Part shown: piece by piece, positions 1 to 64,000 of the stretch
Position numbering within the stretch: the stretch's first letter is position 1
Layout of the letters: every line of letters begins with the position of its first letter
Notes under the pieces: model-generated
Seen by the model: the letters and a program-made list of their open reading frames with translations, nothing else
Told to the model about the DNA's origin: nothing
Databases searched by the model: none
Position numbers and translations under genes: made by a program
Virus record (IMG/VR): IMGVR_UViG_3300044609_000656
Span: 1 to 64,000 of that record
Source: a virus
DNA length: 64,000 bases
Reading direction: 5' to 3' (one strand)

Positions 1-857
1 ATTTTGTAGAAAGAACATATGTTCCAGGAATTACAACAGAAACAAGAGTATCACAAGCAAGTTGGAATGTTGATACGATGCTTGGTCCTGGGCATCTCAA
101 TCCATCTGGTGTCACATTAGATATCAGCAAAGCACAAATTATGTGGATGGATATTGAATGGTTGGGACTTGGAACGGTAAGACTAGGATTTGTAGTTGAT
201 GGTAAGTTTATTCACTGCCACTCATTCCATCACGCAAATCTTATCAATACAACTTATATCACAACAGCATCATTACCTTTGAGATATGAGATTGCAAATA
301 CTGGAATTACAACGAGTGCGAGCACATTAAAACAAGTTTGTTCTACTGTAATTTCAGAGGGTGGTTATGAACTTCGTGGATTGCAGCAAGCAGCAGGAAC
401 ACCTGTTCAAACACCAGTTGATTTAACAACTGCAGGAACTTATTATACTGTTTTATCAATTCGTCTTAAAGCAACGCCAAATAGATTGGATGCAATTGTA
501 ATTATGACTGCACTTTCAATTCTTGGTATTACAAACAATGCAGTTTATAACTGGCAAGTAAGAGCAACAGGAACATCTGTTGGTGGAACTTGGGTCGATG
601 CTGGTATTGATAGTTCTGTGGAATATAAAATTGATGGTGGAACTTATACTGGTGGAAGAATATTAGCATCTGGATATTTGTACGGGTCTAATCAAGGTTC
701 AACACCAGTTGATATTCTTAAAGAGGCATTATTTAAGTTTCAGTTGGAAAGGGATGCATTAACAGGAACACCTTATGAACTTTCTCTCGTTGCTTCTTCC
801 AATTCTAATGGTGCAGATATTCACGGGTCTATGGACTGGGAAGAGATTAGTAGGTAA
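1..857 (+). CDS. Virion structural protein, C-terminal part
   Basis: The reading frame (codons starting at position 3) is open to the left edge, so this is the 3' part of a larger gene. About 285 residues are visible. They contain a segment with Trp-Met-Asp-Ile-Glu-Trp and a His-rich stretch (HCHSFHHAN) that I associate with virion proteins of T4-like cyanophages. The composition is rich in Thr, Gly and beta-formers, with no membrane segment. An ATG at 78 is internal and probably not the true start. The structural role is inferred from composition and phage context. Confidence 0.6.
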   Translation, partial: FVERTYVPGITTETRVSQASWNVDTMLGPGHLNPSGVTLDISKAQIMWMDIEWLGLGTVRLGFVVDGKFIHCHSFHHANLINTTYITTASLPLRYEIANTGITTSASTLKQVCSTVISEGGYELRGLQQAAGTPVQTPVDLTTAGTYYTVLSIRLKATPNRLDAIVIMTALSILGITNNAVYNWQVRATGTSVGGTWVDAGIDSSVEYKIDGGTYTGGRILASGYLYGSNQGSTPVDILKEALFKFQLERDALTGTPYELSLVASSNSNGADIHGSMDWEEISR

Positions 858-862
858 TTATT

Positions 863-1015
863 ATGAGTGAGTTTCCTTGGGGTGTTGTAATATTATTATC
901 CTGCGGACTTGCCTTTACTGCATATATCATTTACTACATATTAAGGTTAGCATTTGAGGAAATGAAAGATGAAGAACCTAGCGATCATTCTGTCAGCGAC
1001 AAGTCTAGCGATTAG
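863..1015 (+). CDS. Small single-span membrane protein, 50 aa
   Basis: ATG at 863 and TAG at 1013-1015. Residues about 8-30 form one hydrophobic helix, followed by an acidic and polar tail. The 3' end overlaps the next gene by 47 nt in another frame. The function is unknown. Tight packing between phage genes and a clean membrane helix support it as a real gene. Confidence 0.5.
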   Translation: MSEFPWGVVILLSCGLAFTAYIIYYILRLAFEEMKDEEPSDHSVSDKSSD

Positions 1016-1181
1016 TGGAGCACTTTGTTATGGTGCTTATGTAACTTATCAGAAAGCACAGAAGATTCTTAACAACCCAGAAGAGTTTGTTGGTGCCGTT
1101 GTAGAGAAGCAGGTTAATAAGGCATTTGAAAAACTACCTATTCCCAAACTAAATACTGAGAAGTTTAAATTACCATTCTAA
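969..1181 (+). CDS. Small membrane-anchored protein, 70 aa
   Basis: An N-terminal hydrophobic segment (residues about 4-26) precedes a charged, Lys- and Pro-containing tail. The layout suggests a signal anchor with a soluble domain outside the cytoplasm or in the lumen. The stop codon (1179-1181) overlaps the ATG of the nuclease gene at 1181, so the two are probably translationally coupled. The function is unknown. Confidence 0.6.
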   Translation: MKNLAIILSATSLAISGALCYGAYVTYQKAQKILNNPEEFVGAVVEKQVNKAFEKLPIPKLNTEKFKLPF

Positions 1182-1597
1182 TGGCTGACAAAGATCCTTA
1201 CGTCTATAGAATACGTTCAGTTCACAAGGTAGTAGATGGCGACACTATTGACGCTGACATTGATTTGGGTTTTGATATCTCCCTTACTAAGCGAATTCGT
1301 CTTGCTGGTATCGATACCCCAGAGAGCAGGACAACTGATGCGTATGAAAAGAAACTTGGTCTCGAAGTTAAAGATTGGCTCAAAGAAAGACTAAAATTTG
1401 CTAAAGATATTTTAATCAAAACAGAACTACCTGATAGTACCGAAAAGTATGGTCGTATCATTGGTCATCTATATGTCAATGGTGAAGAGATTTCCATCAA
1501 CAATCAAATGATTACTGAAGGTTATGCTTGGGAATATGATGGTGGAACAAAGAAGAAAGATTTCGACCTACTTCTATCAAAAAGAAAGTCGAGCTGA
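1181..1597 (+). CDS. Staphylococcal nuclease-like endonuclease
   Basis: A 138-aa SNase-fold protein (thermonuclease family). It has the DGDT motif at 19-22, the catalytic stretch RLAGIDTPE with Arg40, Asp45, Thr46 and Glu48, and a second catalytic Arg92 in KYGRIIG. These match Arg35, Asp40, Glu43 and Arg87 of the family. It would cleave DNA or RNA with Ca2+. There is no signal peptide, so it acts inside the cell or is virion-associated. A role in host DNA breakdown is inferred. It starts on the stop of the previous gene, and its 3' end overlaps the convergent minus-strand gene by 21 nt. Confidence 0.85.
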   Translation: MADKDPYVYRIRSVHKVVDGDTIDADIDLGFDISLTKRIRLAGIDTPESRTTDAYEKKLGLEVKDWLKERLKFAKDILIKTELPDSTEKYGRIIGHLYVNGEEISINNQMITEGYAWEYDGGTKKKDFDLLLSKRKSS

Positions 1598-2446
1598 TAA
1601 CTTCTTAGCAATCTTTTTAGGTGGGGCATAGAGACCTTTAAATCTCTCTTGCCCCTCTTTTGTGAATTTATCTTTCATTACATCATCAATAATAATTTTA
1701 TTGTCCATTTCATAGTAAGCATTGGTCTCTACTTGGTCGCGGATATACTGCTCTACGTTATCTGTCTGCGCTACTAAGCGGGTGCCATCTGCAGAGTATT
1801 CAAATATATCAACATGTCCACCGTCTGACATGACATAATGTAGAACAGGTTTAACTTGTTTAATTTTAATTTTAAATTTGTTTTTTGTTGCTTCTCTAAT
1901 CAATGGTTCAGCAGCGTTTTTAACTACATTTAAAACTGTTGTTGATGCCATTGTAGCAGCAGTGGTTACTACTGCGACAGCACCAGCCGTAGCAACAAGA
2001 GAAGGGTCAGGTAAATTAATATCGACTCCATAAACACTAAAAGATGGTGTTGTTTTTGGTTTATCCGCTGGTATCTCAGCAATAGGTGTTTGTGTGGGAG
2101 GGGTTTGAGTAACTTGAGGCAGTTGAGGTGGGGGGGTAGAGTCTGGAAGTCCTCTATTTTTTGCTGCATCTTCTTGTGCCTGCTTTTCTTTATCCGCCCT
2201 TACAGCAGCATCAAACTCTTCTTGTGTAGGTACATTAATAATTGGATATTTAATAGAAGTATTTGGCATTTCAAATACTGGAAGTGCCATTCCACGAACA
2301 ACAGGAACTTCTACACTACGAAGAACTGGTGGTTCTATTGTTGAAATAACACTAGGACCATTAATACCAACTTTTGGTACTTCGTTGGTATTAGTTTTTA
2401 TATTGGCAATTCCATTTGCATTACTTATTGGTGGTATGAGATCCAT
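1577..2446 (-). CDS. Probable virion-associated protein, Pro-rich, 289 aa
   Basis: The N-terminal half is Pro-, Val- and Thr-rich and probably extended, with a PPPQLPQ-type linker around residues 107-135. A hydrophobic Ala/Val-rich segment follows at about 150-172 and could be membrane-active. The C-terminus is a charged globular region. No enzyme motif is seen. It is the last gene of a minus-strand run of four overlapping genes and overlaps its upstream neighbour by 26 nt. A virion or envelope role is inferred from the context of exported proteins. Confidence 0.55.
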   Translation of the reverse strand: MDLIPPISNANGIANIKTNTNEVPKVGINGPSVISTIEPPVLRSVEVPVVRGMALPVFEMPNTSIKYPIINVPTQEEFDAAVRADKEKQAQEDAAKNRGLPDSTPPPQLPQVTQTPPTQTPIAEIPADKPKTTPSFSVYGVDINLPDPSLVATAGAVAVVTTAATMASTTVLNVVKNAAEPLIREATKNKFKIKIKQVKPVLHYVMSDGGHVDIFEYSADGTRLVAQTDNVEQYIRDQVETNAYYEMDNKIIIDDVMKDKFTKEGQERFKGLYAPPKKIAKKLSARLSF

Positions 2447-3008
2447 TTGGATACCTCACAACTACGTCGGCACAGATTTTATGGTAGGGACTTTCTGGAT
2501 GAAATGTAATACCAGACTTGATTGCCTCACCACACTTTAAAAGTCTTACTAATTCAAAATCAAGTCTTGCTTTATCTGATTCAGCATTTTGTCTTTTGAT
2601 TTCTGACCTTGCTCTTTCTTTACAAAGTTCTGTTAGTCCCCCATCCAAAGGGAAGTTAAATCCCATACTGACACCAGCGTTACCATTATGGGATTGGAAT
2701 GTTGATGGGTCTTGACTACCATTCATACTTCCCAATACAAATGGGGAAAAACTCATGGTTGGTCCTTGACAACTTACACCTCCACCATAAGTGTTGACTG
2801 CATAAGGACCTTGTAACACCTGCACGGCCTGGTTTGTAACATTACCAGTAGCAGATGCTGAAGGTCCTGCAATATTTGTATTAGAAGGTGCTTGTTGTGC
2901 TTTACTTCTGGTAGAACCTGCAAGTGTTAATACTAAAATGGTTGCTACTGCGTAAAGACTGATATTGATGTAGTTGTTGATTGGGTTTCTGTGGTGCGAT
3001 CTATCCAT
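2421..3008 (-). CDS. Exported protein of unknown function, 195 aa
   Basis: An N-terminal region with positive charges and His precedes a hydrophobic helix (residues about 16-32) ending near SKAQQ, which looks like a signal or anchor. The rest is Ser/Asn/Gly-rich, with several Cys and an alpha-helical charged stretch near the C-terminus. ATG at 3008 has an AAGGAAA-type ribosome site just upstream. It overlaps both neighbours, so the minus-strand block reads as an operon. The function is unknown. Confidence 0.55.
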   Translation of the reverse strand: MDRSHHRNPINNYINISLYAVATILVLTLAGSTRSKAQQAPSNTNIAGPSASATGNVTNQAVQVLQGPYAVNTYGGGVSCQGPTMSFSPFVLGSMNGSQDPSTFQSHNGNAGVSMGFNFPLDGGLTELCKERARSEIKRQNAESDKARLDFELVRLLKCGEAIKSGITFHPESPYHKICADVVVRYPNGSHTTNK

Positions 3009-3310
3009 GTTTCCTTTGCCACTCCAGGACCGAGATAAGTCTCACTAAACTGGAAGGGAGCACCTTGATTCATAATACTGTAGTTTGCTCCTTGTTGAGG
3101 AGTGCCAGGAATGTTAATATTAGTTCCAGTCACAGTATAAGATGTGCCAGTTGCATATTCAACTTGGCGAATTGTTTCTATAACTTTTGTAGTTGATTCA
3201 GTTGTTGCGTTGATTGTACCTCTAGTAAAATTAGGCACAACAGTATTAGCCATAGCAGGAGTACAAATGACTCCCGCTGCTAAAAGCAAGACGGGAGTTA
3301 GATGTCTCAT
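2945..3310 (-). CDS. Secreted protein, paralogue of the next gene, 121 aa
   Basis: A clear signal peptide is present (MRHLTPVLLLAAGVICTPAMA, cleavage near AMA|N). The mature part is Thr/Ser-rich with the pattern SYTVTGTNI then APFQFSETY. The same pattern (SYSASGTNI, QAFSFSESF) occurs in the adjacent gene, so the two are paralogues. Its ATG overlaps the stop of that gene (ATGA). It probably goes to the periplasm or outer membrane. The function is unknown. Confidence 0.65.
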   Translation of the reverse strand: MRHLTPVLLLAAGVICTPAMANTVVPNFTRGTINATTESTTKVIETIRQVEYATGTSYTVTGTNINIPGTPQQGANYSIMNQGAPFQFSETYLGPGVAKETWIDRTTETQSTTTSISVFTQ

Positions 3311-3768
3311 TTGAATACGCTTAACTCAATACTACGTTGTGCAGTTGCGGTGGTTCCAGGACCACCAGCAGTGACTGTAGGAACACCAGTAGGTGATAAT
3401 GTACCAGCGAGAGAACCTTTGTCTCCTGCTAACTGAGTAACAGAATCCCCATAAAGGTTGGGAGAAGCAATAACTCCACCACTGACCGACTGAGTGGTGA
3501 CTGGCGTATCAGCAGCATTGAAAGATTCTGAGAAACTGAATGCTTGACCTGCTGTATTGATATCATAAGTTCCAGCACCATTCACTCCACCAAAGGAGGT
3601 TGATTGAATATTTGTACCTGAAGCAGAATAAGATGCTCCAATTCGAGTTGATTGTACCGCAGCACCCTGAACATTTAGTTGAACAGAATCAGTAATTCTT
3701 GATGTAATTTCAGCAGCACTTGCAGGAGTAATGAAGAATAACGAAAAAACTAGAAGAAGTCTTTTCAT
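3307..3768 (-). CDS. Secreted protein, first gene of minus-strand block, 153 aa
   Basis: The signal peptide is at residues 1-18 (cleavage near ASA|A). The mature protein is Ser/Thr/Gly-rich, predicted beta-structured, with no charged catalytic cluster. It shares the GTNI and FSFSE motifs with the downstream paralogue. It heads four overlapping genes. A CCTAAATA box on its own strand lies about 30 nt upstream of its ATG, suggesting late expression. The function is unknown. Confidence 0.65.
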   Translation of the reverse strand: MKRLLLVFSLFFITPASAAEITSRITDSVQLNVQGAAVQSTRIGASYSASGTNIQSTSFGGVNGAGTYDINTAGQAFSFSESFNAADTPVTTQSVSGGVIASPNLYGDSVTQLAGDKGSLAGTLSPTGVPTVTAGGPGTTATAQRSIELSVFK

Positions 3769-3794
3769 TTTTCTTAAGTAGTAAACACTACTGT

Positions 3795-3802
3795 TATTTA
3801 GG
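3795..3802 (-). promoter_or_regulatory. Late-type promoter box for the 3768-1577 block
   Basis: CCTAAATA on the minus strand resembles the T4-type late box NATAAATA and lies about 27-34 nt upstream of the ATG at 3768. No -35 element is seen, as expected for late promoters. It is one base off the TATAAATA form seen elsewhere in the window, so the call is tentative. Confidence 0.4.
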
Positions 3803-3826
3803 TGGTATTTGTTTTAAATTGAATTC

Positions 3827-3855
3827 TTGACAAAATCTAAATAATAACTTATTAT
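3827..3855 (+). promoter_or_regulatory. Sigma-70 promoter upstream of lysozyme gene
   Basis: TTGACA (3827-3832), a 17-nt spacer and TATTAT (3850-3855). The predicted start is near 3862, exactly where a hairpin begins. The lysozyme ATG follows about 125 nt later, giving a structured leader. Confidence 0.7.
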
Positions 3856-3861
3856 GCAGGG

Positions 3862-3884
3862 AACCCACTCAAAAGGTGGGTTTT
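3862..3884 (+). terminator. Terminator-like hairpin at the predicted transcript 5' end
   Basis: AACCCAC (3862-3868) pairs with GTGGGTT (3876-3882), and Ts run to 3884. The stem is symmetrical and could stop transcription from either side. It also coincides with the predicted start site of the 3827 promoter, so it may instead cap and stabilise that transcript or insulate it from read-through. The remaining leader (3885-3986) holds one weaker hairpin near 3936-3958 and no gene that I see. Confidence 0.5.
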
Positions 3885-3986
3885 GTCATAATGAGTCCTT
3901 GAAGTGACATTTAGAGCCGTGGAAAGTGCCCTTTGAAAAGAGGGTGTACCCCCTTTCTATACGGATGTAGAGTTCTATCAATTTAA

Positions 3987-4634
3987 ATGCAAAATTTCTT
4001 TACAGTAGCCCTGCCCCTTCTGGCATCGGTTACAACCAGTACGGCATCACTGCCATTCGTCAACTACAAGATGCAAGGTCCCCCACCTCCAGTGGAAGAG
4101 ACAATTAAAATGAATCTTGTAGATGAAAAGAAGACAGCAATCCGCGAGGTTGCACTACCAAAGCCAAAAGAGAAAAGGCTTATTTGTAAAGGGTGTAATG
4201 AACATGAGAATGCTACCCTGGTATTTTTCCAGGAGCGTGGTATTAAAGACAGAAACGCCCTTGCTACCATCATGGGCAATATTCGTCAGGAATCAACTTT
4301 TATTCCTAACATTTGCGAAGGTGGTAGTAGAACCAGTTGGAGTAACTGCGGACGCGGTTACGGACTGATTCAATGGACATCTGCCGATCGTTATTATGGA
4401 TTGGGTGATTTTGCTAAGAGGTATGGTGGTTCTCCATCAGCACTTCACACGCAACTTCGTTATCTAACGACTGAGGTTCAATGGCAACGAATTGAGGACA
4501 GGATGAAAACTCCTGGTAAGTCCATCAATCGTTACATGGACTATGCGTATAGTTGGATTGGTTGGGGGCATCATGGTGCTCGCACTTCGTATGCTCATGA
4601 TTATGCTTCTAAACTGATCACGGTAGAAGTTTAA
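3987..4634 (+). CDS. Phage lysozyme (tail-lysozyme/Phage_lysozyme2 family)
   Basis: A 215-aa peptidoglycan hydrolase. Residues 1-20 form a hydrophobic leader that may be a signal or anchor. Residues about 72-200 carry the family core: GNIRQESTF with the probable catalytic Glu102, then GYGLIQWT at 124-131. The sequence ends WGHHGARTSYA. It would cut host cell-wall glycan during lysis or entry. The leader suggests export, unlike a classical cytoplasmic endolysin. It stands alone between its own promoter and a strong terminator. Confidence 0.8.
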   Translation: MQNFFTVALPLLASVTTSTASLPFVNYKMQGPPPPVEETIKMNLVDEKKTAIREVALPKPKEKRLICKGCNEHENATLVFFQERGIKDRNALATIMGNIRQESTFIPNICEGGSRTSWSNCGRGYGLIQWTSADRYYGLGDFAKRYGGSPSALHTQLRYLTTEVQWQRIEDRMKTPGKSINRYMDYAYSWIGWGHHGARTSYAHDYASKLITVEV

Positions 4635-4652
4635 CAAACTGAATAAATATTG

Positions 4653-4678
4653 GGGAGTTCTACAGAACTCCCTTTTTT
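4653..4678 (+). terminator. Rho-independent terminator after lysozyme
   Basis: GGGAGTTC (4653-4660), loop TACA, GAACTCCC (4665-4672) and six Ts. It is a perfect 8-bp stem 19 nt after the lysozyme stop. Confidence 0.9.
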
Positions 4679-4702
4679 AGTAATTTAATTTAAATAAAAG
4701 TT

Positions 4703-4864
4703 ATGACACAAGACAAATCTATAACTTCCAATTTAAATACTTTTGGGCATGAAGATCTAAAAGGTTTTGCCTCTTACTTGGGTATGGATTATGATGAACT
4801 TTTGAAAGTTCAAAAGAAAAATAATGAAGTGATACAAAAATATCTTGAATGTAATGAGGGTTAA
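4703..4864 (+). CDS. Small acidic protein, 53 aa
   Basis: ATG at 4703, TAA at 4862-4864. It is predicted mainly helical, with charged residues in the second half and no membrane segment. It overlaps the next gene by 11 nt. The function is unknown. The call rests on an intact frame in tightly packed phage DNA. Confidence 0.45.
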   Translation: MTQDKSITSNLNTFGHEDLKGFASYLGMDYDELLKVQKKNNEVIQKYLECNEG

Positions 4865-5255
4865 TTTTAATCTTGGTAAGAAAAAACCAGACATAAAACA
4901 ATACGCAATAATCGGTATAGTATTATCTTCTATTATTGCAGCACTTTCACAATGCACAGGAGTTTCTGAGACTGGTCTTTGGGACTTACTGGACGAAATT
5001 CAAAGAAAATATTTTCCAGGCACAATACTTAATGAGTTTGTGATTAAGGATGATAAGAAACTTGAAAGAAGAATTAAGCGTGATGTTGATGCAGCAATTG
5101 CAGAGTATGAACGCTTGACAGGGGACGATGGAAAGGTTAGAATGCCTAAACCACGATACTCAGAGAAACCACCAGATGGGTCTTATGCCCAATCAGTTCT
5201 TGGAGGTGAAATGAGATTGTGTGCTCCCTGGGTTGACGACTGCCCCAAACAGTGA
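4854..5255 (+). CDS. Membrane-anchored protein, 133 aa
   Basis: The chosen start is ATG 4854; a TTG at 4845 in the same frame is also possible. One membrane segment lies at residues about 17-35, followed by a charged helical region (residues about 50-95) and a C-terminal tail with two Cys. A type of inner-membrane anchor with a periplasmic tail fits. A lysis accessory (spanin-like) role is possible because of the nearby lysozyme, but nothing in the sequence proves it. Confidence 0.55.
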   Translation: MRVNFNLGKKKPDIKQYAIIGIVLSSIIAALSQCTGVSETGLWDLLDEIQRKYFPGTILNEFVIKDDKKLERRIKRDVDAAIAEYERLTGDDGKVRMPKPRYSEKPPDGSYAQSVLGGEMRLCAPWVDDCPKQ

Positions 5256-5353
5256 TATCATTACCACATGGACTCCAGCAAGGTGCTTGCTTGGATATAA
5301 AAAACTGACGCCTCCCTCCGCAGAAAGAGTAACCATCAGGTCAGTGTCCACAT

Positions 5354-5435
5354 GGGTAGGTGTCCGAGTGGTTAATGGAGGCGGACTGTAAATCCGCTGG
5401 CTCTGCCTACGGGGGTTCAAATCCCTCCCTGCCCA
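5354..5435 (+). tRNA. tRNA-Tyr (GTA)
   Basis: Acceptor GGGTAGG/CCTGCCC, anticodon stem GCGGA/TCCGC with loop CTGTAAA, a long variable arm and GGTTCAAATCC T-arm. This is a class II shape, normal for bacterial tRNA-Tyr. No CCA is encoded. The 98 nt before it (5256-5353) hold small hairpins, including ACTGAC...GTCAGT, but no gene. Confidence 0.9.
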
Positions 5436-5437
5436 CC

Positions 5438-5466
5438 TTGACAATTAAATCCATCACTGGTATAAT
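5438..5466 (+). promoter_or_regulatory. Consensus sigma-70 promoter for tRNA-Arg/Ala
   Basis: TTGACA (5438-5443), a 17-nt spacer and TATAAT (5461-5466): full consensus. It sits in the 39-nt gap between tRNA-Tyr and tRNA-Arg, with the predicted start at about 5473, right at the tRNA 5' end. Confidence 0.85.
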
Positions 5467-5474
5467 TGTCTTAT

Positions 5475-5551
<77 letters not shown>

Positions 5552-5624
5552 GGGGAATTAGCTCAGTTGGTAGAGCGCCTGCTTTGCAAGCAGGATGTCA
5601 GCGGTTCGAGTCCGCTATTCTCCA
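5552..5624 (+). tRNA. tRNA-Ala (TGC)
   Basis: Acceptor GGGGAAT/ATTCTCC, anticodon stem CCTGC/GCAGG, loop TTTGCAA. It abuts tRNA-Arg with no gap, so the two are cut from one precursor. Confidence 0.92.
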
Positions 5625-5640
5625 TAACTAATAATTGAGT

Positions 5641-6333
5641 ATGTTACATATATCACCAGATCCATTACTGATATTTCATACTATTATGGGAAGATTTTAT
5701 TCTTTAGAAGAAATAAATCCTGAACTTAAACTCCTCTCTGACAATTATCAATCAATTGTTGAAGAGTTTAATCAAAATAAGGATAAACTTATTTGGACAA
5801 ATTGGGCAGGTAATAATTATTACACGTCTGTAAAATCAAACCCATATGATGGGTGGCAAGTTGCTGCATTATATCTTGAATATAATAATTATATTGAACA
5901 GAATAGACATTACTATGAGCATGTTTACAAAACCAAGGCTCATATAGATTATGAAAGAGATATTATTTACAGCGATAATGCAGAATATCTACCAACTTTA
6001 ACTAATGTTTCTTATCAGTCTGGTTTAAGACAAAGGGTTGGTATTAGTGTTGTTTATCCAGGTAAAGCAATTGACTGGCATGTAGATAATGATCCTTCTG
6101 ATGATGATTACATCACTATTAGGGGTTTGTGGGGATTAGACGTTCAATCATCTAAAGATGAGTATGCATTTTTGGCATTGAATACTCAAAAGGGAGTATT
6201 TAGTGAATATTTTGAAAATAATAAATTTATGTTTTTTTGGGGAAATACTACTCATATGGTTTATAATACTTTGTCAACCCCAAGGTATTGTTTATGCTTT
6301 GATCAAAAAGTTAAGATTGATGATTTACTCTAA
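5641..6333 (+). CDS. 2-oxoglutarate/Fe(II) oxygenase, aspartyl hydroxylase-like
   Basis: 230 aa from ATG 5641; a TTG six bases upstream is possible. The jelly-roll iron site is visible: DWHVDND with His147 and Asp149, distal His205 in TTHMV, and 2-oxoglutarate-binding Arg215 in TPRYC. This pattern fits the aspartyl/asparaginyl hydroxylase type of dioxygenases. It would hydroxylate a protein side chain or small molecule; the substrate is unknown. It is the first of many such genes in the window and follows tRNA-Ala directly. Confidence 0.7.
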   Translation: MLHISPDPLLIFHTIMGRFYSLEEINPELKLLSDNYQSIVEEFNQNKDKLIWTNWAGNNYYTSVKSNPYDGWQVAALYLEYNNYIEQNRHYYEHVYKTKAHIDYERDIIYSDNAEYLPTLTNVSYQSGLRQRVGISVVYPGKAIDWHVDNDPSDDDYITIRGLWGLDVQSSKDEYAFLALNTQKGVFSEYFENNKFMFFWGNTTHMVYNTLSTPRYCLCFDQKVKIDDLL

Positions 6334-6347
6334 ATAAAAAAACCTAC

Positions 6348-6376
6348 TTGACAATTTAAAATAAGTGTGATAACAT
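6348..6376 (+). promoter_or_regulatory. Sigma-70 promoter for tRNA-Asn
   Basis: TTGACA (6348-6353), a 17-nt spacer and TAACAT (6371-6376), about 28 nt before tRNA-Asn. Confidence 0.65.
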
Positions 6377-6404
6377 TTATAGGTGATTAAATAAAAAAAT
6401 ATAA

Positions 6405-6476
6405 TGCCTAGTAGCTCAGCGGTAGAGCTATCGACTGTTAATCGATTGGTCCCTGGTTCGATCCCAGGCTGGGCAG
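6405..6476 (+). tRNA. tRNA-Asn (GTT)
   Basis: Acceptor TGCCTAG/CTGGGCA, anticodon stem ATCGA/TCGAT, loop CTGTTAA, T-arm GGTTCGATCC. No CCA is encoded. Confidence 0.9.
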
Positions 6477-6478
6477 TT

Positions 6479-6645
6479 GGAAGGTCTAGAAATGTCTGGG
6501 TCTTCCTTACTAAATCCTAAGTTCGCTTAGGTCGGGGACTTGATCACCCCCGCCAGTAACAAAAAACATGTCAATAGCGTGTCTATTGACTCTTCACGAA
6601 AGTGAAGCTTTTGCGGAAAGTGTCTTCCGCGAGTGGTGGGCACTC
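6479..6645 (+). ncRNA. Chain of seven hairpins between two tRNAs (candidate structured RNA)
   Basis: No reading frame of note. Seven consecutive stems are perfectly paired: 6479-6506 (GGAAG/CTTCC), 6516-6531 (CCTAAG, loop TTCG), 6533-6552 (CGGGG/CCCCG), 6570-6590 (GTCAATAG/CTATTGAC), 6592-6607 (CTTCAC, loop GAAA), 6613-6630 (GCGGAA/TTCCGC) and 6631-6645 (GAGTG/CACTC). It lies directly between tRNA-Asn and tRNA-Val, downstream of the 6348 promoter, so it is probably co-transcribed with them. Phage T4 also has stable non-tRNA RNAs in its tRNA cluster; homology is not implied. The function is unknown. Confidence 0.55.
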
Positions 6646-6657
6646 ACTACTCATTAA

Positions 6658-6729
6658 GGGCGAATAGCTCAGCGGTAGAGCTACTGGTTTACACCCAGTC
6701 GGTCGGGGGTTCGATCCCCTCTTCGCCCA
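6658..6729 (+). tRNA. tRNA-Val (TAC)
   Basis: Acceptor GGGCGAA/TTCGCCC, anticodon stem ACTGG/CCAGT, loop TTTACAC, T-arm GGGGGTTCGATCCCC. No CCA is encoded. Confidence 0.92.
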
Positions 6730-6756
6730 TACATATTTAATATATGGTTTGATAAA

Positions 6757-7008
6757 ATGTTAATACGTTGTAAATCTTGCAATAAAGAACTGCAAGCTCA
6801 TGTTGCAAAAACTATTTCTTGTGGATGTCCTAATATGACATCTATTAAGAATGATACTATTTTTGCAAATGACCTTAGTCAAGTCATTATTATTGAAAGT
6901 ACTAAGACCCCAAATAAAAATATTGGAGTCTTATCTTCTGATGATATTTCTTGGCAAGAAAGTAGAAGGCAAAGGAAAGTCCGTAAGTTGGACTTTGAAG
7001 TTAGATAG
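6757..7008 (+). CDS. Small zinc-ribbon-like protein, 83 aa
   Basis: The N-terminus has CKSC (residues 5-8) and CGC (22-24), a possible Zn-binding knuckle. The C-terminus is basic (ESRRQRKVRK). A nucleic-acid-binding role is possible but unproven. Its 3' end overlaps the convergent gene by 8 nt. Confidence 0.55.
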   Translation: MLIRCKSCNKELQAHVAKTISCGCPNMTSIKNDTIFANDLSQVIIIESTKTPNKNIGVLSSDDISWQESRRQRKVRKLDFEVR

Positions 7009-7600
7009 GATGCATATCTAAATCTTCTCCAATAATTGAATATTGCATTCCATCTTCTTTTAACTCTCCAAACCTGAATACTTTTTTTGAAAGTATGCTT
7101 CTTTGGAGAGTTCCTTCTTTTTCCGATTCTTCATTAAATCCCATATCAAATTTAATTCCTATTGGTTTAGATGCTACAATATCACCTGGTTGTGCTCTGA
7201 TTCCGTCCAACCATTCACCTTTTAAAATTAAGGTTCTAAATTTTTTAAAACTAGATACAACAATACGTGCTCTTTCTTCAGCAGTAAATTCTCTGGGGTC
7301 TACAAGATATTCTGCTTCCCATCCAATATCACCAACTCTACCTGGTTCTGGATATTTAATGTATTTGATTAAATTTAGAATTTTTTGTTTGGTTACTTCT
7401 GGATTGTCGTAGTAAACTGAGTAATTATATTCTGCTGCTATGTAACTTTTTTTGCTATAATATGGAACAATGTATGGGCAGATATTAATTCTTTTACCAT
7501 TAAAATCAAATGGAATTTTTATAGATAACTTCTTACCAGGTTCGTATAAGGTCTCTTTATCGTCATATCCTAGACTTAAAAGATATTCATCTATGTTCAT
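7001..7600 (-). CDS. Unknown protein, 199 aa
   Basis: ATG at 7600 is chosen over an in-frame TTG at 7609. It is a soluble protein of mixed charge with many Tyr, Lys and Ile. No motif, membrane segment or signal is recognised. It stands alone on the minus strand between forward genes. Its 5' end lies only 2 nt from the -35 box of the forward tRNA-Ser promoter. The function is unknown. Confidence 0.6.
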   Translation of the reverse strand: MNIDEYLLSLGYDDKETLYEPGKKLSIKIPFDFNGKRINICPYIVPYYSKKSYIAAEYNYSVYYDNPEVTKQKILNLIKYIKYPEPGRVGDIGWEAEYLVDPREFTAEERARIVVSSFKKFRTLILKGEWLDGIRAQPGDIVASKPIGIKFDMGFNEESEKEGTLQRSILSKKVFRFGELKEDGMQYSIIGEDLDMHPI

Positions 7601-7602
7601 GT

Positions 7603-7631
7603 TTGACAAAATAATATAGATATATTATACT
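7603..7631 (+). promoter_or_regulatory. Sigma-70 promoter for tRNA-Ser
   Basis: TTGACA (7603-7608), a 17-nt spacer and TATACT (7626-7631), with the predicted start about 10 nt before tRNA-Ser. Confidence 0.8.
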
Positions 7632-7648
7632 ATAAGAAATCAAATACT

Positions 7649-7734
7649 GGAAGCGTGGCCGAGTGGTTTATGGCAGTTGTCTTGAAAACAACCAACGTTA
7701 ACAGCGTTCGTGGGTTCAAATCCTACCGCTTCCG
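7649..7734 (+). tRNA. tRNA-Ser (TGA)
   Basis: Acceptor GGAAGCG/CGCTTCC, anticodon stem GTTGT/ACAAC, loop CTTGAAA, a long variable arm and GGGTTCAAATCC T-arm. No CCA is encoded. Confidence 0.92.
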
Positions 7735-7768
7735 TTTTTAACTATTTCTTTTGATTGTTATTAAACTT

Positions 7769-7784
7769 AGTATCAGGAGATACT
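7769..7784 (+). other. Short perfect hairpin after tRNA-Ser
   Basis: AGTATC, loop AGGA, GATACT. There is no T-run, so it is more likely an RNA-processing or stabilising stem than a terminator. Confidence 0.4.
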
Positions 7785-7793
7785 AATGAGACG

Positions 7794-7822
7794 TTGACAT
7801 TATTGTATTACCTATATACAAT
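7794..7822 (+). promoter_or_regulatory. Sigma-70 promoter for the 7851-8919 small-gene run
   Basis: TTGACA (7794-7799), a 17-nt spacer and TACAAT (7817-7822). The predicted start near 7829 lies about 22 nt before the ATG at 7851. Confidence 0.75.
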
Positions 7823-7850
7823 TTGTAAGTACACGTAGCACTGTGCCTTA

Positions 7851-8090
7851 ATGGACCCATCTACAACAACTCCTTTACTAGGATTTTATATAACAATAAT
7901 AATCCTTGGACTTATGGTTGCCTATGCAGGACTTGAAGGGACCATGAGAGTTTTTACATATCTGGATCTTGAATTGCGTCACTTTTTTATTCGGATGCAA
8001 ATGAAAGTTTTAGGATGGAAATTAAAGCGTCAGCTAATTAAAGACACAAAGAGCTACGAAAAATTTCTAAAGGATTATCCTAATGAATAA
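7851..8090 (+). CDS. Small membrane protein, 79 aa
   Basis: One hydrophobic segment (residues about 9-30) is followed by a basic, helical tail facing the cytoplasm by the positive-inside rule. It is the first gene after the promoter at 7794 and overlaps the next gene by 8 nt. The function is unknown. Confidence 0.6.
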   Translation: MDPSTTTPLLGFYITIIILGLMVAYAGLEGTMRVFTYLDLELRHFFIRMQMKVLGWKLKRQLIKDTKSYEKFLKDYPNE

Positions 8091-8343
8091 TAAAGAACTG
8101 TCCGACCTGTCTATTGATAGGAAGGAATGTCCTAAGTGTGGTGCCATTTGGTTGAATGGGCAGCATTATTGGTCTGGTACTGGGAAAGAAGGTGACCCAC
8201 ATGATCTTGCAGGTCTTGTATGTAATAACTTTGGTGATGAAACCTGCATAAATCCATGCAAAGGTTCAACAAGTGGGATAACATGGGAAAGGAGATTGAC
8301 CCAATTAGAGCAAGACGAGTTCCGTGGTCCACAGAATGACTAA
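8083..8343 (+). CDS. Zinc-binding-type small protein, 86 aa
   Basis: CPKC at residues 16-19 and further Cys pairs in the second half (VCNN, CINPC) suggest a zinc ribbon. A His and Trp-rich middle (GQHYWSGTG) is notable. It overlaps neighbours on both sides. The function is unknown. Confidence 0.6.
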   Translation: MNNKELSDLSIDRKECPKCGAIWLNGQHYWSGTGKEGDPHDLAGLVCNNFGDETCINPCKGSTSGITWERRLTQLEQDEFRGPQND

Positions 8344-8542
8344 AATAAATTCAGAACATTATGTGACACAGAAGCAGTGTCAGGAGATGATTGATGATGC
8401 CATACGAAGACATAATCGTAATGCTTCGGTTATTTCAATGTGTGTTGGTTGGGTTGTTCTTTCACTTTTTGCTGAAGGTCTTCTTCGACTTATTGGAGTA
8501 ATACCACCTCTACTACCATGGCTCAATATCACCTTGAAATAA
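8336..8542 (+). CDS. Small membrane protein, 68 aa
   Basis: ATG 8336 is preferred over a GTG at 8324. A charged helical N-terminus (about 30 residues) is followed by a hydrophobic segment at about 33-55. It overlaps both neighbours. The function is unknown. Confidence 0.5.
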   Translation: MTKINSEHYVTQKQCQEMIDDAIRRHNRNASVISMCVGWVVLSLFAEGLLRLIGVIPPLLPWLNITLK

Positions 8543-8697
8543 TTGGAATAGTTTTTCTGTTAGTATTTGCTGCCACGATGTTTTATCAGGGCACTTGTAT
8601 TATGAAGGGTCACCGAGGATATTCTCTTCGGGACTATTTGAAACAAGATAGCACAAATATGCGTAAAAGAATAGAAGAATTACTCAAGGACAAATGA
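8518..8697 (+). CDS. Small membrane protein, 59 aa
   Basis: ATG 8518 to TGA 8697. A hydrophobic helix at residues about 7-25 is followed by a strongly charged, helical C-terminus ending MRKRIEELLKDK. It overlaps its neighbours by 25 and 4 nt (ATGA). The function is unknown. Confidence 0.5.
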   Translation: MAQYHLEIIGIVFLLVFAATMFYQGTCIMKGHRGYSLRDYLKQDSTNMRKRIEELLKDK

Positions 8698-8825
8698 TAT
8701 CGCTTACAGAAGAAGATTTAAAGGAATTGCAAGAACTAGTTAAACAACAAAAGATGTCTGAGTTGTTTGAAGAACCATCAACTTATGAGGACGATGATGA
8801 CTATGGAATGGCAGGAACTTATTGA
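8694..8825 (+). CDS. Small acidic soluble protein, 43 aa
   Basis: ATGA overlap with the upstream gene. An amphipathic helix (EEDLKELQELVKQQK) is followed by an acidic run. The function is unknown. Coupled overlap with neighbours is the main support. Confidence 0.4.
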   Translation: MISLTEEDLKELQELVKQQKMSELFEEPSTYEDDDDYGMAGTY

Positions 8826-8919
8826 GTTTCTTGGTAAACAAGTTTTGATTTTTATTGTGTTTATGTGTGGTCTTATTGTGGGATACGTGTATGGGTTTAG
8901 GAATGGTAGTGGGTTATAA
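8794..8919 (+). CDS. Small membrane protein, 41 aa
   Basis: Several ATGs in frame (8794, 8797, 8803) could start it. One hydrophobic helix covers residues about 17-34, with a basic tail. It is the last of six overlapping mini-genes after the 7794 promoter. The function is unknown. Confidence 0.4.
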   Translation: MMTMEWQELIEFLGKQVLIFIVFMCGLIVGYVYGFRNGSGL

Positions 8920-8922
8920 CCC

Positions 8923-8930
8923 CATAAATA
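8923..8930 (+). promoter_or_regulatory. Late-type promoter box
   Basis: CATAAATA lies 23 nt before the ATG at 8953 and matches the T4-type late box. AT-rich DNA makes chance matches possible. Confidence 0.4.
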
Positions 8931-8952
8931 ATAAAAATTATTATATTAAATA

Positions 8953-9549
8953 ATGTTTATTGAACCAAAATTGAGTAAAATACAAACTTCTATTTTTACA
9001 TCTAATTACTCTCAAATTAAAAGTGATTATATTGAATTTAGGGATTGTAATTATTTTATAGATTATTCTCATACATACAATTTAACTTCATTAGATAATA
9101 ATTTTTTGGGGTTTGTTCCAACATACACTCCAAATTTTCCCTGGAAAGTGTGTCCATTAATTTTTAATAGACAGCAAATTTTAAGGACACCTCTTCAAGT
9201 ACAACAGTCTGAGACAGTAAGAATATTACTTAGTCAATCAATTAAACCAGTTCTTGCTGTATTTTCTATTCTTGAACCAGGAGTTGAAATTAGTCCCCAT
9301 TCTGATGGAGATGAAAGAATTGATGATAACTTTTTACATTCAAGTGTAATAAAGTATCATTTTAGTTTAGATATTCCAAGCGATGGACCTTCAGCATTGG
9401 TTGTTAATGGAGAAGAACGTCTTCTTAAAAATGGAGACTTAAATTTATTTGATGAAAAATTATCAGAACATTATGCTTATAATAAGTCAGATACTCGTCG
9501 AGGGGTATTGATTGCTTCATATATAAGAGAGGAAGTCTTAAACGCTTGA
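8953..9549 (+). CDS. Aspartyl/asparaginyl beta-hydroxylase family oxygenase
   Basis: 198 aa. The family signature is seen in order: EPGVEISPHSDGD (His116, Asp118), HFSLDIP, GDLNLFDE, EHYAYN (His173) and TRRGVLI (Arg182/183). This fits 2-oxoglutarate/Fe(II) hydroxylases acting on Asp/Asn in peptides, or relatives acting on lipids. The substrate is unknown. Its stop overlaps the -35 box of the tRNA-Pro promoter. Confidence 0.72.
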   Translation: MFIEPKLSKIQTSIFTSNYSQIKSDYIEFRDCNYFIDYSHTYNLTSLDNNFLGFVPTYTPNFPWKVCPLIFNRQQILRTPLQVQQSETVRILLSQSIKPVLAVFSILEPGVEISPHSDGDERIDDNFLHSSVIKYHFSLDIPSDGPSALVVNGEERLLKNGDLNLFDEKLSEHYAYNKSDTRRGVLIASYIREEVLNA

Positions 9550-9574
9550 CAACAAAATTATGAGGATGTATAAT
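9546..9574 (+). promoter_or_regulatory. Consensus sigma-70 promoter for tRNA-Pro
   Basis: TTGACA (9546-9551), a 17-nt spacer and TATAAT (9569-9574): full consensus, inside the stop region of the preceding gene. Confidence 0.85.
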
Positions 9575-9592
9575 ATCCTCATACCAAGTCAA

Positions 9593-9667
9593 CGGGGTGT
9601 AGCTCAGTTTGGATAGAGCACTGCTTTTGGGAAGCAGGGGCCGAAGGTTCAAATCCTTTCACCCCGA
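9593..9667 (+). tRNA. tRNA-Pro (TGG)
   Basis: Acceptor CGGGGTG/CACCCCG, anticodon stem CTGCT/AGCAG, loop TTTGGGA. No CCA is encoded. Confidence 0.9.
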
Positions 9668-9694
9668 CTTGGACAATATTTGTTCTTTTAATTC

Positions 9695-10306
9695 ATGGAT
9701 AAAAGTATTAAAATAAACGGTCAAGAACCACATGTTCTTGCAGATTCTCCATTAGTTTATCATAGAGAAGTTCTTCCAGAAGATTTGGTAGATCTTATGG
9801 TCAAAGAATTGAAAGAGATGGAAGAATTTAAAGTTCCATTTGAAGATGCTGGTGTTGGTGGTGAGGATAATGGTCGGATAGACCCAAAAATTAGAAATTC
9901 TAAAATCAATTGGTGGTTTGAAGACCATTGGGCATGTAGTGTAATTTCTTATTATATTGGTTTATCTAATAGAAAGTATTGGGAATATGATTTGAATTTA
10001 CTTGAAAGTATACAAATCTCAGTATATCTTGAAAATGGACACTATGGTTGGCATAGTGATTATGGAACTTCAAAAAATGGGAAGTGGACTAGAAAACTTA
10101 GTGCAAGTGTTTTAGTTAGTGACCCTTCTGAATATGATGGTGGTGACTTAGAATTCATAGACTATCATGGCAATATTATACAGGCACCAAAAGAAAAAGG
10201 ATCTGTTATTGTATTTGATTCAAGAATTCCTCATAGAGTTACTCCAGTAACAAGAGGAAGAAGAGTATCTTTGGTTACTTGGATGTATGGTCCCAAATTA
10301 AAATGA
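9695..10306 (+). CDS. 2OG-Fe(II) oxygenase, PKHD-type hydroxylase
   Basis: 203 aa. The full iron triad and co-substrate residue are visible: GWHSDYG (His120, Asp122), RIPHRV (His180) and Arg190 in RGRRVSL, with the DGGDLEF strand between. These match PKHD/prolyl-4-hydroxylase-like dioxygenases common in cyanophages. It probably hydroxylates a protein residue. Its stop overlaps the next ATG (ATGA at 10303), giving a coupled pair of oxygenases. Confidence 0.8.
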   Translation: MDKSIKINGQEPHVLADSPLVYHREVLPEDLVDLMVKELKEMEEFKVPFEDAGVGGEDNGRIDPKIRNSKINWWFEDHWACSVISYYIGLSNRKYWEYDLNLLESIQISVYLENGHYGWHSDYGTSKNGKWTRKLSASVLVSDPSEYDGGDLEFIDYHGNIIQAPKEKGSVIVFDSRIPHRVTPVTRGRRVSLVTWMYGPKLK

Positions 10307-10986
10307 AGTGGCCAAGTTTTGCAGATAATCCGTTTAAACTGGTCAGGGTTCCAGAGAATTTATATTCTGAAATATTGAATTTTTATAATACTTGCGACTT
10401 CTCACAAAAAGAAGATTCTACCAATTCTCATTATGATCCTAAATACGGAGAACACATTACGGCTGGTTCGATAGCATTTAGAAATCCTTTAGGTGACCCT
10501 AAAAGAATTAAAAATCCTTATACCCATATAAACCATATTCCCACAGAAAAATTAAAAGAATGGGCGGATATTCTTCAACCAATATTGGAAGAATGGTCTC
10601 ATCAAAAATTAAAATATAGCACGGGTTATGGAATAAGAAGTTATCCAAAAGACTCAATATTATGTTTACACCGAGATGAAATAAAAACTCATATTATTAG
10701 TTGTATAATTTTTATTGACGAGCAACCCAAAAATACAAATTGGCCTTTAGATTTTTGGGATCATGATGGTGTTAGACACAAGGTTGTTTTTGAACCTGGT
10801 GACATGTTATTATATGAGAGTCTATGTGTTCACTCTAGATATACTCCATTTCAAGGAGATTATTATAGGAACATGTACTTTCATTGGAGACCAGAAAATT
10901 GGGATTATATCCCATATAAAAATAATAAAGTACAATATCTTTGTCCTGCGGAGGTTGATGATGAGTATCGAAAAGGAACTTGGTAG
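10303..10986 (+). CDS. 2OG-Fe(II) oxygenase, prolyl hydroxylase-like
   Basis: 227 aa from ATG 10303, which couples to the previous stop; an upstream ATG at 10279 lies inside that gene and is less likely. The iron site is CLHRDE (His123, Asp125) and CVHSRYTP (His177), with Arg189 in YYRNMYF. It would use 2-oxoglutarate and O2; the substrate is unknown. Confidence 0.75.
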   Translation: MKWPSFADNPFKLVRVPENLYSEILNFYNTCDFSQKEDSTNSHYDPKYGEHITAGSIAFRNPLGDPKRIKNPYTHINHIPTEKLKEWADILQPILEEWSHQKLKYSTGYGIRSYPKDSILCLHRDEIKTHIISCIIFIDEQPKNTNWPLDFWDHDGVRHKVVFEPGDMLLYESLCVHSRYTPFQGDYYRNMYFHWRPENWDYIPYKNNKVQYLCPAEVDDEYRKGTW

Positions 10987-11158
10987 TTTAAAGAGGTATA
11001 CTGTGGAAGAGTTTCAAGCAGATTTTGATAACTTAATGAATTTGGTTGAAAAGGAAATGAAGTCTTTTATCATCACTAGTGAGTATGGTGAAGCAGTGCT
11101 CATGCCAGCAGATGAAGAATTGATACGAATATACACTGACCACAACGAAGCACCTTGA
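10961..11158 (+). CDS. Phd/YefM-like antitoxin-type protein, 65 aa
   Basis: The start is set by GGAGG at 10950-10954, 6 nt before ATG 10961 (another ATG at 10958). The sequence RYTVEEFQADFDNLMNLVEK then SFIITSEYGEAVLMPAD follows the Phd/YefM antitoxin layout: a short strand, a helix replacing the SxAR region, then the I-T-x-x-G-x-A-V-L hairpin. No toxin gene (Doc, RelE or YoeB type) sits beside it. It could neutralise a host toxin or act as a DNA-binding regulator. The family call is from pattern, not a search. Confidence 0.5.
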   Translation: MSIEKELGSLKRYTVEEFQADFDNLMNLVEKEMKSFIITSEYGEAVLMPADEELIRIYTDHNEAP

Positions 11159-11181
11159 CAACCATAAGACCATCTGTTACT

Positions 11182-11679
11182 ATGGACCAGTCAACAAAAA
11201 TTATTGATAACTTTATTGAACCATCAATTTTTGAACATTTTAAAAAAACAATTGTGGGAAATAATACAATTCCTTGGTTTTTAAATCATGGAATATCAAC
11301 AAAGAATACTTACAATGATGAAGGAATTTATTTTACCCACACGTTTTATACAGACTACAATATTTCTAGTCAATACTTTGGATCTTTAAACCCAATCTTT
11401 GAAAAAATAAATCCAAAAGCAATTATTAGAGCAAGAGCAAATGTCTATCCAAAAACAAATAAAATTGTCCAGCATGGGATGCATATAGATTATCCATATG
11501 AACATTTTGGATTGATAGTTTATTTGAATACTAATAATGGATTTACTATTTTGGAAGATGGAACTAAAGTAGAATCAATAGAGAATAGAGCACTATTCTT
11601 TGATCCAAGTAAAAATCATTGTAGTACAACTTGCACGGATTCTTTTTTTAGATCTATTGTAATAGTTAACTATTTTTAA
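11182..11679 (+). CDS. 2OG-Fe(II) oxygenase-like protein
   Basis: 165 aa from ATG 11182; a TTG at 11155 in frame is possible. Iron ligands: HGMHIDYPYEHFG (His101, Asp103) and His146 in KNHCSTT, with Arg157 following. This is the compact phage type of dioxygenase. It lies directly upstream of tRNA-Ile. The substrate is unknown. Confidence 0.65.
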   Translation: MDQSTKIIDNFIEPSIFEHFKKTIVGNNTIPWFLNHGISTKNTYNDEGIYFTHTFYTDYNISSQYFGSLNPIFEKINPKAIIRARANVYPKTNKIVQHGMHIDYPYEHFGLIVYLNTNNGFTILEDGTKVESIENRALFFDPSKNHCSTTCTDSFFRSIVIVNYF

Positions 11680-11683
11680 TCGA

Positions 11684-11755
11684 GGGACTGTCGCCTATTG
11701 GTTAAGGCCCACTGCTTATAACGGTGTGAACTGAGTTCAATTCTCAGCAGTCCTA
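11684..11755 (+). tRNA. tRNA-Ile (TAT)
   Basis: Acceptor GGGACTG/CAGTCCT with a terminal G-T pair, D-stem GCCT/AGGC, anticodon stem CACTG/CGGTG with loop CTTATAA, T-arm CTGAG/CTCAG. Anticodon TAT reads ATA, a codon common in this AT-rich genome but rare in many hosts. Confidence 0.8.
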
Positions 11756-11764
11756 TTGGTAGTC

Positions 11765-11884
11765 CTTAGCGATTAACTAAGTAGACGCCAACTTCTACTA
11801 CGGATATCTTCCGTAGCGTCGTATGGGGATGGTTGGGCAGGGTCCGAGGACTTTGCCCAAATTGGGTGAAGTTCGACTATCCCC
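11765..11884 (+). ncRNA. Hairpin chain between tRNA-Ile and tRNA-Met (candidate structured RNA)
   Basis: No convincing gene on either strand. Perfect stems: 11765-11781 (CTTAG/CTAAG), 11781-11798 (GTAGA/TCTAC), 11798-11816 (CTACGGA/TCCGTAG), and a two-level element 11825-11884 where GGGGAT/ATCCCC encloses TTGGGCA/TGCCCAA. The last element has an acceptor-like outer stem but no proper T-arm, so it is not called a tRNA. It probably shares a transcript with its tRNA neighbours. Confidence 0.5.
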
Positions 11885-11888
11885 ACTT

Positions 11889-11961
11889 GCTCCTTTAGCA
11901 ATCTGGTGAATGCAGCGAACTCATAATTCGCCTGAGGCGTGTTCGATCCACGCAAGGAGCA
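11889..11961 (+). tRNA. tRNA with CAT anticodon (Met, or Ile if lysidine-modified)
   Basis: Acceptor GCTCCTT/AAGGAGC, D-stem GCA/TGC, anticodon stem GCGAA/TTCGC with loop CTCATAA, T-arm GCGTG/CACGC. The sequence cannot tell elongator Met from the Ile2 type. Confidence 0.85.
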
Positions 11962-11962
11962 C

Positions 11963-11991
11963 TTGACAGATAACTGTCAAACCCTTATACT
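11963..11991 (+). promoter_or_regulatory. Sigma-70 promoter for the 12014 gene
   Basis: TTGACA (11963-11968), a 17-nt spacer and TATACT (11986-11991), starting 2 nt after the tRNA. The predicted start near 11998 rules out the upstream ATG at 11939 for the next gene. Confidence 0.8.
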
Positions 11992-12013
11992 ATTAAGGTC
12001 AACATTCAAAGCA

Positions 12014-12229
12014 ATGACTCTCACAGAAAAATTTAAAAAAGATGTGCAAACTCTTCGTGGTGCTGCAAACGGTGATTTTTACCTAGATGTAAAAAACCCA
12101 AAACTCTTTAAAAAAGTCCGTCGTTATTATGAAAATGAAGGTGTAGTCTTTTCTGGAGATCCTCTAGATGATTATGATATTCTCATTGATTGTCTGGTTC
12201 AAGATCTTGAGCAAATTGAAGTTGCCTAG
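12014..12229 (+). CDS. Small soluble protein, 71 aa
   Basis: The start at ATG 12014 is chosen because the promoter places the RNA 5' end near 11998. It is a charged, mostly helical protein (KFKKDVQTLR, then an acidic half DPLDDYDILIDCL) with no known motif. It has its own consensus promoter, so it is probably expressed early. The function is unknown. Confidence 0.6.
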   Translation: MTLTEKFKKDVQTLRGAANGDFYLDVKNPKLFKKVRRYYENEGVVFSGDPLDDYDILIDCLVQDLEQIEVA

Positions 12230-12273
12230 TCTCGGAATGACTATAAAAGTGCCCTGGTCGGGAGCAACCCCTT

Positions 12274-12501
12274 ATGTCTAAATCTGATTTACTTCGGTGG
12301 ATTGGAAACATTCTTCTTATAATTGGTTATCAAACTATGTTATGGGGAGAATTTAAATATGGTTTGATGATTAAAGTTATTGGAGGTCTTCTCACAATTC
12401 CTTTTGCTATCAAACTTAAACTTTGGGATGTGCTGTTTTTATGTGCATTCTTTGGTATCTCCGAAATATCAAAGTTAACCCAACTTTTCTTAGTTTCTTA
12501 A
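12274..12501 (+). CDS. Small membrane protein, 75 aa
   Basis: Two hydrophobic segments (residues about 9-27 and 32-66, the second possibly two short helices) and little else. A GGGAGCA ribosome-site-like sequence precedes ATG 12274. It is probably co-transcribed with the 12014 gene. Its stop codon lies inside a perfect 8-bp hairpin (12489-12508). The function is unknown. Confidence 0.55.
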   Translation: MSKSDLLRWIGNILLIIGYQTMLWGEFKYGLMIKVIGGLLTIPFAIKLKLWDVLFLCAFFGISEISKLTQLFLVS

Positions 12502-12617
12502 AACTAAGTGGTGGAGTCAATCTGACCCCTTATGTCCTCGTCGGATGGACTTTAAATATGCCGACTGGTGCGGATGGGAATCTCTCCCGCCTGTTTCCTA
12601 GTTCAGTCAAAACTAGG
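12489..12617 (+). other. Non-coding hairpin chain before the 12641 gene
   Basis: Perfect stems: CTTAGTTT/AAACTAAG (12489-12508), GTCA/TGAC (12516-12526), GTCGG/CCGAC (12540-12565), GGGA/TCCC (12576-12588) and CCTAGTT/AACTAGG (12597-12617). A 12-nt sequence ending in ATGTC at 12525-12536 repeats the start region of the 12274 gene (12267-12278). It is then followed by seven partly similar codons and a stop, so it may be a decayed duplication. Confidence 0.45.
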
Positions 12618-12640
12618 TGGCGCGTCCTTCTTTGGTTTTT

Positions 12641-13255
12641 ATGGAAAACAAAAAATCTACACCAACTAATTCAGTTTTAGATAACTTTATTGGTGTTTGG
12701 GATAATGTATTTGATCAAGAATTCTGTGATTTTATTATTAATTATATTGATAATACTTCATTCATTAATTCTAGAAATTATAGTTTTGTTACAGATAAGC
12801 AAGTATGCCTTAGTGCATTTTCTCCATCTGAGGCAAACTATTTGATGGGAGGAATTGACTTCTGTATGAATCAATATATTGATTCATACCCTTATTTAAA
12901 ACAATTTAGTTACCATAGTTGTACAGTTCTTCTTCAAAAAACGGAACCAAGGCGTGGTGGTTATCATTCTTTCCATGCAGAAAATACAACATGGATAACA
13001 AAAGAAAGAACTCTTGCTTGGACAGTGTACTTTAATGATATTGAAGATGGTGGAGAAACTGAATTTTTATATCAGGGGGTAAAAGTAAAGCCAAAATTAG
13101 GTAGAGTTGCAATTTGGCCTGGATCTTTTACTCATCTGCATAGGGGTAATCCCACACCAGTTAATAAGTATATTGCAACTGGGTGGTATGCTGGTAATAT
13201 TGGAATGAGAACTTTCTCTCCTGAAAGAGATGTATCTAGTATTGATGCCCAATGA
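12641..13255 (+). CDS. 2OG-Fe(II) oxygenase with HxE-type site
   Basis: 204 aa from ATG 12641; a GTG at 12617 is an alternative. The jelly-roll core shows GGYHSFHAEN (His109 or His112, Glu114), DGGETEF, WPGSFTHLHRG (His165/His167) and Lys176 where Arg is usual. Use of Glu for Asp and Lys for Arg occurs in relatives but makes the family placement less sure. It overlaps the radical SAM gene by 4 nt, so the two may act together. Confidence 0.6.
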   Translation: MENKKSTPTNSVLDNFIGVWDNVFDQEFCDFIINYIDNTSFINSRNYSFVTDKQVCLSAFSPSEANYLMGGIDFCMNQYIDSYPYLKQFSYHSCTVLLQKTEPRRGGYHSFHAENTTWITKERTLAWTVYFNDIEDGGETEFLYQGVKVKPKLGRVAIWPGSFTHLHRGNPTPVNKYIATGWYAGNIGMRTFSPERDVSSIDAQ

Positions 13256-14067
13256 TTAAAATCCCCCACTTAGAGTGGCATGTTACCCATTCTTGCAATT
13301 TTACTTGTGAGGGATGTGGTCATTATACTAATGATGGGTACAAAGAAAATATTTCACTTACCACTCTAAAAGAGTGGTATTTGTGTTGGAATAAAAAAAT
13401 TTATCCAAAAGAATTGTCAATGTTAGGTGGAGAACCTCTTCTCAATAAGGAGATCGTTGATATTATTTACATGACAAAAGAGATTTGGAATATACAAGAT
13501 GACCAAGAATTTGAATTAGTATCGAATGGATTGCTATTTGATAGAATTGATGGACTATCAAAAGCACTGATTGATACAAATTGTATTTTGACTATAACTA
13601 AACATTCGCAGGACCATAATTACATCAGATTATTTGATATTGCGATTCAAAAAATTAAGTCATCTGGAGTAAATTATAAAATACATGATGCATCTACTTA
13701 TTGGTTAAGAACATATACTGGATATGGGTGTTCTATTGAACCAATTTGCAGTGATGATTATATTGAGAGTTGGAATAATTGTCCAGGAGGACAAGAAAAC
13801 TTTCAATTATTGGATGGTAAAATATATAAATGTGCGGCGCTTGCTTACTTACCACTACAAAAGAAAAAATTTGGGAATAATCTATCATCAAAATGGGATC
13901 CTTATTTAAAGTATAACCCATTGTTACCAACTAGTTCTGAGATAGATATTCTAGAATTTTTCACAAGAACTGCGGAACCAGTTTGTACAATGTGCCCTAA
14001 AAAGGCAAATAAATTTACGAAAAAGACACCATTACATTCTCCAAATTATGGAAAAAAATATTATTAA
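13252..14067 (+). CDS. Radical SAM protein
   Basis: 271 aa. The Fe-S motif CNFTCEGC (Cys15, Cys19, Cys22) is of the Cx3Cx2C type. It is followed by SMLGGEPLLN, the GGE segment that binds the SAM amino group. The C-terminus has further Cys (NCPGG, KCAAL, CTMCPKK) that could hold an auxiliary cluster, as in SPASM-type enzymes. The reaction is unknown. It is coupled (ATGA) to the oxygenase upstream and overlaps the next gene by 20 nt, suggesting one modification pathway. Confidence 0.75.
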   Translation: MIKIPHLEWHVTHSCNFTCEGCGHYTNDGYKENISLTTLKEWYLCWNKKIYPKELSMLGGEPLLNKEIVDIIYMTKEIWNIQDDQEFELVSNGLLFDRIDGLSKALIDTNCILTITKHSQDHNYIRLFDIAIQKIKSSGVNYKIHDASTYWLRTYTGYGCSIEPICSDDYIESWNNCPGGQENFQLLDGKIYKCAALAYLPLQKKKFGNNLSSKWDPYLKYNPLLPTSSEIDILEFFTRTAEPVCTMCPKKANKFTKKTPLHSPNYGKKYY

Positions 14068-14701
14068 ATCTGATTATGTACATGTAGTTAAAAATGTTTT
14101 TTCTGATGATTTGCAGAATGAATTAAAAGTAAGTTCTGATAAACATTTTAAATATAATTTACTACATGCAGATGCAATAGAAGTAACAAAATGTATTATT
14201 GACTGCCATGGATTGGCATTATCATCAAGTTCTTATTTTCCCTATGATGAGAGATGTTGGAATATATTTTGTCTTAGAGTAAAACATCATGTACTGGAAT
14301 ATTTTAAAGTTGTTGGTGTTGATGAATCTTTAATTGTTCCCCATTCTTGTTGGGGAGAAAGATCAGCAACAAAACCAAATAGCATATTTAGTGTAATTAA
14401 TTTTGAATCTTCAATTTTTCAGGATGATTTTGGACTCGTTGATGACGACTGGCTTAAAAAACATATGATAAGAACTGTATATTATCTAAGAAATGATAAT
14501 GTACATATGGGAACGGATATAAAAATAGGAAATAAAATTAAATCTATTCCTGGAGAACAGAATTCGTTGGTTATTTTTAATGGTGGTTCATATCCATGTT
14601 CAAATAAATTTTTAATTAATAGTGATTTTATAAAATATAATATTGTATTTGATTGGTATATTAATATTCCCTTTGGAGTTCCTGATTGGGTTTTACCTTA
14701 A
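14048..14701 (+). CDS. Oxygenase-like protein lacking clear iron ligands, 217 aa
   Basis: The core HMIRTVYYLRNDNVHMGTDI resembles the strand GMVYYLKNPDPKYGTIVKI of the neighbouring minus-strand gene. At the expected positions, however, there is no HxD/HxH pair and no distal His (LVIFNGGSYPCSN). It may be a binding-only or inactive relative. It meets the opposite-strand gene tail to tail with a 4-nt overlap. Membership of the 2OG family is inferred from this local similarity only. Confidence 0.45.
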   Translation: MEKNIIKSDYVHVVKNVFSDDLQNELKVSSDKHFKYNLLHADAIEVTKCIIDCHGLALSSSSYFPYDERCWNIFCLRVKHHVLEYFKVVGVDESLIVPHSCWGERSATKPNSIFSVINFESSIFQDDFGLVDDDWLKKHMIRTVYYLRNDNVHMGTDIKIGNKIKSIPGEQNSLVIFNGGSYPCSNKFLINSDFIKYNIVFDWYINIPFGVPDWVLP

Positions 14702-15336
14702 TCAATATACTCACAATCAACTACAATGGTAATTCTAGGATAAACTTCAGTTTCTTTAATTGGTGGATATAATGCTGTATGATATAGTCTAGGGTCAAAA
14801 ATCATAATAGTATTTTCTTCTCCGTTATTATTAAATATTTTTTTATTTGTTATTTTTACTATAGTTCCATATTTTGGGTCTGGGTTTTTTAAATAATAAA
14901 CCATTCCTATAGGATTGGTTTTATGGGAATGCATATTTCCAAATGTATTATGCAACCCTAATCTTTTTTCCAACTCATTTTTTGAGTGTACACTTGGAAA
15001 ATCTAAATTGTGCAGTCTAGTAATCCAAGAAGAATGTAAACGAATATTTTGTATATTGATTCCTGTTACTTTGCAATATTGTGCAATATGTTTTTTTGCT
15101 TCCGAATAAAAATTTACCCAAACTTGCTCAGATAGGAAAGATTCTTGTATCGCGTTACCCAATAAATTCTGAGATGCTTCTGGGGGAAATACTTCTTCAA
15201 GTGTACTCTTTCGAGTATTCTCTAACCATTTTACCGCAGAGGAATATAGTTCTGGAAGAGATTCTTCTGGCATAAAATTATATGCTTTGTAGAAATAATT
15301 CCCTTCGTGCTTTTTTATTTGAGCGGTTTTTTCCAT
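14698..15336 (-). CDS. 2OG-Fe(II) oxygenase-like protein, 212 aa
   Basis: The probable iron site is NMHSHKTNPIG (His136, His138) plus His186 in RLYHTALYPP, with Arg201 in YPRITIVVD. The HxH first pair differs from the usual HxD, so activity is uncertain. The gene is on the minus strand, alone between forward genes, and its ATG is 33 nt from the promoter of the forward sugar operon. The substrate is unknown. Confidence 0.55.
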   Translation of the reverse strand: MEKTAQIKKHEGNYFYKAYNFMPEESLPELYSSAVKWLENTRKSTLEEVFPPEASQNLLGNAIQESFLSEQVWVNFYSEAKKHIAQYCKVTGINIQNIRLHSSWITRLHNLDFPSVHSKNELEKRLGLHNTFGNMHSHKTNPIGMVYYLKNPDPKYGTIVKITNKKIFNNNGEENTIMIFDPRLYHTALYPPIKETEVYPRITIVVDCEYID

Positions 15337-15368
15337 TAAGATAATGAGTCCAGTAAGAGTATTTATTA

Positions 15369-15397
15369 TTGATGTTTTTGTTTGGAGGTGCTATAAT
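15369..15397 (+). promoter_or_regulatory. Promoter of the fucose/glycosyltransferase operon
   Basis: TTGATG (15369-15374), a 17-nt spacer and TATAAT (15392-15397). The predicted start near 15404 excludes the upstream in-frame ATGs at 15369-15372 and supports ATG 15420 for gmd. No terminator is seen until after 23886. Confidence 0.65.
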
Positions 15398-15419
15398 TTT
15401 TGGTGAATATACACTTACT

Positions 15420-16427
15420 ATGAAGACTGCTTTAATTACAGGAATCACGGGGCAAGATGGTTCTTATCTTGCTGAATTATTGATTGAAAAGGGATACATG
15501 GTTCATGGAATAATTCGTAGAGCATCCCTTATTAATACACATAGGATTGATCATATTTTTAATCACCCACATCTCAAGTTACATTATGGGGATTTGACCG
15601 ATTCTGCAAATATTATTCACATTCTCCAACAAACTAAACCTGATGAGATTTATAATCTCGCGGCACAAAGTCATGTAAAAGTATCGTTTGAGATGCCTGA
15701 GTATACTGGTAATGTTGATGGATTGGGAACTCTTAGAATTCTTGAAGCGGTAAGAATTTTGGGAATGGAAAAAACTTGTAGAGTTTATCAAGCATCTACA
15801 AGTGAACTTTATGGATTAGTGCAAGAGGTTCCTCAAAAAGAAACTACTCCCTTTTATCCACGTTCTCCTTATGGGGTAGCAAAATTATATGGATATTGGA
15901 TTACAAAGAATTATCGAGAATCCTATGGAATGTATGCTTGCACAGGAATACTTTTTAACCATGAATCTCCTCGTCGTGGTGAGACATTTGTTACCCGTAA
16001 AATAACAAGAGGTCTTTCTAAAATTAGTGCTGGATTGCAGGATGTTTTATATCTTGGCAATTTAAATGCTAAAAGAGATTGGGGACATGCCAAAGATTTT
16101 GTCGAAGCAATGTGGATGATGCTTCAACAAGATGAACCCGATGATTATGTGATTGCTACTGGTGAACAATATTCAGTTAGGGCATTTGTTGAGACTGCAG
16201 CACCTTACTTTGGAATGAAGATTAAATGGGAAGGTAGTGGTCTAGATGAAGTTGGTATTGATAAGAATACTAATAGAGTAGTTGTTAAAGTTGACCCTAA
16301 ATATTTTAGACCTGCTGAAGTTGAATCTTTGTTGGGAGATCCCACAAAAGCAAAGGAAAATCTTGGGTGGGAACCAAAAATTACTTTTAATGAATTAGTT
16401 GAGGATATGTGCATTTATGGACAGTGA
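15420..16427 (+). CDS. gmd: GDP-mannose 4,6-dehydratase
   Basis: 335 aa. It makes GDP-4-keto-6-deoxy-mannose from GDP-mannose with NADP. It shows the Rossmann start [21 protein letters not shown] at 33-36, STSELYG (Ser/Thr and Glu129) and YGVAK (Tyr151, Lys155), all typical of Gmd. The length is close to the family norm (about 345-370). It is the first gene of the sugar operon. Its 3' end overlaps fcl by 11 nt, so both steps of GDP-fucose synthesis are coupled. Confidence 0.9.
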
Positions 16428-17352
16428 TTCTAAAATTTTAGTTGCTGGTGCTCGTGGTCTAGTGGGGTCAGCAATTGTTAGAAATCTAAGAAGCAAAGGA
16501 TATACTAACATTATTGAAGGGACTCGTGATGATATAGATTTTACTAATCAGGATGATACTGAAAGGTATTTTTGTTCAGAAGAACCAGAATATGTATTCC
16601 TTGCTGCTGCTAAAGTTGGTGGCATTATGGCAAACAAAACTCGCCCAGCAGAATTCATCTATGATAATTTGATGATCCAATCAAATATCATAAATGCGGC
16701 GTATAATTATGGTATTAAAAAGTTGGTATTTCTTGGGTCCTCTTGCATTTATCCAAAGCACCCAAACATTCCAATTACTGAAGACCAGTTGATGACTGGT
16801 CCTTTAGAACCAACTAATGATGCATATGCAATTGCTAAGATTGCTGGAATTAAAATGTGTCAATCATATCGTCAACAATATGGATTTGATGCAATTTCTT
16901 TACAACCAACTAATCTATATGGAGTAAATGATAATTTTAATCCAGAATCTAGTCATGTAATTCCTGGTATCATGCGTAGAATGCATGAGGCAAAGTTAAA
17001 TGGAGATTCTCAATTTGTTTGTTGGGGAGATGGTTCTCCTCTTCGTGAATTTCTTTATATTGATGATATGGCAGAAGCATGTTATATTTGTATGAATGAA
17101 TATGATGATTCAGAAATTATCAATATTGGTACTGGATCTGATATTACAATTAAAGAATTAACAGAAATTATTGCTAAAGTAATTGATTATCGTGGAGAAA
17201 TTGTTTGGGATATTAGTAAACCAAATGGTACTCCAAGAAAGGTAATGAATGTTGACAAACTTAAGTCTCTTGGTTGGAGTCCTAAAGTTGGAATCCGTCA
17301 GGGAATTTATCAAACGTATGAATGGTTTAAAGAGAACTATGATCGGATTTAA
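16417..17352 (+). CDS. fcl: GDP-L-fucose synthase
   Basis: 311 aa from ATG 16417; a TTG at 16399 is possible. It converts GDP-4-keto-6-deoxy-mannose to GDP-L-fucose by epimerisation and NADPH reduction. It shows GARGLVG (11-17), the [10 protein letters not shown] block, LGSSCIYP (Ser108/109, Cys110) and YAIAK (Tyr137, Lys141), all hallmarks of the family. It overlaps gmd upstream and the fucosyltransferase downstream. Confidence 0.9.
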
Positions 17353-18142
17353 TAATCTAGGAAAACTAGGAAGACTTGGAAATCAAATGTTTCAGTATGC
17401 CTCTTTGAGAGGAATTGCTGCAAACAATGGATATAACTGGATGATTCCACCACCATCTGATGACCCATCTGGATATGATGAGTGGAGTGACCATCAATTA
17501 CTTTATCCATTTGTGCTTGAAAATTTGCAAAATTTAAATGTTCAGCATATTTGTGGAGCAAGACCTACATTAAAAGAAAGCACCTTTGCTTTTGATGAAG
17601 AACTTTTTAATAACTGTCCCAAATGGGTTAATTTGGAAGGATACTTTCAAAGCGAAAAATACTTTAAAAATATTGAAGATCAGATCAGAGAAGATTTTAC
17701 ATTCAACCCCCAGTATCTTCGACCTTCAAGATCTATGATGAATAGTGTTGAAGAACCAGTATCTTTGCATATACGCAGAACAGATTATTTGCAACTTGCA
17801 CATAACCATAATAATCTTGGTTTGGATTATTATGAAGAGGCACTAAGTCATTTTGATAATGATCGAACTGTAATTATATTCTCTGATGATCCTAAATGGT
17901 GTAAGGAACAAAAATTGTTTGAGGACGATAGATTTTTAGTTGCAGAAGGAAATATTAGTTACATCGATTTGTGTCTTATGACTATGTGTAAGTCACACAT
18001 CATTGCCAATTCCTCATTCTCTTGGTGGGGTGCTTGGTTGGCAAAAAGTCAAAAAGTTATTGCACCTAAAAACTGGTTTGGTCCAGATAATCAACACCTA
18101 GATACAAAAGATCTTTATTGCCCTGATTGGATTGTAATTTAA
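17339..18142 (+). CDS. Family 11 alpha-1,2-fucosyltransferase
   Basis: 267 aa from ATG 17339, overlapping fcl by 14 nt. Family motifs: GRLGNQMFQYA (11-21), HIRRTDY (144-150, the GDP-fucose-binding peptide), FSDDPKWC, and SSFSWWGAWLA near the C-terminus. It would add fucose from GDP-Fuc to a galactose-type acceptor, as in H-antigen formation. GDP-fucose is made by the two genes just upstream. The acceptor is unknown. Confidence 0.85.
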   Translation: MIGFNNLGKLGRLGNQMFQYASLRGIAANNGYNWMIPPPSDDPSGYDEWSDHQLLYPFVLENLQNLNVQHICGARPTLKESTFAFDEELFNNCPKWVNLEGYFQSEKYFKNIEDQIREDFTFNPQYLRPSRSMMNSVEEPVSLHIRRTDYLQLAHNHNNLGLDYYEEALSHFDNDRTVIIFSDDPKWCKEQKLFEDDRFLVAEGNISYIDLCLMTMCKSHIIANSSFSWWGAWLAKSQKVIAPKNWFGPDNQHLDTKDLYCPDWIVI

Positions 18143-18861
18143 TGAAAGTCGCTGTTATTTTTATTGGAACAGAAAAATATTTAAACTTTTTGCCTGCGTG
18201 GTATGAAGGATGTGAAAAGTTTTTGTTGCCAAATGTAGACAAAAAGTATATAATTTTTACGGATGGAGAGATTCCAGAATCTCCAGATAATGCCATTGTA
18301 TATCATCAAGAACATCTAGAATGGCCATTTATTACTTTGTATAGATTCAAAATGATTCAAAAATGTTTTGATGATATTCAAGATTGTGATTGGTTAATTT
18401 TCTTGGATGCAGATATGAGAGTTGTTGATACTGTCAACATTGAGGATTTACTTGATGATACCAAGAAATACATTGGTGTTCATCATCCATGTCATTATTT
18501 AAAAATGCAACCTCATGATGAACTTCCTGGTGCATTTGACGTAACGCCTTTATCCAAAGCTTGTGTTACAGAATCTGATGACTTGTCTGTTTATGTTCAG
18601 GGATGTCTTTGGGGAGGTAAATTGCCATATGTTATGGATATGATCAAAGAACTTGACCAGAGAATTGATGATGATTATAAAAATAATATTATTGCAACTT
18701 GGCATGATGAGAGTCATCTAAACAAATTTTATATTCAAAATCGTGAAGACGTATTTGTAGCATCTCCAAGTCTTGCTTATCCAGAGGTATTTGCCAAAGC
18801 ATGTACCTTTGAACCAAAAATTGTACACCTAGCAAAAGATAATAGTAAATATCATGTCTAA
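18142..18861 (+). CDS. Family 6 (ABO-type) glycosyltransferase
   Basis: 239 aa, with ATG overlapping the previous stop (TAATG). GT6 features: IFTDGE, FLDADMR (Asp89-x-Asp91 metal site), VQGCLWGGK (152-160) and TWHDESHLNKF (186-196), the family's most conserved block. Vertebrate GT6 enzymes add Gal or GalNAc alpha-1,3 to fucosylated galactose. It keeps DxD, as in animal members, whereas many bacterial GT6 proteins have NxN. Placement right after a family 11 fucosyltransferase suggests a blood-group-A/B-like trisaccharide. I recall GT6 being reported in a cyanophage before. Confidence 0.82.
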   Translation: MKVAVIFIGTEKYLNFLPAWYEGCEKFLLPNVDKKYIIFTDGEIPESPDNAIVYHQEHLEWPFITLYRFKMIQKCFDDIQDCDWLIFLDADMRVVDTVNIEDLLDDTKKYIGVHHPCHYLKMQPHDELPGAFDVTPLSKACVTESDDLSVYVQGCLWGGKLPYVMDMIKELDQRIDDDYKNNIIATWHDESHLNKFYIQNREDVFVASPSLAYPEVFAKACTFEPKIVHLAKDNSKYHV

Positions 18862-19558
18862 AATTGCTATGATTTACTCGGGTCAACCGAGGCATTTGAA
18901 GGAGTGTTATGAAAATCATCGTCAAACTTTTTGGGAAGCAAACCCAGATTGTGAGATTGATGTATTTGCTCATATTTGGTATGATGAGGCATGGGTTGGA
19001 ACTTATTTTTGGGATCAATACAAGGACCGTGGTCGTTGGGAATCAGACCTAAAAGACTTTATGGTTGATAAATGGCAACCTAAAGGTCTTGTCTTTGAAG
19101 AACCAAAGGAATTTGAAGCAGAAGATATTCATCCAGACCCTAGATTTCCTCACCCAGTCAATAATATTATCTCAATGTTTTATAGTCTGAGTGAAGCAAA
19201 TAATCTTAAGAAAAAATATGAGGAAGAAAATGATTTCAAGTATGATTGTGTTGTCCGTTTGAGAACTGACGAATACTTCTATACTCCTATTGGTCCCATT
19301 TCAAACTATGATTTGAATACTGTGAATGTTCTTAACGAATGGGCACATGTGGAACATGGTATTAACGACCATTTTGCGTTTGGGTCTTCCGAGTTAATGG
19401 ATAAATATTTTGACGTATATGACAACTTTGTTGAAATATGTGAGATGGGTGCAGAAATCAACCCTGAATGTTTGATTGGATTTAATGCACAAAAGAGGCA
19501 TAATCTTCCCATCACTAAAAACCCCTGGCACTATGTACTTTGGAGAGATAAAAAATAA
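18854..19558 (+). CDS. Putative glycosyltransferase (SGQPR type), 234 aa
   Basis: It begins IAMIYSGQPRHLKE and later has FKYDCVVRLRTDEYF, an Arg-x-Arg-x-Asp-x-x motif as in capsule-type GT-A enzymes. It shares its opening with the gene at 20931 (LAFFGQPR; VLARYDTVLL), so the two are distant paralogues. No signal or membrane segment is seen. It overlaps both neighbours. Donor and acceptor are unknown. Confidence 0.6.
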   Translation: MSKIAMIYSGQPRHLKECYENHRQTFWEANPDCEIDVFAHIWYDEAWVGTYFWDQYKDRGRWESDLKDFMVDKWQPKGLVFEEPKEFEAEDIHPDPRFPHPVNNIISMFYSLSEANNLKKKYEEENDFKYDCVVRLRTDEYFYTPIGPISNYDLNTVNVLNEWAHVEHGINDHFAFGSSELMDKYFDVYDNFVEICEMGAEINPECLIGFNAQKRHNLPITKNPWHYVLWRDKK

Positions 19559-20931
19559 TGACCAAACTTGTTATCTTTGATTTGGATGGAGTCTTAATCG
19601 ACAGTAAAGATTATCATTATGAAGCATTAAACCAAGCACTTGGAGATGAGTATGCTATCAGCAGAGAAGAGCATGTTAGCATTTATGATGGTCTTCCTAC
19701 CAAAGCAAAACTAGAACTTTTAACCAAGAATAAAGGTCTTCCTGTAGATCTTTATGATACAATTTGGAGAGATAAGCAAGAAGCAACACTTAAGATTTTT
19801 AACGACTGCGTTGCAAAGGATTATGAGTTGATGGGGTACTTCCAACAACTTGTAGATGCAGGATATAAGATTGCTGTTGCATCTAATAGTATTAGGAATA
19901 CTGTGAAGATTATTCTATTGCGTCTTGGACTTCTGGAATTTGTGGATATGTACGTCTCTAATGAAGACGTTGTTCGCAACAAACCATTCCCAGCAATGTA
20001 TTGGAAGTGTATGACTGCTCTTGGAGCACTTCCTGCAGATACCGTGATTGTCGAAGATAGTCATATTGGTCGTCAAGGTGCTCTTGACAGTAAGGCACAT
20101 TTAGTTCCTGTAGAAGATCGTAAAGATCTCAATCAGGTAAAGATTGATAGAATTAAAAAAATTCTGAATGGTACAAAACAAAAAGTTGCATGGGAGAGTA
20201 AAACAATGAATGTTCTTATTCCTATGGCAGGTGCTGGTAGCAGGTTTGCTAGTCAGGGTTACACCTTCCCTAAACCTTTGATTGAAGTTAAAGGTAAACC
20301 AATGATCCAAGTGGTTGTTGAGAACCTGAACATCAAAGCAAATTATACTTTTATTGTTCAAAAGGAACATTATGAAAAGTATAATCTGAACTATCTACTT
20401 CCTTTGATTGCTCCTGGATGCAATATTGTTCAAGTTGATGGTCTAACTGAAGGTGCTTGCTGCACCACTCTTCTTGCAAAGGAGTTTATCAATAATGATG
20501 AACCTCTTGTAATGGCAAATTCGGACCAGTTTGTGGAATGGGATAGCAACGAAACCCTTTATGCATTCCAGAACGGTGAAGTTGATGGTGGAATTGTTAC
20601 ATTCCCAGCGACTCATCCTAAGTGGTCTTATGCTAAACTTGGTGAAGAGGGTTATGTTGAGGAGGTTGCTGAGAAGAAACCAATTTCTGAACATGCCACT
20701 GTTGGTATCTACTATTGGAAGAAAGGTTCTGACTATGTGAAGTATGCAGAACAAATGATTGCCAAAGATATTCGTGTTAATAATGAATATTATGTTTGTC
20801 CAGTATTTAATGAAGCGATTGGTGATGGTAAAAAAATCCGCATCAAAGAAATCGATAAGTCTGGTATGTGGGGTATTGGTACTCCAGAAGACCTGAACTA
20901 CTTCCTTGAACATTATAAAGGAGAAGTCTGA
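19558..20931 (+). CDS. HAD phosphatase fused to sugar nucleotidyltransferase
   Basis: 457 aa, two enzymes in one chain. Residues 1-205 are a HAD-type phosphatase of the phosphoglucomutase/phosphatase-like group: IFDLDGVLID with Asp8 and Asp10, ASNS (108-111), Lys142 and VEDSHIG (165-171). Residues 217-457 are an NTP-transferase domain: MAGAGSRF with TFPKPLIEVKGKP, a GAC..T stretch and MANSDQF. It would activate a sugar phosphate to an NDP-sugar and dephosphorylate a precursor. An ATG at 20206 sits exactly at the start of the second domain and could give it separately. It is in the middle of the sugar operon. Confidence 0.8.
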   Translation: MTKLVIFDLDGVLIDSKDYHYEALNQALGDEYAISREEHVSIYDGLPTKAKLELLTKNKGLPVDLYDTIWRDKQEATLKIFNDCVAKDYELMGYFQQLVDAGYKIAVASNSIRNTVKIILLRLGLLEFVDMYVSNEDVVRNKPFPAMYWKCMTALGALPADTVIVEDSHIGRQGALDSKAHLVPVEDRKDLNQVKIDRIKKILNGTKQKVAWESKTMNVLIPMAGAGSRFASQGYTFPKPLIEVKGKPMIQVVVENLNIKANYTFIVQKEHYEKYNLNYLLPLIAPGCNIVQVDGLTEGACCTTLLAKEFINNDEPLVMANSDQFVEWDSNETLYAFQNGEVDGGIVTFPATHPKWSYAKLGEEGYVEEVAEKKPISEHATVGIYYWKKGSDYVKYAEQMIAKDIRVNNEYYVCPVFNEAIGDGKKIRIKEIDKSGMWGIGTPEDLNYFLEHYKGEV

Positions 20932-21677
20932 TGAAAGTAGCACTTGCATTTTTTGGGCAACCTAGATTTGTTGACAACCAACAAATTATTGATACTTACA
21001 AAGAAGTAATTCTTGACCGATATGATACTGATGTATTTGGGCATATGTGGTGGGAGGAAGATGCTGAAGAGTATGACTATTCCTCATGGTCCAAAATAAA
21101 CAAGTGTCCTGTTTCTAAAGATGCACCTAAAATTATTGCTGATAATTATCAACCATTGATTTTGGGTATTGAAAGTCCAAAAACTTTTGAGTTACCCTCA
21201 AAAGCAAAAGAATTCATTGATGAAAAGTTTACTAATAAACACCCAGCAAGAGAGTTGTATGGGGAGAGTGGTAATCACTGGAATCCTAAAAATTACAGTA
21301 ATGTAATGTCCCAAATGTATTCCATTAAATCTGTTGCAAATATTGTCAAATCATACGCTGAGGAAACAAATACCAGCTATGATTTTATTGTCCTTGCAAG
21401 ATATGATACTGTTCTTCTTAACTTCCCAGATCTTAATACCTGCGACAAATACAAATTCTATCTACCAGGACATCATCCTAGATTTCCAGATACAATTCAA
21501 TTTTTTGGACCTAAGTATCTTACTTGGGCACTCAATGCATTTGATGATATTGAAGATGTTTATGAAGACATTTGGGAACCATCTCCAGAAGCATTTAAAA
21601 TGGGATCATTTTTAAAATGGTTTGAGCACTCTGATCTTGCTCCTTGTCCTATGGATGCTGCTTGTATTAGAGGTTGA
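20931..21677 (+). CDS. Putative glycosyltransferase (GQPR type), 248 aa
   Basis: The ATG overlaps the previous stop (TGATG). It opens LAFFGQPRFVDN and has SYDFIVLARYDTVLL in the middle, which parallels the gene at 18854. Overall it resembles small cyanophage glycosyltransferases of unknown specificity. It is soluble. Confidence 0.55.
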   Translation: MKVALAFFGQPRFVDNQQIIDTYKEVILDRYDTDVFGHMWWEEDAEEYDYSSWSKINKCPVSKDAPKIIADNYQPLILGIESPKTFELPSKAKEFIDEKFTNKHPARELYGESGNHWNPKNYSNVMSQMYSIKSVANIVKSYAEETNTSYDFIVLARYDTVLLNFPDLNTCDKYKFYLPGHHPRFPDTIQFFGPKYLTWALNAFDDIEDVYEDIWEPSPEAFKMGSFLKWFEHSDLAPCPMDAACIRG

Positions 21678-21678
21678 T

Positions 21679-22137
21679 ATGAAACTAATTGCCCATCGTG
21701 CTAATATTGATGGACCAAATCCATCAATTGAAAATAGTCCAGAACAAATTGACAAATGTATAGAACAGGGTTATGATGTTGAAATAGATCTAAGATACCA
21801 TAAAGCAACTAATACTTTATGGTTAGGTCATGATGAACCTCAATATCTGGTAACTCGGTGGTGGTTAGCAACAAGAATTGATAGTCTTTGGATTCATTGT
21901 AAAGACTTAGATACTCTTCATGAAATGTCAGTTAATACCTCTGGATACAATTATTTTTGGCATCAAGAGGATGATTATACTCTCACCAGTAAAAAATATA
22001 TCTGGGCGTATCCTGGTAAATCATATACATCTAATACTGTTATTGTTATGCCAGAATGGAATAATATGATTTGGGATACCCTAAGAGTTACTAATTGTTA
22101 TGGTATTTGTACAGATTACCCCGAAAAATTAAAATGA
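21679..22137 (+). CDS. Glycerophosphodiester phosphodiesterase-like protein, short
   Basis: 152 aa from ATG 21679; upstream in-frame residues lie inside the previous gene. It starts KLIAHRANIDGPN, then ENSPEQI, VEIDLRY and LGHDEP, and ends GICTDYPEKL. These are the TIM-barrel landmarks of GDPD/PI-PLC-like enzymes (HRG/HRA...EN...E-x-D...GHD...TD.P). At 152 aa it is shorter than usual (about 230-250). It may trim a lipid or phosphodiester-linked glycan. It lies in the sugar operon. Confidence 0.65.
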   Translation: MKLIAHRANIDGPNPSIENSPEQIDKCIEQGYDVEIDLRYHKATNTLWLGHDEPQYLVTRWWLATRIDSLWIHCKDLDTLHEMSVNTSGYNYFWHQEDDYTLTSKKYIWAYPGKSYTSNTVIVMPEWNNMIWDTLRVTNCYGICTDYPEKLK

Positions 22138-23084
22138 AAATCACTCTCATAGGTCCTGGAATTATGCCGATCCCTCCAACTGGTTGGGGTGCGGTTGAGA
22201 TTCTTGTTTGGGATACTAAATGTGCCCTAGAAGAACTGGGTCATGAAGTACAAATTATTAATACCAAAGATAATCGTCAAATTATCAATGGGATTAATGC
22301 ATTTGTACCAGACTTTGTTCATGTGCATTATGATGAATTTATTCCTATTGTTCCTTACATTCAATATCCAAATGCAATTACAAGTCATTTTGGATATCTA
22401 GAACGTAAAGAAATGTTCAATGGTTACATTAATGTTGCCAATGAATTCATGAGGATTAAACCAAATGTATTTTGTCTCTCACCAGGAATTGAGAAAGTAT
22501 ATAATGTTATGTTTGATATTCCAAAAGAGAATACTTACATAACACCTAATGGGGTCAATACTGATAAGTTTACATTTAAAGATACTCCAGAATATCCCGA
22601 TAGAAGTTTATATCTTGCAAAGATTGATTATAGAAAAAGACAACATTTATTCCAATCAATTGATAGTCTTTGGTTTGCTGGTAATCTCGCTGATAGCAGA
22701 TTTAATACTAGTAAAAACTATTTGGGAGAGTGGTCAAAAGAGACTCTTTATAATCAATTGACTGATTATGGTAATCTTGTTCTTCTTTCAGATGGAGAGG
22801 CACATCCTCTTGTTTGTATGGAAGCACTTGCTGCTGGACTTGGAGTAGTTGTTTGTGAATGGGGTAAAGCAAATCTTGATACTGATAAAGAATTTATTAC
22901 AGTAATTCCAGAAGAAAAGATTACCGATATTGATTATGTTGAGAATGCTATAATTAAAAACAGAGAATATTCTATTGCTCATAGAAATGAGATTGTAGAA
23001 TATTCAAAACAGTTTGACTGGAAAGAAGTTCTTAAAAAGTATTACATCCCTAGTGTAGAAAAAGTAATTGAACGTCATGCATAG
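22134..23084 (+). CDS. Family 4-type glycosyltransferase
   Basis: 316 aa from ATG 22134, which overlaps the previous stop (ATGA). The N-terminal IGPGIMPIPPTGWGAVE loop and the C-terminal GEAHPLVCMEALAAGLGVVV block with its E-x7-E-like spacing fit GT-B glycosyltransferases of family 4. TPNGVNTDKF marks the domain linker. Donor and acceptor are unknown. Confidence 0.78.
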   Translation: MKITLIGPGIMPIPPTGWGAVEILVWDTKCALEELGHEVQIINTKDNRQIINGINAFVPDFVHVHYDEFIPIVPYIQYPNAITSHFGYLERKEMFNGYINVANEFMRIKPNVFCLSPGIEKVYNVMFDIPKENTYITPNGVNTDKFTFKDTPEYPDRSLYLAKIDYRKRQHLFQSIDSLWFAGNLADSRFNTSKNYLGEWSKETLYNQLTDYGNLVLLSDGEAHPLVCMEALAAGLGVVVCEWGKANLDTDKEFITVIPEEKITDIDYVENAIIKNREYSIAHRNEIVEYSKQFDWKEVLKKYYIPSVEKVIERHA

Positions 23085-23886
23085 TACTTTATTAGATAAA
23101 AATAAATCTGCATATAAGTTAAATGGGTTTGGACCCATTTATTACTTGAATATGGACGAAGATACTGATCGTCGTCAACATATAGAGGACCAATTTAAAT
23201 ATTGGGAAATAGAAGATTATACCAGAATTTCTGCATATGATGGTAGAGATGATGATTTAAGTGATATTATTAAAGGTAGATATCCAGAATCAATGTCTTC
23301 GGGAGAGGTTGGGTGTATTACATCACATTTAAAAGCAATTAAACATTGGTATGATAATTCAACCAGTCCTTATGCAATTATCATGGAAGATGATTGTAAT
23401 CTTGATGTAGTACAATACTGGAATTTTTCTTGGAATGATTTTGCATCTATGCTTCCCTATGATTGGGATGTAGTGCAACTAGCAATTATTCAAACAGGAG
23501 ACATTCATGTTAAGTTGCATAGGAGATTTGTAAATGATTTCTCCACGGCTTGTTATATGATTACTAGACATCATGCATCAAAACTGATTTATCACCACGT
23601 CAAAGGTGTTGATAAGTACCGTCTGGATAATGGGGTAAAACCAAGACCAGTTGCTGATGACCTCATTTACAATTCTGGTAACACCTATTCCATTCCTCTA
23701 CTTCTTTATCGACTACAATTAGGGTCATCCATTCATCCAGAGCATGTTGATGTATTTCATCGTCAAAGTCATGATGGAATTATGACCTGGTGGCAGCAAA
23801 TGGGTGCGTCTATGGATGTGAAAGATTTGACTGATTATGATCCTTACCTTGGTAAGGTAAGCGACCCTAGCGGATTAAAGTCTTAA
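23077..23886 (+). CDS. Family 25 glycosyltransferase (LPS type)
   Basis: 269 aa from ATG 23077; a TTG at 23068 is possible. Family 25 features: YYLNMDEDTDRRQH near the N-terminus, GEVGCITSHLKAIKHW, and IIMEDDCNL (metal-binding acidic motif), then DWDVVQLA. Such enzymes add sugars to lipopolysaccharide or other envelope glycans. It is the last gene of the operon from 15369. Confidence 0.78.
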   Translation: MHSTLLDKNKSAYKLNGFGPIYYLNMDEDTDRRQHIEDQFKYWEIEDYTRISAYDGRDDDLSDIIKGRYPESMSSGEVGCITSHLKAIKHWYDNSTSPYAIIMEDDCNLDVVQYWNFSWNDFASMLPYDWDVVQLAIIQTGDIHVKLHRRFVNDFSTACYMITRHHASKLIYHHVKGVDKYRLDNGVKPRPVADDLIYNSGNTYSIPLLLYRLQLGSSIHPEHVDVFHRQSHDGIMTWWQQMGASMDVKDLTDYDPYLGKVSDPSGLKS

Positions 23887-23897
23887 CCTAAATTTAA

Positions 23898-23926
23898 TTG
23901 ACAATCTTAAGAAAGTGTTATATGAT
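23898..23926 (+). promoter_or_regulatory. Sigma-70 promoter for the porin gene
   Basis: TTGACA (23898-23903), a 17-nt spacer and TATGAT (23921-23926). The predicted start is near 23933, at the first bases of a hairpin. Confidence 0.8.
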
Positions 23927-23930
23927 GCTT

Positions 23931-23955
23931 GCGTCCTGGAAACAGGGCGTTTTTT
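23931..23955 (+). terminator. Terminator-like hairpin at the porin transcript 5' end
   Basis: CGTCCTG (23932-23938), loop GAAA, CAGGGCG (23943-23949, one G-U pair) and six Ts to 23955. It could stop read-through from the sugar operon. It could also stabilise or attenuate the porin RNA, since the 23898 promoter starts right at it. Confidence 0.65.
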
Positions 23956-23980
23956 AGTTCTAAAATATCAAAACAAATTT

Positions 23981-25459
23981 ATGAAACTCAAACAACTGAT
24001 GCTTGCACCTGTTGCTATGGGAATGGTTGCTCCTGTTGCTGCGAATGCCGCAGACCTTAATATGGCAGCAGTCAACCAATATTCCACTTCGGAACAAGTC
24101 ACAAGCATTACTCAACTGTCTGATGTAAAACCCACTGATTGGGCATATCAGGCACTCAATAATCTCGTTGAGCGTTATGGTTGCGTTGCTGGTTATGAAA
24201 ACGGAACTTATCTTGGTGGTAAGTCAATGACCCGTTTTGAGGCAGCAGCACTTCTGAATGCTTGCCTTGACCGTGTGACTGAAGTTACTGATGAACTTTC
24301 TCGCCTCTCAAAAGAGTTTGCTGACGAACTTCTTGTTATTCGTGGTCGTGTTGCCAAACTGGAAACCCAAGTTGGTCAACTCCAAGCAACTCAGTTCTCC
24401 ACAACTACCAAACTGAAAGGTGAAGCAACTTTTGTTCTTGGTGGTGTAGAAGGTGCTCGTCTTGCTAATAATACTAATGTTGGTAATACTGCATTCAACT
24501 ACGATCTTCGTCTGAACTTTGACACTTCGTTCACTGGTAAGGACCTGCTTCGTACTCGTCTGCGTTCTGGTAACTTCTCCAGTCAACCCTTCGGTTCTTC
24601 CTCTTCTCTGTTCAAACTGGACAAGGCAGAATCTTATGCGAACCAAGTCAATCTTGACCGTCTGTACTACAGCTTCCCCGCACTTGCTAAGGGTGTGACC
24701 CTGACTGCTGGTGCTCTGGTTCGTAACACTGAGATGGCATGGATTCCCACTGCATATAAGTCGGATGTTCTTGACTTCTTTGCTGTTGCTGGTGCTCCTG
24801 GTGTCTACAACAAGGCAACGGGTTCTGGTTTCGGTGCTCAGTGGGCACAACCTGGTAAGAAAGGTTTTGTTGCTAACCTGAACTATGTTGCTCAGAACGG
24901 TTCTGATTCTACCAAAGGTGAATTTGATGCCTCTGGTGCTCTGAACACTCTGGCACAGATTGGTTATCGTGCTCCCCAGTATGGTATTGCATTCGGTTAT
25001 CGTAATGGTACTGAAGGCACTCGTATTCGTACCTTTAACGGTGTTGCTGGTAATGGTGGTACTCTTGCCGCTAATCAAACCTCTAATGGTTATGCTCTGA
25101 ATGCTTACTGGCAACCCAAGAAGTCTGGCATCATTCCTTCGGTCTCTGCCGCTTATGGTTGGAACTATGTGAGTGGTCCTGCAACTCCTAATGCTGCAAC
25201 CAACTCTCAGACTTGGATGGCAGGCGTTCAGTGGAGCGATGTGTTTGCTAAGGGCAATGCCTCTGGTTTTGCCATCGGTCAACCTGGCAACGCGACTACT
25301 CTGACCAAAGACGCTCTGATGTGGGAAGCGTTTTATCGTTACAAAGTTAGCGATAATATTAGCGTAACTCCTGCAATCTTCTATGTCTCTAACAATCAGG
25401 CATTTAAGAACGCATCTTCTAACTATGGTGGTGTGATTCAAACGACCTTCAGGTTCTGA
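23981..25459 (+). CDS. Cyanobacterial-type outer-membrane porin (SLH + OprB-like)
   Basis: 492 aa from ATG 23981, inside the transcript that starts near 23933. Signal peptide at 1-23 (cleavage ANA|A). The SLH domain is at about 45-98 (LSDVKPTDWAYQALNNL, then YLGGKSMTRFEAAALLNA), which binds peptidoglycan-linked polymer. A short coiled coil covers about 100-135, then a long beta-barrel domain of the OprB/SomA type ending in Phe (TTFRF). It would insert in the host outer membrane and alter uptake or phage adsorption. Codons are richer in C-ending forms than in neighbouring genes, fitting host origin. Confidence 0.85.
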   Translation: MKLKQLMLAPVAMGMVAPVAANAADLNMAAVNQYSTSEQVTSITQLSDVKPTDWAYQALNNLVERYGCVAGYENGTYLGGKSMTRFEAAALLNACLDRVTEVTDELSRLSKEFADELLVIRGRVAKLETQVGQLQATQFSTTTKLKGEATFVLGGVEGARLANNTNVGNTAFNYDLRLNFDTSFTGKDLLRTRLRSGNFSSQPFGSSSSLFKLDKAESYANQVNLDRLYYSFPALAKGVTLTAGALVRNTEMAWIPTAYKSDVLDFFAVAGAPGVYNKATGSGFGAQWAQPGKKGFVANLNYVAQNGSDSTKGEFDASGALNTLAQIGYRAPQYGIAFGYRNGTEGTRIRTFNGVAGNGGTLAANQTSNGYALNAYWQPKKSGIIPSVSAAYGWNYVSGPATPNAATNSQTWMAGVQWSDVFAKGNASGFAIGQPGNATTLTKDALMWEAFYRYKVSDNISVTPAIFYVSNNQAFKNASSNYGGVIQTTFRF

Positions 25460-25491
25460 TCATCTGACAAAATAAGTATCATATGATACAG

Positions 25492-25517
25492 GGGGTGCTT
25501 GACACCCCTTTATTTTT
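25492..25517 (+). terminator. Porin terminator overlapping the next promoter
   Basis: GGGGTG (25492-25497), loop CTTGA, CACCCC (25503-25508), then a T-rich run. The loop and right arm contain TTGACA, the -35 box of the hli promoter. A separate palindrome GTATCATATGATAC lies just before it at 25476-25489. Confidence 0.7.
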
Positions 25518-25527
25518 GCTATATAAT
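25499..25527 (+). promoter_or_regulatory. Sigma-70 promoter for first hli gene
   Basis: TTGACA (25499-25504), a 17-nt spacer and TATAAT (25522-25527), full consensus. The start near 25534 gives a short leader before ATG 25555. Confidence 0.85.
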
Positions 25528-25554
25528 TGTGTAACAATTCTTAACGAATGTACA

Positions 25555-25749
25555 ATGACTGTAACAACTAATGATCGTGGTCAGCAAAACATGTGGGCAA
25601 AAGAACCCACTATGTACTACGAAAACTATGGGATGGATACTCCCAACCAAGTAAAGGAGAAGTACAATGGGCGCTGGGCAATGGTCGGTATTATTGCTGG
25701 TCTCATTTCTTATGTTGGCACTGGCAAACTCTTCTTCGGCATCTTCTGA
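25555..25749 (+). CDS. hli: High-light-inducible protein (Hli)
   Basis: 64 aa from ATG 25555 (upstream frame lies before the promoter start). The C-terminal chlorophyll-binding-type helix is KYNGRWAMVGIIAGLISYVG followed by TGKLFF. This matches the Hli core NGRxAMxG...TG. It protects photosystems by binding pigments and quenching excess energy in thylakoids. The N-terminal part is a soluble extension. It has its own consensus promoter, so early expression is likely. Confidence 0.88.
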   Translation: MTVTTNDRGQQNMWAKEPTMYYENYGMDTPNQVKEKYNGRWAMVGIIAGLISYVGTGKLFFGIF

Positions 25750-25756
25750 CAATTGA

Positions 25757-25785
25757 TTGACAATGACTTCAACTATCTTTACAAT
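25757..25785 (+). promoter_or_regulatory. Possible sigma-70 promoter before petF
   Basis: TTGACA (25757-25762), a 17-nt spacer and TACAAT (25780-25785). It lies over the start of a 28-aa gene, so it would serve petF rather than that gene. Confidence 0.55.
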
Positions 25786-25849
25786 TACTAGTGTTGCCTT
25801 TTTCGTTCTTCTGGCAGCATCCGTAGAAAAACTTTGTGAGACTTACTGA
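25763..25849 (+). CDS. 28-aa single-span membrane peptide before petF
   Basis: ATG 25763 to TGA 25849, the stop overlapping the petF ATG (TGATG). Residues about 5-20 form a hydrophobic helix with a short charged tail (VEKLCETY). It has the size and build of photosystem or cytochrome-complex mini-subunits, but I do not match it to a named one. The coupled stop/start is the best support. Confidence 0.45.
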
Positions 25850-26139
25850 TGACCGTTTATAGCGTTACACTTCAAACCCCTGATGGCGAAACCACTATCC
25901 AGTGTGCCGAAGACCAATACATTCTAGAAGCTGCTGAAGAGGCAGGAGTTGATCTTCCTTCATCTTGCCGTGCTGGTGCTTGCTCTGCTTGCGCTGGTAA
26001 ACTAATCAGCGGCACTGTGGATAATGAGGAGCAATCGTTCCTTGATGATGAACAACTAGCAGATGGTTGGGTGCTTACCTGTGTTGCCTATCCTACTAGT
26101 GACTGTGTTATTCTGACTGAGCAGGAAGAGAACTTGTGA
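25849..26139 (+). CDS. petF: [2Fe-2S] plant-type ferredoxin
   Basis: 96 aa, full length. The cluster ligands are Cys40, Cys45, Cys48 (CRAGACSAC) and Cys78 (TCVAYP), the plant/cyanobacterial photosynthetic type. It carries electrons from photosystem I to FNR and to ferredoxin-dependent enzymes, including bilin reductases such as the one encoded at 58319-58963. It sits between two hli genes. Confidence 0.93.
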
Positions 26140-26447
26140 TTGGAAATCTTGAACCAGAAGAAAGTGTTATGGGTACTGGTGGTATGCTCGGGCAATTTGC
26201 AATTGCCCTTGAAAAACTTGGATGGGATGCCAACGATGAACTCTCTGTAGAAATTGGTGGCGTTGCAGTTACAGGAACTGCAACTCATCCAGATGCAAAT
26301 CCAAAATGGGCAAAACCATTTGGAACCGTAACATATCAGAACGATGCTTTCATTGTTATTAAAAATAAATCAAGGAACCCTGTAGTTCCTTCTCAACCCA
26401 ATACTGAACTTAAACAACAACATTCTTACAAAGGAGAAACAAAATGA
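26136..26447 (+). CDS. Unknown protein, 103 aa
   Basis: It probably starts at GTG 26136, overlapping the petF stop (GTGA); ATG 26169 is an alternative. It is a small soluble protein ([27 protein letters not shown]) with a polar C-terminal tail. Its stop overlaps the second hli start (ATGA). Its position suggests a photosynthesis-linked role, but nothing in the sequence shows it. Confidence 0.6.
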
Positions 26448-26563
26448 AATTTGGATGGACCCCTGAGGCTGAGATTCTTAATGCTCGTCTCGCTATGCTT
26501 GGATTTGTAATTGCTGTTGGCACTTACATCACAACTGGACAAATTATTCCTGGTATTTTTTGA
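26444..26563 (+). CDS. hli: High-light-inducible protein, short form
   Basis: 39 aa. The GGAGA ribosome site (26433-26437) lies 6 nt before ATG 26444. Nearly the whole protein is the Hli core: AEILNARLAMLGFVIAVG, then TTGQIIPGIF. It is an independent second copy, closer to the usual phage Hli than the 25555 gene. Role: pigment binding and photoprotection in thylakoids. Confidence 0.9.
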   Translation: MKFGWTPEAEILNARLAMLGFVIAVGTYITTGQIIPGIF

Positions 26564-26575
26564 TTTTTAATTTAT

Positions 26576-27073
26576 ATGGATAATCAAGTTCCTGCTATTA
26601 ATTTTGTATTTCGTGAGAATGGAGAATTTGTGACCCGTTCTTCTACTGAAATTTTTTCTAATAAGAGAGTTGTAATTTTCTCACTCCCTGGAGCATTTAC
26701 TCCTACCTGCAGTGCTTATCAACTTCCTGGATTTGAAGATAACTATGATGTAATCCGAGAGAAGGGAATTGATGAGATTTATTGCATTTCTGTTAATGAT
26801 GGATTTGTAATGAATGCCTGGGCAAAAGACCAAGGAATTGAAAAGGTTAAGTTAATTCCTGATGGCAATGCTGAGTTTACTCGTGAGATGGGAATGCTTG
26901 TATCGAAAAACAATCTTGGATTTGGCAATCGTTCTTGGCGTTATGCTGCAGTAATTAATGATGGTGTAATTGAATGGATGTCTGTAGAACCTGGACAGCG
27001 TTCTAATGCAGAAGACGATCCTTATGTAAATTCTACTCCAGAAGAAGTAATTAAATATCTGAATACGAAATAA
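26576..27073 (+). CDS. Peroxiredoxin, Prx5 type
   Basis: 165 aa. The active site FSLPGAFTPTCSAYQLPGF has the peroxidatic Cys45 and Pro/Thr of the PxxxTxxC pattern. VNDGFVMNAWAKDQG and FGNRSWRYAAVI are typical Prx5/AhpC-TSA signatures. It reduces H2O2 and organic peroxides formed during light stress, using a thiol donor; the glutaredoxin at 58083 is a possible partner. It ends at a strong terminator. Confidence 0.88.
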   Translation: MDNQVPAINFVFRENGEFVTRSSTEIFSNKRVVIFSLPGAFTPTCSAYQLPGFEDNYDVIREKGIDEIYCISVNDGFVMNAWAKDQGIEKVKLIPDGNAEFTREMGMLVSKNNLGFGNRSWRYAAVINDGVIEWMSVEPGQRSNAEDDPYVNSTPEEVIKYLNTK

Positions 27074-27080
27074 AAAAAAG

Positions 27081-27104
27081 GGGGGCATATGCCCCCTATT
27101 TTTA
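27081..27104 (+). terminator. Bidirectional terminator after peroxiredoxin
   Basis: GGGGGC, ATAT, GCCCCC (27081-27096), then a T-rich run; an A-run on the left side gives a T-run on the other strand. It separates the forward peroxiredoxin gene from the minus-strand gene ending at 27118. Confidence 0.88.
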
Positions 27105-27117
27105 TGTCTTTAATTTA

Positions 27118-27309
27118 TCAGACTTCTGTAGTATCTTCTTGATCGGCAGCTTCAATATATTGTCCTGCTGCCTTTAATAGTTCTGTTGCTTCTTCATCAT
27201 GGATAGCATTTTTTTGCGCCCATACGAGATTCATTTCAGAAACTGTTTTTTTATTTTTTACGTCGTTGCAAATTGCTAGAAGTCTAGCTCTTGTAGGTGC
27301 GTTTAACAT
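27118..27309 (-). CDS. Small soluble protein, 63 aa
   Basis: Start MLNAPTRARL at 27309. It is helical with charged residues and an acidic C-terminus (ADQEDTTEV). It lies on the minus strand between the peroxiredoxin terminator and the psbA promoter. No known motif. The function is unknown. Confidence 0.55.
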   Translation of the reverse strand: MLNAPTRARLLAICNDVKNKKTVSEMNLVWAQKNAIHDEEATELLKAAGQYIEAADQEDTTEV

Positions 27310-27410
27310 CTGTCCTTCTTGAGAAATCTCTTTTTATTTATTTAGTAAGATTCTTTTATTAGTATTCGGTTTTCCATAAGGTCTCCAAATAAATTAACCG
27401 TCAAATGACC

Positions 27411-27444
27411 TTGACACCAGTATGAGGATATGTTAATATAAATA
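27411..27444 (+). promoter_or_regulatory. Composite early/late promoter of psbA
   Basis: TTGACA (27411-27416), a 17-nt spacer and TAATAT (27434-27439). A perfect T4-type late box TATAAATA (27437-27444) overlaps the last 3 nt of the -10. psbA could thus be transcribed by host-type polymerase early and by the late-modified form later. The psbD promoter has the same arrangement. Confidence 0.75.
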
Positions 27445-27447
27445 CAT

Positions 27448-27583
27448 CAAACGTTAAGGAACGTAACAAATCTTTAATGTTTGTAACTCCCACTAACCGA
27501 GACCTATGGGGAGTATAAAAACGTCTCTCATATCCCCGCTGAGGGTGCGGGGAGCATAGTATCACCACCATTTCCCTGATGGT
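27448..27583 (+). promoter_or_regulatory. Structured psbA 5' leader
   Basis: The predicted RNA starts near 27446. Stems in order: a 12-bp stem with G-U pairs (27448-27459/27472-27483) at the very 5' end, ACTCCC/GGGAGT (27486-27491/27509-27514), CCCCGC/GCGGGG (27534-27539/27547-27552) and ACCAT/ATGGT (27567-27571/27579-27583). No strong ribosome site is seen before ATG 27605. This leader may control RNA stability or translation. The stretch 27310-27410 shows nothing I can name. Confidence 0.55.
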
Positions 27584-27604
27584 CTTACTACTTTTTTTAA
27601 ACAA

Positions 27605-28687
27605 ATGACTGCTTCAATCGCTTCACGTCAACAACAATCGAATACTTGGGAACAGTTCTGCAACTGGGTTACTTCAACCGATAACCGTCTTTATGTTGGT
27701 TGGTTCGGTGTTCTGATGATTCCCACCCTGCTTGCTGCTACAACTTGTTTCATCATCGCATTCATCGGTGCTCCTCCTGTGGACATTGATGGTATCCGTG
27801 AACCCGTTGCTGGTTCACTCATGTACGGAAACAACATCATCTCTGGTGCTGTCATTCCTTCGTCCAATGCTATTGGACTGCACTTTTATCCCATCTGGGA
27901 AGCTGCTTCCCTAGATGAGTGGCTTTACAACGGTGGTCCGTTCCAACTGGTTGTGTTCCACTTCCTGATTGGTATCTACGCCTACATGGGTCGTGAGTGG
28001 GAACTCTCTTATCGTCTGGGTATGCGTCCTTGGATCTGTGTTGCTTACAGCGCACCTGTCGCTGCTGCGAGTGCAGTGTTCCTGGTTTATCCTTTTGGTC
28101 AAGGTTCTTTCTCTGATGCGATGCCTCTGGGTATCTCTGGTACGTTCAACTATATGCTTGTGTTCCAGGCAGAGCACAACATCCTGATGCACCCCTTCCA
28201 TATGCTTGGTGTTGCTGGTGTGTTTGGTGGTTCTCTGTTCAGTGCTATGCACGGTTCTCTGGTTACTTCCTCGCTGGTTCGTGAAACTACCGAAAACGAG
28301 TCCCAGAATTATGGTTACAAGTTTGGTCAAGAAGAAGAAACTTATAACATCGTTGCTGCCCACGGTTACTTTGGTCGCCTTATCTTCCAATATGCTTCCT
28401 TTAATAACTCACGTTCGCTGCACTTCTTCCTCGCTGCATGGCCTGTAGTTGGCATCTGGTTCACTGCTCTTGGTGTTAGCACCATGGCATTCAACCTCAA
28501 CGGTTTCAACTTCAACCAGTCCATCGTTGATAGTCAAGGTCGTGTGCTCAATACTTGGGCAGATGTTCTGAACCGTGCTGGTCTGGGTATGGAAGTGATG
28601 CATGAACGTAATGCTCACAACTTCCCACTTGACCTTGCTGCTGCTGAAAGCACTCCTATTGCTCTCACCGCACCTGCAATCGGTTGA
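27605..28687 (+). CDS. psbA: Photosystem II reaction-centre protein D1
   Basis: 360 aa, complete and without an intron. Five membrane helices and all landmarks are seen: YzTyr in FLVYPFGQG, the manganese-ligand Asp in GSFSDAMP, histidines in HPFHMLG, and the C-terminal HNFPLDLA cut site with a 16-residue extension. Glu131 (equivalent to position 130) is the form linked to high-light D1. Codons are C-rich and host-like. It replaces photodamaged host D1 during infection and keeps light reactions running. Ends at a strong terminator. Confidence 0.97.
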
Positions 28688-28712
28688 TAAAAACTGAATA
28701 ACTGATATAATT

Positions 28713-28739
28713 AAGAGGGTATAACAACCCTCTTTTTTT
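28713..28739 (+). terminator. psbA terminator
   Basis: AAGAGGGT (28713-28720), loop ATAACA, ACCCTCTT (28727-28734) and a T-run to 28739: a perfect 8-bp stem. Confidence 0.9.
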
Positions 28740-28862
28740 ATGTCTCATAATACTCAACACGAACCTGTACCTAATTGGGTAATCTGGGCAGGTGTAGGTA
28801 TGATGGTATTCACAGTTCTTGTATTTGTTTTATTCACTCTTGGGGTAATTTATTGGGGATAG
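28740..28862 (+). CDS. 40-aa membrane peptide between psbA and psbD
   Basis: ATG 28740 to TAG 28862. A polar N-terminus (MSHNTQHEPVPNW) is followed by one long hydrophobic helix ending in IYWG. The build resembles low-molecular-weight photosystem subunits, but no family is recognised. It begins right after the psbA terminator T-run, so its promoter is unclear; read-through is one option. Confidence 0.5.
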   Translation: MSHNTQHEPVPNWVIWAGVGMMVFTVLVFVLFTLGVIYWG

Positions 28863-28868
28863 AAATTT

Positions 28869-29072
28869 ATGTTTATTTTTAAAGTAGGTGATATTTGTAG
28901 GATTAATAATCCAATTCAAAGACGGCACGGAAGAGAATTTGAAATTCTAGGTTTTATGTATGATAAAGATGATGAATATTTTCCTCCAATTGCAATGAAA
29001 GTTAGATACTTAGACACCAATCGTAAAGGAACATATGATTGCTCATTTGATTCTCTCGTTGTAATTGGATAA
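28869..29072 (+). CDS. Small SH3-like/KOW-like protein, 67 aa
   Basis: The opening FKVGDICRINNPIQRRHG and later VRYLDTNRKGTYDCSFDSL look like a small beta-barrel, as in KOW/SH3 proteins that bind RNA or protein. The function is unknown. It follows the membrane peptide by 6 nt. Confidence 0.55.
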   Translation: MFIFKVGDICRINNPIQRRHGREFEILGFMYDKDDEYFPPIAMKVRYLDTNRKGTYDCSFDSLVVIG

Positions 29073-29085
29073 GCACTAATACTCA

Positions 29086-29119
29086 TTGACCTCTTTGTTA
29101 AGGAATGTTAAGATAAATA
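29086..29119 (+). promoter_or_regulatory. Composite early/late promoter of psbD
   Basis: TTGACC (29086-29091), a 17-nt spacer and TAAGAT (29109-29114), with late box GATAAATA (29112-29119) overlapping the last 3 nt of the -10, exactly as at psbA. AGGAGG (29132-29137) lies only 2 nt before ATG 29140. Confidence 0.7.
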
Positions 29120-29139
29120 TGAGAAATACATAGGAGGTT

Positions 29140-30201
29140 ATGACTTCTTCAACACTTTCACAACCAATTTCACAAAGAGGATGGTTCGATGTCCTGGATG
29201 ACTGGCTTAAACGAGATCGCTTTGTATTTGTGGGTTGGTCTGGACTATTACTTTTTCCCACTGCTTATCTTGCCCTTGGTGGTTGGCTTACTGGCACGAC
29301 GTTTGTTACAAGCTGGTACACCCACGGGTTGGCGTCTAGTTATCTTGAGGGTGCTAATTTCCTTACAGCGGCTGTGTCAACGCCTGCAGATTCTATGGGT
29401 CATTCTCTTCTTCTACTTTGGGGTCCTGAGGCTCAAGGGGATATCGTCAGGTGGTTCCAACTTGGGGGACTCTGGACTTTTGTGGCACTCCACGGCGCCT
29501 TTAGTTTGATTGGATTCATGCTTCGTCAGTTTGAGATTGCTCGTCTGGTAGGTATCCGTCCATATAACGCAATCGCATTCTCTGGTCCTATTGCAGTATT
29601 TGTTTCTGTATTCTTGATGTATCCACTGGGACAATCCAGTTGGTTCTTTGCACCTTCATTTGGTGTTGCTGCAATCTTCAGGTTCCTTCTGTTCCTACAA
29701 GGTTTCCACAACTGGACCCTTAACCCCTTCCATATGATGGGAGTTGCTGGTATACTGGGAGGAGCACTGCTCTGTGCGATTCATGGAGCAACTGTAGAAA
29801 ACACACTCTATGAAGATAGTGAACAGTCGAATACTTTCAAAGCATTTGAACCAACTCAAGAGGAAGAGACGTATTCTATGGTTACTGCGAACCGATTCTG
29901 GTCTCAGATCTTCGGTATTGCTTTTAGTAATAAGCGTTGGTTGCACTTCTTTATGCTTTTTGTGCCAGTTATGGGTCTCTGGACTTCTTCTATTGGCATC
30001 ATCGGTCTTGCTCTCAATCTACGTGCATACGACTTTGTATCTCAGGAGATTAGAGCGGCAGAGGACCCAGAGTTTGAAACGTTCTATACGAAGAATATCC
30101 TCCTTAATGAGGGACTTAGAGCGTGGATGGCTCCAGTAGATCAACCCCATGAGAACTTTGTGTTCCCAGAGGAAGTTCTACCGCGAGGAAATGCTCTTTG
30201 A
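29140..30201 (+). CDS. psbD: Photosystem II reaction-centre protein D2
   Basis: 353 aa, complete. It has [20 protein letters not shown] near the start, [20 protein letters not shown] with the Tyr-D region, [10 protein letters not shown]-type and TVTANRFW segments, and the C-terminus [11 protein letters not shown] as in cyanobacterial D2. It pairs with D1 to hold the PSII cofactors. It is separated from psbA by two small genes and has its own promoter and terminator. Confidence 0.97.
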
Positions 30202-30207
30202 TTTTAT

Positions 30208-30229
30208 AAGACCCTTCGGGGTCTTTTTT
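30208..30229 (+). terminator. psbD terminator
   Basis: AAGACCC (30208-30214), loop TTCG, GGGTCTT (30219-30225) and Ts to 30229. Confidence 0.92.
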
Positions 30230-30255
30230 ATTATGTCTTTAATTCATAACAAAAA

Positions 30256-30284
30256 CTAACACCTTAGAAAGAACTCCGTATAAT
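30256..30284 (+). promoter_or_regulatory. Promoter for talC-PTOX-zwf-gnd
   Basis: A weak -35 CTAACA (30256-30261), a 17-nt spacer and consensus TATAAT (30279-30284). The start near 30291 excludes the ATG at 30290 and supports ATG 30308 for talC. Confidence 0.55.
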
Positions 30285-30307
30285 TACTTATGAGTTCTTA
30301 CTTTTTT

Positions 30308-30979
30308 ATGAAGATCTTTCTAGATACTGCAGATGTTTCAATGATTAGTCCAGCATATGAGACTGGATTATTGGATGGAGTCACTACAAATCCGTCACTT
30401 ATTTTAAAAAGTGGAAGACAACTTTTGAATGTTATTCAAGAGATTGCAACAGAGTTTAAAAACTTAGAAAGTATTTCTGCAGAGGTTGTTGCAGATACTT
30501 CAGAAGAAATGCTTTCACAAGCACAAAAATTTTATACAATTGCACCAGCAGTTACAATTAAAGTTCCTTGTACCGTAGAAGGACTTAAGACTTGTAAGTT
30601 TCTGACTGATAAAGGAATTCAAGTTAATGTAACCCTGGTATTCTCCGTCGCTCAAGCAATCCTTGCATCTAAAGCAGGAGCAACATTCATCTCACCATTT
30701 GTTGGACGTTGGATGGATAACTCAATTGATGGGATTGAACTTATCAAAAATATCCGTAAGGCATTTGATTACTCAGGAACATCTACACAAATTCTTGCAG
30801 CATCTCTTCGTGATGTAAGACAGGTAGAACAATCTGCTCTTAATGGTGCAGATGTGGTTACAATCCCTCCAGTAGTATTTTGGGCAATGTATAAGAACAT
30901 TATGACTGAAAAAGGTCTTGATTTGTTCCAAAAAGATTGGGAAGAAGTTCTCAAAAGTGTGAACGATGAAAAAGTTTAA
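30308..30979 (+). CDS. talC: Transaldolase, short TalC type
   Basis: 223 aa from ATG 30308; the upstream ATG 30290 precedes the predicted RNA start. Motifs: FLDTADV at the N-terminus, GVTTNPSL (24-31), Schiff-base Lys85 in TIKVPCT, and SPFVGRWMD. It is the small transaldolase type found in cyanophages rather than the longer host TalB. It moves a three-carbon unit in the pentose phosphate pathway. It overlaps the PTOX gene by 14 nt and heads the talC-PTOX-zwf-gnd unit. Confidence 0.93.
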   Translation: MKIFLDTADVSMISPAYETGLLDGVTTNPSLILKSGRQLLNVIQEIATEFKNLESISAEVVADTSEEMLSQAQKFYTIAPAVTIKVPCTVEGLKTCKFLTDKGIQVNVTLVFSVAQAILASKAGATFISPFVGRWMDNSIDGIELIKNIRKAFDYSGTSTQILAASLRDVRQVEQSALNGADVVTIPPVVFWAMYKNIMTEKGLDLFQKDWEEVLKSVNDEKV

Positions 30980-31466
30980 CGATACAATTCTATTAGTCAC
31001 AATATCAATCATTGATTTTTTGTATCGTGACCTACCCATACAAAGGTTCTGGGTTTTGGAAACAATTGCCAGAGCACCATACTTTGCTTTCGTGAGTGTG
31101 CTGCATCTTAAAGAATCATTAGGACTCAGAGATTTATCACACTACTATTTGATGAAAGAACACTTTGCTCAGACACTCAATGAAACCGAACACCTCATCG
31201 AAATGGAAAGGCGTGGTGGTGCCGACCGTTGGTATGATCGTTTTATTGCTTATCACCTGGTTCTCATCTATTATTGGATTCTGGTGGGTTATTATTTTAT
31301 TGCTCCTGTCTCTGCTTATCACTTGAATGCAGGCATTGAGTTTCACGCCACAGAGACATATCTAAACTATCTCTGGGATCATCAGGAAGATACAAAGATT
31401 GCTGAAATTGCAGTCGATGAAATTAATCATTATATTGAACTCTCAAGAGCAATGGAGATGGTATGA
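30966..31466 (+). CDS. Plastoquinol terminal oxidase (PTOX)
   Basis: 166 aa. It has the di-iron carboxylate motifs of the alternative oxidase family in order: Glu32 (LET), Glu73-x-x-His76 (NETEH), Glu125 (GIEFHATETY) and Glu152-x-x-His155 (DEINH). Two membrane-associated helices lie between. It is shorter at the N-terminus than plant AOX and fits cyanobacterial/phage PTOX. It oxidises plastoquinol and reduces O2 to water, an electron safety valve when CO2 fixation is low. It overlaps talC and zwf. Confidence 0.9.
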   Translation: MKKFNDTILLVTISIIDFLYRDLPIQRFWVLETIARAPYFAFVSVLHLKESLGLRDLSHYYLMKEHFAQTLNETEHLIEMERRGGADRWYDRFIAYHLVLIYYWILVGYYFIAPVSAYHLNAGIEFHATETYLNYLWDHQEDTKIAEIAVDEINHYIELSRAMEMV

Positions 31467-32794
31467 AATCAATAGTTATATTTGGAGCAACTGGAGACCT
31501 TTGTAAAAGGAAACTTATACCAGCACTTTATTCTCTTCATAAGAAAAATCTTTTACCAAAGGGATTGAAGATTATTGGTGCTTCCAGAACCAATCACTCT
31601 AAAGAGAGTTGGATAGAAGTATTGGGAAATTATTCTCAAGAGTTTATTAAGAGACTTGAATATGTTCCTTGTGATTTGAGTGATTCTGAATCCCTTAAAT
31701 TATTGGAATCTTATGAAGACACAACTTATTTTCTTTCTGTTCCACCAGAAAGATATGCTGATGCTATTACAAACCTAAAAGAAGCAGGTAAGTTAGATGA
31801 CGCAGAAAAATCAAGAGTCATTATTGAAAAACCTTTTGGCACCGATCTTCAATCTGCTAATTATCTACAATCTGTGGTGGCTGGATATCTACGCGAGAAA
31901 CAAGTATATCGCATTGACCATTATCTCGGTAAAGATACTGTTAATAATATCCTTGCCACCCGCTTTAGCAATATATTGTTGGAGCCACTTTGGAACAGGA
32001 ACTTTGTAGAAGAAGTTCAAATCTTTGCAACTGAAACAATAGGTTGCGAAGGTCGTGCCCAGTATTATGATACTGCTGGTGCCGTCAGAGATATGCTTCA
32101 AAACCATATGCTTCAGGTGCTTGCACTAATTGCAATGGAACCCCCTTGTAGGAATGATGCTAAAGAGATTCGCAGAGAGAAAGTCAAAGTTCTTGCTGCA
32201 ACCAGACTGGGTGATAATGTAGTTCTTGGTCAATATGATGGGTACAAAGGTGAAGATGGAGTAAATCCAGATTCACAGACTCCAACTTTTGTTGCGGGTG
32301 ATTTGTATATTGATAACTGGAGATGGAAGGGTGTTCCTTTTTACTTTATGACAGGTAAGAAGATGCCTGTAAATTGCGTTGAAGTTGTGATTAAGTTCAA
32401 GTCACCTCCACAACAATTGTTTGAGGGACATGAATGTAATGACAGAATTGTAATGAGACTGCAACCAGATCCTCATCTGGATATGCGTATTGATATTAAA
32501 TCTCCTGGACTAAATGATATGGTAGAACCCGCAATTCTTCAGTATCATTATCCTGTAGAGAAAGCAATTGATGGTTATGTGAAACTCTTTTATGATGCAA
32601 TCAACGAAGATCAATCGCACTTTGTTCATGCTGATGAGGTATTAGAATCTTGGAGAATTGTTGATGATCTTTTATGCACTGGAGATCAATGTAGGATTAT
32701 GACAATGCCATATCTTTATAATGAAGGTGTTTGGGGACCTTGGCAAAAAACAGAACTGATTACTAAGTGGGACTATCCACTCAAATTAAAATAG
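31463..32794 (+). CDS. zwf: Glucose-6-phosphate dehydrogenase
   Basis: 443 aa, ATGA-coupled to PTOX. NADP-binding GATGDLCKRKL (8-18), IEKPFG (121-126), and active-site RIDHYLGKD (150-158) with Lys157. Slightly shorter than host Zwf (about 500). It makes 6-phosphogluconolactone and NADPH, the entry step of the oxidative pentose phosphate pathway. The following gene catalyses a later step. Confidence 0.95.
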   Translation: MKSIVIFGATGDLCKRKLIPALYSLHKKNLLPKGLKIIGASRTNHSKESWIEVLGNYSQEFIKRLEYVPCDLSDSESLKLLESYEDTTYFLSVPPERYADAITNLKEAGKLDDAEKSRVIIEKPFGTDLQSANYLQSVVAGYLREKQVYRIDHYLGKDTVNNILATRFSNILLEPLWNRNFVEEVQIFATETIGCEGRAQYYDTAGAVRDMLQNHMLQVLALIAMEPPCRNDAKEIRREKVKVLAATRLGDNVVLGQYDGYKGEDGVNPDSQTPTFVAGDLYIDNWRWKGVPFYFMTGKKMPVNCVEVVIKFKSPPQQLFEGHECNDRIVMRLQPDPHLDMRIDIKSPGLNDMVEPAILQYHYPVEKAIDGYVKLFYDAINEDQSHFVHADEVLESWRIVDDLLCTGDQCRIMTMPYLYNEGVWGPWQKTELITKWDYPLKLK

Positions 32795-32803
32795 GAGTAA
32801 AAA

Positions 32804-33838
32804 ATGAAAGTTGGATTAATTGGATTGGGTAGAATGGGAGAAGGAATGTCCCGTCGTATGATGAAAGCAGGAATAGAAGTTTGGGGTTATAGGAGGAATT
32901 ATGAAAAGGCTCAGGAAGCTTATGAAAAGGGATTTGTTAATGGAGTTACAACTACTATTCAAAATCTTGTTCAAGTAGTTAAACAAACAAAAACTGGTGG
33001 AACACAACCTGGTATTTTTCAGATGGTTGTGCCCGCAGAAACCGTAGAGGAGACAATCAATGAGTTACTACGATATTGTGGTGAAGGAGATATTATTATT
33101 GATCATGGCAATAGCAATTTTAAAGACAGTCGGAAGAGAGCAGAACGTCTGGCAAAACTGGGTATCCAATATATTGATTGTGGCACTAGCGGTGGTGTTT
33201 ATGGTTTGGATCGTGGATACTGTCTTATGGTTGGGGGTGGAAATATTGCAGTCGCCACTTGTTCGCGCATTTTTGATGCCCTCTCCCCAGGAATTGACGC
33301 TGCCCCCAGGACTCAATTTGACTCAGACATAACCTCTGCAGAACATGGTTGGTTGCATTGTGGTGGTCCTGGTGCAGGACACTTTGTAAAGATGGTGCAT
33401 AATGGTATTGAGTATGGTATTATGCAAGCATACGCAGAAGGATTTAACATCATCAAGAACGCTAATGCAGGTGCCCAGTATGTCAGAGAAGGAGATGCAG
33501 AGGTTGCCCCTATGGCGGATCCAGAAAGTTACTGCTATGATATTGACGTTGCTGAGGTTGCTGAGTTATGGCGTCGTGGTAGCGTGGTTGGGTCTTGGTT
33601 ACTTGACCTTACTGCTGATGTGTTACGCAGGGATGGTGTCCTTAAACAGTTCTCTGGAGGCGTATCCGACAGCGGTGAGGGTCGTTGGACTGTTTCTGCC
33701 GCTGTGGATCTGGGGATTCCCGCTCCTGTCATTACTACTGCCCTATTTGAAAGATTTAACTCACGCAATCTCGGATCGTTCGGAGCAAAAATCCTAAATG
33801 GAATGCGTTACATGTTTGGAGGACACCACGTTAGATAA
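32804..33838 (+). CDS. gnd: 6-phosphogluconate dehydrogenase (decarboxylating)
   Basis: 344 aa, 9 nt after zwf with a GGAG ribosome site (32793-32796). Rossmann motif GLIGLGRMG, substrate-binding DCGTSGGVYGL and catalytic GHFVKMVHNGIEYG. At 344 aa it is the short, bacterial type rather than the 470-aa form. It converts 6-phosphogluconate to ribulose-5-phosphate with release of CO2 and reduced cofactor. With Zwf and TalC it would supply NADPH and pentoses for nucleotide synthesis. The lactonase step is not encoded here. Confidence 0.93.
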   Translation: MKVGLIGLGRMGEGMSRRMMKAGIEVWGYRRNYEKAQEAYEKGFVNGVTTTIQNLVQVVKQTKTGGTQPGIFQMVVPAETVEETINELLRYCGEGDIIIDHGNSNFKDSRKRAERLAKLGIQYIDCGTSGGVYGLDRGYCLMVGGGNIAVATCSRIFDALSPGIDAAPRTQFDSDITSAEHGWLHCGGPGAGHFVKMVHNGIEYGIMQAYAEGFNIIKNANAGAQYVREGDAEVAPMADPESYCYDIDVAEVAELWRRGSVVGSWLLDLTADVLRRDGVLKQFSGGVSDSGEGRWTVSAAVDLGIPAPVITTALFERFNSRNLGSFGAKILNGMRYMFGGHHVR

Positions 33839-33839
33839 A

Positions 33840-33947
33840 ATGATTAGTTCAGAAACCCCTTATAAACTAGCAGAAATTGTTAGAGACACTTGGCCCCAAT
33901 TGTATCGACCATCAAAAAAAGAACCCAAGAAAAAAACTAATAACTAA
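33840..33947 (+). CDS. Small basic protein after gnd, 35 aa
   Basis: ATG 33840 to TAA 33947; an in-frame ATG at 33798 inside gnd would give 49 aa. The tail is very basic (KKEPKKKTNN). GGAGG at 33819-33823 is too far from 33840 to decide the start. It overlaps the convergent sulfotransferase by 11 nt. The function is unknown. Confidence 0.4.
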   Translation: MISSETPYKLAEIVRDTWPQLYRPSKKEPKKKTNN

Positions 33948-34554
33948 ATACTTCAAAATCTTTTTTGTAATATTCTTCTATATTCTTCACAATATTTTTT
34001 GTCATTGAATATTCTTTTCTTTTCGGATTTAATTCTGTATCTTCGTCTCCCCAATAAGAATATTCTTTATCTTCTAGAACATCTCTAGTTAATTCATAAT
34101 ACCAAGATCTAAAATTTTTTGTTAGACCATTTTCAAATCTCCATATTAAAGTGTTTGGACCAATGAATTCATGTTGTGGTCTAAACCAATTTTTAGCATA
34201 ATGACTAGTCATACGCTCATATTCAATCCAATAACAAAACCCATCATAATCTTCTAATTGATCTAAATCTTCTTTACCATATCCTCTTTTAATAGCAACA
34301 TTAGAAAATTCTGATTTAAACCTATCTATTGGATTTCTTATTACTGCAAACTGAATGGATTCTGCAACATCCTCTAGGTATTCATATAATGGATAATGTA
34401 AATGAAAACACTCTATTCCATATAAATGTAAATCGTCGCTACAATGCAAGACTTCATAGTTATTGTGAACGAGTGTTTGAGTTATAAATCTCCCACCAGT
34501 CCTTGGAATATGGACATGAAATGCTTTAATGTTGTCTTTAACAAATAGCGTCAT
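33937..34554 (-). CDS. Sulfotransferase-like protein
   Basis: 205 aa. The PAPS-binding loop HIPRTGGRFI (15-24) and 3'-phosphate motif VIRNPIDRFKSEF (71-83) match the sulfotransferase family 2-like fold. It would move sulfate from PAPS to a sugar or protein. It is alone on the minus strand. Another sulfotransferase-like gene lies at 62427. Confidence 0.72.
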   Translation of the reverse strand: MTLFVKDNIKAFHVHIPRTGGRFITQTLVHNNYEVLHCSDDLHLYGIECFHLHYPLYEYLEDVAESIQFAVIRNPIDRFKSEFSNVAIKRGYGKEDLDQLEDYDGFCYWIEYERMTSHYAKNWFRPQHEFIGPNTLIWRFENGLTKNFRSWYYELTRDVLEDKEYSYWGDEDTELNPKRKEYSMTKNIVKNIEEYYKKDFEVFSY

Positions 34555-34632
34555 CGGATATAATTAAATATATTCTATAATTATAACATTAATTTTGAAA
34601 TCAAAACACAAATCATGTTGTAAAGAACATTA

Positions 34633-34758
34633 ATGTATAAAATAGAGAGCAGCAATGAATTGATTATGCCAACACAGTCAACTTGGATTTCTTTTTTTAT
34701 TATTTTTTCTTTAATTTTACTATTTGCATATTGGGGAGTTAATAACGCTTATGCCTAG
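34633..34758 (+). CDS. Small membrane protein, 41 aa
   Basis: ATG 34633, or ATG 34666 for a 30-aa form. One hydrophobic helix (about 18-33 of the longer form) ends near NNAYA, which could be a signal-like cleavage site. It overlaps the next gene by 8 nt. The function is unknown. Confidence 0.4.
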   Translation: MYKIESSNELIMPTQSTWISFFIIFSLILLFAYWGVNNAYA

Positions 34759-34915
34759 AGGAAACGTAACTAAAGACATTATAAAATGTGAGATTCTTAA
34801 ATTAAAATTAGAGTTAGATAAGGAATGGATGAATAAATCTGGATACGACCCAAAGTGGTTAGCTCATCATTATTTAAATAAGGTATTAGATAAACTTGAT
34901 GAGTATGCTAGATAA
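34751..34915 (+). CDS. Small helical protein, 54 aa
   Basis: The start ATG 34751 is preferred over a TTG at 34724 lying in the membrane gene. It is charged and helical (CEILKLKLELDKEWM). Its stop overlaps the late box at 34911. The function is unknown. Confidence 0.5.
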   Translation: MPRGNVTKDIIKCEILKLKLELDKEWMNKSGYDPKWLAHHYLNKVLDKLDEYAR

Positions 34916-34918
34916 ATA
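34911..34918 (+). promoter_or_regulatory. Late promoter box for virion genes
   Basis: GATAAATA 26-33 nt before ATG 34944, the first structural gene of the late block. Confidence 0.55.
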
Positions 34919-34943
34919 TATTGAGACCCTAAAGGTAATATAA

Positions 34944-35279
34944 ATGGCAGCAGTACCTTTGAACCTTACTCTAGAACAAGGGGCAGATTTTAATGTAAAT
35001 TTTACAGTAAGGAATAAAGATTTAACCCCACTTAACTTGTTGGGTTATACTGCTTCTAGTGAAATGAGAAAACATCATACCTCTACTAGAAGTTACTCTT
35101 TTAGTATTACCTTTGTTGATAGAGTACAGGGTAAGATTTCCATTGGTATGTCAGATGCAATAACTGCAACTATTCCAGAAGGTAGGTACGTATATGATGT
35201 GTTTATTGAATCTTCTAATGGAACAAAAACAAAAGTAATTGCTGGTATGGTATTAGTTCATCCAGGAGTTAGTTTCTAA
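34944..35279 (+). CDS. Virion structural protein, 111 aa
   Basis: Predicted all-beta (LNLTLEQGADFNVNFTVRN, GRYVYDVFIES), like small baseplate or fibre domains. TAATG overlap with the next gene. The late promoter and structural neighbours support a virion role; no named family is assigned. Confidence 0.6.
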   Translation: MAAVPLNLTLEQGADFNVNFTVRNKDLTPLNLLGYTASSEMRKHHTSTRSYSFSITFVDRVQGKISIGMSDAITATIPEGRYVYDVFIESSNGTKTKVIAGMVLVHPGVSF

Positions 35280-36043
35280 TGTCTGATTATACAATTACTT
35301 TAGATGAAGACCAAGGAATAAGTATTGCTAGAGAAGATTATATAATTACTCTAGATAATGGACAAGATGCGAGTATTGGAAGTCCCGATTACAGGATTGG
35401 GGTTAATTTTGAGATACCTTCAAAAAGTGTTCAGTATACAAATCTTATTCTAGATGATATATCATCAGAATTTAATGGGTCAAGAAATACATTTAATTTA
35501 ACTGTAAATGGTGAATCATATACCCCAATTAATGCTCAACAATTAATTATATCTTTAAATGATACTATTCTAAGTCCAGGAATAGACTATAATGTTTCTG
35601 GAAGCACCATAATTTTTACCAATCCTCCAGCAGCAAATGTTGGTGGGTCTAATGAATTTTGGGGAGTTGCTCTTAGAACAGTTGCTGATCTTACTAGGAC
35701 AATTAATTTTGTTTTGGATAATGGATCATTTGATATTACTCCAGGAGTAAAAGGATCTCTTGGATTGGATGTATCTGGAAGAATTGAGTCGTGGACAATA
35801 GTATCTGAAGAAACAGGGTCTATTGTTATAGACATTAGAAAAGACCAATACAATACATATCCAGACAATTTAACCTCAATTGTTGGAAGTGAATATCCTA
35901 GGTTGATTAATCAATCAAAAAATAGAGATGAATCTCTTTCAACATGGGCAACTGATGTTGTTGCTGGAGATATACTTGATTTTAGAGTTATTTCATGTAC
36001 AGGAATTACAAAATGCTCTTTATTTTTAAGGTTAAACATCTAA
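35279..36043 (+). CDS. Virion structural protein, 254 aa
   Basis: It starts with an imperfect internal repeat, YTITLDEDQG and YIITLDNGQD, then a beta-rich middle. The C-terminal part (about 125-254) resembles fibre tip domains seen in other phage virion proteins. It is coupled to the upstream gene. A tail-fibre or baseplate role is inferred. Confidence 0.6.
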   Translation: MSDYTITLDEDQGISIAREDYIITLDNGQDASIGSPDYRIGVNFEIPSKSVQYTNLILDDISSEFNGSRNTFNLTVNGESYTPINAQQLIISLNDTILSPGIDYNVSGSTIIFTNPPAANVGGSNEFWGVALRTVADLTRTINFVLDNGSFDITPGVKGSLGLDVSGRIESWTIVSEETGSIVIDIRKDQYNTYPDNLTSIVGSEYPRLINQSKNRDESLSTWATDVVAGDILDFRVISCTGITKCSLFLRLNI

Positions 36044-36062
36044 AATAAAAAGTATACTTTTG

Positions 36063-36070
36063 TATAAATA
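36063..36070 (+). promoter_or_regulatory. Late promoter box
   Basis: A perfect TATAAATA 42-49 nt before ATG 36112. Confidence 0.65.
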
Positions 36071-36111
36071 ACTGATAGGAAGCAAATGTCAATTAAACGG
36101 AGTCCGCTCAC

Positions 36112-37497
36112 ATGGCTTTATTAGTATCCGACGCAGGTGAACTTCAGTCGCTAAGATACCTTGTTAATTCAAATCGCAATATTCCAAGGAACTTAATTCT
36201 TAAACTGTACACTTCAAATACAGTTCCAGTTGAGACTGACGTTCCATCACAAACCAAGTATTTTGAACCATATGATTCTACTGGACTGGTAGGATATGGT
36301 ACTGCACCTTCAACTGGATATCCTCCAGTTATCAACGCAAGAAATGACGAAGATTATACCAGACAGTATGGAATTCTTTTAAATGGAAGTCAGTGGAATG
36401 TAAGAACCATTCTATCTGCAATTGCCACTACAACTGGAAGTGGTAATATTAACGAATATACAATTACCGTAGCATCTGTTTCCAATATTGCGGTTGGTCA
36501 TTATGTAAGTGGTGGTGGAGTTGGAACCAATGCAGTTGTTGCTGCTATTGATGGCAACACTCTTGTTCTTACTGTTAAGAACGCCTCTACCTTCTCTAAC
36601 CAATCATTAACATTTGGTGTTGGTACAACCACTGCATCATATCCTGAGCAGACATTTACATTCACTTCTGCTGCTAACAATATTTACGGATACTACTTGG
36701 TAAGATCGAACAATCTTCCAATCTCCCTGAATGGTGTTCTTCATGCAGTTAATGTTAGTACTGCAACTACTATTGCTAAGTCTCAGACTAGTGGTACTAT
36801 TGGACAGACTTATGTAACTTTGTTCCCATTTAGCTACACTCCAACTGTATCTGGTGTTGGTTCGGAATTTACTCTAACTGTATCTAGCAATGTCGGCATT
36901 AATACCAGACAAAGAGTAATTGGTACTAACATTGCTGATGGAGCAAGAGTTGTTGGTATTATGAATACCACCACAATCGTTCTTGATAGAAAGAATACTG
37001 GTGCAGTATCTGGTGTTGCTACATTCTTCCAAGAAATCACAGAAAATATCTGTGTAGGTATGGGTGTTACTCACGGCAACCTTGCTGGTGAGACTGCTGC
37101 TATCCCTGCAGGTACAACTATTACTGGTATTGATGAGAGAACTGGAATTGTATATCTAAGCAGCACTCTGTTAAACAACATTCAGTCTGCAACTGGTAAC
37201 ACAGTATACTTCAACTATGCTCAAGTTAGCACTGCTGGAACTACCCATGGATTGGTAGAAGGTGATATTGTTTACATTGCTGCTGGTGCTGCTAACACCA
37301 CCACAACTTCTGGAACCTATACCATTCACCAAGTACCAAGCACAAGCACATTCAGCACTGTACCTGCTCTGACTGGTATTGGAAGTGCAACTCTCTACAG
37401 CAGCATCTTCTTTGCTGAGAGATTTACAAATGGTCCTTACAACATTCAGAACAATGGTGACCAAATCAAAGTTACTCTGAACGTCAGCCTCGACTGA
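36112..37497 (+). CDS. Virion structural protein, 461 aa
   Basis: It is Thr/Ser/Gly/Val-rich and beta-structured throughout, with repeated units such as VGHYVSGGGVGTNAVVAAID and TRQRVIGTNIADGARVVGI that look like stacked fibre modules. No enzymatic motif. It has its own perfect late box and terminator, so it is a separate late unit. A tail-fibre or neck role is inferred. Confidence 0.65.
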   Translation: MALLVSDAGELQSLRYLVNSNRNIPRNLILKLYTSNTVPVETDVPSQTKYFEPYDSTGLVGYGTAPSTGYPPVINARNDEDYTRQYGILLNGSQWNVRTILSAIATTTGSGNINEYTITVASVSNIAVGHYVSGGGVGTNAVVAAIDGNTLVLTVKNASTFSNQSLTFGVGTTTASYPEQTFTFTSAANNIYGYYLVRSNNLPISLNGVLHAVNVSTATTIAKSQTSGTIGQTYVTLFPFSYTPTVSGVGSEFTLTVSSNVGINTRQRVIGTNIADGARVVGIMNTTTIVLDRKNTGAVSGVATFFQEITENICVGMGVTHGNLAGETAAIPAGTTITGIDERTGIVYLSSTLLNNIQSATGNTVYFNYAQVSTAGTTHGLVEGDIVYIAAGAANTTTTSGTYTIHQVPSTSTFSTVPALTGIGSATLYSSIFFAERFTNGPYNIQNNGDQIKVTLNVSLD

Positions 37498-37523
37498 TTT
37501 ATTCAAGGTCTATACTTTATTAT

Positions 37524-37559
37524 GGGGGGGTTGCTTTTGGCGATCCCTCCTATTTTTTT
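37524..37559 (+). terminator. Terminator after the 36112 gene
   Basis: A G-run (37524-37530) pairs with CCCTCC (37545-37550, one G-U), followed by TATTTTTTT. Confidence 0.65.
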
Positions 37560-37589
37560 AAGAGATAAGAATTGTTATACAGTCTTCAC

Positions 37590-37597
37590 AATAAATA
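37590..37597 (+). promoter_or_regulatory. Late promoter box for the 1321-aa gene
   Basis: AATAAATA 17-24 nt before ATG 37614. Confidence 0.5.
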
Positions 37598-37613
37598 AAA
37601 TAAAAGTAAGAGT

Positions 37614-40600
37614 ATGGCATTATTCCAATACGAGGGAATAGGAAGCCTGCGCTCTTTAGGGAATAAACTGAGTTCCCAGAGGGCGGTGTACTCGTATAGC
37701 CAATTTTCTATTGTTAATTATGAAGAACTTGATTATGGTAGTATTGTTGATGCTGTAATAGAAGCAGAAGATTACGGAGAAATTACTGCTACTATTGAAC
37801 AATACTATCAAATTCAAGACTTTGGAACTATTACATTGGATACTGCAAGAGTACCAATGGGTAAATTTGGTATTCACTTAGCAGCAAATGATAGCACCAC
37901 AAGGATAAGTGTTGGCGGTGTTGAATTTGCATTGTATGGAAGAGCAATAACAACAGTATTCTTCAGTCCAATTAATAGGGTCTTTGACTTCCAGGGGGAA
38001 GCATATAATAAGATTTCCTCTTCCTGGTTGGGTAGAGGAAATCTATCTACAGTTGAATCGGAGGGAATAGATGTTGTATCCGCAACACCACCAGCATCTA
38101 CCCTCCATTTAAAAATATCTGGAGAAGGTGTAGAGCAAGTTATATTTAATCCACAAGATAGAGTATTTAACTTTATTGGTGAGGCAGAGGAGAAGAGAAC
38201 TTACCAATACGATCAAAGTGATGATATAGACTTTGGTTCTGATGATTGGGGATTCCTTACAGAGCCAGTTCTTAGAAGTGAAGATTATGGTTTAATTACA
38301 GATCTTCAGGATATTCCTGTATGGGATTACTCCAATATTGAGGATTGGGGCCTTATTACAGAGAATACTACCACCAAAGTCTATGGTAGATCTAGATTTG
38401 CTGGTAGTGCAGAAGAGAAATTTATATTCGCAAATTATGAAGGATCGGTTGGTAACAAACAACCAAGACTGCTCGGAACTGCAAAAGATTATTCAACACC
38501 AAAAATTAATGGTGTTGGTAAAATTAGTCTTGAAGGTACGCCTCGTGTCCAAATCAGGATGCACTATAAGGCGGATGGTGGATGGGACTTCTATCCACCA
38601 AGATTCCGTGGAGGATCTCTATTTGGATTAAGTAGTGCTACAGAAACTTCAATTGTTAGTGAATCTGCAACTGCCAAACTCTTTAGTATTAATAGTACCA
38701 CAACATTTAAAGCTGGTCGTAGTGAAGTTGGAGTTAGTGAAAATGATATTTTGGTTAGAGGTGGTGCAGTTTACACCGTCATCTTTAATCAAGTTGATAG
38801 AGTATTCACCTTCCGCAACGTTGAAATTAATAGAAGGGCATATGCTTATAATGAATCTTCAATTGTTAATGTTGAAGGAATTGACTATGGTTACATTACA
38901 GATACTGTAACCCTATCTGAAGATTATGGATTCATTGGTAATCAAGATTTAGAATTCCCATGGGAAGTTGAAGATTTTGGTATTCTTGATCCTAGAGAGA
39001 CTAGAACACCATTTGGTCTTGCAAGATTCTATAGCTTTACTAGCACCCCAAGATCCAGAACCTTTATTGGTAATCTTGAAGAAACTCATCTTCTGCTTCG
39101 TGGTAGTGCCAAGATTTATGTTCTTCCTAAGTTCACCTCCAAAGGTGATCTTATTAATATCACATCCTCGACAACTGATAGTAGAACCAATTCTGAAGTT
39201 GGAACAGGATCTCTATTTGGATTTGATGCTTCAACAGAGACAACTCTTGTTCAACCACCAATTGATTATTCTCAACAACGTATCTTCTCCTTTGCAGGTG
39301 AACTTGTTGAGAAATTTGGTAAGGGTAACTATGATGCATCTGGAACTCTCTTTGGTTATTCAAGCACAACTGAGACAAGACTTGTTAGAGATGGATTTGG
39401 CGAACTCTTTAATATTACAGGTAAGTTAGAAGAGAAATCTACATTTGTTGAAGTTGGAAGTGGCACACTATTTGGATTTGATGGTGCTGGAGAATCAATT
39501 ACTTTCTCTTATAATGAAGACTCTGGATTTGGTGCATGTGATGGTGATGATTATGGATTCATTTCTGATATATCTTATGATTTAATAGATTATGGTGCAA
39601 TTGGTGAATACTATCAATACAACCATGAAGATTATGGTAATCTCTACCCAGATGATTGCCTTGAACCTCAAGGTAAATTTAAGTTCCATAATGGTGTTGA
39701 TGAATCTCGTACCAATGTGTATGTTGGTAGTGGACGTATATTTGGATTCACTGGAGCAGCAGAATCTATTGGTGTTGAATCAGAATCAGTTGGTATATTC
39801 AGGTTTGCTGGAAATGCAGCAGAGTCTACAACTCCTGCAACTGAGATTGGAACTGGTTCACTCTTCAGTTATGTCTCCTTTACCGAGACAACTGCATTTA
39901 CTCCAGGTAAAGTAGATCCTCTATTTAATATTAGTGGTGGACTTGTTCTTAGTGGAATTAACGAACAAGTATCTGATCTTAAGTTTACTGCTGCTTGGAA
40001 TGGTTCTGGTTCTCTCTTTAAGTTCTCCGAGACTGACCCATCACGTACCCGTATCTTTATTGCTGAAGGTACGATTAATATTTCTGGTAGAGGATTTGAA
40101 TCCACAACTCCAACTACTGAAATTGGATCTGGTTCACTCTTCAGTTACGTCTCCTTTACCGAAACAAAGGCAGTATCTGAATCCAGTAAAAAGGTTCTAT
40201 TTAATTTCTCTGGTTCTGCTACTAATATTAAAGCAAGATTTGCTTGGCAAACAACCAATGAATCTCAACTTAGAATTCTTGGCAATGCTTCAGTATATGT
40301 TCTTCCAAAACATTTGGGATCTGGAGAAATATTCATTCGGTCTTCTGGTGTCAGAATTTCACCAGAATCATTTACTCCATGGATTCCTGCTGGGTCTGGA
40401 TCACTATTTGGTTATGTTGGTGCAGCAGAGGCAGTTGGTTCAAATCCACCAGACAACTTCACTCTATTTAATGTCGTTGGTGGAGTTGACACTCCATTGC
40501 TTACATTCTCTGAAGAGAAGTTTGTACAGGCAAGATTCTATGGTGATAATGGGAATCTTGTTAGATTTAGTCTTAGTGGAAATCCTGTTGGATTACAACC

Positions 40601-41579
40601 AGTTGAAATTCATGGTAATGCAACAGAGTCTCTTACCAAAGGTAATTATACTGGTAGTGGATCTCTCTTTGGATTCTCTAGTGCAACAGAATCTAGAGTT
40701 GTTAATCCACCAGATAAAACAACTCTATTCACATTCACTGGTAATGCTAAAGAGAAGGATGTTAATAGTGAAGTTGGAAGAGGATCACTATTTACATATG
40801 TCTCCTTTACCGAGACAAAAGTTGTATCTGAGACATTCACAACTCTATTTAAATTCTCTGGAAAACTTTCTGAAAGAGTATCCCCTGCTCCTCATGTTGG
40901 AACAGGATCTCTCTTTGGATTCTCTAGCACAACAGAATCTAGAGTTGTTAATCCACCAGACGAAACACTTCTCTTCAAAATTACTGGTAAATTACAAGAA
41001 AGAGAAACAAATTCGGAAGTTGGATCTGGAACTCCTGGTCTGGATATCAATGGGTCTCTGGTCGAGAGATCTACATTCGCACATCTTGGTTCTGGTGGAC
41101 TCTTTGGATTCTCAAGCACAACAGAATCCAGAGTTGTTATTCCACCAAATCTTCAGAACCTATTTACTGTTCGCGGAACAGGCAAAGATTCTATCACTGT
41201 TCCACAAACTGGATCTGGCAGTATCTTTGGATTTGTTGGTGCATCCGAAAGCAAATCAAATACAGAAGTCAAGTATACTCTCTTCACGGTTACTGGAACC
41301 CCAATTGTCAGATTTATTGGTTCCAATGTTGGTGTTGGACAAATCAGAGTTGGTCTCAGCAACCCAGGAATTCCAGGAGATATTTCCAGAGGTATTACTG
41401 TCTTCCGCCTCAGAACATTCCCACAAGGACCAGTTGTTAAGTTTAGTGGAACTAAGGCAGAATCCTTTACTCCTGCACCTCATATTGCTGAAGGTCTCAT
41501 TGATATTCTGCCAGCAAATACTAAGTCAAGATACGTTGAATTTGAAAGACCACAACCTACTAGAATCGTAGTTATTTAA
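37614..41579 (+). CDS. Giant repeat virion protein, 1321 aa
   Basis: Two repeat families are interleaved. The first, about 14 copies, reads G-x-G-S-L-F-G-F then S-x-T-T-E-S (for example GTGSLFGFSSTTES), mostly followed by LF-x-I/F-x-G and an E-S/E-K turn. The second comes in four blocks with (D/E)-D-(Y/W/F)-G-x-I units (EDYGEI, DWGFL, EDYGLI). Nearly no Cys; all predicted beta. This looks like a fibre or whisker built of modules. A late box precedes it. Near-identical DNA copies at 40659-41149 could recombine and change length. Confidence 0.7.
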   Translation: MALFQYEGIGSLRSLGNKLSSQRAVYSYSQFSIVNYEELDYGSIVDAVIEAEDYGEITATIEQYYQIQDFGTITLDTARVPMGKFGIHLAANDSTTRISVGGVEFALYGRAITTVFFSPINRVFDFQGEAYNKISSSWLGRGNLSTVESEGIDVVSATPPASTLHLKISGEGVEQVIFNPQDRVFNFIGEAEEKRTYQYDQSDDIDFGSDDWGFLTEPVLRSEDYGLITDLQDIPVWDYSNIEDWGLITENTTTKVYGRSRFAGSAEEKFIFANYEGSVGNKQPRLLGTAKDYSTPKINGVGKISLEGTPRVQIRMHYKADGGWDFYPPRFRGGSLFGLSSATETSIVSESATAKLFSINSTTTFKAGRSEVGVSENDILVRGGAVYTVIFNQVDRVFTFRNVEINRRAYAYNESSIVNVEGIDYGYITDTVTLSEDYGFIGNQDLEFPWEVEDFGILDPRETRTPFGLARFYSFTSTPRSRTFIGNLEETHLLLRGSAKIYVLPKFTSKGDLINITSSTTDSRTNSEVGTGSLFGFDASTETTLVQPPIDYSQQRIFSFAGELVEKFGKGNYDASGTLFGYSSTTETRLVRDGFGELFNITGKLEEKSTFVEVGSGTLFGFDGAGESITFSYNEDSGFGACDGDDYGFISDISYDLIDYGAIGEYYQYNHEDYGNLYPDDCLEPQGKFKFHNGVDESRTNVYVGSGRIFGFTGAAESIGVESESVGIFRFAGNAAESTTPATEIGTGSLFSYVSFTETTAFTPGKVDPLFNISGGLVLSGINEQVSDLKFTAAWNGSGSLFKFSETDPSRTRIFIAEGTINISGRGFESTTPTTEIGSGSLFSYVSFTETKAVSESSKKVLFNFSGSATNIKARFAWQTTNESQLRILGNASVYVLPKHLGSGEIFIRSSGVRISPESFTPWIPAGSGSLFGYVGAAEAVGSNPPDNFTLFNVVGGVDTPLLTFSEEKFVQARFYGDNGNLVRFSLSGNPVGLQPVEIHGNATESLTKGNYTGSGSLFGFSSATESRVVNPPDKTTLFTFTGNAKEKDVNSEVGRGSLFTYVSFTETKVVSETFTTLFKFSGKLSERVSPAPHVGTGSLFGFSSTTESRVVNPPDETLLFKITGKLQERETNSEVGSGTPGLDINGSLVERSTFAHLGSGGLFGFSSTTESRVVIPPNLQNLFTVRGTGKDSITVPQTGSGSIFGFVGASESKSNTEVKYTLFTVTGTPIVRFIGSNVGVGQIRVGLSNPGIPGDISRGITVFRLRTFPQGPVVKFSGTKAESFTPAPHIAEGLIDILPANTKSRYVEFERPQPTRIVVI
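40659..41149 (+). repeat. Near-identical DNA repeats inside the 1321-aa gene
   Basis: A unit of about 55 nt encoding SLFGFSS-x-TESRVV-x-PP occurs at 40659-40714, 40905-40960 and 41098-41149 with only a few base differences. The high DNA identity, beyond what the protein motif needs, points to recent duplication or gene conversion. Confidence 0.7.
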
Positions 41580-41582
41580 ACT

Positions 41583-41590
41583 GATAAATA
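41583..41590 (+). promoter_or_regulatory. Late promoter box
   Basis: GATAAATA 30-37 nt before ATG 41620. Confidence 0.5.
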
Positions 41591-41619
41591 AAGATAAGTG
41601 CATTATTAACATCTCTTTA

Positions 41620-42078
41620 ATGTCTAATACCAAACGGGTACAATTACGTAAAGGGACAGAGCTTGAACATTCGTCATTTACTGGTGCATTAGCTGAAGTC
41701 ACATTCGATACTGATAAAGGTACAATTAGAGTTCATGATGGACTTACGTTATCTGGCACTGAAATCCAAAAATCTAGATTAACAACTCTTAATTCTAGTA
41801 ATAATGGAGATACATTAAGAACAAATATTAAATATTTTTCTGATACATCAAGCGGTCCTTTTTCGGTATACTTACCCACTCTCCGATTTGTTGGAGATAC
41901 TATTCATATAGCAGACTCCAAATACACTTGGAATCTAAATAATCTTACAGTAAATGCTCAAGGCAGTGACTTAATTAAGGACGGCACTGGGTTCATTGAT
42001 ACATTTTTAAACTGTGATTTGGCTGGTGCGTATGTTGAGTTAATTTGGGAAGGAACTTACTGGAGACTGTTCACATGA
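41620..42078 (+). CDS. Tail-fibre protein with Mtd-N-like head, 152 aa
   Basis: Residues 1-45, RVQLRKGTELEHSSF to TIRVHDG, match the short N-terminal trimer domain seen in the major tropism determinant and many phage fibres. The rest is beta-rich and ends ELIWEGTYWRLFT, a common fibre tip. The ATGA overlap couples it to the next gene. The role is inferred as a fibre or baseplate spike. Confidence 0.7.
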   Translation: MSNTKRVQLRKGTELEHSSFTGALAEVTFDTDKGTIRVHDGLTLSGTEIQKSRLTTLNSSNNGDTLRTNIKYFSDTSSGPFSVYLPTLRFVGDTIHIADSKYTWNLNNLTVNAQGSDLIKDGTGFIDTFLNCDLAGAYVELIWEGTYWRLFT

Positions 42079-42431
42079 ATCTAAGCAGAATGGATAATTC
42101 CACCAAATCGGTGGCACAATCAAATGATTTTATTGTCCATGCTCTTCGTAGAGATGAGGACGGTATGTTACGTTATACTAAGGTTGGTGCGGGAAGCACA
42201 GAAATTGGAGATTTTCATAGAACAGATGGAACTCAATATCCAGGGTTCCTAGATGGTGTTGATTATGTTGATGAAACTACAGAAGAGAAATCTTATAAGA
42301 ATCATCCGCATGATAAATACCAACAGTATAGGTTTGATTTTAGAAATCTAAACTATTTTATTGATGATGATGGATATTTAGTTGCCAGAATTAATGGCAG
42401 TTATGATCATGCAACTCAAGGACCTAAGTAA
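42075..42431 (+). CDS. Virion-associated protein, 118 aa
   Basis: Start ATG 42075, overlapping the previous stop; a TTG at 42045 is less likely. It is a soluble protein with many Asp, Tyr and His (GVDYVDETTEEKSY, DKYQQYRFD). No family recognised. It lies between fibre genes, so a late structural role is likely. Confidence 0.55.
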   Translation: MNLSRMDNSTKSVAQSNDFIVHALRRDEDGMLRYTKVGAGSTEIGDFHRTDGTQYPGFLDGVDYVDETTEEKSYKNHPHDKYQQYRFDFRNLNYFIDDDGYLVARINGSYDHATQGPK

Positions 42432-42449
42432 AAAAGGAATTTAAAAACG

Positions 42450-45400
42450 ATGGCTGATTTTAGATTAGGAAGACTAAAATTCAATTGGAGAAGCAATTGG
42501 GCTCCTAGCACCGCTTACGTCATTGATGATATCGTAAAATTTGGTGCTAATACCTACGTCTGTACTACCAATCATACTTCAACGGCAAGTGAAGTTAATT
42601 GGTATGCTACTGACGAATCATACTGGTCCTTACATGTTGAGGGAATCAGAAATGTAGGTTTATATAGTGGCGGAACGTTCTATAAAAAGAACGACGTTGT
42701 TCTTTTTGGTAACACACAATACCGTGTAACTGCTGGTATTGGAACAACTGCGGGGTTGGTGTTTGCTGGAATTGGAACTACTGGTCCAGCAAATCCAAAC
42801 GTTGTATCTTATGTCTCAGGATTTACTGGAGAAGGTAGTTGGGATGCTGGAACTTCATATGAAACTGGTGATGTTGTTATATTTTCTGGAAATTCATATG
42901 TTGCAATTACAACTACCACTCAAGGACAACAACCATCTCTAAAACTATTAACTGAGTGGGAACTATTATCTGAAGGTATTAATGCAGTTGGTTTGACAAC
43001 TTATGAGGCTGCAAGAACATATTATCAAGGAGAATTAGTAACTGTTGGTGGAGATACTTATAGATTATCAGCAACATCTACATTTAATGTACATCCAACT
43101 AAAGGTCTAACGACTGGTATTGGATCTACAGTTGTTGGAATTGCACAAACTGCTTGGGTTCTATTTAATAGTGGATTAAGATACGCTGGTACATATTCAA
43201 CTGCAACTGAGTATTACAAAAATGATGTTGTTGAATATGCATCATCTTCCTACGTTGGTATTGGATCCACTTCATATAGAAATATTACTCCAGGAACTAA
43301 CGCTGCCATTTGGGGTGCATTATCAATCGGAGATTCTAACGCCCTTCTAACAACTAAGGGTGATGTTCTCATTAGAGATGCATCTGCTCCTGCAAGACTT
43401 GGAATTGGTATGACCTTCCAATCTTTAGGTGTTGGTACAGATAGAGTTCCAACCTGGATGACCATTGGCGATTCTACTCGTATTTACTATGTTGACCCAG
43501 AACTTGGTTCTGATACTTATAATGGCAGTACTCCAGATATGTCATTTAGAACTCTGAAGTATGCATGTGATAATGCAAGTGCTATTACCAATATTACAAA
43601 TGTTGTTTATGATCATATTACAGGACTCACAACTATTACTGCACCATCTCACGGTATTCTCTATCCAAATATTACTGTTAGACTTGCAGATATTCAGTTT
43701 GAGTGTTTGAGTGGTGGTAGATCTTATAACGTTACTGGATTCCAGTATGATGCATCTTCTGGTGTTGGTACAGTAACAATTGGTGCTGGTGCAACTGGAA
43801 TTACGAATGGAACAAAGATTAGACTGAGAAATCTTGAATTTACTTGTACTGGTGGTTCTGGTATTACTACTACAATCTTCCCTGATGGAACAAGAGCACT
43901 TGGATATGACTATGTAGTTACTAATGTTATCAGTCCAACTTCATTCTCAATGAACGTTGGTGTATCAACAATTAATCACATTTATGTATCTGGTGGTACA
44001 TGTTTTGTTGGTGTTGATACAACGGTATTCCCAAGAAGTGTTCTTACCTCATATTATAATGTCATCGATGTTGTTAACAATAATACATTCACAGTTAACG
44101 CTGGTATTTCAACAATTGATCATGATTATGTAAGTGGTGGTCAAGTAATTAACCTCTCACCTGCTGTTGTTAAGCTTTCAGCATCTGAATTTGTGGAGCA
44201 ACTTCCAATTACAGTTCCACCATTCACTTCACTTGTAGGTTCTACCCTTAGATCTTCTAAGATTCGTCCTGCTTCTGGATTATCTACTGATGGTCTTACT
44301 CCAAATAATCGTCAGACAATGTTTAGGTTGTCTGATGCTACAACCGTTCAGGGTCTAAACGTTGATGGTTTAGTTGGATTTGATTATGACCCAAATAGAC
44401 CATACGAGTTGGCCGCAACAACCGTAAGAACTGGTATTGGTTCAACTGCTTGTGGTGTTTATTTTGCATTCAACCCCAACTCACCAATTCTGAATAAGTC
44501 TCCTTACGTTAAGGATTGTACTGCATTCGGTAATCCTCCAACTGATGGTGGTTCAGGTGGTGCTGGTGTTGGTGTATTCATTGATGGCAATGTCCATGCA
44601 TCAGGATTTAAGACAATGGTATTTGATGCCTTCACTAACGTTCTTAGTGATGGTGCTGGATTTATTCTTGATAATGATGCGGGTTCTGAAATCGTTTCTT
44701 CCTTCACCTACTATTGCCGTTGGGGTTATTATGCTGGTGGCGGTTCAAGAATTCGTTCCGTTGGTGGTAACAACTCTTATGGTGATTATGGTGTTATTGC
44801 TTCTGGATTCTCTACTGCTGAGACTGCAAGAACATTAAGAGTATTTGGTGACAAACTTTCTACTGTTGTTGGTACAGTCAGTGGTACTGTTGGTGTTGGT
44901 ATGACCATGAGAGGTGAAACTTCGGGTGCATACGCAACCTTTATTAACGATCAAATCTCTGCTGATGCAATTTACTTTAAGTATTATCCTGGATATGGTT
45001 CACCAAGTGCAGGTATTGGTACTACAAGTTTTATTCCTGGTGAGTGGATTAGCTTCATTGGTGCTGGAACAACTGGTGCTATTAGAGTTGCAACTGCTGC
45101 AAATGCTGTAGGTGGACAAAAGGGTGTTCTGGTTGAACTTGATCTTGCTGATGGTAGTAATCTTCCTATAGTTGGTGATGCTATTGGATTTACTACTACT
45201 CAAGTAGGAGTAGGTAGTGATTTGGTTAATGGTCTACCAAGATTCTATATTGTTAATAACGTAACTGGATTTACAACTTCTTATGTACAGCACAGAGGAT
45301 CTGTTGGTCTTCCACCTGTTACGTATTCGGGTAGAGTAACTGTAACGTTCTCACCTGAGAAGACTGTTCAGACATTTGACACTCGTGCAGGAGTTGGTAC

Positions 45401-46268
45401 TACTAGTACTGATGGTGGATCATTTACTGAAGTTAGAACAAGATTCTCTAACGCTCGTCTGACTGGTCACGACTTCCTCTCAATTGGTGTTGGTAACAAG
45501 ACTGAGACCAACTATCCAAATGTTAATGAAGCAAACGTACAGCAGGGTAGAGAGACCAATAACTTTGGTCCTGGTAGAGTATTCTTCGTCTCCACTGACC
45601 AAGGTGGTAACTTCCGTGTTGGTCAATTCTTCTCTGTTAACCAGTTAACTGGTGCTGCAACCCTGGATGCTAACGCATTCAACCTGTCAGGTCTGACAGA
45701 ACTGAGACTGGGTTCGCTGGGTGGTCAGATTGGTGAAGCAATTAATGAATTCTCATCTGACGAAACTATGAGCGGTAACTCTAATACCGCTTGTCCAACT
45801 GAATTTGCAGTTCGTGGATTCTTACTTAGAGATAAGATGGGTGTTGAGGCAATGGTTCCACCTAAAGGAACAACTGCTGAGAGACCTGTATCTCTAATCG
45901 AAGGACAGTTCAGATACAATAGTACTCTGAAGACTATGGAGTATTATAATGGAACTTCTTGGATTCCTACAGGTGAAGTAACTCCAACTGACGTAACTGG
46001 TAATCTTACTGCGGTATCTTGGGGACAGTATTTTGTAAATACTAATGGAGGAGCTGTTACTCTTACTCTCCCAGCATCACCTGCAGTTGGTGATAAGATT
46101 AGAGTTTATGATGTTGCTAAAACATTTGACACAAACAATCTTACTGTTGGAAGAAACGGTAAGTTAATTCAAGGTGATGCTGCAGACCTGACAGTTTCTA
46201 CAGAAGGAGCTGCATTTGAATTAGTCTTCTCTGGAAATACTTTTGGATGGAGAATCTTCACCGTCTAA
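42450..46268 (+). CDS. Tail fibre/adhesin-like protein, 1272 aa
   Basis: The N-terminus contains repeated chitin-binding-like modules of the type W-x-x-x-x-x-Y-x-x-x-D-I-V-x-F (APSTAYVIDDIVKFG, SYETGDVVIFSG, EYYKNDVVEYAS). Around 350 a pectin-lyase-like start appears (IYYVDPELGSDTYNGSTP, then FRTLKYACD), followed by a long beta-helix. The C-terminus has a fibre trimer head (GQFRYNSTLKTMEYYNGTSW) and a tip ending WRIFTV. This is a large receptor-binding fibre. No catalytic residues are claimed. Confidence 0.75.
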   Translation: MADFRLGRLKFNWRSNWAPSTAYVIDDIVKFGANTYVCTTNHTSTASEVNWYATDESYWSLHVEGIRNVGLYSGGTFYKKNDVVLFGNTQYRVTAGIGTTAGLVFAGIGTTGPANPNVVSYVSGFTGEGSWDAGTSYETGDVVIFSGNSYVAITTTTQGQQPSLKLLTEWELLSEGINAVGLTTYEAARTYYQGELVTVGGDTYRLSATSTFNVHPTKGLTTGIGSTVVGIAQTAWVLFNSGLRYAGTYSTATEYYKNDVVEYASSSYVGIGSTSYRNITPGTNAAIWGALSIGDSNALLTTKGDVLIRDASAPARLGIGMTFQSLGVGTDRVPTWMTIGDSTRIYYVDPELGSDTYNGSTPDMSFRTLKYACDNASAITNITNVVYDHITGLTTITAPSHGILYPNITVRLADIQFECLSGGRSYNVTGFQYDASSGVGTVTIGAGATGITNGTKIRLRNLEFTCTGGSGITTTIFPDGTRALGYDYVVTNVISPTSFSMNVGVSTINHIYVSGGTCFVGVDTTVFPRSVLTSYYNVIDVVNNNTFTVNAGISTIDHDYVSGGQVINLSPAVVKLSASEFVEQLPITVPPFTSLVGSTLRSSKIRPASGLSTDGLTPNNRQTMFRLSDATTVQGLNVDGLVGFDYDPNRPYELAATTVRTGIGSTACGVYFAFNPNSPILNKSPYVKDCTAFGNPPTDGGSGGAGVGVFIDGNVHASGFKTMVFDAFTNVLSDGAGFILDNDAGSEIVSSFTYYCRWGYYAGGGSRIRSVGGNNSYGDYGVIASGFSTAETARTLRVFGDKLSTVVGTVSGTVGVGMTMRGETSGAYATFINDQISADAIYFKYYPGYGSPSAGIGTTSFIPGEWISFIGAGTTGAIRVATAANAVGGQKGVLVELDLADGSNLPIVGDAIGFTTTQVGVGSDLVNGLPRFYIVNNVTGFTTSYVQHRGSVGLPPVTYSGRVTVTFSPEKTVQTFDTRAGVGTTSTDGGSFTEVRTRFSNARLTGHDFLSIGVGNKTETNYPNVNEANVQQGRETNNFGPGRVFFVSTDQGGNFRVGQFFSVNQLTGAATLDANAFNLSGLTELRLGSLGGQIGEAINEFSSDETMSGNSNTACPTEFAVRGFLLRDKMGVEAMVPPKGTTAERPVSLIEGQFRYNSTLKTMEYYNGTSWIPTGEVTPTDVTGNLTAVSWGQYFVNTNGGAVTLTLPASPAVGDKIRVYDVAKTFDTNNLTVGRNGKLIQGDAADLTVSTEGAAFELVFSGNTFGWRIFTV

Positions 46269-46275
46269 TGCTTCT

Positions 46276-46297
46276 GGGGGGCACTATGCCCCCCTTT
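46276..46297 (+). terminator. Terminator after the fibre gene
   Basis: GGGGGGCA (46276-46283), CTA, TGCCCCCC (46287-46294) and three Ts. A very stable 8-bp stem but a short T-run. Confidence 0.7.
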
Positions 46298-46304
46298 GTC
46301 AATA

Positions 46305-46312
46305 TATAAATA
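46305..46312 (+). promoter_or_regulatory. Late promoter box for the Cys-rich gene trio
   Basis: A perfect TATAAATA 20-27 nt before ATG 46332. Confidence 0.65.
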
Positions 46313-46331
46313 GTAACAAATGGTTTAAAAA

Positions 46332-47117
46332 ATGGCATCATACGGAAGTTACAAAAAAATAGTATCTGGTCAAATTGTTGATGGAACTGTTGCAACATCA
46401 GCTCTTCAATCTGGTGCTGGATATGCTTACAATGTCTTCCATGTATTTGGTCAACCAAATATGTGTTCTCCTGGATGTTGCTGTCTCTGGACGGTTCCTT
46501 CTGGAGTAAAAAGAGTTACCTTTGAACTTTGGGGTGCTGGTGGTAACGGACACGGTGCTTGTTCATGTAGTCGTTGTCATCACTATCAAGGTGCTGGCGG
46601 TGGATTTTATAATAGCAAAACAATTAGCGTAACTCCAGGTTGGACTTATACCATTTGTGCTGCTGGTGTTTATCCATGTTGTTCATTTGAATGTACCGCA
46701 TGTAATGGATGCTCATCTTATGTCAATGGTTGTAATTTAAGTAATTTTTGTGCCATTGGTGGTGATACTGGAAGAGCAGAGACTAACTGGCAAGAAGGTT
46801 GCTATTCCGACTGGCATTGCTGTGTCGCCCCACAAACTTTTGATGGGGATTTTGGAATGGGCAATCACAGAGGTCATTGGGGTGGATCTATCTTTTGCCA
46901 TTGTAATTACCACTGGACTTGTACAACTAATGCACCATTCCTTGCTGGAGGTAGTGGAACATCTCAAGCAATGGCTCTCTGCTGGATGCGTTGTGGATGT
47001 TGGAGAGTTCCATATGGCACTGGGGGACAAGGTGCTACGACTACTTATTGTGGAACTTCTTGTTGTGGACAAGGTGGAACTGGTGGTGCAGGTCTTGTAA
47101 AAATTACATACAGTTAA
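46332..47117 (+). CDS. Cysteine- and glycine-rich virion protein, copy 1
   Basis: 261 aa with about 27 Cys (about 10%), in clusters such as GCCCLW, CSCSRC and CWMRCGCW. The stretch WTVPSGVKRVTFELWGAGG is a glycine-rich fibre-type domain start, and the C-terminus is CGQGGTGGAGLVKITY. Cys positions are shared by the two next genes, so they are structural: disulfides once outside the cell, or metal binding. No signal peptide; late box upstream. A capsid- or fibre-decoration role is inferred. Confidence 0.65.
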   Translation: MASYGSYKKIVSGQIVDGTVATSALQSGAGYAYNVFHVFGQPNMCSPGCCCLWTVPSGVKRVTFELWGAGGNGHGACSCSRCHHYQGAGGGFYNSKTISVTPGWTYTICAAGVYPCCSFECTACNGCSSYVNGCNLSNFCAIGGDTGRAETNWQEGCYSDWHCCVAPQTFDGDFGMGNHRGHWGGSIFCHCNYHWTCTTNAPFLAGGSGTSQAMALCWMRCGCWRVPYGTGGQGATTTYCGTSCCGQGGTGGAGLVKITYS

Positions 47118-47121
47118 AAAA

Positions 47122-47916
47122 ATGGCAACATACTCAAGCTACAAAAAAATTAGTTCAGAATCTCTTACTACTGCTTCAGTGGATGCTGCTGACTTTTCCT
47201 CGCCACTCAACACTGCATATGGAGTTAAATGGTTTTTTGGGAATCCAGGGGCATGTTCTAGTGGATGTTGTTGCCTTTGGACAGTTCCTTCTGGAGTAAA
47301 GAAACTTCACATTCAATTGTGGGGTTCTGGTGGTAATGGTGGAGGTTCATGCTCATGTAATAGATGCCAACACGCAATGGGTGCTGCTGGTGGATATTAT
47401 AATGTAAAAACCATTAATACTGCTCCAGGATGTCAATATACTGTTTGTGCTGGTGGTGTATATCCATGTTATTCAATAGAATGTCGCGCATGTTTTGGGT
47501 GTTCATCGTATGTAAATGGGTATAATTTGAGTAATTTTTGTGCCATTGGTGGTCATGATGGTTATTCAAATGATAACTGGCCTGCGTTATGTAACTCGGA
47601 AAATTATTGCTGCAGACAACCTGGAGATGATGGAGGAGATTGGTATCAGCCCACGCAATCTGGAAATTTCAGTGGAGGAGAGTTTGTTTATGATAGGGGA
47701 TTCTGCCATTGTTACAATTATGCCTGGTATGCGAGTGGAGCAGCCCTAATCGGCACAAACGTAACAATGTCTCTTAGAGAATGTTGGATTCGTTGTGGTT
47801 GTTGGACAGTTCCTTATGGTAATGGGGGTCAGAATGGACACAGCACTTACTGTGGTGGTAACTGTGGGCAAGGTGGCACAGGTGGTCCAGGTCTTGTTAA
47901 AATTACCTATTTTTAA
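47122..47916 (+). CDS. Cysteine- and glycine-rich virion protein, copy 2
   Basis: 264 aa with about 24 Cys, 4 nt after copy 1. It shares GCCCLWTVPSGVKKLHIQLW, SCSCNRC, NLSNFCAIGG and CWIRCGCWTVPYGNGGQ with its neighbours but has diverged in the middle (DDGGDWYQPTQSGN). The pattern of kept Cys and changed loops suggests selection on surface loops. Confidence 0.65.
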   Translation: MATYSSYKKISSESLTTASVDAADFSSPLNTAYGVKWFFGNPGACSSGCCCLWTVPSGVKKLHIQLWGSGGNGGGSCSCNRCQHAMGAAGGYYNVKTINTAPGCQYTVCAGGVYPCYSIECRACFGCSSYVNGYNLSNFCAIGGHDGYSNDNWPALCNSENYCCRQPGDDGGDWYQPTQSGNFSGGEFVYDRGFCHCYNYAWYASGAALIGTNVTMSLRECWIRCGCWTVPYGNGGQNGHSTYCGGNCGQGGTGGPGLVKITYF

Positions 47917-47935
47917 AGAAGGAGAATAAATCACA

Positions 47936-48724
47936 ATGGCAACTTATGCTAGTTACAAAAAAATTGATGGAGCATCAATTCCAGATAACACAATAACTCC
48001 TTCTGCACTTAATCCAACTGGATTAGATACTTGGTGCGTTAAATGGTTTCATGGTGCTCCAGGATCTACTTCTAGTGGATGCTGCTGTCTTTGGACAGTT
48101 CCCACTAACGTAAGAAGAGTTACTTTTGAGCTTTGGGGTTCTGGTGGCAATGGATCAGGTGCCTGCTCTTGCAGCAGATGTCACATATACGCTGGTGCTC
48201 AGGGAGGATACTATAATACAAAAACGATTGATGTATGTCCAGGTTGGACTTATACAATTTGTGCTGGTGGTGTTTATCCATGTTGTTCATTTGAGACTAC
48301 TGCATGTGCTGGTTGTGCTTCCTTTGTGAATGGTTGTAATTTAAGTAATTTTTGTGCTATTGGCGGAGAGTATGGATTTGCTGAAAATAATTGGTCATTA
48401 GCTTGTTATTCTACTAACGGTAGGTGTTGCATGTCTCCTGGTGCTATGGGAGGTGATTTTGGAATGGGAAATCACCAATCAATTTATTGGAGACCAAAAG
48501 GTTGGGCATGTCATTGTCACGGAAAGTATAGCATTCCATCTGCAGCACCATTTATTGGAACAAATGTAATGCAAGTTAATAACTTTTGCTGGATGCGTTG
48601 TGGATGTTGGACTGTTCCATATGGACATGGTGGACAGAATGGAATGACTAATTATTGTGGATCTTCTTGTTGTGGACAAGGTGGAACTGGTGGACCAGGA
48701 CTTGTTAAAATTACTTTTGTGTAG
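47936..48724 (+). CDS. Cysteine- and glycine-rich virion protein, copy 3
   Basis: 262 aa with about 26 Cys. A GAAGGAG ribosome site (47918-47924) lies upstream. Closer to copy 1 than to copy 2 (TFELWGSGGNGSGACSCSRC; GDFGMGNH shared with copy 1). It ends CGQGGTGGPGLVKITF. It completes the tandem trio and ends before a terminator. Confidence 0.65.
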   Translation: MATYASYKKIDGASIPDNTITPSALNPTGLDTWCVKWFHGAPGSTSSGCCCLWTVPTNVRRVTFELWGSGGNGSGACSCSRCHIYAGAQGGYYNTKTIDVCPGWTYTICAGGVYPCCSFETTACAGCASFVNGCNLSNFCAIGGEYGFAENNWSLACYSTNGRCCMSPGAMGGDFGMGNHQSIYWRPKGWACHCHGKYSIPSAAPFIGTNVMQVNNFCWMRCGCWTVPYGHGGQNGMTNYCGSSCCGQGGTGGPGLVKITFV

Positions 48725-48761
48725 TATAATAAATATATCCGTGTGAAGGAAGTTTTATTGG

Positions 48762-48786
48762 GGTATGGGAAACCATACCTTTTTTT
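48762..48786 (+). terminator. Terminator after the Cys-rich trio
   Basis: GGTATGG (48762-48768), loop GAAA, CCATACC (48773-48779) and seven Ts. An AATAAATA late-type box lies just before it at 48728-48735 and would give only a tiny RNA. Confidence 0.9.
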
Positions 48787-48788
48787 AT

Positions 48789-48796
48789 TATAAATA
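48789..48796 (+). promoter_or_regulatory. Late promoter box
   Basis: A perfect TATAAATA starting 3 nt after the terminator T-run and about 40 nt before ATG 48835. Confidence 0.65.
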
Positions 48797-48834
48797 TTAA
48801 CGAGGGAGAAAACCTGAACAAAACAGAAACTATT

Positions 48835-49545
48835 ATGGCAACAGAGATCATTCACGTAGAATATGAACTACCATTACCTAATAATTTTTTGGTAGATCAT
48901 TCATTTAGCGAAGGAAACACTAGAACATCTGCATATGATGGTCCAGATAAAATCTATCTTCAAATTGGTGAAGATGGAACAGAAAAGTATGGTCCATTGA
49001 TCGAAGATGATATCCTTGACGGCAGACCAATGCCAGAGGATGTTGTAGAATGGTTTGAGGTTGACTGCACAACAAATCCTTTGATTTGTCAATTAAGAGG
49101 ACAACCAATAAATGAATTAGAAGAGCAATATACTGGAGAAGTTGTACATGAACAATCTCCAGAAATTGATGGATTTCCTCAATTTACCTATCAAACACCA
49201 TTAATGCCTGGTGATATTTATGATAAGTACTCCGTAAAAGTTGTTGATGGTGAACTTACAATTAAAACCTGGACAGTAATTCAAAAATTATTGGACAGAG
49301 ATACTGATCTAACTTGGGATGATATTAGACGCCACAGAGATGGTCACTTACAAGGAACAGATGGTAGAGTTACTGAAGATATGCCACAAACATTGAAGGA
49401 TGCTTGGAAGGAATATCGTCAGAAGTTAAGAGATTTTCCAGAAATAATGCAATCTAATGGAGTTCCTCCTAATATTGCATACTATATGTTCCCAGAAAAT
49501 CCAGACGCAATAAAAGAACCAACTAATGGTGGATTAACTATTTGA
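48835..49545 (+). CDS. Virion or tail-assembly protein, 236 aa
   Basis: A soluble, acidic protein. The C-terminal part (DAWKEYRQKLRDFPEIMQS, then NIAYYMFPENPD) resembles the C-terminal region of phage tail-assembly chaperone-like proteins, where W-x-x-YR-x-x-LR is typical. The function as chaperone is a guess from this motif. It follows a perfect late box. Confidence 0.55.
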   Translation: MATEIIHVEYELPLPNNFLVDHSFSEGNTRTSAYDGPDKIYLQIGEDGTEKYGPLIEDDILDGRPMPEDVVEWFEVDCTTNPLICQLRGQPINELEEQYTGEVVHEQSPEIDGFPQFTYQTPLMPGDIYDKYSVKVVDGELTIKTWTVIQKLLDRDTDLTWDDIRRHRDGHLQGTDGRVTEDMPQTLKDAWKEYRQKLRDFPEIMQSNGVPPNIAYYMFPENPDAIKEPTNGGLTI

Positions 49546-49563
49546 TTTTGCTTTATTTTTAAT

Positions 49564-50100
49564 ATGAATCAAGATTATAAATTATACAAATTTGATTATA
49601 TAAAAGAAAATCAAGCAGAGATTATAAAGGTGGCAAGTTTTTGCCACCAATCTTTGCTTTCTGATGGATTTGGAGATACTACTTGGAATTATTATTTGTA
49701 TAATATCTTTAGTGTATCTTCTCCATCCATTCATTTTTGGAATATTTTTAAAAAACTAAATGATATAATCAGAGAAAATATAAAAGAAGATAAAGTTTGG
49801 ATGCAATCTTGGTTAAATTATCATGATTATGATCAAGTATTAGATTGGCACAATCATTCGGCACCTTATCATGGGTATGTTTCAATAGAACCTCAGGATA
49901 CAACTACTGAATTTGGAGATTGGAACATTGAAAATGAAGTAGGAAATATATATTTTGGACGTGGTAATATACGCCATAGAGTAGTTAATAAATCAAAATA
50001 TTCTGGTAAACGAATTACTATTGGATTTGATGTAATGCCAGAAAGTTGCTATGAACTTAATATGCCGACTAAAAATTATGGTTCTATTCCTTTATTGTAA
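49564..50100 (+). CDS. 2OG-Fe(II) oxygenase-like protein, 178 aa
   Basis: QSWLNYHDYDQVLDWHNHSAP has possible iron ligands His96 and His98 (HxH), then GNIRHRVV (His138) and Arg150 in GKRITIGFD. The SWLN opening and strand order fit the phage 2OG-Fe(II) oxygenase family that includes PF13759. TAATG overlap with the next oxygenase, so they form a pair. Confidence 0.6.
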   Translation: MNQDYKLYKFDYIKENQAEIIKVASFCHQSLLSDGFGDTTWNYYLYNIFSVSSPSIHFWNIFKKLNDIIRENIKEDKVWMQSWLNYHDYDQVLDWHNHSAPYHGYVSIEPQDTTTEFGDWNIENEVGNIYFGRGNIRHRVVNKSKYSGKRITIGFDVMPESCYELNMPTKNYGSIPLL

Positions 50101-50705
50101 TGTTTGAATTAAATTCAAATTTAAATGTAAAAATTAAAGTTGTTAATGGAAAGCAATTATTTGAGATAAAAAATTTTTATCTTAATCCAGATGGTGTTCG
50201 TGAGTATGCATTAAAATCAAAAAAATATACAAAAAAAGATAATCAAGATCTCTTAGCATATTCTATAGGTCGTAGAGTATGTGAGGATGATTTGAGATTA
50301 TCTTTTTTTATGAAGGATGTGTTTGAACAATTGTGCAGTCATTCTGGATGGCACATTAAATTTGAAAAAAAACATCACGAATATCGTTGGTCTGGAATGA
50401 GGTTTATGGTTAATGTCACAAACAATAAAGAAATAATAGAAGATGGAAGGGAATATATTGCCCATGTTGATGGTCCAGATAATAAATGGGCTTGTGTTGT
50501 GTATTTAAATACCCCAAATGAATGTGCTGGTGGTACTGAATTTTATTCATATGATGAAAAATATGACAGAACAAAGATTGAATATGCCTCAAAAATGGAG
50601 TATAATAAGGCAGTATTGTATGATGCAAATATGGTTCATGGAGCCATTATGGATAGAAATATGTTTAAAAATCATGATCGATTAGTCCAGATCATGTTCA
50701 TGTAA
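50100..50705 (+). CDS. 2OG-Fe(II) oxygenase-like protein (DUF6445-like)
   Basis: 201 aa. Iron site: EYIAHVDGPDN (His122, Asp124) and NMVHGAIMD (His180), then Arg194 in NHDRLVQIM. CVVYLNTPNECAGGTEFY is the usual strand pair. The substrate is unknown. The same family recurs at 63618. Confidence 0.65.
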   Translation: MFELNSNLNVKIKVVNGKQLFEIKNFYLNPDGVREYALKSKKYTKKDNQDLLAYSIGRRVCEDDLRLSFFMKDVFEQLCSHSGWHIKFEKKHHEYRWSGMRFMVNVTNNKEIIEDGREYIAHVDGPDNKWACVVYLNTPNECAGGTEFYSYDEKYDRTKIEYASKMEYNKAVLYDANMVHGAIMDRNMFKNHDRLVQIMFM

Positions 50706-50711
50706 TAAATA
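50704..50711 (+). promoter_or_regulatory. Late-type promoter box
   Basis: AATAAATA about 35-42 nt before ATG 50746, overlapping the stop of the previous gene. Confidence 0.4.
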
Positions 50712-50745
50712 CACAGGATTAATAATTTTTAACTGAGGTTATCTA

Positions 50746-51870
50746 ATGAGATCAAAAGCATTTTTTATTAATGGTGGAGCTGGCAGAGTTGTTTGTTCTA
50801 TCCCTGCACTTGAAAAATATGCAGAAACCCATGATGATTTTATAATTGTTTGTGAGGGGGGAACAGATTTTTTTAAGGGACATCCCGTACTTCATAATAA
50901 AGTTTATGACAATTGGCATAAGGGACTTTTTGAAGAATATATTAAACCTAGAGATTGTGTAAGTCCTGAACCCTATAGAGAGTGGAATTACTATAATCAA
51001 AAATGTAGCTTGTCTCAAGCTTTTGATATTATCATTAATAATCTTGATGAACCAAGAGAACTTAAAGATCCATCTATACATTTGAGCAAGATGGAAGCAA
51101 TTACTGGATTTAATACTATAGAAGAAGTTAAAACAGTAACTGGGAAAGATAAAGTACTAGTTGTCCAACCTTTTGGTAGATCTATTGAACAAGTAGGAAG
51201 TGATTTTATTGCTGATCCATCCTCAAGAAGTTTTTCTTTAACAAGTATTGTTGATATTATCAATGAACTTAAGAAGGATTATGGTATTGTTATTATGAGT
51301 GAAGTTCATTTTCCACTAGAAGAGAATGAAGAAAATTCTAATTATAAAGTTGCCAGACCCCAAATCACGGACATTAGACTTTGGGCTGGAATTATAAATG
51401 CTGCAGACCATTTCTTGGGGTGTGATAGTGTTGGACAACATATTGCAAAGGCATTTGGTAAAACTGCAACCGTTGTAACTGGTTCTACATATCCAATTAA
51501 TATATCTTATCCAAATAGTAAAGATTTTGATATAATTGATATTGGATTTGATAGAAGGAAATATGCCCCAATTAGAATTTCTATGGATGAGGAAGTTGAT
51601 AGATATAATGATCAGGCAATGGAAATGACAAAAGAACAGATAAAAACTGTCATTGAATCTGTTCGTAAAAGAATGGGCAAATCTGTTGCCTATACAAATT
51701 ATAATAATACCAGAAACACTCAACCAACAACTCCCCCATTAAACTTGCCTTCTGGCAATAATAAACCTATGATTAAAAAATCTAAAGGATTTTTGAATCA
51801 ACTTCAAAATACATCTTCAAATTCAAATTTAAATTCTCAAGTAACTGACGTTCTAAAAAATCTTAAGTGA
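50746..51870 (+). CDS. GT9-like (heptosyltransferase-type) protein
   Basis: 374 aa. The C-terminal half of a GT-B fold is seen: DHFLGCDSVGQHIAKAFGKTATVVTGSTYP, close to the GT9 motif where a D-T/S-G-x-x-H-x-A-A-A segment binds the nucleotide sugar. The last 70 residues are Asn/Thr/Ser/Pro-rich and probably disordered. With the heptose genes downstream, a heptosyltransferase role is attractive but not proven. It starts a new operon with a weak late box. Confidence 0.6.
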   Translation: MRSKAFFINGGAGRVVCSIPALEKYAETHDDFIIVCEGGTDFFKGHPVLHNKVYDNWHKGLFEEYIKPRDCVSPEPYREWNYYNQKCSLSQAFDIIINNLDEPRELKDPSIHLSKMEAITGFNTIEEVKTVTGKDKVLVVQPFGRSIEQVGSDFIADPSSRSFSLTSIVDIINELKKDYGIVIMSEVHFPLEENEENSNYKVARPQITDIRLWAGIINAADHFLGCDSVGQHIAKAFGKTATVVTGSTYPINISYPNSKDFDIIDIGFDRRKYAPIRISMDEEVDRYNDQAMEMTKEQIKTVIESVRKRMGKSVAYTNYNNTRNTQPTTPPLNLPSGNNKPMIKKSKGFLNQLQNTSSNSNLNSQVTDVLKNLK

Positions 51871-51880
51871 GGAATAATAT

Positions 51881-53686
51881 ATGACACAATGGATTGCTGC
51901 TGTTGCCAGAGGGCATAACTCTGGCATTTGTTTACTTAAAGATGGTGAACTGGTTATTTCTATAGAAGAAGAGAGATTATCCAGGCATAAGTATGATGGT
52001 GGACCTCTTGCCTCTATGGTAAAGATATTAGAATATACTGATAAACTTGACTATCTTGTAATTGCACATACTCAACCACTTGGAGATTCTGGAAGAATTG
52101 ATTTTACTGGAGATGATATCTATACGGGACTTGCAAGAAAGCTTGGACTGATTAGTAGAAATGAAGATCCATATAATCATCCTCAAGTAATTGATTTGAG
52201 TAGAACCCATCATAAATTACATGCTGCCTGTGCTTTTTACAGATCTGGATTTGATAGTGCTGTGTCTTTAGTTGTTGATGGTGCTGGAACATTCATCCCG
52301 ATGAGCTTTGGTAGAAAAAATGAATTAGAAATGACTTGGGAGTTGGAGTCAATATTTTCTTGTGGGTATCCTGCAAATTTTAAAACATTATATAAACACC
52401 AAGCGGGAAGAGGTCCTTGGGGGTCTGCTAAAATTAAAGAATTTCCCAGCGACGGTGAGGGTGAAGAAGGTACTCATGAATTAATTCTTGATGAGAGTGC
52501 TGGAATTACAAAGGCATATGAAGCAGTAACTCAGTATTGTGGATGGGCACCTATTGAAGCTGGTAAAACTATGGGTTTATTCCCATACGGAAAACCAAAT
52601 AAAAATGTACCAAAAATTTATACTGATGGTGGTGGTGGGTCTTGGAAAACTGCTGATAGAAATGTTATAGTTCCAACTTATCCGAATGGTGCTGTTGTTA
52701 ATGAAGGTCGATATGAATTTCTAACCACCCCCAAAGATTGTGAGGATTTAACTAAACTTCAAAATAGAAGAGATTTGGCATATGCCATTCAGGTAGAATC
52801 TCAACAAATGGTTCTTGATTTGATTTATAAAGCCGTTGAGATTTCTGGTAATAAAAATGTTGTTCTTTCTGGTGGATATGGATTAAATTGTGTTGCTAAT
52901 TACTGGTATCTTGATAAACTTAAAAAAGATGGTATAAATCTTTTTGTTGAACCTGTCAGTAATGATGCTGGAACTGCAATTGGAGCAGCTCTTTTAATTC
53001 ATCATCAAATAAATGGTAATATGAATATTATGAATAGAATTACTAATCTATATTATGGTCCAGAATATAATTATTCTGATGAAGAAATTGAAGACACCTG
53101 TAACAAATATGGTGCTACTAAAATAATTGAAGGAGTTCAGTATAGTGATGTTGTAAAATTAATTACTGAAAAAAATATTGTTGCTTTGTTCCAAGGGAAA
53201 TCGGAAGCGGGACCTAGAGCACTGGGTAATCGATCTATTCTATATGATCCAAGAGACCTAAATGGTAAAGACCATGTAAATCTTGTAAAACGAAGAGAAT
53301 ACTTCCGCCCATTTGCTGGGTCAATTCTTAAAGAGCATGTTCATGATTGGTTTGATCTTCGTGGAATGGAAGATACTCCATTTATGATGTATGCTGTTAA
53401 GTGTCAGGATGGAATTGAAGAAAAAATACCTGCAATTATTCATGTTGATGGTACTTGTAGAATCCAAACAGTTACTGAAGATGTTAATCTCCATTATTAT
53501 GGATTAATTAATGAATTTTATAATCAAACTGGATGCCCAATAATTTTTAATACATCATTTAATTTAGGTGGAGAACCTTTGGTTGAAACTTTAGATGATG
53601 CTCTTCGCACACTTGCAAATTCTAAAATTGAATACCTATATCTTCCAGAATATAATAGGTTAATTGTAGTAAAAAATACTGATTGA
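51881..53686 (+). CDS. Carbamoyltransferase, NodU/TobZ family, two-domain
   Basis: 601 aa. N-terminal Kae1-like domain: GHNSGICLLKDG, HHKLHAACAFYRSGFD, AGKTMGLFPYG and LSGGYGLNCVANYWYL, then SNDAGTAIGAA. C-terminal YrdC-like domain: KSEAGPRALGNRSIL, RRPFAG-type RREYFRPFAG, CRIQTV and NTSFNLGGEPLVET. In this family one domain makes carbamoyl-AMP from carbamoyl phosphate and the other moves it to a hydroxyl of a sugar or similar. The acceptor is unknown. Three homologues lie within 9 kb. Confidence 0.88.
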   Translation: MTQWIAAVARGHNSGICLLKDGELVISIEEERLSRHKYDGGPLASMVKILEYTDKLDYLVIAHTQPLGDSGRIDFTGDDIYTGLARKLGLISRNEDPYNHPQVIDLSRTHHKLHAACAFYRSGFDSAVSLVVDGAGTFIPMSFGRKNELEMTWELESIFSCGYPANFKTLYKHQAGRGPWGSAKIKEFPSDGEGEEGTHELILDESAGITKAYEAVTQYCGWAPIEAGKTMGLFPYGKPNKNVPKIYTDGGGGSWKTADRNVIVPTYPNGAVVNEGRYEFLTTPKDCEDLTKLQNRRDLAYAIQVESQQMVLDLIYKAVEISGNKNVVLSGGYGLNCVANYWYLDKLKKDGINLFVEPVSNDAGTAIGAALLIHHQINGNMNIMNRITNLYYGPEYNYSDEEIEDTCNKYGATKIIEGVQYSDVVKLITEKNIVALFQGKSEAGPRALGNRSILYDPRDLNGKDHVNLVKRREYFRPFAGSILKEHVHDWFDLRGMEDTPFMMYAVKCQDGIEEKIPAIIHVDGTCRIQTVTEDVNLHYYGLINEFYNQTGCPIIFNTSFNLGGEPLVETLDDALRTLANSKIEYLYLPEYNRLIVVKNTD

Positions 53687-53688
53687 TT

Positions 53689-54096
53689 ATGAAAAAAATC
53701 TTTGTTAATGGAACTTTTGATATTTTACACCTGGGACACTTGCAATTATTAAACTTTGCAAAGTCCTATGGTGATTATTTGATCGTTGCCATAGACACTG
53801 ATGAAAGAGTAAAGGAAAAAAAAGGTCAATTCAGACCAATACATAATCAAGATGAACGCAGATTCTTTTTAAGGATGTTAAAACCTGTTGACCAAGTTGA
53901 ATTGTTTTCTACTGATGAAGAGTTGGAAAATTTGATAAAAGGATTTAATCCCGATATAATGATTGTAGGCAGCGATTATAAAAATAAAAAAGTAATCGGA
54001 AGCGAATATGCAAAACAATTAAAATTTTTCGATAGAATTCATGGATATTCAACAACAAAAACAATTCAAAGTATTATTGATCGGGGAAACCTGTGA
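53689..54096 (+). CDS. Heptose-1-phosphate nucleotidyltransferase-like (HldE C-domain/TagD type)
   Basis: 135 aa from ATG 53689; a TTG six bases upstream is possible. Cytidylyltransferase fold: FVNGTFDILHLGHLQLL (HxGH motif), RVKEKKGQFRP, and GYSTTKTIQSI. It resembles the nucleotidyltransferase domain of HldE/RfaE more than the kinase part, which is encoded separately by the next gene. It would couple a sugar phosphate to AMP or CMP. It overlaps the kinase gene by 56 nt. Confidence 0.75.
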   Translation: MKKIFVNGTFDILHLGHLQLLNFAKSYGDYLIVAIDTDERVKEKKGQFRPIHNQDERRFFLRMLKPVDQVELFSTDEELENLIKGFNPDIMIVGSDYKNKKVIGSEYAKQLKFFDRIHGYSTTKTIQSIIDRGNL

Positions 54097-54814
54097 GGAT
54101 GAATATGTTTATGGAACAGTAGATAGAATTAGTCCAGAAGCTCCTGTTCCTGTTCTAAGTTATGAGAGAACAGAAACCTCTTTAGGTATGTCTGCAAATG
54201 TCAAAAAAAATTTAGAATCTTTTGGAGTATTTGTAAATCATATTACAAATAAAAATCGTATTATTAAAAGGCGAATAGTAGATAAAAATAGCAATCAACA
54301 ATTACTTAGGATTGATGATGAAGATAAAGTTGATCCACTTAGAGTATCTGAAGTTAAATCTGCATTTCTTCACATGCAATATGATGCTGTTGTAATATCT
54401 GATTATGATAAGGGGTATTTAACAACTAATGATCTGGAGGTTTTTTGCCAAAATTTTTCTGGACCAGTTTTTATTGATACTAAAAAAACCTCGTTGTTTA
54501 GTTATCCAAATGTATTTTTTAAAATTAATCAAAAGGAATATAGTAGACTTTTAAAAAAACCAGATAAAGAAAATCTTATTATCACTCTTGGTGAAAATGG
54601 AGCATCATATATGGATAACCTTTATTTTACGGAAAAAGTAAATGTATTTGATGTAGTTGGTGCTGGAGATACTTTTTTATCTGCATTGACTTATGCTTAT
54701 TTGAGATATCAAGATATTACTTCTGCTATTGTTATTGCAAACAAAGCATCTGCAATAGCAGTTCAAAATTATGGATGCTACGTTCTTACTGAATCTGATA
54801 TTGAGGGATTATGA
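54041..54814 (+). CDS. PfkB-type heptose kinase-like (HldE N-domain)
   Basis: 257 aa. VLLIGETCEDEYVYGTVDRI then SPEAPVPVL (the RfaE1 hallmark), SLGMSANVKKNL, and the catalytic DVVGAGDTFLSAL near the C-terminus. Shorter than HldE N-domains (about 315). It would phosphorylate a heptose phosphate at C1. Its start lies inside the previous gene in another frame, and its stop couples to the next gene (ATGA). Confidence 0.78.
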   Translation: MDIQQQKQFKVLLIGETCEDEYVYGTVDRISPEAPVPVLSYERTETSLGMSANVKKNLESFGVFVNHITNKNRIIKRRIVDKNSNQQLLRIDDEDKVDPLRVSEVKSAFLHMQYDAVVISDYDKGYLTTNDLEVFCQNFSGPVFIDTKKTSLFSYPNVFFKINQKEYSRLLKKPDKENLIITLGENGASYMDNLYFTEKVNVFDVVGAGDTFLSALTYAYLRYQDITSAIVIANKASAIAVQNYGCYVLTESDIEGL

Positions 54815-55887
54815 ATTACATTGGAATTAATCTGAGTCATGATGCTTCAATTACTATAGTTGATGGTACTGGAAAAATTGATACACATTTAAGTGAAGAG
54901 AGACTTAGTAGGATAAAAAAAGATGGGTGGCCTTCAAAAGTATTTGAATTTTTATCCCATAAATTTTTTGAATATGATAATTATTGTTTTTGTTCTCTAT
55001 CCTACTATTCAAAAAAGTATCAACATATTGTTGACGATATGTGGGCATTTTATAGGAACGTTATTACAAAAGTTATGACCAACAAAATTGGTTATAATAA
55101 TTTAAATCAATTGACTAATATGATGTCTATATCTGATAAGCATCATATTTTACATGCCTGCACTGGATTTTATAATTCTGGATTTGATAAAGCTGTAGTA
55201 ATTGTAGTTGATGGTCTTGGAAATGAAACTACAACTGGATTTGGTAATTTGGACGACCATGAATTTGAATCTGTATATATTGTAGAGTATCCAGATAAAT
55301 TTAATTTAATACATTGTGGTACTAGTTTAAAATATAGTACTATATCAAAGAATAATTCCGAGCATCATGGTGAGTGGGATATGGGTATTGGCATGGCATA
55401 TCCTGCAGTTGCATCTCATCTTGGTCTTGGATCTCAAAATTCTGGAAAATTGATGGGATTATCGTCATATGGTGAATATGATCCCAATATTAAATCTTTT
55501 TTAAATTTAGATGGCACAATAAATTCTAAATTATTCTATAAGTCTACATTTGGTGCCAATCTAATTCCATATGATTATATTGACTTTGGTGCAAATGATG
55601 CTAGTATATGGATGAACAATAAAAATAAATTTAAAATAGCAGCAAATTTAGCATATAGAATGCAAAAGGATTTTGAATCATATATGTCAAATTTAATTTT
55701 AAAATCTTATCAGTTTACTGGAATAAAAAAAATAGTCTTGAGTGGTGGGTGTGCTTTAAATTGTGTTGCTAACTACGAATATCTAAATATTCTTCCAAAA
55801 GATGTTGAATTATACATAGAACCAATGTGTGGAGATGAAGGGACATCTCTTGGATATGCTCAATTTACATATCACTCAAACATATAA
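54811..55887 (+). CDS. Carbamoyltransferase homologue with only the Kae1-like domain
   Basis: 358 aa. All N-domain blocks are kept: LSHDASITIVDG, HHILHACTGFYNSGFD, SGKLMGLSSYG, LSGGCALNCVANYEYL and GDEGTSLGYA. It stops there, without the C-terminal YrdC-like domain (no GPRALGNRSI or FNTSFN block). It is not a frameshift remnant that I can see: the following DNA encodes another gene. Alone it should not make carbamoyl-AMP, so it may use the product of a two-domain partner or do something else. ATGA-coupled to the kinase. Confidence 0.8.
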   Translation: MNYIGINLSHDASITIVDGTGKIDTHLSEERLSRIKKDGWPSKVFEFLSHKFFEYDNYCFCSLSYYSKKYQHIVDDMWAFYRNVITKVMTNKIGYNNLNQLTNMMSISDKHHILHACTGFYNSGFDKAVVIVVDGLGNETTTGFGNLDDHEFESVYIVEYPDKFNLIHCGTSLKYSTISKNNSEHHGEWDMGIGMAYPAVASHLGLGSQNSGKLMGLSSYGEYDPNIKSFLNLDGTINSKLFYKSTFGANLIPYDYIDFGANDASIWMNNKNKFKIAANLAYRMQKDFESYMSNLILKSYQFTGIKKIVLSGGCALNCVANYEYLNILPKDVELYIEPMCGDEGTSLGYAQFTYHSNI

Positions 55888-55906
55888 TACTTGGAGGTAT
55901 ATTAAA

Positions 55907-56239
55907 ATGAAAACATATTGTATTGATATTGATGGTGTAATTGCTAAACAAAATGGGATATGCAAAACTTGTAAATATGAGTCATCTGTTCCTATAATAG
56001 AAAATATTGAAAGGATAAACAAATTATATGATGAAGGTCATATAATCAAATATTTTACTGCAAGAGGTATGGGAACATATCAAGATGACGCTAAACTTGC
56101 TTCTGCAAGGTGGAAAGACTTTACTGAACTTCAATTAAGAATTTGGGGATGCAAATATCATTATCTTATTATGGGTAAGCCATCTGCGGACTACTATATA
56201 GATGATAAAGCAATAAATTCAGATGACTTCTTTAAATAA
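55907..56239 (+). CDS. HAD-type phosphatase, short
   Basis: 110 aa from ATG 55907, supported by GGAGGT 8-10 nt upstream (55893-55898); an ATG at 55829 lies inside the previous gene. HAD motifs: CIDIDGVIA with the two Asp (7 and 9 region), FTARGM as motif II, and GKPSADYYIDDKA as motifs III/IV. It is close to small phosphatases in capsule or heptose loci. It could play the role of a heptose bisphosphate phosphatase (GmhB is longer), but this is inference from context. Confidence 0.65.
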   Translation: MKTYCIDIDGVIAKQNGICKTCKYESSVPIIENIERINKLYDEGHIIKYFTARGMGTYQDDAKLASARWKDFTELQLRIWGCKYHYLIMGKPSADYYIDDKAINSDDFFK

Positions 56240-56576
56240 GTTTGTCCCCAAAGGATGGGGATATGAAAAATGGATAGTCAATAATGAAAGGTATTGTGGT
56301 AAACTTTTATTTTTTGAAAGAAATAAGAGATGTTCTTGGCATTATCATAAGATTAAAGAAGAAACATTTTATTTACAGAGTGGCAAAATATATTTGTGGT
56401 ATGGATGGGATGATGATTTAGCAAAAGCAAACATGAAAATATTAGAACCAGGAGATGCATTTCATGTTTCTGTGGGTCTTAAGCATCAGATGATTGCTCT
56501 AGAAGATTCTGAATTATTTGAATTTTCTACGGAGCATTTTGAAGAAGATAGTTACAGGATTATTCTGGGAGATTAA
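56223..56576 (+). CDS. Cupin protein, sugar-isomerase-like
   Basis: 117 aa. KPWGYE-type opening KGWGYEKWIVN, metal-binding WHYHKIKEETFYL, GDAFHVSVGLKHQMIAL. This is a single cupin like the C-terminal domain of type II mannose-6-phosphate isomerases. It may isomerise or bind a sugar phosphate. It overlaps the HAD gene by 17 nt and the convergent epimerase gene by 17 nt. Confidence 0.7.
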   Translation: MTSLNKFVPKGWGYEKWIVNNERYCGKLLFFERNKRCSWHYHKIKEETFYLQSGKIYLWYGWDDDLAKANMKILEPGDAFHVSVGLKHQMIALEDSELFEFSTEHFEEDSYRIILGD

Positions 56577-57372
56577 TATATTCTTCAATACTTTTAAATT
56601 TATAATTACCAATCCACTTCATATCTGCACATGTATATGTTTGGTATTTGCCTTTTAAATGATCTGGAAAGGGAATGGTATTAATAGTGCCATTCTCTTT
56701 TTTTGCAACTAACTCTGCAACATGTTTAAATGATACTGGAGACCCTGTTCCAAGGTCGTAGATGCCGCTTCCAGCGTTGTTATGGAGAACAATATTAACA
56801 ACGTCATCAACGCACACAAAGTCTCTCAGGAAGCGATCAGAACCTTCAAAAAGATTCAATTGACCAGATTCTTTAACTTCCTTTGTAAATTTACTTACAG
56901 GACTTGCTTGGTTACCTTTGTGGTCTTCTCCATCACCATATACATTAAAGTACCTAAATCCCTGCACAAGAGGAAATTTTTCTATGTTATCTAAGACTGT
57001 ATAATCAACCTGTAGTTTTGAAATGGCATATTGATTTAAAGGATTGATTGATCCTTTTGTTTGATGAATACTTTGATTGCCATAAACTGATGCTGACGAA
57101 GCATACTTCACTGGAATCTCATATTCAATTGCTTTGTTTAAAAGGGCGCATGAAAAGGCTACATTATAGTGCCAAAGTTTTTGTAAATCCTTTTCTGTAG
57201 TTGATGAAATTGCCCCTTGATGAAGGATTAGACTGACATTTTTCCAATCATCAAAATCTTTAAACAGACGCCAAGAATCTTCTTGATCAATTAAAAGTAT
57301 ATCTTCACCAGTATTTAACTTATTTGCAAAATGACTTCCAATAAATCCTGACGAACCAGTAAGTATGATCAT
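56560..57372 (-). CDS. ADP-heptose 6-epimerase-like (HldD family)
   Basis: 270 aa. Family-specific stretches are clear: LTGSSGFIGSHF, HQGAISSTTEKD, SSASVYGNQ (Ser93 region), QYAISKL (Tyr115, Lys119), GFRYFNVYGDGEDHKGNQAS and RFLRDFVCVDDV. HldD converts ADP-D-glycero- to ADP-L-glycero-manno-heptose. With the kinase and nucleotidyltransferase genes nearby, it suggests a nucleotide-heptose route. It is on the minus strand, convergent with the island. Confidence 0.85.
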   Translation of the reverse strand: MIILTGSSGFIGSHFANKLNTGEDILLIDQEDSWRLFKDFDDWKNVSLILHQGAISSTTEKDLQKLWHYNVAFSCALLNKAIEYEIPVKYASSASVYGNQSIHQTKGSINPLNQYAISKLQVDYTVLDNIEKFPLVQGFRYFNVYGDGEDHKGNQASPVSKFTKEVKESGQLNLFEGSDRFLRDFVCVDDVVNIVLHNNAGSGIYDLGTGSPVSFKHVAELVAKKENGTINTIPFPDHLKGKYQTYTCADMKWIGNYKFKSIEEYINLPE

Positions 57373-57386
57373 AATTTTCCTATTAT

Positions 57387-57394
57387 AATAAATA
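57387..57394 (+). promoter_or_regulatory. Late-type promoter box
   Basis: AATAAATA 30-37 nt before ATG 57424. Confidence 0.45.
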
Positions 57395-57423
57395 ATAACA
57401 TAAAAAAGTCTAAAAGTATATCC

Positions 57424-58080
57424 ATGGCGTTTGGATCTCTAGCATCATACCCAACCACAGATAATTTTGCTCATATACTTTACACATCACCTTCATCGAA
57501 TTTTGTAGAAGGTAAAGTTTACGCTGTTAATATGAGTTCTGTTCCAGTAAAAATTAGGGTTGCAGTTCTGGGAACCGCTAATATAAACGACCTAGCAATA
57601 TCAGATTACATTATATATAATCATTTAATACCAACTGGTGATAGATTTATATCTGATGGAATATTTTTAAAGAATGGTGAATCTGTTGTGGTACGTGCAG
57701 ATTCTCCAGGTGTAAAATTTAGTTTTCGTGGATCTGAAGTTGGTTTAACAACCACTGTTTGTGGAATTATATCAGCATTCAGTCCATCAACAAGTTTAAA
57801 AATAGGTGCAGGTCAGACTGTGTTTAATCTACCAGTATCGATGGTAGAAACTGACGCTAATCTGTATATTACAAACACTTCTCCAGATTATGTTGAAGTA
57901 AGTGTTGGTATTGGAACTACTATTGGCTCCAATCATTATTTGGTGTATAATCAAAGAGTAGAACCTGGACACTTTTTCTGTCAAGACGATATTAAGTTGG
58001 GCGCAGGGGAGATTATTTTTGTCAAGTCTACTTCAACGAATGTAAACATTGTCGCATTAGGAAAAACAACTCATAGGTAA
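57424..58080 (+). CDS. Virion structural protein with internal duplication, 218 aa
   Basis: Two similar halves are seen: YIIYNHLIPTGDRFISDG then LKNGESVVVRAD in the first, HYLVYNQRVEPGHFFCQDD then LGAGEIIFVKS in the second. Each is a small beta domain as in phage head-fibre or adaptor proteins. The late box fits. The exact position in the virion is unknown. Confidence 0.65.
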   Translation: MAFGSLASYPTTDNFAHILYTSPSSNFVEGKVYAVNMSSVPVKIRVAVLGTANINDLAISDYIIYNHLIPTGDRFISDGIFLKNGESVVVRADSPGVKFSFRGSEVGLTTTVCGIISAFSPSTSLKIGAGQTVFNLPVSMVETDANLYITNTSPDYVEVSVGIGTTIGSNHYLVYNQRVEPGHFFCQDDIKLGAGEIIFVKSTSTNVNIVALGKTTHR

Positions 58081-58082
58081 TA

Positions 58083-58322
58083 ATGAAATTTACAGTATAT
58101 TCTAAGGACGGTTGCCCATACTGCAACAAAATTGAACAACTACTTAAAGTAGCAGAACTTCAACATGTAGTATATAAACTTGGTAGAGATTTTAATCGTG
58201 AGGAATTTTATGCTGAGTTTGGTTCAGGATCAACTTTTCCTCAAGTAATTATGGATGATAAACACCTTGGTGGATGTACAGATACTGCAAGATATTTAAA
58301 AGAAAATAATATTATTAATTAA
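58083..58322 (+). CDS. grx: Glutaredoxin
   Basis: 79 aa. YSKDGCPYCNKIEQLL with Cys11 and Cys14 (CPYC), TFPQVIMDD (cis-Pro loop) and GGCTD: the complete glutaredoxin pattern. It supplies reducing power to ribonucleotide reductase or peroxiredoxin. It begins 3 nt after the virion gene and overlaps the convergent bilin reductase gene by 4 nt. Confidence 0.92.
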   Translation: MKFTVYSKDGCPYCNKIEQLLKVAELQHVVYKLGRDFNREEFYAEFGSGSTFPQVIMDDKHLGGCTDTARYLKENNIIN

Positions 58323-58963
58323 GCAAGATCAAATAAAAATTCATTGATATATTTTCTAGCAAAAGATTTATCATAATACGACTTTAAGATTCCATAAGCT
58401 GGGTCTGTATATGATAAGTGATAATCATAACCTTTTTGATAAATGTGGGATAGTTCCATCTCACATTTTTTTGTGCAATCATTATATCTGTTTAAATATA
58501 ATTCTAATTTGTCTAAGTACTCTTCATAAAAATCGTGGTCATTTGTTTTTAACCATAATTTTTTAGAAAAGTAAGTATTTAAATCGTATATTTTTGAATC
58601 TTCTTTAGTTCTATTTGGTTGATCGCCAAGATATTTTTTGATATACTTGTTCTCGTAGTCACTGTCCATTTTTAATGGATGAAAATCAATGGTGCCAAAA
58701 AACTTTTTATTGGCACATGAAACATACTCAGTGCCAAAAACTGGATTGATATATTGAAAGTCTGGATACATAACAAGAGACTCTGCGATAAATTTATCCC
58801 TTATGTTTAATTCGCAGAGTCTAATTCTTCTTAATTCATCAGTTTTCCAAACGTAAGATTTTATAATTGAGTTATTATCTTTTACTTCTTTATCTAACCA
58901 CTTGGGAAGATCTACTTCAATTAGGTTAGGATAAACTTTAAATAATATATCTCTTACATTCAT
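58319..58963 (-). CDS. Ferredoxin-dependent bilin reductase family protein
   Basis: 214 aa from ATG 58963 (GTG 58969 possible). FDBR features: PVFGTEYVS followed by FFGTIDFHPL (93-97), YFSKKLWL, YLDKLELYLNRY, the SYTDPAYGILKSYYDKSFA block with Asp187, and the C-terminal FLFD. These match PebS/PebA/PcyA-type enzymes that reduce biliverdin to phycobilins with ferredoxin. At the position of the PebS catalytic Asp105 it has Glu79; the second Asp is kept. No heme oxygenase is in the window. The product is unknown. Confidence 0.7.
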   Translation of the reverse strand: MNVRDILFKVYPNLIEVDLPKWLDKEVKDNNSIIKSYVWKTDELRRIRLCELNIRDKFIAESLVMYPDFQYINPVFGTEYVSCANKKFFGTIDFHPLKMDSDYENKYIKKYLGDQPNRTKEDSKIYDLNTYFSKKLWLKTNDHDFYEEYLDKLELYLNRYNDCTKKCEMELSHIYQKGYDYHLSYTDPAYGILKSYYDKSFARKYINEFLFDLA

Positions 58964-58992
58964 TATCACAACACTAATATCTTGTATTTATT

Positions 58993-60612
58993 ATGAAAGT
59001 TCTAACCATTTTTTCTGGACATGATGCATCTGCAACTGTCATAAAGGATGGTGTAATTGAATATTACTTTAAGGAAGAGAGGTACAATAAGAAGAAACAC
59101 TCTGGTGGGCACAAATTTATTTTTGATATTATCTCAAAAAATTTTTTGCACGATATTGATTATATTATTTTTTCATCTGGAGAAAGTCAAGAGGATAAAG
59201 ATAAAAAAGATTCATTAATTAAATTATCAAATCCTAAAATTAAATTCATAAATCCAAAGTATCACCATCATTTATTTCATGCATCTGGTGCATTTTATAA
59301 TAGTGGATTTGAAAAGTCTTTAATTATATGTGTTGATTCTGCAGGTGGATATCCAATTGACCCAGAAGTTTTTGAATGTGATTCTGTATATGTTGCAGAA
59401 TATCCATGTAAATTCACTCCTCTATATAAAAGATATTGGACTGCAAACTTACAAAAAAGATTTGATAAAGTTGTAAATGGATGTAGACATATTTGTAAAC
59501 ATCATACTGATGAAATTAATATAGGAAATCTTTACAATAGTGCTGCACTTGCGATAGGACAAACAATTGATGATTGTGGTAAAGCAATGGGATTGTCTTC
59601 CTATGGAGTTGCGATAGAAAAATTAAAGTTTTTTGGTAAAAGAATATCGGCAGATGCAGCAATTAAAAAATATTTTAAGAATTATCCAGAATTATTAGAT
59701 TATATGCTGGATTTTAATGATGATGCAAACTATAAGGTTGAGATAACAAAAGATAATTATCAATTTTTTTCAAACTATTGTTACGAAGTTCAACGTCAAT
59801 GTCAAGAACAAGTTTGTAATCTGGTTAAAAAACATGTAGATAAAACTGGAATAAAAAAAGTTTGTATTACTGGTGGTTATGGTATGAATATTATTACCAA
59901 TTATGAATTGACCATTAGATTTCCTGACGTTAAATTTTATTTTGATCCTATGTGTGATGACAGTGGATTAAGCATAGGAGCTTCTATGTATTCTTATAGA
60001 CAATTGTCTGGAGACTCTAGAATACTACCATCTAAAGATACTTTTTTCCATGGTTTAACCCATGATGTATCACAATACCAAGGTGCATTTGCTGATGAAA
60101 AAGAGGTGGCAAGACTACTTTATAATAATAAGTCTGTTGCAGTATATAATCATCTTGCAGAAGCGGGTCAGAGGGCATTGGGGAACCGTTCTATACTGTT
60201 TAATGCACTAAATCCAAATGCTAAAGATATTGTTAATAAAATTAAAAATAGAGAGTGGTATCGACCATTTGCTGCTATAGTTCTTGAAGAGGACGCGCAT
60301 CTCTATTTTGACAATGTGATTCCAAATCCACACATGACAGTTTGCTTTCCTGTCAAGACAAATTTAATTCCAGGAGTTACACATGTCGATAATACTTGTA
60401 GAATACAGACAGTAAATTCTGGGCATTTACATTCTATTTTAAATGAATTTAAAAACTTGACAGGGCATGGTATCCTATTAAATACCAGTTTTAATTTGGC
60501 AGGAGAACCTTTAGTCGAAACCCCACAAGATGCATTTAGGACTTTAAATTCTTCTTCTCTCGATTATCTTTGGTTTTACGAAACGAAACAGTTGTTTAAT
60601 TTTACTTTTTGA
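58993..60612 (+). CDS. Carbamoyltransferase, two-domain, third homologue
   Basis: 539 aa. N-domain: SGHDASATVIKDG, YHHHLFHASGAFYNSGFE, CGKAMGLSSYG, ITGGYGMNIITNYE and DDSGLSIGAS. C-domain: AEAGQRALGNRSIL, REWYRPFAA, CRIQTVNSG and NTSFNLAGEPLVET. Complete but diverged from the 51881 gene, so probably a different acceptor. It is separated from the other two by the minus-strand epimerase and other genes. Confidence 0.85.
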   Translation: MKVLTIFSGHDASATVIKDGVIEYYFKEERYNKKKHSGGHKFIFDIISKNFLHDIDYIIFSSGESQEDKDKKDSLIKLSNPKIKFINPKYHHHLFHASGAFYNSGFEKSLIICVDSAGGYPIDPEVFECDSVYVAEYPCKFTPLYKRYWTANLQKRFDKVVNGCRHICKHHTDEINIGNLYNSAALAIGQTIDDCGKAMGLSSYGVAIEKLKFFGKRISADAAIKKYFKNYPELLDYMLDFNDDANYKVEITKDNYQFFSNYCYEVQRQCQEQVCNLVKKHVDKTGIKKVCITGGYGMNIITNYELTIRFPDVKFYFDPMCDDSGLSIGASMYSYRQLSGDSRILPSKDTFFHGLTHDVSQYQGAFADEKEVARLLYNNKSVAVYNHLAEAGQRALGNRSILFNALNPNAKDIVNKIKNREWYRPFAAIVLEEDAHLYFDNVIPNPHMTVCFPVKTNLIPGVTHVDNTCRIQTVNSGHLHSILNEFKNLTGHGILLNTSFNLAGEPLVETPQDAFRTLNSSSLDYLWFYETKQLFNFTF

Positions 60613-60626
60613 TATATAATTTACAA

Positions 60627-61004
60627 ATGGGAGCATTCGTTTTCATGGAAGAAGAAGTTGTCACACTCCATTACGACGTGGAGAAGGCAGTAGACTTTGC
60701 TTTTCAAGGAAAGTTTATATTAAATTTCTATCAATACCTCAAAACAAATAATGCAAAGCGTCGTCATGCTGAGCAATTTATTGACAGCAAAACAGCAGAA
60801 AGCATTAACAGTCTAATTTTAGAGTTAGATGAATATTTAAAAGGAGGTCAAGATCCAGAACATAAACTTCTTCGTGAGGCGTATGGTCATATACCAAAAC
60901 CACAAGCAAGGAAAATAAAAGAATATCTTTATGGTATTCTTCAAGATGCCTGGAGATATAGTCATGACAAACGACCAGGAAGAAGGAAAAAGTCAAATAA
61001 ATAA
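60627..61004 (+). CDS. Unknown soluble protein, 125 aa
   Basis: The start is uncertain: TTG 60609, ATG 60627 or ATG 60645. It is helical and charged, with a basic tail RPGRRKKSNK that could bind nucleic acid. A TATAAT lies at 60614-60619 without a clear -35. It overlaps the next gene by 41 nt. The function is unknown. Confidence 0.5.
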   Translation: MGAFVFMEEEVVTLHYDVEKAVDFAFQGKFILNFYQYLKTNNAKRRHAEQFIDSKTAESINSLILELDEYLKGGQDPEHKLLREAYGHIPKPQARKIKEYLYGILQDAWRYSHDKRPGRRKKSNK

Positions 61005-61182
61005 AATTGAATCCTCTGATATTAATCGTGGATTTGAGTTAATGTTGCGACATCGTAGCAGGAGGGAGAAGGCACCAGAACCTAGAACATTTGGTATAAT
61101 GTTTGGGAAGGTAATCTCGCTCCTTAAACGAGAGATACACTTCCGATTTGAAATTTCACTTGGTATTATTAACAAACTATAA
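60964..61182 (+). CDS. Small basic protein, 72 aa
   Basis: ATG 60964 is preferred over 60931, which overlaps more. It contains RHRSRREKAPEPRTFG and a C-terminal amphipathic helix. The function is unknown. Confidence 0.45.
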   Translation: MTNDQEEGKSQINKIESSDINRGFELMLRHRSRREKAPEPRTFGIMFGKVISLLKREIHFRFEISLGIINKL

Positions 61183-61199
61183 CTCTCGGGAGAAGTCCA

Positions 61200-61430
61200 A
61201 TGTTAGCAGTAACTCTCACATTCTCTGCCCTATTCTCAATAATGTTTTTATTTTTGGGTGGAGTAATCGGATGGATCGCAAAGCAACACTTCTATGAAGG
61301 AACTGCAATTGCTTATACACACCCCGAAATGTTTGATGAAAATGGGAATATTATTCCCGATGAAATAGTAGCTGTACGATTTGAAAACACAAATGACTAT
61401 TACGAAGACGAAGAAGGAGACGAAGACTGA
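61200..61430 (+). CDS. Small membrane protein, 76 aa
   Basis: A GGGAGAAG ribosome site precedes ATG 61200. A hydrophobic segment at residues about 4-27 is followed by an acidic tail (YYEDEEGDED), an orientation with the tail probably in the cytoplasm. It overlaps the next gene by 38 nt. The function is unknown. Confidence 0.6.
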   Translation: MLAVTLTFSALFSIMFLFLGGVIGWIAKQHFYEGTAIAYTHPEMFDENGNIIPDEIVAVRFENTNDYYEDEEGDED

Positions 61431-61962
61431 ATCTCCTATTGAATTGCAACCAAATTCTTTTCAATTTGAAATTTTAGAATTAGTTTCTAAGCAAAGATCT
61501 AGTGTAAAAAAAGTAGAAGTCCTTCAAAAATATAGAAATGAAGGACTTACTGCAATTCTTATTTGGAATTTTGATGATACGGCAATCTCACTATTGCCAC
61601 AAGGAGATGTTCCTTACTCAAGAGTTGAGGAGCAATCTGCATTTAATGATACTCTATCTGCATCAGTAGAAAAATTGAACAAAGTTCAAGGACTTTCTAA
61701 TGCAGATGAATTTATCCGTAACAGGGCAACTTCCATTCGCAATGAGTGGGAGAACTTTTATAATTATCTTCAAGGTGGTAACCCATCTTTGTCAAGTCTC
61801 CGTAGAGAGACTATGTTTATTCAAATGCTTGAAGGACTTCATCCAAAAGAAGCTGAGATTATGGTTCTTGTTAAGGACAAAAAACTTCAAGAAAAATATA
61901 AGATTACTAAAGATATTGTTGCTGAGGCATACCCAGATATTCAATGGGGAGGTCGCTCTTGA
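61393..61962 (+). CDS. Conserved phage-type protein, 189 aa
   Basis: ATG 61393; a TTG at 61381 is in frame. After a charged start it has FQFEILELVSKQRSSVKKVE, then a helical region rich in Leu and Glu (ETMFIQMLEGLHPKEAEIMV). Its overall look is of a mostly helical, DNA- or protein-interacting phage protein. I think similar proteins occur in T4-like cyanophages as a conserved family of unknown function. Not proven. Confidence 0.55.
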   Translation: MTITKTKKETKTESPIELQPNSFQFEILELVSKQRSSVKKVEVLQKYRNEGLTAILIWNFDDTAISLLPQGDVPYSRVEEQSAFNDTLSASVEKLNKVQGLSNADEFIRNRATSIRNEWENFYNYLQGGNPSLSSLRRETMFIQMLEGLHPKEAEIMVLVKDKKLQEKYKITKDIVAEAYPDIQWGGRS

Positions 61963-62228
61963 ATATCAAAATTCTTCAACAAAATTGTGATCCTGAATTA
62001 TCTAATGATAGAAATCTACCTTACAATGCATATCTAGTGCATTATTGTATTGATGATTCACTTTGTTATGATATTGTTATCGCAAATAAAAAGATAGACA
62101 TTTTTGATTATTATTGGGATCTGTATAGAGAAGGATTAAAGTGGTATAAACAATCGGAAGGAAGAGTTAACCCTAAACTTTGGAATATAACTCCAAAAGA
62201 AACTAAGAGTAAAAAAAGGGGGGAGTGA
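61959..62228 (+). CDS. Unknown protein with TTG start, 89 aa
   Basis: The start is set as TTG 61959: GGGGAGG (61946-61952) lies 6 nt upstream and the TTG overlaps the previous stop (TTGA). ATG 61944 would put the ribosome site inside the gene. It is a soluble protein with many Tyr and Asp (YDIVIANKKIDIFDYYWDLYRE). Its stop overlaps the next ATG (TGATG). The function is unknown. Confidence 0.6.
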   Translation: MNIKILQQNCDPELSNDRNLPYNAYLVHYCIDDSLCYDIVIANKKIDIFDYYWDLYREGLKWYKQSEGRVNPKLWNITPKETKSKKRGE

Positions 62229-62440
62229 TGTCTAGTGGATTTGGCGCGGATAAACCTAAAAATGGTAAGGCAGTAGTTGTTATTAATGATAATGAAGTTA
62301 ATAAACTTCTAAAAGAATATAAGAAGATTAAAAAATATATGAGATCTTCTTTATACAAAGTAAAAACTATTGATGGTACAGAAGATGTAGTAAAAAATCT
62401 TCTGGATGAATATGGTGGCGATTCGGATGAACTCATCTGA
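62228..62440 (+). CDS. Small charged protein, 70 aa
   Basis: GGGGGGAG precedes ATG 62228. Lys-rich helix (NKLLKEYKKIKKYMRSS) and an acidic C-terminus. It overlaps the sulfotransferase gene by 14 nt. The function is unknown. Confidence 0.5.
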   Translation: MSSGFGADKPKNGKAVVVINDNEVNKLLKEYKKIKKYMRSSLYKVKTIDGTEDVVKNLLDEYGGDSDELI

Positions 62441-63140
62441 TTGTTATAATTTTGATTGGGACCAGTATAGGGAACAAATAGATAAATGTGTATCTAAAAA
62501 ATATTTTTTAGATTATACACCAGATGGTATAGAGACAGTTGAATTTGATGCATTTTACATATCTAAAAGATATAAAATTCTATACATACCAATATCAAAA
62601 AATGCATCAACTTCTTTAAAGAATTTAATTGACTTTGAACCTGTGTACCAAGTACCAAATGTTCAGAGTCAATTTGATTTAGAAATACCAGAAGAATATA
62701 AAAAAGAATATAAAATTTTAGTTGTTACTAGGCATCCAAAGGATAGATGGATTTCTGGATTCAATCAATTTCTTAGCGAGGTTGGGGTTTATCTTTCTAC
62801 ACCAAACTCTAGAGATATATTATTAGAGTTAAGAAACAAAAAATTTATATTTGATGGGCATACTTTGCCACAGTTTAGATTTATAGATTACTGCTTTCAA
62901 CCATCAAAAATAAACTTTGACATTAATCTTATTAGAATCGATGAGTTTTTTGAACAAAAAATATCTGATTTTATTGGTTGCGAAGTTCCAATAAAGAAAA
63001 AAAATTTAATGGATGGTGAGTATTTAAAAATTAAAAACTATGAATTATGTTGTAAGATTTTTAATGACTATTGTTTAAGGCATCAAAAATTTATAGATGT
63101 ATACAGTCAAGATTATGTCTTGTACAACAATTCTAAATAA
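62427..63140 (+). CDS. Sulfotransferase-like protein
   Basis: 237 aa from ATG 62427; ATG 62406 is an alternative. The PAPS-binding loop YIPISKNASTSLKNL and the 3'-phosphate motif VVTRHPKDRWISGF are clear. The fold matches carbohydrate-type sulfotransferases (family 2). It would sulfate a glycan or protein. It is distinct in sequence from the 33937 gene. Confidence 0.72.
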   Translation: MNSSDCYNFDWDQYREQIDKCVSKKYFLDYTPDGIETVEFDAFYISKRYKILYIPISKNASTSLKNLIDFEPVYQVPNVQSQFDLEIPEEYKKEYKILVVTRHPKDRWISGFNQFLSEVGVYLSTPNSRDILLELRNKKFIFDGHTLPQFRFIDYCFQPSKINFDINLIRIDEFFEQKISDFIGCEVPIKKKNLMDGEYLKIKNYELCCKIFNDYCLRHQKFIDVYSQDYVLYNNSK

Positions 63141-63166
63141 AAAAATGTCAAATATTTAAAGTAGAG

Positions 63167-63493
63167 ATGGGGAAACATTACTTATTAAATTTGTATGGGT
63201 GTTCTTTTGTATTGTTAGACGATCAAGAATACCTAATAAAGTTATTAGAAGAAGCAGCTAGTATTAGCGGCGCTACTGTAGTTAATACAATTTTTAAAAA
63301 ATTTGATCCTCAAGGAGTTACTGTACTAACTTTGCTGTCTGAAAGTCATATTAGTATTCATACTTGGCCAGAAAAGGGAGAGGCTGCAGTAGATCTATTT
63401 ACATGCGGCGATTGTAACCCAAAGATTGGGTGTGATATGATAATCGAACAATTATATGCTACGAATCATACACTTAGTTACATAGAAAGATGA
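63167..63493 (+). CDS. speD: S-adenosylmethionine decarboxylase proenzyme
   Basis: 108 aa, short prokaryotic type. The self-cleavage site is LLSES|HISIHTWPE: Glu59 to Ser60, with Ser60 becoming the pyruvoyl group. Cys80 in LFTCGDC is the proton donor. It makes decarboxylated SAM for spermidine synthesis; polyamines could help DNA packing. It is known in several cyanophages. Its stop overlaps the next ATG. Confidence 0.94.
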   Translation: MGKHYLLNLYGCSFVLLDDQEYLIKLLEEAASISGATVVNTIFKKFDPQGVTVLTLLSESHISIHTWPEKGEAAVDLFTCGDCNPKIGCDMIIEQLYATNHTLSYIER

Positions 63494-63621
63494 TTGCTAA
63501 AATTGTTGATGCATTTGGTCCTATTGTAGTTGGGACTATTTTGGGAATTTCATTATTGTTCCCATTTGCATTTTTTATTTACGATTCAGAGAAGAATCCC
63601 GATAAGTATAATCATAAATGA
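63490..63621 (+). CDS. Small membrane protein, 43 aa
   Basis: ATGA overlap with speD and with the next gene. One hydrophobic helix (residues about 8-31) and a short polar tail. The function is unknown. Double overlap supports a real gene. Confidence 0.5.
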   Translation: MIAKIVDAFGPIVVGTILGISLLFPFAFFIYDSEKNPDKYNHK

Positions 63622-64000
63622 AAATTGATACTATTATAATTGATAATTTTTTAGATAAACCAGATTTGGTAAGGTCTTCTGTTATTTGTTTGCCATTTAA
63701 AAATACTGGAACATTTCCTGGTAGTCGTACAGATGCAGCAGACCATGACTACCAGGAAATGGTGCGTGCAAAAATAGAACCAGTAATAGGAAAAAAAATT
63801 GAATTTAGGAGAGATAGAGATTGTTTTAGATTTCAACTTTGTTTAAGAGATGATTCCACTTGGATTCATAAAGATGATGTTGAATGGGCAGGAGTATTAT
63901 TTTTAACTCCAGGTGCTCCAATAAATTCTGGAACAGGAATTTATAATGAAGAAAAAAAATTAGTGACAATGATGGGTAACGTATATAATAGATTAATATT
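63618..64000 (+). CDS. 2OG-Fe(II) oxygenase-like protein (DUF6445-like), partial
   Basis: 127 residues are visible before the window ends. WIHKDDVEWAGVLFLTPGAP gives the probable iron ligands His84 and Asp86, a pattern I link to the same family as the 50100 gene. The start ATG 63618 overlaps the previous stop. The distal His and Arg lie beyond the window. Confidence 0.65.
   Translation, partial: MKIDTIIIDNFLDKPDLVRSSVICLPFKNTGTFPGSRTDAADHDYQEMVRAKIEPVIGKKIEFRRDRDCFRFQLCLRDDSTWIHKDDVEWAGVLFLTPGAPINSGTGIYNEEKKLVTMMGNVYNRLI

Follow-up and report, generated by a model that had tools for sequence, protein, structure and literature searches.

The question raised by this locus is whether a viral bilin reductase that has Glu in place of the usual catalytic Asp still carries out an ordinary bilin reduction or makes a different bilin. 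The stretch of DNA analyzed, here called the window, is 64,000 nt and represents positions 1 to 64,000 of IMG/VR record IMGVR_UViG_3300044609_000656, a virus record of 125,801 bases. An earlier note, made from the sequence alone, had described the encoded protein as a homologue of the ferredoxin-dependent bilin reductases (FDBRs) and had proposed that the Asp to Glu change could alter the regiochemistry.

Bilin reductase gene and protein fold

The gene is located near the end of the window.

58319..58963, minus strand: FDBR gene of the Glu-type viral clade, 214 aa (PF05996, AlphaFold2, Foldseek)

The reading frame starts with an ATG at position 58963 and its stop codon ends at 58319. An alternative GTG start two codons upstream (58969) appears less likely because relatives begin at ATG. 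The protein matches the Pfam profile PF05996 (Fe_bilin_red) with 96 bits against a cut-off of 31 (3.4e-27), and phrog_7278 with 7e-15. Its best sequence match in the PDB is PebA of Synechococcus WH8020 (2x9o, 2.7e-18, 25% identity). An AlphaFold2 model obtained without templates from 43 window and locus sequences has a pLDDT of 94.2 and a pTM of 0.92. When the model is compared with the PDB by Foldseek, 34 FDBR chains head the fold list, with PebA 2x9o first (TM 0.85), followed by PebS, PEBB and PcyA. The Pfam score above cut-off, the FDBR fold of the model and the PebA match bear out the family assignment of the earlier note.

Glutamate at the catalytic position

Four codons of the putative active site are considered.

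58727..58729, minus strand: Glu79 codon (GAG), in the catalytic-Asp column of PebA, PebS, PebB, PcyA and PcyX in alignments
58403..58405, minus strand: Asp187 codon, the second (distal) Asp of the catalytic pair, kept; invariant in the clade and in PebA, PebS and PebB
58679..58681, minus strand: His95 codon, invariant in the clade; Gln in PebA, PebB and PebS, Ser (one Thr) in PcyA and PcyX
58778..58780, minus strand: Ser62 codon, Ser or Thr in the clade; column of PebS Asn88 and PcyA His88

Alignments place Glu79, with no gap, in the column of PebA Asp84, PebS Asp105 and PcyA Asp105. The window motif NPVFGTEYVS aligns ungapped with HPLMGVDLLW of PebA and LPCFGMDLMK of PebS, and the Synechocystis PcyA motif LPLFGCDIVA shares the Glu79 column. 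The residue is flanked by the invariant Pro74, Gly77 and Asp93, with no gaps between them, and in the AlphaFold2 model it is within the central beta-strand (residues 75–83). Careful alignment thus gives neither an Asp at the site nor exclusion from the family, the two outcomes that the earlier note had named as counting against it; its statements that Glu is at the usual catalytic-Asp position and that the second Asp is kept both stand.

The central Asp has been described as critical in all FDBRs, and the sole exception given in 2019 is vascular-plant HY2, which has Asn and not Glu in this column (PMC6755814). A pre-1 group of FDBRs that is without the central Asp was described in 2023 (PMC10151467). 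No Asp-to-Glu variants of PebA or PebS were found in the literature searched, which did not extend to older subscription papers.

Other columns also distinguish the window protein from known enzymes. The Arg of A-ring reducers such as PebB and HY2 (GtPEBB Arg215, four residues before the distal Asp) is Leu or Met183 in the clade, although the fold and distal Asp are shared with PebB and HY2. PebA also has the distal Asp and is without the PebB-type Arg, and Tyr126 of the window protein preserves an aromatic side chain at the position of PebA Phe136 (for the roles of Arg215 and Phe136, see PMC6755814). However, the Asp84, Asn and Gln of PebA are replaced by Glu79, Ser/Thr62 and His95. PebS (2vck) is likewise carried by cyanophages, has Met at the Arg215 column and keeps the distal Asp, but the identity is approximately 20%, and with Glu79 in place of Asp105 only the second residue of the PebS Asp105/Asp206 pair is left.

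Fixation of Glu79 in a viral clade

Three scans of IMG/VR gave 58 distinct viral sequences with scores of 221 bits or more against the clade profile. The usual central Asp is absent from this clade: Glu79 is present in all 57 members that are readable at the column. His95 and Asp187 are each found in 58/58, with Ser or Thr at column 62. In the comparison groups, which were set by PDB or annotated anchors together with a sequence motif, Asp occupies the Glu79 column in 84/84 sequences (30 PebA, 36 PebB, 7 PebS, 9 PcyA and 2 PcyX). Both Glu codons, GAA and GAG, are used at position 79 across the clade, and pairwise dN/dS values of 0.06–0.14 show purifying selection. The clade is therefore under selection and not decaying, a chance origin of Glu79 is excluded, and the change, fixed as it is across a whole viral clade, represents a real variant.

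Near-invariant positions that are specific to the clade include Phe58, Ala60, Glu61, Glu79, Phe89, Gly90 and His95. From strand pairing we infer that positions 58, 60, 62, 79, 89 and 95 share the side of Glu79. Glu79 is thus fixed throughout a deep viral clade and is accompanied by changes at Ser/Thr62, His95, Ala60, Phe58 and Phe89, an extent that the earlier note understated.

In one copy, L012:3342-3983 (IMGVR_UViG_3300044911_002208), codon 79 is itself an in-frame stop; the near-identical relatives L007 and L014 have Glu there. This could be either a sequencing error or a broken copy.

The clade was found in viruses only. A tblastn search of the collection of isolated phages gave no match to the window protein at 1e-5, and with the distant members L168 and L209 only PebS- and PcyA-type genes appeared, at 22–32% identity among the matches listed. 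No clade members were detected in GTDB contigs by a pattern scan, nor in 386 cyanobacterial genomes. The best cyanobacterial score to the clade profile, 110 bits, is within the range that PebA-type proteins give, whereas members of the clade score 221 bits or more on a similar profile; the top cyanobacterial matches inspected are PebA-type.

Phylogenetic placement

A tree was constructed from 106 FDBRs, among them PebA, PebB, PebS, PcyA and PcyX sequences. The Glu-type clade is monophyletic (100/99) and has a long stem. A 100/100 branch separates the side of PebA, PebS and PebB, which includes the Glu-type clade, from PcyA and PcyX. PebS forms its own 100/100 clade with the Glu-type sequences outside it. 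The grouping of the two is weak (91/73), and the tree program warns that long branches meet at this placement. Two other topologies are not rejected, one that joins the Glu-type clade to PebA (p-AU 0.117) and one that joins PebA and PebS without it (p 0.072). By its placement the window FDBR is neither PebA nor PebS, and it is phylogenetically separate from PebA. The Glu-type clade is a previously unnamed viral group of bilin reductases.

The virus and the gene neighborhood

Genes in the window that bear on the identity of the virus and on possible partners of the reductase are as follows.

25849..26139, plus strand: [2Fe-2S] ferredoxin, petF-type, possible electron donor (PF00111, 3.7e-24 at 25879-26097)
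27605..28687, plus strand: Photo_RC protein, psbA-type, 360 aa (PF00124, 3.1e-91)
29140..30201, plus strand: Photo_RC protein, psbD-type, 353 aa (PF00124, 4.2e-75)
58083..58322, plus strand: glutaredoxin, convergent neighbor kept across the main lineage (Pfam, 5e-12; synteny)
58993..60612, plus strand: carbamoyltransferase, divergent neighbor kept across the main lineage (Pfam, 1.2e-50; synteny)

The two Photo_RC genes and the ferredoxin gene, the latter already reported in the earlier note and confirmed by the PF00111 match, identify the virus as an uncultured cyanophage. Stretches of the record are similar to Synechococcus phages, e.g., S-SRM01 (Kyanoviridae). A heme oxygenase gene, which the earlier note had not seen in the window, was found neither there nor in the whole 125,801-base record nor in 29 related records, many of which are fragments. 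Likewise, no second FDBR was found in the same genome in the 19 records checked, again among related records of which many are fragments.

Across the main lineage, nearly every locus has the FDBR gene on the opposite strand between the glutaredoxin and carbamoyltransferase genes. In the lineage represented by L165–L169 it follows psbA on the same strand at a distance of approximately 1.3 kb and precedes speD, a setting of photosynthesis genes. These differing loci show that the Glu-type gene is carried by several phage lineages. At L168:1584-6173, psbA, the Glu-type FDBR and the S-adenosylmethionine decarboxylase gene (speD) are co-directional, with small unknown proteins encoded between them. 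The closest homologue of the carbamoyltransferase in an isolate is from Synechococcus phage S-SCSM2R (45%); it is annotated as a 2OG-Fe(II) oxygenase, apparently in error.

Comparison with red chlorophyll catabolite reductase

A profile of the 106 FDBRs matches red chlorophyll catabolite reductase (RCCR) with an hhalign probability of 96% (E 4.4e-9); a comparison with a profile from a shallow alignment was uninformative, and the deeper alignment gave the match. In the hhalign register Glu79 falls on Glu154 and Asp187 on Asp291 of Arabidopsis RCCR, with the numbering anchored on the F218V structure listed in the PDB. We take these two residues to be catalytic in RCCR. The parallel indicates that a Glu at the catalytic column is compatible with chemistry of this type. 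RCCR is the usual outgroup of the FDBRs (PMC10151467), and the shared Glu is therefore best read as convergence. The Arabidopsis enzyme (2zxk/3aga) is a distant homologue with Glu and Asp in the same two columns, but it belongs to another Pfam family and differs in substrate and in the organisms that carry it.

Of 146 cyanobacterial genomes sampled, six have RCC_reductase-like genes (L226–L231). Four of these genes have Glu in the Glu154 column and two have Ala.

Proposed function and alternative explanations

The explanation that we consider probable is that the gene encodes an active phage FDBR of the PebA/PebS side, with Glu as proton donor, that most likely reduces biliverdin at C15=C16. 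Biliverdin IXalpha supplied by the host heme oxygenase would be bound by the phage enzyme, which would receive single electrons from phage or host ferredoxin. In known enzymes the bilin receives a proton from the central Asp at a primary site, which PebA fills with the D-ring and PebB with the A-ring (PMC6755814). Glu79 would replace this Asp and protonate the bilin at the primary reduction site, and Asp187 together with His95 and Ser62 may tune the supply of water and protons around a side chain that is one methylene longer. The most likely product would be either 15,16-dihydrobiliverdin, as with PebA, which host PebB would finish, or phycoerythrobilin directly, as with PebS; these two outcomes are about equally likely. 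The product would feed the host antenna during infection.

Counted in favor of this explanation are the Pfam, PDB and fold matches, the side of the tree, the invariance of Glu79 and Asp187, the dN/dS values, the absence of the PebB-type Arg, the presence of Tyr126, a cyanophage that has its own ferredoxin, the psbA–speD locus and the RCCR pair. Counted against it are the finding that Asp84 is essential in PebA (PMC6755814), the 91/73 support for the sister group and the fact that a product is not safely read from phylogeny. An ordinary PebA- or PebS-type product is the likelier one because Glu, like Asp, is a carboxylate proton donor and RCCR has Glu in the same column.

The main alternative is the one raised in the earlier note, namely that the Glu/His/Ser site directs the reduction of biliverdin, or of another open-chain tetrapyrrole, to a different position. 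The result would be a bilin unlike the other phage FDBR products, e.g., a C4=C5-reduced (phycourobilin-type) bilin or a new isomer. The fixation of Asp-to-Glu with coordinated changes at 58, 60, 62, 89 and 95, the long stem branch and the RCCR-like pair are consistent with this, and PcyX and PUBS are precedents in the family (PMC13193486). On the other hand, PebA is the nearest solved relative by both sequence and fold, and Glu is a chemically conservative replacement. FDBR phylogeny is an unreliable predictor of product (PMC13193486), and a different bilin therefore stays a minority possibility, unlikely but of real weight. More doubtful is the fuller proposal that this virus-only deep clade, with its RCCR-like Glu/Asp pair, has a biliverdin regiochemistry new to phage FDBRs and that infected cyanobacteria gain a bilin beyond the repertoire of their own enzymes. 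The natural Glu-fixed clade is a ready evolutionary test case for a possible redirection of bilin reduction by a longer carboxylate.

It is improbable that the protein is a non-reducing one in which the fold is retained to bind or hold biliverdin or host bilins while turnover is lost through Glu. Alteration of a residue that is essential in PebA would fit such a role, as would the lack of a heme oxygenase partner gene in the 30 records, but Glu79, His95 and Asp187 are invariant across sequences of approximately 40% identity under strong purifying selection, where an acid no longer in use would be expected to differ between members. Still less credible is an RCCR-like reductase of chlorophyll catabolite or another non-biliverdin tetrapyrrole, acting on host pigments. 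The alignment of Glu79 and Asp187 with Glu154 and Asp291 is in keeping with it; however, at E values up to 0.1 Pfam gives only PF05996 and no match to RCC_reductase (PF06405), the RCCR structures have TM values of 0.62–0.70 compared with 0.85 for PebA, and the Glu-type clade nests inside the FDBRs, to which RCCR is the published outgroup. An alignment or sequencing artefact, with the true catalytic Asp elsewhere, has no observation in its favor and can be practically dismissed in view of the ungapped segment between Pro74, Gly77 and Asp93, the 57/57 Glu from many independent records and the central beta-strand position in a confident model.

Relation to other marine and phage bilin reductases

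Three Ocean Gene Atlas FDBRs described in 2026 are nearest PebA but outside PebA, PebB and PebS, and may represent a functional group of their own (PMC13198022). They may belong to the same clade as the window FDBR, and the Glu-type clade may identify this unassigned marine group. It would add a lineage of phage bilin reductases beside PebS, PcyA and PcyX.

PcyX (5owg) and PcyA also share the FDBR fold and have phage-encoded members, but they have Asp at the Glu79 column and His at column 62, where the clade has Ser or Thr, and are located across the 100/100 branch. In Pelagibacter phage Mosig (L141:2373-3609) a gene annotated as PcyA adjoins a heme oxygenase gene and represents PcyX (1.8e-138 to 5owg). 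A putative ferrochelatase gene is approximately 2.3 kb upstream of the Mosig heme oxygenase.
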